Made by a program: the position numbers and the translations under genes
Shown: piece after piece, positions 1 to 21,183 of the stretch
Layout: every line of letters starts with the position of its first letter
Numbering within the stretch: the stretch's first letter is position 1
DNA from: Ochromonadaceae sp. CCMP2298
Lineage: Eukaryota > Sar > Synurophyceae > Ochromonadales > Ochromonadaceae
Assembly: GCA_026770595.1 (NCBI GenBank)
Contig: MU633857.1
Span: 1-21,183 of the forward strand
DNA: 21,183 bases
Direction: 5' to 3'
Notes under the pieces: generated by a model
Seen by the model: only the letters and a program-made list of their open reading frames with translations
The model's database searches: none
What the model was told of the DNA's origin: nothing

Positions 1-662
1 ACCTGCATATGCGACAATCTGGCCTGTAGCGAGGTCTGCCCCAACCTGCCACTCCGGCTGACCACCGTTTGGAGCAGGATGCGCCGAACACTGGCAATTT
101 ATTGTCTCCCAAATGTAATAAATGCACAATAAAATCGATTCTATGAATGAACATCGACTCCTTTTTGACTCCAGCAATCCGCAATGGGCACCAATTTCAC
201 CGCCTCGACTGCTGCTCTTCGCTTCACCGACATAAATCAGGCCCCAGACAGCGCGCGCGACCGCCGATAAGGAGTGAACATCCTCCCCACACCTCTACCA
301 GAGCAATCAATAATGATAAACTCGAACTGTCCGTCCTACATTTCCAAGCATTGTGGCTATATATGTGTCGAGAAGCAGCCATCACATGGCACTCGATATG
401 TTTTTGCTGACAGGTTTTGCCCACGTCGGGGCAAAACCTCCCCAAGCGCACGAAACCGGTTCGGCGGATCTTAACTTTCGGCAAAGCGTAACTGACGGGG
501 AATTCCCAGGTTATGGCGGTTGAAATCCCATCACCACCATCGATGGATTTGAGAGTAACTTAACGTTAGGGTTGATCTTGTGTTGCATCGGCTGCTCTGC
601 GACACTTTTGAGGAGAAGCGCCCAACGCGGTAGTTGAGTTCCGAGGCCATGCATTGGCTACG
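1..662. other. intergenic / 5' flank of the EEP gene
   Basis: I see no convincing gene in this stretch; the open frames are short and show no recognisable domain. It contains a perfect 11-bp inverted repeat at 412-439 (listed separately) and a TAACTTAA element at 556-563 that resembles motifs in other intergenic regions of the window. An ATG at 649 is out of frame with the coding start at 663 and could act as a short upstream start. The segment presumably holds the promoter and 5' UTR of the gene beginning at 663. Confidence 0.5.
412..439. repeat. perfect 11-bp hairpin upstream of EEP gene
   Basis: Arms aggttttgccc (412-422) and gggcaaaacct (429-439) are exact reverse complements separated by the 6-base loop acgtcg. 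It lies about 225-250 bases upstream of the ATG at 663, so it could be a promoter or 5' UTR element. No function is known. Confidence 0.55.
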
Positions 663-2570
663 ATGAAGCGGTGCATGCCGTGTGGATCGATGCCCTCCCT
701 CCGAGGCGCCCTCGTGCCTATGCTGGTCTTCGCCACAACTTGCCTGTTCCTGGCATGCATGCCTGGCGGCTGTACTGGCTTGTGGGCTGGGGCGCCGAGA
801 AAATTCCTTCAACTGCCGAGGTCTCCTAACGCACCCAGCAGCGAGGATGCGGTGGGCACGGCAATGCTGCGCGTACTGCAATACAACGTGCTGGCGGACG
901 GGCTGGCAGGCCTGCGGGACGATGGCGGGGGGTTCAGTAGGGCCACGAAGGGGCAGTTGAACTGGGAGACGCGCAAGCACAAGCTGCTGAGCGAGATCAC
1001 GCGGTACAGCCCGGACGTGATAACTCTGCAAGAGGTGGACCACTACTACGATTTCTTCCTGCCGGAGCTCCGACAGCGCGGGTACGTGGGCATCTTCGGC
1101 CCCAAGCCCACCTCGGCCTGCCTGGAGGTGTCTGACAGCAGCGACGGCTGCGCGATGTTTATCAACAGCAAGCGCCTGCGCGTGCTCTCGTGCGAGACGC
1201 AGACCCTGGCGCTCTCCAAGGCGGAGCTGACGGACTCGGGTGAGCTGCAGGAGGACGAGAAGAACATCCGCGCGCAGAACCAGGTGGCGCTCATCGCGGT
1301 CTGCGTGCTGATCGACGCAGACGAGGGCAGTCTGTCGAGTAACAGCACTGCCCGGTCCCGGGTGGCGCCCCCTCCCATCGTGGTGGGCACCACACACCTC
1401 AAGTCGTCCAAGTCCGCCACCGGGGAGCGCTACCGGCAGCTAGGCATCAACAACGTGCTCTCGGCCATCGGCATCATATACAAGAACCTGGAGCGCGTGG
1501 GGCGCACGCCTGCGGTGGTGCTCACTGGCTGCCTGAACGCAGTGCCCAACACCGTCCAGTACGAGCCGCTCTGCTACCGAGCAGTGAAGGCGCATAGCCT
1601 GGGCCTGCGCAGCGTCTACAACGAGGACCTGTCCCTGAGCCAGGTGAAGATGAGCGTGCCGCAGGTGTACACCACCTGGAAGAAGAGGGTCAGCGATGGG
1701 GGCGAGGTGGAGGTGCAAAGCTGCGTGGACTACATCTTCTACCGCCCCTACCAGCCGCGCACCATTAGAGAGAGCACGGGCAAGGAGGAGACGGGCGTGG
1801 TGGCCTACTCCAGCAGCCAGGTGGCTCTCTCGCTCATGCTGCGCTTCACTGTGTACTTCTTCGGCGCGCTGATCCCCCTGACCTCGCTGCTCTCCACGCA
1901 GCTAACGGATTATGAGCGCTTCGGGCTACTGGGCATCTCGGTGCTATTTATCTTGCTGTTCGAAGTCAGCTCAGGGGGGTCCATCTTCCGACCGCAGCTC
2001 AACGAGCAGGTCCGGCCCGAGATGCAGCCTGCAGACGCCGCGGCCAAGCTAGCCGGCATCAAGCCCAGCAAAAAAGACAGGAACCGGGAAAACAAGGAGA
2101 AAGACAGGAATAGGGACAGAGACAAAGACAGGGACTGGGATCGCGTAGGCAGTGAAGGCAATTACCGGTTCTTGCGTGGGGTCAATGGCGTGAGTTACGA
2201 AGGCAGAGCGACCATCGCTGCGCAGGAGGCGGCGCTCCTAGGCAGGCGCAGTGTGGGCGCGCTCAAGGAATCTCTGCAGAAGAGCGCGCAGAGCACAGAG
2301 GCCTCTTTCCTCAAGAGCGTCGCGTCGCTCTCGCAGCAGTTGCAACCCCTACAGCAGTTCGGGAACCCGGGATTCCTGGCCCACACGGCGCTGGACCTGT
2401 TCACCGAGGAGCAGGTGGGGGAGGCGCGCCTTCCCTCCGCGCAGCACCCCTCCGACCACATAGTCATCTGCACGGACCTGCGCCTGGTGTGGTCGCAGAG
2501 TGAGGGAGAGACAGCTGGGGGGGGCTGGGGCGGGGACGAGGGAGGGAGGCCAGCTCGGTCGGACCCCTAG
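663..2570 (+). CDS. membrane-anchored endonuclease/exonuclease/phosphatase (EEP)-fold protein
   Basis: Single-exon gene of 635 aa. The first in-frame ATG is at 663. Residues 14-35 are hydrophobic, like a signal peptide or anchor. EEP-fold motifs of the CCR4/nocturnin type follow: LRVLQYN (residues 70-76), LQE (122-124, metal-binding Glu), GTTHLK (His about 245), VDYIFY (Asp about 356) and PSDH (about 596-599). The usual GDFN/GDLN motif reads GCLN (289-292), so the conserved Asp is Cys. About 240 residues separate VDYIF from PSDH, far more than is normal in the family. This insert holds two predicted membrane helices (about 388-410 and 421-435) and an Arg/Asp/Lys-rich charged stretch (about 470-495). 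The family cleaves phosphodiester or phosphate bonds (RNA, inositol phosphates, sphingomyelin). The missing Asp makes activity uncertain and I cannot name a substrate. It is convergent with the channel gene downstream. Confidence 0.85.
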   Translation: MKRCMPCGSMPSLRGALVPMLVFATTCLFLACMPGGCTGLWAGAPRKFLQLPRSPNAPSSEDAVGTAMLRVLQYNVLADGLAGLRDDGGGFSRATKGQLNWETRKHKLLSEITRYSPDVITLQEVDHYYDFFLPELRQRGYVGIFGPKPTSACLEVSDSSDGCAMFINSKRLRVLSCETQTLALSKAELTDSGELQEDEKNIRAQNQVALIAVCVLIDADEGSLSSNSTARSRVAPPPIVVGTTHLKSSKSATGERYRQLGINNVLSAIGIIYKNLERVGRTPAVVLTGCLNAVPNTVQYEPLCYRAVKAHSLGLRSVYNEDLSLSQVKMSVPQVYTTWKKRVSDGGEVEVQSCVDYIFYRPYQPRTIRESTGKEETGVVAYSSSQVALSLMLRFTVYFFGALIPLTSLLSTQLTDYERFGLLGISVLFILLFEVSSGGSIFRPQLNEQVRPEMQPADAAAKLAGIKPSKKDRNRENKEKDRNRDRDKDRDWDRVGSEGNYRFLRGVNGVSYEGRATIAAQEAALLGRRSVGALKESLQKSAQSTEASFLKSVASLSQQLQPLQQFGNPGFLAHTALDLFTEEQVGEARLPSAQHPSDHIVICTDLRLVWSQSEGETAGGGWGGDEGGRPARSDP

Positions 2571-2978
2571 GAGGCACGGGCACATGTACTGTATAAGCTA
2601 CTGTAAGAAGATCAGGCGCTGCTGCAATTACCTGGCAGCAGCTGTTTATACTTTAAAACCATTAACCACGTATTTACAATTGAATAGAGCGCTTTTGTGT
2701 AGCTCTTGTTGCCGTGACCCCCCCATCGGAAAAAGTTTAGGATTTTCCCCCAACGCACATCATCCCCAGAATATAGGGAAAATAGGGAATATAGGGAAAT
2801 ATATTTAGTCCATATTTAGTCAGTGCGGTAGAGTATGAGCCACAACCCTGCGCTGTGGCTTTTTGCACTAGTCTTTTCTATGATCTATGCGCTGCTGCTA
2901 TTTCAGTTGCGTCTTCTGATACTTCCACTGCTGTTGCGTCTCCTGATACCTCCACTGCTGTTGTGTCTACATCTACTT
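2571..2978. other. convergent 3' intergenic region
   Basis: This lies between the stop of the EEP gene and the end of the channel's ankyrin reading frame. It contains AT-rich 3' UTR-like sequence, three spaced ATAGGGAA repeats around 2771-2800, a tandem ATATTTAGTC duplication near 2801-2821, and an imperfect 27-bp tandem repeat at 2907-2960. I see no gene. Confidence 0.5.
2907..2970. repeat. 27-bp imperfect tandem repeat
   Basis: Units 2907-2933 and 2934-2960 differ at only about two positions (ttgcgtctYctgatacYtcc, then actgctg), followed by a decaying partial third unit. It lies just 3' of the channel gene's second stop on the minus strand. Confidence 0.6.
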
Positions 2979-3536
2979 CTACGTCTTTGGCCTGAGCGCC
3001 CTCAGCACCGTCACCAGCTCTGCGTGCCCCTGGTACTCAGCTTCCTCCAGGGGGGACCTTCCCCACCTGTCCCGCCCCCCCAGAGGTGTTGGGGTGGGGG
3101 AGAGGGAAGGGGTGGCAGTGGCAGTGGCATTGGGGTCGCACCAGAAGTCTGCCCCGTGCTCATGCAGCAGCAGACAGGCAGGTAGGTCATTCTCCGCACA
3201 CGCCAGGTGGGCTGGAGTCCTTCCATCATAGTCGGCAGCCCCCACAGCGCAGCCAAAGTCGAGCAGCAGGCGCAGGTATTGGTGGCGCTTCTGGAAGACT
3301 GCATGGCACAGCTCCGCCCCTGCTGGTATGGTCTGCGCTGCGGCCGCTGCTGCAGCTGCTGCTGCTCCTGCTGCGGCAGCGTCTGTTGCTGACTCTGCCC
3401 CTGTCGCCCCCTCCGCTGCTGTCCCTAACGCACTCAGTATCCCCCCATCCGTCTCCGCAGGGCGCGCCCCCAGCGGCGCCAGCATCAGCAGCCCCAGCTC
3501 CGCCCCCTTCGCCCTCAAAAGTCGCGCGCAGGGCTC
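2979..3536 (-). other. ankyrin reading frame continuing beyond the in-frame TAG of the channel gene
   Basis: Directly after the TAG at 3539-3537 the same frame stays open for 185 more codons to a TAG at 2981-2979. It encodes convincing ankyrin units: the second half of the repeat interrupted by the stop (CARLLRAKGAEL), then ADYDGRTPAHLAC...LLLHEHGADF and RDRWGRSPLEEAEYQGHAELV. A poly-Ala tract encoded by GCN triplets lies around 3337-3400. The preserved repeat register argues this is the true C-terminus of the channel, cut off by a recent nonsense mutation, read through, or separated by a sequence error. Reading across would give about 1092 aa instead of 906. Confidence 0.6.
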
Positions 3537-6500
3537 CTACATCGATCGCACAGCTTCTAAAAGCGGAGTGCGCCCAAAGTTATCAAGCGCGTTTGCGTCC
3601 GCCCCCGAAGCTAGCAGCAAACTGACCATTTTGCTGTTCCCCAGGGCTGAGGCTAGATGCAGACCACTGCGACGGTCATAGTCAGATGCCCCGACGGGCA
3701 GCCCGTACCGCAGCAGCTGCTCCATATAGCTTGTGTTGCCAGAAGCCGCCACTGCGCACATAAGCGACCCTGCGTCTCGTTGGTAGCTGCACTCTGCACC
3801 CACCCCCGAAGTTCCCGAATTTCCGTGCGAATTTTCCCGCACGCCGAGGTTAGCGCCGGCAGCGAAGAGCATCTCAGCGGCCTCATTTTTGCTGTTTTTG
3901 ACGGCCTGGGGGAGAATGAGGAGAATCAGGAGAGAGACAAGAGAGACGAGAGAGACGAAAAACCTCACCTCGAAGAGCGGTGTGATACCGAAATTGTCGG
4001 TGCAGTTGGCGTTGGCTCCCTGCTGCAGCAGGAAGGAAATGGAGGACAGGGAGCCGGCTGCTGCGGCAATGTGTAGAGGTGTGCGGCAGTCATAGTCGGC
4101 CTTTTTTGGGGGTGTCAGGCGTGGAGGTTGGGGAGTGTGTGGGGGGGGTGATCAGAAGGTTATTATAGTTTTTGTTCAGTACTGCCCAGCACTCAACACT
4201 CAACGTCCAGCACTCAGCAACCACCAGTGGATACAATAACAACAACTCACGTGATTCACGCTGAAGCCACCGCTAAGCGCTTGCCTCAGGGCAACTAAAT
4301 TGCCGGTTGAGGCGGCGAGGCACAGCTCGGCGGTCTGGGTGGTGAGGGTTAGGGTTAGGGTTAGGGTTAGGGTTAGGGTTAGGGTTAGGGTTAGGGTTAG
4401 GGTTAGGGTTAGGGTTAGGGTTAGGGTTAGGTTTAGGGTGACGTTCGTTACGTAAGAGTGTGTGTCGAGAGGATGGGTTGTACCATCTACCTTATCGTGC
4501 TGCTTCTGCAGCATCACCCCCGCAATCAGCGTCTCGTAGTGCGCGTACACCGCCTGCATACGCGGGTCCACCGTGGAGGTACGCAGGCGCTCCAAATCCC
4601 TTGCCACCGCCTCCTGCACCAGCATCGTGTCGCCTTTGGGTGTCAGGAGGTGGGGTTGGGGAGTGTGTGTGGAGGGGGCGTCAGGGGGGTTATTATGGTT
4701 TTTATTCAGTACTGCACAGCACTCAGCAACCAGTGGATACAATACTACAATAATAAAAACTCACGTGGATAGGTGTCCTTTATCAAATCCCACTCCTTCC
4801 GTTGCAGCCCCAGCAGCCTGCATATGCTGCTGGTGCGCACTGTGAAGGGCTGCAGAAGATTGAACATAAACGAGGCCTCCCCGAAGCAGTCGCCTTTGCC
4901 CACCGACCCCACCACCCTGTACTGCGACGCCACTGCCCTCTCCTCCTCGATGCTCGGACCGGTGCTGCCCGCGCGCGTGCTGTGGTAGCTGCTCGTTATG
5001 TCCTCTTCCTCTTCCATCGCCAGAAAGCGCGAGCCCCTCCTCGAACTGCCCCGGCGCTGCGGCACCCGCCCCCCCCTCTCCTCTTGTCCCTGTTCCCCCT
5101 GACCCAGTGACTGCTGGCTCTGCTGGCCTAGCCAACCCCCTTCCACAAACCCCTGCCCCAGCTCCCCCCGATTCGCCTCCTCCCACGCCTCATCGTGTAT
5201 AAGCAAATCCGCCGTGCCGCTCACGACGAAAAACATCTCAAACGCTGCGTCCGACTGGCTGACCGCGTCTGTCTCCGTCATAAACATCTCCACACTCAGA
5301 CAGCAAGCCAGCGTGTCGATAAACGCATTGGAGGCGATATCTGATCAGTAAGGTGAGTAGGGGGCAGAGGGATAGTAGGTTAGATGGTTAGAGGGATAGA
5401 GATACAGAGGGGCAGAGGATCTAGCCTCCCTATCGGGTACTTCTGACTGTCCCAACTCACCCCCCACGAAGGACAGCTCCACAGTGGGTCTGTACAGCAG
5501 CCTCTGGATGCGGGCCCTGAAGACTGCCGGAAACACCAACAACGTCTCACGATGCTCCTTGGCTACGTTGAACTGTAACACCATATGTGCGCGCATGGAT
5601 GTGCGGATGTCCTCGGGGAGGGAGTTGGCGGTCAGGAATCTCTCCAGGTGCTGGAAGGACTGTCGGAACATGCGAGTGCTCTCGTCCTTGTTGGTCACCA
5701 GCGTCGTTATGTTTCCGATTACGAAGGCGGCGAGAAATGTCTGGATGTGGGTGTGGGGGAGGGTTGTTAGGAAAGGAGGAAAAGAGGAGAGAGGGGAGGG
5801 AGAGAGGAGGAAGAGGGAGGTGTAGGGAAGAGGGAAGAGGGAAGAGGCAGGAAAGAAGCGGGTGAGTTGGGACAGTCAGAAGTACCCGATAGGGAGGCTA
5901 GGTCCTCTGCCCCTCTGTATCTCTATCCCTCTAACCATCTAACCTACTATCCATCTGCCCCCTACTCACGTTACTGATCAGAAGGACGATGATGACCACA
6001 TATTCGGACGGATTCTGCGGCGCTATATCCCCATACCCCACCGTGCTGACCGTTACCACCGCCCAGTATAGACTTGTCAGGTAGAGTTTCCCAGGGGACT
6101 TCGGCAAACCATCCGGTTTTGTAGCTTCCACCAGAGCGAGCCAGGTGGACCCGAAGACCGTCTGCTGCTTGGCCACGAAGTAGAAAATACAACCGAACCA
6201 GTGGGCCTGCAGCAGAGACAGGAGCATGAACATGCACAGGCGCACGGTGACCCAGGGGTAGGAGACGTTGACGTAGGCCTTGGTGGGGGTTAGGGTTCGG
6301 GAGTTGGGGTAGGGGTTAGCGTCAATCGCCAGAGCAGAGCAGACAAGAGGAGAGGGAGGGAAGTACCTGTGCAAAGAAGTCGATAACGCGCACCATACGC
6401 CCCAGACGCAGCAGGCCTAGGCAGAAAATCAGCCTGGCGTCCGCTTGCGGGTCTGTGGATGCGATGAGGTCGAAGGGCAGGGCCGAGATGACCTCCACCA

Positions 6501-7194
6501 CACCACGCCACCTCGAAAAGTACGCGCGTAGTATCTGCCATCGCAGATCCGTCCCAGAGGTTTCCAGATAGGAGAAGTGTGGGGGCACTACGTGCAGGGC
6601 TTGGAGGAGTGCGAAGCACATGAAATAGCAGTCCATCGACAGGTCCAGACGGCGGAGGGTGGGGTTGCTACTGTCGAAGGAGAGGCGATAGGGCGTGAAA
6701 AACGCAGTGACTATGCCCAGCAAGCATGAGAATGCCCATAAGCTCCAATACAGTTGTGCCTGCTCCATCGGGCGCGCGAAGGACCACCATTTCGAGTTCG
6801 CATCCCCGCTCACCACGTCCGAGTTTGCGATGGCTGACTCTGTCAAAAACTGGCTTTCTGGCTTGCGGGTGGATTTCAGTTTGACGGCCAGTTTTCGATC
6901 TTGCACGTCCATCGCCCTCTGTACCCGCTGTTCCCTGTTCCGCGTTGTGCTCGCATGCGATTGTCTACCTTCTGAGGCAATGGATTCGTGCACCGACTCG
7001 GCATTGTCAAAAGATGGATCTCTCGGCCGCATTTCATCACATCTGCTCGCCTCTTCCAGGACGGGCCATCCTTCAGATTGCTGATAGCTCATCGCCCTCG
7101 AACTGGACCCCTGGGCCGACACGTTTGATGACGTCCGCTCTACCAAGGGGGTTGTTGATCTTTTCAGTTTTAGAACATTCGGTAGAGCGGACAT
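3537..7194 (-). CDS. AKT-like voltage-gated K+ channel with cNMP-binding domain and ankyrin repeats
   Basis: Eight exons inferred from frame continuity and GT-AG ends: 7194-6367, 6278-5970, 5740-5461, 5340-4765, 4633-4491, 4334-4251, 4100-3969, 3905-3537. They join to 2721 nt, or 906 aa before a TAG. S1-S4 lie at about residues 147-272, with S4 arginines at 254, 263, 266 and 269. S5-pore-S6 are at about 290-395, with the K+ selectivity filter TVGYGD at 355-360. A C-linker (396-472) leads into a cyclic-nucleotide-binding domain (473-660) with the phosphate-binding cassette GDCFGEASF (622-630) and QPFTVRT (636-642). An insertion of about 85 residues (524-610) is rich in Gln, Gly, Glu and Ser and carries RRGSSRRGS, which resembles PKA sites. 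Ankyrin repeats run from about 713 and continue past the stop. The order matches plant AKT/Shaker channels; a K+ channel of the plasma or an internal membrane is inferred. The gene starts at ATG 7194 and shares a short divergent promoter with the aminotransferase. Confidence 0.85.
3906..3968 (-). other. channel intron 7 (63 bp)
   Basis: Begins GTGAGGTTTTTCG and ends CCCCCAG, with a pyrimidine-rich body. Removing it joins PLFE to AVKNSKNEAAEM in phase 0 and restores an ankyrin unit. It is the shortest intron in the window. Confidence 0.7.
4101..4250 (-). repeat. channel intron 6, introner-like family A copy 2
   Basis: The whole 150-bp intron (donor CAC|GTGAGTTGTTG, acceptor AAAAAAG|GCC) is homologous to intron 4 of the same gene, in the same orientation. 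Shared blocks in gene sense include TATTGTATCCACTGGT, GGTTGCTGAGTGCTG, GCAGTACTGAA, ATAATAACC, CACACTCCCCAACC and TGACACCC. This copy has an extra internal duplication of a GTTGAGTG unit. Both copies end at the splice sites, as introner elements do. Confidence 0.8.
4335..4490 (-). other. channel intron 5, contains telomeric repeat array
   Basis: 156-bp intron with donor AAG|GTAGATGG and acceptor CACCCAG|ACCGCC, phase 0. Its 3' half is the (CCCTAA)n array on the coding strand, which takes the place of a polypyrimidine tract. Splicing joins LQKQHDK to TAELCLAAS, the start of the ankyrin region. Confidence 0.75.
4346..4438 (+). repeat. interstitial telomeric repeat (GGGTTA)14
   Basis: Fourteen perfect GGGTTA units occupy 4346-4429, followed by degenerate GGTTTAGGG. 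The unit is the TTAGGG telomere repeat found in many eukaryotes, including stramenopiles. The array lies wholly inside intron 5 of the channel gene, with coding sequence on both sides, so it is interstitial. Confidence 0.97.
4634..4764 (-). repeat. channel intron 4, introner-like family A copy 1
   Basis: 131-bp intron with donor CAC|GTGAGTTTTTA and acceptor CCCAAAG|GCGAC, phase 1. It shares most of its length with intron 6 (4101-4250). On the plus strand the block from ttattatRgtttttRttcag through the agtggatacaata region is the most conserved part. It falls just after the cyclic-nucleotide-binding domain (TYP|RDTM). Confidence 0.8.
5341..5462 (-). repeat. channel intron 3, inverted copy of exon 2/intron 2 junction (family B left arm)
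   Basis: Intron 3 is 5460-5341 (120 bp; donor GGGG|GTGAGTTGGG, acceptor CTGATCAG|ATATCG, phase 1). Its entire length plus two exon bases is the reverse complement of 5860-5981, with about three mismatches in 122 bases. Both ends of the core carry GTGAGT(T/A)GGG, inverted relative to each other, so the element offers a 5' splice site in either orientation. Confidence 0.9.
5741..5969 (-). other. channel intron 2 (229 bp)
   Basis: Donor AAC|GTGAGTAGGGGG and acceptor CATCCAG|ACATTT, phase 0. It joins IVLLISN to TFLAAFVIGN within S6. The 5' half is the family B inverted-repeat arm. The 3' half (about 5745-5858) is a long pyrimidine tract on the coding strand, made largely of CTTCC and CCTCTT units. 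Confidence 0.75.
5860..5981 (-). repeat. family B inverted repeat, right arm (exon 2 end plus intron 2 start)
   Basis: Partner of 5341-5462 in inverted orientation. The homology extends beyond the intron into the last 12 coding bases of exon 2 (CTGATCAGTAAC). This suggests that a segment spanning the exon 2/intron 2 boundary was the source of the copy. Confidence 0.9.
6279..6366 (-). other. channel intron 1 with telomere-like 3' end
   Basis: 88-bp intron with donor CAG|GTACTTCCC and acceptor CACCAAG|GCC, phase 0. It lies between S4 and S5. The coding-strand sequence before the acceptor (rc of about 6283-6320) is a degenerate CCCTAA-like tract: CTAACCCCTACCCC, then AACCCTAACCCCCACC. Confidence 0.65.
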
Positions 7195-7381
7195 TCAAGT
7201 TGTTTTTCGCCATTTTTTTATCCCCAATTTTGGTGATAATTTGGCAAATCCCTTCTTTTTTTGTACGGGTGATTTCTCTTTTTTGGCAAAGGTGGCGAGG
7301 TTTGGTTGGGCAAGAGGAGGGACTCATGCAGAACCCATCCCACTCTGAAGCCGTGCCTTCTGGAGGTGCAGCGATAGGTAG
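7195..7381. promoter_or_regulatory. divergent promoter region, K+ channel / aminotransferase
   Basis: Only 187 bp separate the two start codons, which face away from each other, so the promoters or 5' UTRs must overlap. The segment is T-rich on the plus strand and holds CCCCAATTTTGG at 7222-7233, a motif resembling sequences upstream of other genes here. I see no TATA box that I would trust. Confidence 0.45.
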
Positions 7382-9121
7382 ATGCTGGGTGCTGTGGCCC
7401 ACCGGCGGCTGGGCTGCCTGGGCTGCCTGCGCTCTGGCGCTGCCCGTCTGTCCTCCAGCAGCAAGCAGGAGCGACAGGGCTTCGGCAGCTTCCACTCGGA
7501 TGACATAGAGGAGCTCGTGAGGCAGCCGATGATCGATCCGCCTGCTGCAGTGGTGGCCATCGAGCAGCAGGTGCTGGCGAGCCTGGAGCAGATCCAGCGC
7601 GCGGGCGAGGGACCCTTCTTCGGCGCGCGCGCTCGGCAGCTGTGGGCGCTGGATCCCGAGTGGACGTTCCTCAACCACGGCGCATTCGGCGCGACGCCCC
7701 ACCCGCTGCTGCTGTCAGCGCAGTTGTGGCGCCTGCACTGTGAGAGACAACCGCTGCGCTTCTTCGACCGAGAGCTGCTTCCCGCAGTGGCCTATTCGCT
7801 CCAACGCACCGCCGCCTTCCTACACTGTTCTGCGCAGGAGCTGTTCCCGCTGCCCAATGTGACTTCGGGGCTGAACGCGGTGCTGGGGTCGGTGCGGCTG
7901 CAGCGGGGCGAGGAGGCGGTGTGCCTATCTCTAGGCTATGGTGCCAACAAGAAAATGCTGGCCGACCTCTGCAACAGGGCGGGCGCCCACCTGCGCACTG
8001 TGCAACTGCCGCTACCCCTCGAATCCGAGCAGCAAATCTTGGCAGCACTGTGCGAGACGCTGCAGGCCTCTGCCTCCTCCGTCTCTGCCTCTGGGTCGGG
8101 CGGCGTGCGTCTGGTGCTGCTGGATGCCATCACCTCAAACAGCGCGCTGCAACTACCTGTACTGCAGATGGCCGCCCTCGCCAGACAGCTGGCGCCGAAC
8201 GCGCTCGTGGTCATTGACGCCGCGCACTCTCTGCTCGCACAGGATGTGCGCATATACCCTGAACAGCCGACGGGAGGGTGTGACGGGGAGCAGGAAGGGG
8301 AGCAGGGAGGGGAGCAGGGAGGGGGGCAGAGAGGGGGGCAGGCGGTGCCGCTGTCCGTGTCTTCTGTGGCGCACGTGTGGCTCACGAACGGGCACAAGTG
8401 GCTGTGCGCGCCTAAGGGCTGTGCGTTTATGTGGGCGCATCCTGATGTGGCCCCTCACCTGCGCCCCGCCATCGTTTCGCACGGATTCCACCCCCACCCG
8501 CCCACCGCCCCGTCCTCGGCCCCGGGCATCCGGTGGTGGCATGAGCAGCCTGCCGGTAGCGACAGCAGCGGTGGCGGTAGCGGGGGCCGACTGCTGAGTG
8601 GGCTGGCCTGGGACGGCTGCAGAGATTATGCAGCCCTGCTGAGCGCCCCCATGGCTTTGCGCATGTGGCAAGACTGGCCCGCAGACGGCGCACCGGGGGC
8701 TATCGGGGACGTGGTGGGGGACGGGGGCGTTGGCGAGGGTGTGGGGGCATGCCGCAACTACATGCGCGAGCTGCTGCACCAGCAGGCTGTGCCGCTGCTG
8801 GCGGAGCACTGGGGCCTAAAGGGGGGCGCTACCTGGGACCCAGCGGCGGACGTGGCACCCAGGCACATGCGGGAGGGGGTGCCTATGGCGCTGGTGCCGC
8901 TGCCCGAGTTCGTGGCCGGCAGACGCACCCGCAGCACGGCAGGGGCGGGAACGGTGACGGACGCAGACGCCTTCCAGCTGCAGGAGGCTCTCTTCCACGA
9001 CCACGCCCTGGAGGTGCCCGTCAAGTGCCTGGAGGGGCGGCTGTACGTGCGGCTCTCCGCGCATGTGTACAATACCTTGGACCAGTACGCGAAACTGGCG
9101 CAGACCATAAGGGACCTGTGA
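7382..9121 (+). CDS. class V aminotransferase / isopenicillin-N-epimerase-like PLP enzyme
   Basis: Single-exon, 579 aa, from ATG 7382. The fold-type I PLP core begins near FLNHGAFGATP (about residues 96-106). VVIDAAHSL (276-284) supplies the Asp279 that should contact the PLP pyridine nitrogen and a nearby His282. NGHKWLCAPKG (336-346) supplies Lys339, the expected Schiff-base lysine. This motif set is typical of isopenicillin-N-epimerase-like and plant L-cysteine-desulfhydrase-like members of aminotransferase class V, so desulfhydrase/desulfurase or related chemistry is plausible but not proven. The N-terminus (MLGAVAHRRL... LRSGAARLSSSS) is Arg/Ser-rich and lacks acids, like a mitochondrial presequence. 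A Gly/Glu/Gln low-complexity insert (about 302-320) interrupts the domain. It is divergent from the channel gene. Confidence 0.88.
   Translation: MLGAVAHRRLGCLGCLRSGAARLSSSSKQERQGFGSFHSDDIEELVRQPMIDPPAAVVAIEQQVLASLEQIQRAGEGPFFGARARQLWALDPEWTFLNHGAFGATPHPLLLSAQLWRLHCERQPLRFFDRELLPAVAYSLQRTAAFLHCSAQELFPLPNVTSGLNAVLGSVRLQRGEEAVCLSLGYGANKKMLADLCNRAGAHLRTVQLPLPLESEQQILAALCETLQASASSVSASGSGGVRLVLLDAITSNSALQLPVLQMAALARQLAPNALVVIDAAHSLLAQDVRIYPEQPTGGCDGEQEGEQGGEQGGGQRGGQAVPLSVSSVAHVWLTNGHKWLCAPKGCAFMWAHPDVAPHLRPAIVSHGFHPHPPTAPSSAPGIRWWHEQPAGSDSSGGGSGGRLLSGLAWDGCRDYAALLSAPMALRMWQDWPADGAPGAIGDVVGDGGVGEGVGACRNYMRELLHQQAVPLLAEHWGLKGGATWDPAADVAPRHMREGVPMALVPLPEFVAGRRTRSTAGAGTVTDADAFQLQEALFHDHALEVPVKCLEGRLYVRLSAHVYNTLDQYAKLAQTIRDL
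8279..8342 (+). repeat. purine-rich tandem repeat inside the aminotransferase
   Basis: Degenerate copies of a ggggagcaggga-type unit encode the G/E/Q-rich stretch that lies between the PLP-binding Asp and Lys motifs. It remains in frame and probably forms a surface loop. Confidence 0.65.
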
Positions 9122-9552
9122 GCTGAACTTTAGCTGCACTAAGTTATATTGTTTGCGACTGTACATTTCAGCTGTAGGTAACTTACGTTAAATAATGTCT
9201 ATAAACACACTCCTATCCGATTTGGATTTCAACGTAACCGACAGTTAGATAGGAAGGCGAGGAATTCTGATATAGCACAATCTGACTCTAGCCAGGAAGA
9301 TGTGCAATTTAGCGTTACTTTACTAAAGTGTAGTAAATGTAATTTCCCTCTTCGAAAGGGAAATTACATCATTCTAGATGTTATGGGGATGTATTTGGCA
9401 GTTTGGCGCGTTTGGCGGTTTTCAACGGATGGGGTTTTGGAGAAGGTGGAGGTTTTTGTGCCGCTGCCTTCGCTCGGTGGACGACGCAAACCTCGACAGA
9501 ACAGATCTCTCCTAAGATCTCGCAGAACCTCCTCCATTATCATATCCCGACG
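9122..9552. other. intergenic, aminotransferase 3' / Rieske 5' region
   Basis: 431 bp, AT-rich, with no gene seen. It contains TAACTTAC at 9179-9186 and a strong perfect hairpin at 9337-9369. The distal part probably includes the Rieske promoter and 5' UTR. Confidence 0.5.
9337..9369. repeat. perfect 13-bp hairpin upstream of Rieske gene
   Basis: atgtaatttccct (9337-9349) and agggaaattacat (9357-9369) are exact reverse complements with a 7-base loop, cttcgaa. It ends 183 bases upstream of the Rieske ATG. It may be a promoter palindrome or a transcript stem-loop; nothing shows which. Confidence 0.7.
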
Positions 9553-10388
9553 ATGTTGAGATTTGGAAGTCGTCTGTTGAAGGCTCCTGCCGCCGCTGCC
9601 AGAGGTGCAGGCAACCAGGTCCGCTTCGCCAGCTATGAGGGCGTTGGGATGGGCAGCACGGACGGCGGCTTTGAGAAGGACAAGATCATGAAGGTGGCTG
9701 GCGAGGGCAACCAGCGCGACTTTACCTACTTCATGCTAGGAGGTATGGTTGTTTGGTTGTGGATGTGGGCTTATCAATTTGAAATATCTCTATATGTGTT
9801 TGGTTATATCATAATACTTTGTCATCATTTTTCAATTTCCGGATAGGCGCCAGATTCGTTTACGCGTCGGCCGCACGGCTTGCTCTTATCAAGGTGAGTA
9901 ATACGACTTGAATTCGGCTTGCACAAAATGGCACACAATCCTAACGCTGCTTCACCCGTATCCTTTTCCAGCTGGTGGCGAGCATGAGCGCGTCTGCGGA
10001 TGTACTGGCGCTGGCTTCTGCGGAGTTCGAGGTGGGCGCTATCGCAGAGGGGAGCACGCTGACAGTCAAGTGGAGAGGAAAGCCCGTCTTCATCCGCCAC
10101 CGCACCGCAGCGGAGATTGCGACGGAGGCGGCGGTCAGTCTGAGCTCGCTAAAGGACCCGCAGTCGGACACTGACCGTGCGGCGGACCCCGCGTGGCTGG
10201 TGGTGCTGGGCATCTGCACGCACCTGGGATGCGTGCCCATCTCCGGGGCGGGCGAGTACAACGGCTGGTTCTGCCCCTGCCACGGTTCGCACTACGACAC
10301 CTCGGGCAGGATCCGCAGGGGCCCCGCGCCTCTTAACCTAGAGATTCCCCCGTACACGCTCACCGACGGGAAGCTCCTCGTGGGTTAG
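9553..10388 (+). CDS. UQCRFS1: mitochondrial Rieske iron-sulfur protein of cytochrome bc1 (complex III)
   Basis: Three exons: 9553-9742, 9847-9893, 9972-10388, giving 217 aa. The protein carries the 2Fe-2S cluster that accepts electrons from ubiquinol and passes them to cytochrome c1 in the inner mitochondrial membrane. Cluster ligands sit in CTHLGC (Cys161, His163) and CPCH (Cys180, His183). The disulfide cysteines Cys166 and Cys182 are present, as is the following GSHYD. Residues 1-30 form a basic, Ala-rich mitochondrial presequence. The membrane anchor and hinge (about 58-90) contain [14 protein letters not shown], the hallmark of the mitochondrial form rather than the b6f form. [12 protein letters not shown] near the end is also typical. 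The two introns (104 and 78 bp) both lie in the anchor segment. The start is the only in-frame ATG before the presequence. Confidence 0.97.
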
Positions 10389-11108
10389 GCTGCGTCTACG
10401 TGATGCACATAGTTACCGTCGCGGGTTCCTCTCTTTACTGCAAATTTTGTCTAAGTCGTCGCACCCTGTAATATTACGCGCTTAGATACCGTAAGATGGG
10501 TAAATGAAGAGTACCTACCTACTATCTCAACTTTTCTATGGCATAGCTTCTTCGAGCGGTGCGCGCTGCAGAGGGAGGAGACGCGTCCGGAACCTCAGCT
10601 GCTGCTGCTGTTGTGAGAGAAGATCGCACTTACTACCTACCGGAATAATTATAAAGGCGTAACTGAGTGACTTAGTGGTACCGGCGGTTCTTGTACTGTA
10701 AGTTACGCTTTTGACCCGAAGTTCACTGCATTTTTAGGAAGTGGTGCCCCCCCCCCGCAGAATCTTCGCAACATTGCCACAAAATTTCCACAAAATTGGC
10801 ACAAGACACACTCAGAAAGATGCAAAAGGCGTCAAAGTGTATTTTCAGATTTGCATCAGATTCTGATGAGGTGTTCGGTTGAGGGTCGCCCATGGCCAGA
10901 GTCACATCGCATCACCAACTGCTGTTCATCAGTTGCAAACTGCTCTCTCTTCCCGGCCAGATCTTCCACCAACCTCCTTCGTGTCACATTCGATCCGCCA
11001 GTCTGGTGATTCTATCACGAACTGGATTTCCTGCAAACGGGAACTCATTCATCCCTGTTTGGGGTTCTCCTTCATTCGGCTGTTCTAGCTGGTGCGGTCG
11101 AATCTTTG
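10389..11108. other. intergenic, Rieske 3' / patatin-like gene 5' region
   Basis: 720 bp without a supported gene. Visible elements are an inverted TAACTTAC at 10698-10705, a poly-C run near 10747, a CAAAATTTCC / CAAAATTGG pair around 10779-10799, and a short ctgctgctgctg stretch near 10600. No tRNA or other RNA gene was recognised. Confidence 0.5.
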
Positions 11109-12502
11109 ATGGACTTCATATTCAGAAAGACGGGGGTAGACCTCGGCGAGATAGACATCATGTCGGCCGTCACGGGAGTATTCTTGTTCCCGTACATCCT
11201 CATCAACTCGGTGGTGCTGCTGCTCTGCTTCGCCATGGTGCTCTTCTTCAGCAACTATAGCGTCGTCGCCAGCCTGGAGGAATTCATCCTCGATCGGTAC
11301 ACATCAATCACGCGGCGCATCCACTTGCCCAAGCATCGTGCGCCTCTGCATTTTTCGCCCAGCATCAGCTTCATGGGAGGTGCGTCTCGTGGGCACTGAT
11401 GCATTTGCAAGCTGCGTGGTGATGTGGTGATGCATTTGATCCGTTTGCTTCCTCTTCCCCTCTCACCATTCTTCGACGCTTCTCTTAGGCGGACAGCTGT
11501 GGATGTTTGCTATCGGCGTGGGTCACTACGTGTACGAGAACTACGACATCAACTCCATCAAGTTCCTCGCCTCCAGCTGCGGCTGCTTCGCGGCAGTGCC
11601 CCTAGCCTGCGGCAGAGACCCCTACGACTGGTGAGGCAGTGAGGCAGGGGCTGCAATCGGGCGCTTTGGGGTCATTTTAATGAATTGCATTTACCATTCC
11701 TCCCCTTCTCTTGTCCCCCGCTCTCAGGTGCAAGGCTGACTGGAGCAAGTGCATCGAGCACTTCGAGAGCCGGTGGCTGCTGGGCTGCCTGTTCGACTCG
11801 AAGCACTTCTACTTTAACCTGTGGAACGAGTACCTGCCCGAGGACGCGCACCTGCTCTGCTCGGGGCGCCTGTTCATCTCCGTGACGCAGCTGCCCTCCA
11901 TGAAGAACAAGATCATCAGCGAGTTCGCCACTCGGGACGAGCTCATCTGGGCGATAGTGGGGTCCATGTGTCTGCCCTTCGTGTTCATCAGGGACTTCCC
12001 CGTCAAGTGCGACGCAGAGGACGCGGGATACGTGATGGACGGGGGCTTCTCGAACGACTCGCCCTGCCTGGACTCTTACACGATCACGGTCTCTGCGCTG
12101 CACAAGGAGGCCGACGTCCAGCCCAACATGAAGCGCGCGCAGAAGGCACTCTCCCTCTCCGACAAGGCCAGCTCCGACAGACTGGGCAGCTCCTCCAGCA
12201 GGGACAGCAACAACAGCATCAGCAGCGTGTCAGCAAAGTTCGACGAGGACAGCTCGGACCCGGATGCGGACTCGGGCGCAGAGGACTCTCTCACCGCTTG
12301 CAAGGAGGAGGCCACCCGGAAGCACCGACACAAGATCCGCATCCGCTCTTTGGACATCATCCGCGTGCCCAAGTACGACCGCGTGTGGGAGATCAGCGGC
12401 ATCGGGGAGGAGTGCGCGCTCTTCTGCAGAGACTTCGGCAGGCACGAGTGGACCAGCATCCGCAAGGTCAAGGAGATGCCGCACAAATCCGCAGCGAAGT
12501 AG
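11109..12502 (+). CDS. patatin-like phospholipase/lipase (PNPLA) homologue with N-terminal membrane segment
   Basis: Three exons: 11109-11379, 11489-11630, 11728-12502, giving 395 aa. A hydrophobic helix (about residues 20-48) precedes a patatin-type domain. GGGQLWMFAIG (90-100) resembles the oxyanion loop. ASSCG (118-122) sits where GxSxG is expected, keeping Ser120 but with Ala for the first Gly. DGG (242-244) supplies the dyad Asp. The stretch LCSGRLFISVTQLP...EFATRDELIWAIVGSMCLPFVF resembles animal PNPLA2-like lipases. The C-terminal third has a Ser/Asp-rich disordered stretch (about 290-330) and a basic tail. Such enzymes hydrolyse acyl ester bonds of triacylglycerol or phospholipid; here a membrane or lipid-droplet lipase is inferred. 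The altered nucleophile elbow leaves activity open. The start is the first ATG in frame, and an upstream exon cannot be excluded. Confidence 0.8.
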
Positions 12503-13098
12503 GCCACCTAGGCCTCGCTGCGTCCCCATGTATACTATATATACATGACTAAAAATTATATGCCAACGGATACGCTCCTGGCTAGTTAGCAACAGACAAC
12601 AACAGACGTAAGAGTAACTTACACGGTTGAACTGTTTCAGTTCTTCCTGTCCTTGACAGACCAGTCTCACGCAGTATCAGTTCTCGAGTTCTCTTCATCG
12701 CAATTCGGGGCTTGCGCCTGCGTGCACAGCTTTTGCTCATTGTTTCCTCAAACTTGTAAAAAGAAAGAAATCAAACCATGACTGTCTATAACAGAATAAA
12801 GAAATTAGACGAACAAGACCTAGCCCCCACGTAGAATACCGGAATAGTGTCGTGATACTGTATGATGAGTGTAGCGACTGTGTCATTCCCCCTTTTTCCT
12901 TGGGAACGCCCGTAACGGCTGTGGCGCCCAACCACCACTGATCTCGACCTCTCCGGACGCGGCCAAATCGAGATGAGCTTGGACGTTGGACCCAGCAGAT
13001 CTATCCGCCCGCACGGCTCAGTACTCCGGCCCTGTCTCCTGCTGTCCACTCCACAGTTGGGCGCTCGAGAACGGTGCAAAGCCCGGCAGACAGCAGCC
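12503..13098. other. intergenic, patatin-like 3' / ankyrin-methyltransferase 5' region
   Basis: No gene seen between the stop at 12502 and the methyltransferase gene. It contains TAACTTAC at 12615-12622 and AT-rich UTR-like sequence around 12530-12560. The last 126 bases (12973-13098) are open in frame with the methyltransferase and could be coding if the upstream ATG is used. Confidence 0.5.
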
Positions 13099-14526
13099 AT
13101 GGACTTCGTCGAGATGAACAATGAGGTGCTGGAGTGCGCACGCTACGGCGAGGACGAAGACCTGAGGGCGCTGCTGAAGGCAGGAGCATCAGTCGACCAC
13201 CTCGATGAATCCCGCTCGTCTGCGATGCACAAAGCCGCCGCGAATGGCGAAGTGGCCTGCTTGAAGGTGCTGCACGAGTTCGGCGCACAGTACGTGAAGA
13301 ACAACACGGGCAACTCCCCTGCCCACTGGGCTGCTCAGAACGGCAAAGCAGAAGCCCTGAAATTCCTCATTGAGAGCTATAAGGATATCGACGTCCTGGA
13401 TAAGAACGACCTGGGTCGCTCTGTGCTGACGGAGGCCTTCCAGTCTAAGAGCACTGAGTGCATCGAGCTCTGCCTCTCCCACGACTCCGCCACTGAGGAG
13501 CGCCTATTGCCCCAGGGCAGTCAGACCAAGACCACCAACAGCCAAGGAGAGGAGACCATTAACGTCAAAGTCAGTGCTGACGAGGGGGACGGCGGCATGG
13601 AGGTAGAGGAGGCGGGTGAGATGGACGTGGATGCGGCGGACTCAGACGCAGTCACACACAGCATGGGATTCGCGTACGGGCTGGCGGCAGGCGAGGACCC
13701 CAGCGCCGCCAGTGTGCGAGTGCAGGTGCGGGAGCTACCCATTACTCGCGCAGACAGTCCCTTCGGCTCCACTGCTGCGCCCGAAGACGACACCACTGGC
13801 CTGAGTGTGTGGCCCGCCGCCATCCTGCTGTCGCACTGGGTGGCCCAGTGGGGGACGAGCGGCGGCGGCGACTTGGCGGGCAAGGTTGTGCTGGAGCTGG
13901 GTGCTGGCTGTGGCTTACCGGGCATCGTGGCGGCCCTCGCATGCAGGCCCAAGACCGTCTACATAACGGACATCCACGAGCCCACGCTGCGCAACGCAGC
14001 GCACAACGTGCTGCTGAACAGTACGGCGGGCAGCTCTAGTGATACTGGCTGTTATGCAGACTGCAGCTACGCGGGTGGCGCGCAGGTGCAGGTGTCCTGC
14101 GTGAACTGGCTGGACCCGACCTCCTTCCCCCCGCAGCAGGCAGACGTCATCCTGGGCTCCGACCTCGTGTACGACGCAGACATCCTAGGCTGCCTGATCC
14201 CCGCCATCTGCGCAGTACTGAGCCCCGACGGCTCCCTGCTCTACTGCGCGCCAGACACGGGTCGGCTGGGCATGCAGCAGCTGCAGGAGGCGCTGGCCAG
14301 GGCGGGCATAGAGTGCGTGGAGAGGTTCCCCGCACCCGCAGCCTTCTACCGCAACCCGCTGCTGGAGGCGGACAGCGATCAGTTTGTGCTGCACTTCTAC
14401 GACCTCTCTGCAGGGCAGCCACACACCCTGTACCGCTTCTGCTGGAATGCACAGCTGAGGGAGCAGCACCGGATGCGCGTCGCAGAGACAGGTGGGTCAG
14501 GTGCAGTGGAGATGAGCGAGGCATAG
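13099..14526 (+). CDS. ankyrin-repeat plus METTL21-type (Methyltransf_16) protein methyltransferase fusion
   Basis: Single-exon, 475 aa. I chose ATG 13099 because its context (gccATGg) is strong and ankyrin homology begins at once; an in-frame ATG at 12973 would add 42 residues. The N-terminal half holds three to four ankyrin units (NNEVLECARYGEDEDLRALL, SSAMHKAAANGEVACLKVL, NSPAHWAAQNGKAEALKFL, GRSVLTEAFQSKSTECIEL). An acidic linker (about 155-180) follows. The C-terminal half is a class I SAM methyltransferase: motif I VLELGAGCGLPG (264-275), acidic post-I VYITDIHEPT, and GSDLVYD (353-359), matching the (D/E)xx(Y/F) signature of the seven-beta-strand lysine methyltransferases (METTL21/FAM86 group). 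It probably methylates lysine on a protein held by the ankyrin part; the target is unknown. Confidence 0.85.
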   Translation: MDFVEMNNEVLECARYGEDEDLRALLKAGASVDHLDESRSSAMHKAAANGEVACLKVLHEFGAQYVKNNTGNSPAHWAAQNGKAEALKFLIESYKDIDVLDKNDLGRSVLTEAFQSKSTECIELCLSHDSATEERLLPQGSQTKTTNSQGEETINVKVSADEGDGGMEVEEAGEMDVDAADSDAVTHSMGFAYGLAAGEDPSAASVRVQVRELPITRADSPFGSTAAPEDDTTGLSVWPAAILLSHWVAQWGTSGGGDLAGKVVLELGAGCGLPGIVAALACRPKTVYITDIHEPTLRNAAHNVLLNSTAGSSSDTGCYADCSYAGGAQVQVSCVNWLDPTSFPPQQADVILGSDLVYDADILGCLIPAICAVLSPDGSLLYCAPDTGRLGMQQLQEALARAGIECVERFPAPAAFYRNPLLEADSDQFVLHFYDLSAGQPHTLYRFCWNAQLREQHRMRVAETGGSGAVEMSEA

Positions 14527-14787
14527 GTGCGCTGTCCGCAGAAGCCACGCAATGTACAGGTTTCATCCGCCGCGCGGTGCTGTAGCAGTGTAGAAATAGG
14601 AAATAGGATGCGGCGGCTGTGTCGCTGTCGAAGTCTTTATTATTTGTATCTTTTAAAAAGGAAAAATAGGAGTTCGTTGATGCGGGTTGAAGCGAATAAG
14701 GGCGTTTGCCTGTTGTCCTCGAATGTATCTACAATTGTTTCAAACTGCTGCCGCCACCTGCCGCTGCCAGTGGAGCCATTGGCAGCA

Positions 14788-15135
14788 TCAGTCCGACGCG
14801 AGGCACATGATGGCCTTCTCCAGCAGGTCTGCGCGCTGGGCCTCGTCCAGGTTCTCGTACTGCGCCCAGCTCAGGTCCGGGTTGTGCTCGCGCGCCCCCA
14901 GTTGCTCTCGCCGCACTGCTGCCGCATCCTTAGACGCCACTTCTCGTTCCAGCGTGAACTTGGCAGTAATGCGCTTGTTCGTCTGGTCTATGTAGCCGAA
15001 TATGTCTTTGATCAGCGCGATGTCGTCTCTGACCAGCTCCTCCTTGCTGGGTCCTTCCTCCTCCTCCTCCTCCTCTTCCTCCTCCTCCTCTTCCTCTTCC
15101 TCCTCTCCAGAGAGCTCGTCTTCGTTGTCGGACAT
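14788..15135 (-). CDS. small acidic orphan protein with poly-Glu tract
   Basis: Intronless, 115 aa, from the first in-frame ATG at 15135; the open frame extends upstream but has no ATG there. Seventeen consecutive Glu residues (11-27) follow MSDNEDELSG. The remainder is mixed-charge and probably helical (KEELVRDDIALIKDIFGYID, then FTLEREVASKDAAAVRREQL, ending LLEKAIMCLASD). I do not recognise the family. The acidic N-terminus resembles small nuclear or histone-binding proteins, but that is only composition. Arguments for a real gene are a plausible ATG, a conserved-looking amphipathic C-terminal half and its own position between oppositely oriented genes. It is divergent from the HAD gene and convergent with the methyltransferase. 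Confidence 0.6.
   Translation of the reverse strand: MSDNEDELSGEEEEEEEEEEEEEEEEEGPSKEELVRDDIALIKDIFGYIDQTNKRITAKFTLEREVASKDAAAVRREQLGAREHNPDLSWAQYENLDEAQRADLLEKAIMCLASD
15055..15105 (-). repeat. GAG/GAA triplet tract encoding poly-Glu
   Basis: Seventeen consecutive ctc/ttc codons on the plus strand read as Glu on the minus strand. Mixed GAG and GAA use suggests the protein tract is kept or is old, rather than a very recent pure slippage expansion. Confidence 0.85.
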
Positions 15136-15434
15136 GGCTGACGGCTGTGTGGGATGGGTAGCAGGCCGTGGTTCTGGCTGGGCAGGAGCCTGCCACCAAG
15201 CTCCACGAAGCGTGTTCAGGAGAGCCCGCTGGAGTTGTTTTGGAGCTGATTTCGAAAGTTCACAAAGTCCCAATTTCGGGGTACCGGTAGGGGGGTAATT
15301 CCCGATTTCTAGGAAGCTGGGAAATTGGTCAAGCGATGTGAGAGGCTTTGATGAGCTCTCTTCCTCCCCCCTCCACGCTGCCCCGTGGACCAGCTCACAG
15401 GGCCTAGTGGTGGTGCAGGGAAGCCGCAGGATCT
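15136..15434. promoter_or_regulatory. divergent promoter region, acidic protein / HAD hydrolase
   Basis: 299 bp between two outward-facing start codons. It holds CCCAATTTC at 15269-15277 and its inverted counterpart GGGAAATTGG at 15319-15328, forming a loose inverted pair that brackets a GC-rich and an AATTCCC segment. It probably contains both transcription starts. Confidence 0.4.
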
Positions 15435-16757
15435 ATGCTCTCGACCGGTCGTCGAAGCTGCTGGGTAGCGGTCGCTTTCATGCTTCTGGCGAGACTTGCG
15501 AGCTCGCTCAGACCTCACAGCTTTGCTTCCTCTGCGCTGCGGAGGAGTAGCACCGGGTACAATAGAGTTGGAGTCGGAAGTACTTCGAGGCAGTTGAGTA
15601 CCTACTCGCTGCTGATGAACACGCCGATCGTCACGAAGGGTGTGGGCGATCTGGCTGATAAGTACGATTGTTTCCTGCTCGACCAGTTCGGCGTGCTGCA
15701 TGATGGCGCCAACCCCCTCCCAGGTGTCGTGGATGCGCTAGAGCAGCTGCAGGCGCGGGGCAAGGTGTGCATCGTGCTCTCGAACAGCTCCAGTCGCGCA
15801 GCCAGCGCGGCCAAGAAGTTCGAGAAGCTGGGCCTGCCGCCAGTCTACTCAGCCTTCCTCACCAGTGGCGAGCTGGCGTGGCAGTACATGCGCGCGAACG
15901 ACTTCAAGGGCAAGAAGTGCGCGTGGATCACGTGGGGCGGCTACGCGAAAGACGACTACCTGGCTAGCCTGGAGGTGGCGGTGGCCGACGTGGAGCAGGC
16001 AGACTTCTTGCTGCTGCACGGAACACACTGCGTCGCCGCGCCCCCCGGGCAGGAGGCAGCGCGCTGCAGCGTCTTCAGCACGGGCGTGATCGACGAGCCC
16101 ATGCAGCGCGTGCTAGAAGTGGCAGCTAGGCGTGGGTTGCCATGTGTGTGCGCCAATGACGATCTGCTGGCCGTGGCGGACGGGAAACTCTCGCACATGC
16201 CTGGCCTACTGAAGAAAGAGTACCTGCGCCTGGGCGGCTCCGTGATCTCCTTCGGCAAGCCCTCCAGCACCATGTTCGACGCAGCTATGGCCGCCGCCCA
16301 GATCACGCTCTCGGGAGCAGCAGGCTCGCCCCTGGAGGTGACACAGGCAGCCGTAGCAGCCTGCCTGCAGCCTAGTACAGACGCATTTCAGGACGGCACC
16401 TCCGAGGGGGCCTCTCCCCAAGAGGCTGCGCTGGCACTGCAGGCGAAGTTGCGGGCGAGGCAGGCTAAGCGGCGCATAGTGCACGTGGGCGACTCTCTCA
16501 CACACGACATAAGCGGCGCGCACGCTGCAGGCATCGACTCGTTGCTGGTCACGTCCAAGGGCGTGCACAAGCACGAGCTAGTGGAGGTTGCGGCACAGGT
16601 GACACATGTGGCACAGATGGGCGAGGCGGGGGCTGGCGCGGTCTGCAATCAAGGGTCCTCCCCCGCCTCGCCCCCGCTGCTGATGCAGGTGTGCGACCTG
16701 TGCGACAGAGAGCAGACGCCGCGCCCCACCTACATCGTGCGAAACTTCGAGTGGTAG
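15435..16757 (+). CDS. HAD superfamily class IIA (TIGR01459-like) hydrolase with targeting presequence
   Basis: Single-exon, 440 aa, from ATG 15435. HAD motifs are LLDQFGVLHDG (81-91) with nucleophile Asp83, VLSNSSSRAA (114-123, motif II Ser), SFGKPSSTMFD (272-282, motif III Lys275) and VHVGDSLTHDISGA (349-362, motif IV Asp353/Asp358). The second Asp of the usual DxD is Phe85; class IIA proteins of the TIGR01459 type carry Trp or Phe there, so this is a family trait and not damage. Such proteins are predicted phosphatases of small phosphorylated metabolites; the substrate is unknown. Residues 1-60 are extra: a hydrophobic stretch (about 9-24) then a Ser/Arg-rich segment, fitting a bipartite plastid or mitochondrial presequence. 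A second Met at 61 could start a cytosolic form. A variable loop of about 40 residues precedes motif IV. Confidence 0.88.
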   Translation: MLSTGRRSCWVAVAFMLLARLASSLRPHSFASSALRRSSTGYNRVGVGSTSRQLSTYSLLMNTPIVTKGVGDLADKYDCFLLDQFGVLHDGANPLPGVVDALEQLQARGKVCIVLSNSSSRAASAAKKFEKLGLPPVYSAFLTSGELAWQYMRANDFKGKKCAWITWGGYAKDDYLASLEVAVADVEQADFLLLHGTHCVAAPPGQEAARCSVFSTGVIDEPMQRVLEVAARRGLPCVCANDDLLAVADGKLSHMPGLLKKEYLRLGGSVISFGKPSSTMFDAAMAAAQITLSGAAGSPLEVTQAAVAACLQPSTDAFQDGTSEGASPQEAALALQAKLRARQAKRRIVHVGDSLTHDISGAHAAGIDSLLVTSKGVHKHELVEVAAQVTHVAQMGEAGAGAVCNQGSSPASPPLLMQVCDLCDREQTPRPTYIVRNFEW

Positions 16758-17197
16758 GGGCATCCACAGCTTTATGGCTGGCACCAGACAACAATCCTAT
16801 TATTGACATTGTACATCACAAGGGATCATGAGACCTTCCGTATAAGAGGCGCATTGTGTAATTACCCTTATTAAAGTTATCCTACCGCATAGCAAAAGGT
16901 ACTCTGCTGCTATCCATATTACAAAGTAAGATAGGGATTCGCGATAGGCGGCAGTTCCCTATGAAGCACTGGCAGTGCCTACTGCGCGCCTCTCCCTCTC
17001 CCATTTATCCCACTATCCCGATGCAGTGGAGCTAACTGTCCACACAGCCCGCACACCTAGAAGTGTTCCTGCCGGGGACAGGGGCAGGGGCAGGGGCGTG
17101 GATAGGGGGGGGATGGCGTGTGTGTGTGGTTGTGTGTGTATGTATGTGACTCTCCGTGCTGTGCTCCAACACTAAAAGTGTGTGTGAATCTAACCCA
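16758..17197. other. convergent intergenic region, HAD 3' / ankyrin protein 3'
   Basis: No gene seen. The left half is AT-rich and UTR-like. The right half contains a GGGGCAGGGGCAGGGGC run near 17078-17098 and a TG-rich tract (about 17117-17150) of alternating purine/pyrimidine. Confidence 0.5.
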
Positions 17198-18985
17198 CTA
17201 CAAGAACGCCAGCACTGCGCGCACCAGCTCCACCAGGCCCACGTCCCTGAGGCGCGCCAGTAGGTTGTTGCGAGACACGCACTCCTCTGCCTCTACGTCT
17301 GCGTCTGCCTCTGCGTCTGCCTCTGCGTCTGCATCTGCGCAGGTGGCTGTGTGTCTGTAGCCCTGGAAGGAGGCCATCAGGGGGCCCTTGCGAGCGGCCC
17401 AGTTGAGCTTGCGCAGAGCCTGCAGGTGCCTCTCATCCAGAGGGGGCAGAGGCAGACGGTGGTGCGTGGCTAGCAGCAGGCGTGCGATGGCTGGGTCATA
17501 GTAGAGGCCGTAGGTGTTGACCACCTTGCGTCCGGATTTCTTGTTGCGCATCTTGGCCAGCACGGTGTCTGCCGGCAGAGAGTGGAAGTTGTTCTGCTGG
17601 GCCAGTGCCTCGGGCCAGAGCCCCAGCAACCAGCGCACCACGTCATCGCTGCCCGCATCGCTATCAAGATTTCTATTGATGCTATTTTTGCTGATATTGC
17701 TGGTACCGTTGGACGCTGTGACGATGGCTGTGTCGGTATCTATCTCGGCCAGGGCTTGGGGCTGGGTCTCACTCTCGCTGTCGGTCTGGGTCTGGGTCTG
17801 GGTCTGGGTCTGGGTCTGGGTCTGGGTCTGGGTCATGCGCTGCTTCTTGCACTCAGCCACAGCAGCAACAGAGAATATCTGCGAGCGGGGGGAGGTGCAG
17901 GGCGAGGGCAGCTCCTCGTCTTCCGAGTCTCTGTGTGCGAAGTCCAGCGAGCCCAGAGAGGCTGAGCGACTGCCCTTGCGCGACCAGACCCATCCCCCCT
18001 CCCCCTCACCATCCCCCTCACCCTCCCCTTCATGCTCCTCCGAAACCCCAGCCCGCACCTCCGACTGCCCAAACGCCTGCCCCATTAGCCGCGCCTGTCG
18101 CTCGCGCTCCTGCTCTTGGTGCCAGAGTCGCCTAGTCTTCACCCTAAGGGCCTCCTGCTGCTTAGCCAGAGACAGCACCGCAATGTGCAGGCAGCTGCGG
18201 CCCTGCCGGTCGCTCTCCCGCACAGCTGCTGGGTTGGCTGCGAAGAGCACGCGTGCAGCTGTGAGGTCGTTTGAAGCCCCGCATAGGATGTGCAGGGGCA
18301 GCAGGCCGAGACTGTTGCGCTGCGCTGCGGCGACGGGATGGCTCAAAAGCAGAGCGCTCAGCACGCCCACGTTCGGCCACCGAGCTGCGTGGTGCAGAGG
18401 CAGGCATAGCGCATTGTCCACCATCTTCGCAGCTTCGGGACAGGCCTCGCACAGCAGGCTGCAGGCCAGTGCGGTGGCGGTGTTGTCCTCGCTGTCTGCG
18501 GCGGTCCTCTGTGCGCACAGGAGCAGCGGTGTCGCGCCCTGTGCGTCGGCTGCTCGGCTGCCCTCCGGGTGGGCAGCCAGAAGAGCCCTGATTACCCCCG
18601 GGTCGACCCGATGGGCCAGCAGAGCGGTATGCAGGGGCAGCTGGCCATCTTTGTTGACCTCCTTGGCCGCCGCGGGGTGGAGTTCAACTAGCTTCGACAC
18701 GAGCGGCTCGGCCAAGCAACACGAGCCGAACGGCTGATTCCCCGACAGTAGGTGCAGTGCAGTGCTGGCGCTCTTGACTGTACCGAAGTGGGCCTTCAAA
18801 GATGATCTATTGATGAAGCCTAGTACTTCGCCCACGCTGCCGTTGTCCGGGTCCCTTAAATTGTCTACCAGCGCCAGCAGCTCCCGGGACGAGGGGAGCT
18901 GGGCGGACGAGTCCGCGAGGAGGGAGGCCATGTTCCGTTCCGTTGAAGAAGAGAATGGAATGGAGAGAGTGGAATCCTCGATCAT
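17198..18985 (-). CDS. ankyrin-repeat protein with simple-repeat-encoded low-complexity tracts
   Basis: Intronless, 595 aa from ATG 18985 (an in-frame Met19 at 18931 is an alternative). Residues about 60-290 form degenerate ankyrin units, such as DGQLPLHTALLAHRVDPGVI, LPLHHAARWPNVGVLSALLL, LGLLPLHILCGASNDLTAAR and QGRSCLHIAVLS, with a recurring helix pattern of LL..HP.AA. The middle is disordered and acidic, including (TQ)8 encoded by a hexanucleotide array. A second globular part (about 435-540) contains DDVVRWLLGLWPEALAQ. Near the C-terminus a D/A/E repeat precedes a last helix (LLARLRDVGLVELVRAVL). No catalytic motif is visible; a protein-interaction scaffold is the most that can be inferred. 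The ankyrin style is one I associate with large families in stramenopile genomes. Confidence 0.8.
   Translation of the reverse strand: MIEDSTLSIPFSSSTERNMASLLADSSAQLPSSRELLALVDNLRDPDNGSVGEVLGFINRSSLKAHFGTVKSASTALHLLSGNQPFGSCCLAEPLVSKLVELHPAAAKEVNKDGQLPLHTALLAHRVDPGVIRALLAAHPEGSRAADAQGATPLLLCAQRTAADSEDNTATALACSLLCEACPEAAKMVDNALCLPLHHAARWPNVGVLSALLLSHPVAAAQRNSLGLLPLHILCGASNDLTAARVLFAANPAAVRESDRQGRSCLHIAVLSLAKQQEALRVKTRRLWHQEQERERQARLMGQAFGQSEVRAGVSEEHEGEGEGDGEGEGGWVWSRKGSRSASLGSLDFAHRDSEDEELPSPCTSPRSQIFSVAAVAECKKQRMTQTQTQTQTQTQTQTQTDSESETQPQALAEIDTDTAIVTASNGTSNISKNSINRNLDSDAGSDDVVRWLLGLWPEALAQQNNFHSLPADTVLAKMRNKKSGRKVVNTYGLYYDPAIARLLLATHHRLPLPPLDERHLQALRKLNWAARKGPLMASFQGYRHTATCADADAEADAEADADVEAEECVSRNNLLARLRDVGLVELVRAVLAFL
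17281..17340 (-). repeat. GCCTCTGCGTCT-type repeat encoding D/A/E tract
   Basis: Degenerate 6/12-bp units of the form tctgcNtctNcg encode alternating Ala with Asp or Glu near the C-terminus of the ankyrin protein. Confidence 0.7.
17783..17834 (-). repeat. (GGTCTG)8 hexanucleotide array encoding (TQ)8
   Basis: Eight perfect GGTCTG units on the plus strand (17783-17830) plus a partial GGTC read as repeated Thr-Gln on the minus strand. It is perfect and pure, so it is likely length-polymorphic while staying in frame. Confidence 0.9.
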
Positions 18986-19274
18986 TGTCGGTCAACAGGT
19001 CAAGTGCACTTGAAGAACAAAAAAAGAGACCCAATTTCAGATCGTTTTAGAAGTGAGGCCTACACGCCCAAAAGCGCCTATATGAAAGAAACTGAAATTT
19101 TGTGAGGAAATTTATTAACTTACCGTGACCCTTTCCACTGAGTTTGAGAACAAAAACAGAACGGAACGAACGAACGCGTGTCGGCGAAAATTAAGATGAT
19201 AGTGTATGTTTCGTGAGGATTGATAATAGTCTACTGTAATTGAAGTGTATTACCGGAAAAGCGTGTTCCCCCCG
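18986..19274. other. intergenic, ankyrin gene 5' / beta-propeller gene 3'
   Basis: 289 bp, AT-rich, no gene seen. It contains CCCAATTTC at 19030-19038 and TAACTTAC at 19116-19123. Both neighbours are on the minus strand, so it holds the ankyrin gene promoter and the propeller gene terminator or poly(A) site. Confidence 0.45.
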
Positions 19275-20943
19275 CTACCTCCTGCGGAATATATATCCTT
19301 CGGCGTCATCGCTCTCCACGACACCGATGCCGTTCGCGCCCAGCTCGTAGTTGCTGTCGGAGCCGTCTTTGCCAAGCGGGTAGCCCACGTAGTACATGCG
19401 CCACCGCTGCTGCTCCGGCAGGAAGACCAGGTGCGGGGAGCCCACGCCGCCCCCGTCCCAGGCAGCGGCGTCGTCGTTGGCAGCTGCGAGGCGGAGGGGG
19501 GCGACAGGCATCAAGAGGAAGAGGCAAGGAAGGAAAGAGGAAAGGATTGAGTGTGGTGTAGGAATAGGGGAAGCGGATTAGACGACAGCAAGTGAAGTGA
19601 ATAGTTTTGGGGAAGGGGAATGCAGCGGCAGTGGAGATGAAGGCGATGGTGGTGGGGGCAGCAGCAAAAATAGCAGCAACAGCAACACCAGCAGCAGCAG
19701 CAGCAGGCGTGCAGAGCCGCTCCTCACCGAAAATGGGCTGCTCTCCTGATCGCTCCCAGTTGTACCCGTCCCTGCTGACCGCCATGCCGATGCTGTGCCT
19801 GCCCTCCTGCGACACTGCCTCGTAGTACATGCGCAGAGAGCCGTCCGCCTGCCTCAGCACATGCCTCCTGCTGGCGCCTCTGGAGTCAAAGGCGCCAGGC
19901 TCCTCGCTACCAGCGAACACCGACCCACTCCCGCCCGGCTTCCTGACCTTGCACCACTTGAGCAGGCCGTCTGCAGAGGTGGCCATACCTATGGAGTATT
20001 TCTTGGAGGCTGGGTCCATGGTGGAGTAGTACATTGTGTACGCGCCACTGGGCGACTCGGAGGGCGGCGGTATGACGGAGGGCCAGCCCACGAAGAGCGC
20101 GTCGAAGTCCTCGATGCGCTTGCCCACCTCCAGCACGGATCCGTAGGCAGAGGGGCCTGTCGGAGGGGAAGAGGGGAGGGGGCACAGGGAAGAGGGGAAA
20201 AGGGGGGGGAGGCAGGGAAGAAAGAAGAGGGGTCAGCAGGCGCAGGGACGTGTGCAGCGGTGGGGGCACAGCATGCTCGCTTCCCCTGAATTGGTTGGGA
20301 TACTCCGCTCACCTTCGATGCGGCTCCAGTGCGCGCCGTCCTGCGACACTGCGATTCCCACCTCGATCTTGCTGCCCTTCACCTTGCGCTCCGGGGGCCC
20401 CGGCAGGGTCAAGCTCTCCCCGTTGCCTCCAAAAATATACATCAGGTACAACCCGCTGCTGGACGCGAACTTGTCCGTGGTGGTGACGGAGCCGGGTCGG
20501 ATGACGTCCCCCACGCCCACGTGGTCAGAGTCGAAGTAGAACCAGTCCCCCTGCTCCTTGTTGGGGCCCATCACAGGAGAGTCCTCGTGCAGCTTCCAGT
20601 CCCTGAGCCCGTCCTTGGAGGAGGCGAATGCAATGCGCCCTGTGCTCAGCTGCAGCACATCGGTGGGGATGCTCTCGTCGCGGTACTGGTACCAGATCTC
20701 CCAGTCGCTGCCCTCCCCGTCCGGCGGCAGCACGCGCGGCATGCCCAGGCTGAGCACCTCCTTGCCCATGGGCTCGCGCAAGCTGTCAGAGCTGATGATC
20801 AGCCCATTAAATATATCATCGGCAACCGATGCGCGCAATTCTACGTTGCGCTGTCTCCTCCAAGCAGAGGGGAGGGGCGCCTTGAAGCTGGCAGCATGCT
20901 GCAGCGCGCAGAGCCACGCCAGCAGCCCTAGCAGCTTCTCCAT
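19275..20943 (-). CDS. probably plastid-targeted five-bladed beta-propeller protein (GH43/arabinanase-levansucrase-like)
   Basis: Three exons: 20943-20313, 20156-19728, 19483-19275, giving 422 aa; introns are 156 and 244 bp and all junctions keep phase 1. ATG 20943 is chosen because it begins a clean signal peptide, MEKLLGLLAWLCALQHAA, followed by SFKAPLPSAWRRQR, which matches the ASAFAP-like context of plastid proteins in algae with red complex plastids; an upstream in-frame ATG at 21096 would spoil this. The mature part has repeated propeller-blade patterns: EIWYQYRDE, IAFASSKDGLRDWK, LYLMYIFGG, VGIAVSQDGAHWS, YTMYYSTMD, IGMATSADGLLKW, MYYEAVSQEGRHSIGMAVS, and RMYYVGYPLG. Alternating xMYY and S.DG..W motifs are characteristic of GH43/GH32/GH68-type five-bladed propellers. 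Catalytic acids cannot be assigned with confidence. Role in plastid carbohydrate handling is inferred. Confidence 0.8.
19484..19727 (-). other. intron 2 of beta-propeller gene (244 bp)
   Basis: Donor TTCG|GTGAGGAGCGG and acceptor CTCGCAG|CTGCCAAC. The body has a CTG/TTG trinucleotide-rich stretch (rc of about 19660-19710) followed by a long pyrimidine tract. Confidence 0.65.
20157..20312 (-). other. intron 1 of beta-propeller gene (156 bp)
   Basis: Donor GAAG|GTGAGCGGAG and acceptor CCGACAG|GCCCC. The last 75 bases are almost pure pyrimidine on the coding strand (rc of about 20160-20232). Splicing joins WSRIEG to PSAYGSVLEVG. Confidence 0.7.
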
Positions 20944-21183
20944 TTCCAGTGCTGCGGCAGTAGAAGAACACGACGGTTGCAGCTCCGATTCCAGCACGAG
21001 GCCTTGTGGCTGAGCTTTCCCAGCAGGAAGGACTGGCTTGATGATGGAAGATCCATCCTTTGCCGTGAAATGAGCTTCTGATTGCAGGGTGCGCATCGGA
21101 GAATTCCCCAAATTAGCCCGGAAAAGGGTGGCTACAGGTGACTCGGGGTACCTAGACCACTAATATTATTACATAAATAGATG

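Follow-up and report, generated by a model that had tools for sequence, protein, structure and literature searches.

A predicted potassium channel intron that may derive from an inverted copy of the neighboring exon-intron boundary

Overview

Predicted intron 3 of a K+ channel gene, located on the minus strand of a 21,183-nucleotide stretch of DNA from Ochromonadaceae sp. CCMP2298 (hereafter, the window), was probably created by a local templated inverted insertion that copied the end of exon 2 together with the start of intron 2. A preliminary description had put forward local inverted copying of an existing exon-intron boundary as the origin of a new intron, and the proposal is supported by the coincidence of the intron with the copy, the old-looking bases at the end of exon 2, and the lack of both a third copy and a target-site duplication. 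The scope is one locus, at which splicing, gain and mechanism are inferred from the sequence. The origin of new introns is a long-standing question, and here the source, the insert and both junctions are still readable.

The channel gene and its predicted introns

The spliced model of the channel gene matches the Pfam domains Ion_trans (1.2e-17) and Ion_trans_2 (2.4e-9) and ankyrin repeats, with cNMP_binding under its cut-off. The nearest proteins are P0001 (46% over 56% of the query) and P0002 (49% over 45%). The exons and introns of the model that are of concern here are as follows:

6366-6279, 5969-5741, 5460-5341, 4764-4634, 4490-4335, 4250-4101 and 3968-3906, minus strand: predicted introns 1-7 of the gene model
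5970..6278, minus strand: exon 2 (pore and S6; ends LLISN), from protein alignment and Pfam
5741..5969, minus strand: predicted intron 2, 229 nt, with GT-AG ends, CTAAC 30 nt before its end and a gap-free protein
5461..5740, minus strand: exon 3, 280 nt, with repeat arms on both sides, from protein alignment
5341..5460, minus strand: predicted intron 3, 120 nt, GTGAGT...CTGATCAG, with GT-AG ends and a gap-free protein once removed
4765..5340, minus strand: exon 4, starting ATATCGCC, from protein alignment

Predicted intron 3 has the features of a spliceosomal intron, including GT-AG ends, a branch-like site and a reading frame that is restored on removal. Its length of 120 nt would by itself preserve the frame, and an in-frame TGA lies inside. 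When intron 3 is retained the protein stops after residue 510, when intron 2 is retained it stops after residue 391, and when exon 3 is skipped the frame shifts to a stop after 14 further codons. No close transcript of the channel gene was found among the similarity-search matches listed. Candidate paralogs for use as an outgroup were limited to two weak matches on contig 338 of the assembly (E 0.001 and 0.009), and none of 53 pattern matches to relatives in viral contigs was confirmed.

Two other features of the gene are noted. The open reading frame ends at an in-frame TAG (window 3537-3539, minus strand) within the ankyrin region, and thus the channel gene may be decaying, which counts against the proposed origin of intron 3; the protein on both sides of the TAG matches P0002 in order, the stretch between appears gap-free by eye, and the TAG may be a premature stop, a site of read-through or a sequence error. 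Predicted intron 5 contains the telomere-type unit GGTTAG (coding strand: CCCTAA), repeated about 16.5 times at window 4341-4439, and these repeats supply CTAAC sites.

The inverted repeat

Introns 2 and 3 are related by an inverted repeat that flanks exon 3 and includes the following parts:

5341..5462, minus strand: arm 1, the putative derived copy, 119/122 bases complementary to 5860-5981
5860..5981, minus strand: arm 2, the putative source, composed of the 12 coding bases that end exon 2 (5981-5970) and the 110 bases with which predicted intron 2 begins (5969-5860), with polarity taken from the protein alignment
5353..5460, minus strand: 108-bp core of arm 1, GTGAGTWGGG...CCCWACTCAC, which reads so on both strands
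5862..5969, minus strand: 108-bp core of arm 2, a match to the terminal pattern on both strands

The plus-strand arm 5341-5462 and its partner 5860-5981 are reverse complements at 119 of 122 bases, with mismatches at 5352/5970, 5369/5953 and 5420/5902; the preliminary estimate of about three mismatches is thus an exact count. A repeat search of the window makes each arm one base longer (5340-5462/5860-5982; 123 nt, 98%, 397 nt between), and the three other inverted pairs of the window are 31-52 nt long, 71-77% alike and 7.5-16 kb apart. The composition of the second arm is as first described, namely the start of intron 2 (5969-5860) plus the 12 last coding bases of exon 2 (5981-5970). The first arm had been equated exactly with intron 3, and here a small correction is due: intron 3 lies wholly within the arm, but the arm is 2 bases longer at the donor end and the alignment 1 base longer at the acceptor end. 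The three differences in 122 bases suggest that the inverted copy is young, while gene conversion could also keep the arms alike. Elsewhere in the window, a near-palindrome of 33 bases is present at 9337-9369 (94% over 34 columns).

Copy number and the possibility of a mobile element

The assembly searched spans 11,247,203 bases (11.2 Mb) in 724 contigs, with the window as contig 111. A DNA search of this assembly detected the second arm with an E value of 6.7e-54, and both of the two scored candidates were the two arms. No third copy of the arm was scored in this 11.2 Mb search, which skips very common words, such that the absence is not absolute. The core carries a terminal inverted repeat of 10 bases with one mismatch (GTGAGTWGGG), and its terminal pattern was found only at 5353-5460 and 5862-5969, each on both strands, compared to 0 matches for a reversed-pattern control. 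Further genomic copies of the 108-bp core, a prospect raised in the preliminary description, were therefore limited to the two arms by DNA search and terminal pattern alike.

These counts bear on whether the core is a mobile introner, which would be a DNA element bounded by terminal inverted repeats and inserted twice, in opposite orientations. Introners typically appear as many similar introns across genes, with target-site duplications and terminal inverted repeats in part of the families. The present core does read GTGAGTWGGG...CCCWACTCAC on both strands, introners with terminal inverted repeats and pairs in opposite orientation are known (PMC9860276), and the same gene has a second pair of copied introns (introns 4 and 6). 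This origin is nonetheless improbable, as no third copy was found in the assembly by DNA search or terminal pattern, the repeat extends 12 bases into conserved coding sequence, and no duplication is adjacent to intron 3, with only scattered 3-base matches within the 15-nt flanks. An introner family is thus disfavored by copy number (two places in one gene), terminal pattern and the lack of an adjacent duplication. The terminal inverted repeat itself is expected if a working donor was needed.

The second copied pair consists of predicted introns 4 (4634-4764) and 6 (4101-4250) on the minus strand. These introns are copies in direct orientation, with 112 identical and 7 different aligned bases and 43 gap columns; they differ in phase (1 and 0, respectively), and the only bases common to their flanks are CAC before and GC after. 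The pair is 82% alike over 4638-4728, and no third copy of this sequence was scored in the assembly search. Taken with the intron 2/3 pair, the gene would have seen two intron-to-intron copy events, one inverted and one direct, neither of which is seen elsewhere.

Further inverted-copy introns were sought by BLAST of 43,054 non-N bases of the assembly (189,992 taken, of which 146,938 were N), a sample that is too small for a rate and includes about 13 kb with GC near 0.42. The search gave three local inverted pairs, none of this kind: two are low-complexity and one is a 39-base palindrome. The low GC (~0.42) is that of positions 20001-33092 of contig 1 (G000; L007 and L008), compared to 0.49-0.69 per kb in the window, and thus more than one organism may be represented in the assembly.

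Borders of the homology and polarity of the copy

The borders of intron 3 and those of the copied segment coincide within 2-3 bases. This coincidence weighs on a different reading, in which intron 3 is old and its interior was overwritten with inverted intron 2 sequence by gene conversion or template switching. Template switching between the arms of an inverted repeat is known to homogenize them (PMC8604942), which lends the idea some substance; however, the homology spans both splice sites and stops 2-3 bases from the intron borders, and any exchange would need to have stopped at each of them. Overwriting of an old intron is, therefore, unlikely.

The window protein was aligned to 12 relatives picked from 72 protein matches, and the result points to the direction of the copy. 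The exon 2/3 join (LLISN|TFLAAF) is crossed without a gap in all 12 relatives, and the last residue of exon 2, an Asn encoded by the copied AAC codon, is shared by seven of them (P0001-P0004 and P0006-P0008) and is invariant in the window and its three nearest relatives (P0001-P0003). The exon 3/4 join is likewise without a gap in 11/12 rows, which are all that reach it, as P0003 ends earlier. At the protein level, P0001 is one protein across the positions of introns 1-3. The gap-free joins and the common Asn suggest that the copied exon bases are old coding sequence and that the site of intron 3 was once continuous coding sequence; thus, the copy appears to have run from exon 2/intron 2 to exon 3/4. 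Exon 2 retains an intact Asn codon, and the mismatch at 5352 is accordingly assigned to the derived copy.

The reverse polarity would make intron 3 the older sequence and the exon 2/intron 2 boundary the one that was overwritten by an inverted copy. In favor of this order, the repeat covers nearly the full length of intron 3, which could suggest that the intron was the unit copied. Such an event would, however, have had to write four codons of S6 with no change in length and with the Asn common to 7/12 relatives, and this polarity, disfavored by the protein alignment, is very unlikely.

An inverted chimera of the whole-genome-amplification kind, introduced during amplification or assembly, is the least probable of the explanations weighed and is regarded as highly unlikely. 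Inverted chimeras do arise in amplified DNA, and the assembly is fragmented (724 contigs) and perhaps mixed (some sequence with GC of 0.42). A chimera would by contrast not be expected to show two breakpoints that are each correctly flanked on either side, arms that differ by three substitutions, GT-AG ends and a reading frame that is restored. Two further routes are disfavored: copying or reverse splicing of a spliced intron RNA yields a sense, exon-free copy, such that an inverted copy which under the favored polarity carries 12 exon bases is unlikely to have this source, and tandem genomic duplication yields a direct exonic AGGT repeat, where the repeat here is inverted and non-adjacent.

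Proposed mechanism of insertion

The layout fits a templated inverted insertion of the foldback or template-switch type. In the sequence of events proposed, a break or stalled fork would have occurred in the once continuous exon 3/4, after which the 3' end of the coding strand (...GTGGGGG) would have folded back about 400 nt to prime on GG inside intron 2. Extension templated by the same strand would then have proceeded for 120 nt, past the intron 2 donor and into the final 12 bases of exon 2, before the newly made end was rejoined to ATATC with at most 1 base of homology. The insert would presumably have been spliced because splice signals are nearly strand-symmetric.

With the template some 400 nt upstream on the same strand, the geometry is that of a foldback, and a template switch during replication would leave the same trace. 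Microhomology amounts to 2 bp (GG) at the donor junction and 1 bp at the acceptor junction, little above chance. Against a foldback, three 7-bp matches to the same exon end, with ends at 5759, 6289 and 6585, were available close by and went unused.

Splice signals and strand symmetry

Each splice signal of intron 3 can be traced to the reversed strand of its putative source. The GTGAGT donor is the internal ACTCAC of intron 2 reversed, which bears out the earlier assignment of the donor to the inverted end of the copied segment. A CTCAC starting 17 nt from the 3' end of intron 3 is the intron 2 donor GTGAG reversed, and the final CTGATCAG is the reversed end of exon 2, with the AG acceptor 12 nt beyond CTCAC. 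The acceptor had been ascribed to the palindrome TGATCA; the reversed exon end does provide the AG, but the palindrome is 8 bp (CTGATCAG) and is not essential, as any CT at this place becomes AG when inverted.

The branch consensus is CTNAY, and a match to it lies within the last 50 nt of 7/7 predicted introns of the channel gene; thus, the CTCAC of intron 3 is a plausible branch site. The mismatch at 5352 (GTTAC to CTTAC) adds one more CTNAY match. Five of the seven donors of the gene are GTGAG, and each when reversed gives CTCAC with the first AG ending 7-16 nt on, while the other two (introns 1 and 5) give no CTNAY when reversed. A flipped donor can thus bring a ready 3' splice site, since reversed GTGAG reads as the branch-site-like CTCAC. 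In the window as a whole, 24 of the 43 CTCAC sites have a first AG ending 4-25 nt on; the arrangement is therefore common, needs no design, and makes signal symmetry alone weak evidence.

Predicted hairpin around exon 3

The two arms would pair in the transcript as one long stem:

5336..5986, minus strand: pre-mRNA stretch with one long predicted stem enclosing exon 3, from folding compared to shuffles

The predicted fold of 5986-5336 has an energy of -342.5 kcal/mol, compared to a mean of -194.9 (sd 7.8) for 20 shuffles (z -19), and the three arm differences are non-pairing in RNA (C/C, C/U and A/C). The modeled stem would bury the intron 2 donor as well as the donor, branch region and acceptor of intron 3, and splicing of intron 2 before transcription of intron 3 would avoid the hairpin. 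In C. elegans, introns that flank an exon and carry reverse complementary matches favor both back-splicing and exon skipping (PMC8330042).

Implications for intron gain

If the proposed origin is true, intron birth would be tied to common errors of DNA copying, with no mobile element involved, and such introns would from the outset have a sequence to pair with on the far side of an exon, a possible aid to exon skipping or circular RNA formation. The suggested rule, that a 5' splice site can act as a 3' splice site once inverted, is testable in any annotated genome. A tentative generalization is that splice signals are strand-symmetric enough for a short inverted copy of a donor region to arrive as a finished intron; ordinary foldback and template-switch errors might then give rise to new introns continually, with each new intron pairing with its parent and looping out the intervening exon.

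Among the matches listed from the open-access literature, no paper was seen to describe new introns as arising by inverted copying of a boundary between exon and intron. A review of seven intron-gain mechanisms includes tandem duplication and break repair, does not use the word 'inverted', and counts few intron-gain events of known origin (PMC3443670). A gained intron of Drosophila aligns to the reverse complement of mitochondrial DNA (PMC3296678); thus, inverted donors as such are not new.

Comparison with known systems

The closest parallels are insertions formed by MMBIR and foldback synthesis. MMBIR templated insertions are inverted, near the template and flanked by microhomology (PMC8421209), and yeast foldback inversions range from 2 to ~150 bp, although mostly <14 bp, with a median of 2 bp at the end-joined side (PMC11724301). 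The present case shares the inverted copy near its template and a length within the foldback range of up to ~150 bp, and its junction microhomology of 2 bp and 1 bp is little above chance. By contrast, the published insertions are from cancer genomes and yeast break repair, are mostly shorter with longer priming homology and smaller gaps, and are described in passages from which introns are absent. Priming in the yeast foldbacks was on imperfect repeats of 10 bp that enclose a loop of 41 nt (PMC11724301), and MMBSearch looks within 100 bp (PMC8421209), whereas priming here would have used 2 bp across a gap of ~400 nt. Stem-loop synthesis by Pol theta can begin from two terminal bases (PMC11292364). 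Short-range template-switch mutations similarly copy a nearby stretch from the other strand to form a perfect stem (PMC8794818, PMC7954356), but these are described for RNA stems and mutation clusters; 'intron' is absent from PMC8794818 and is mentioned twice in PMC7954356, in neither case on intron creation.

Among known routes of intron gain, introners (PMC9860276) likewise are new introns of copied sequence with splice sites at the ends. The intron described here differs in having two copies only, in one gene, with no adjacent duplication and a source that includes coding sequence. The introner survey accepted pairs in opposite orientation, and thus similar pairs may sit unremarked in its data. 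Tandem genomic duplication (PMC3443670, PMC4974935) also provides both splice sites by local duplication of DNA with no mobile element; the copy in that case is direct and uses AGGT, whereas the present copy is inverted and relies on donor and branch-like signals in reversed form. Finally, the sister stwintrons and introns of the Hypoxylaceae (PMC8469720) have ends symmetric to their own reverse complement, are seamless without flanking duplication, and are proposed to arise by break repair. Those introns have terminal repeats of 45-55 nt and dozens of dispersed copies, whereas the intron described here has a terminal repeat of 10 bases with one mismatch and is a local copy.
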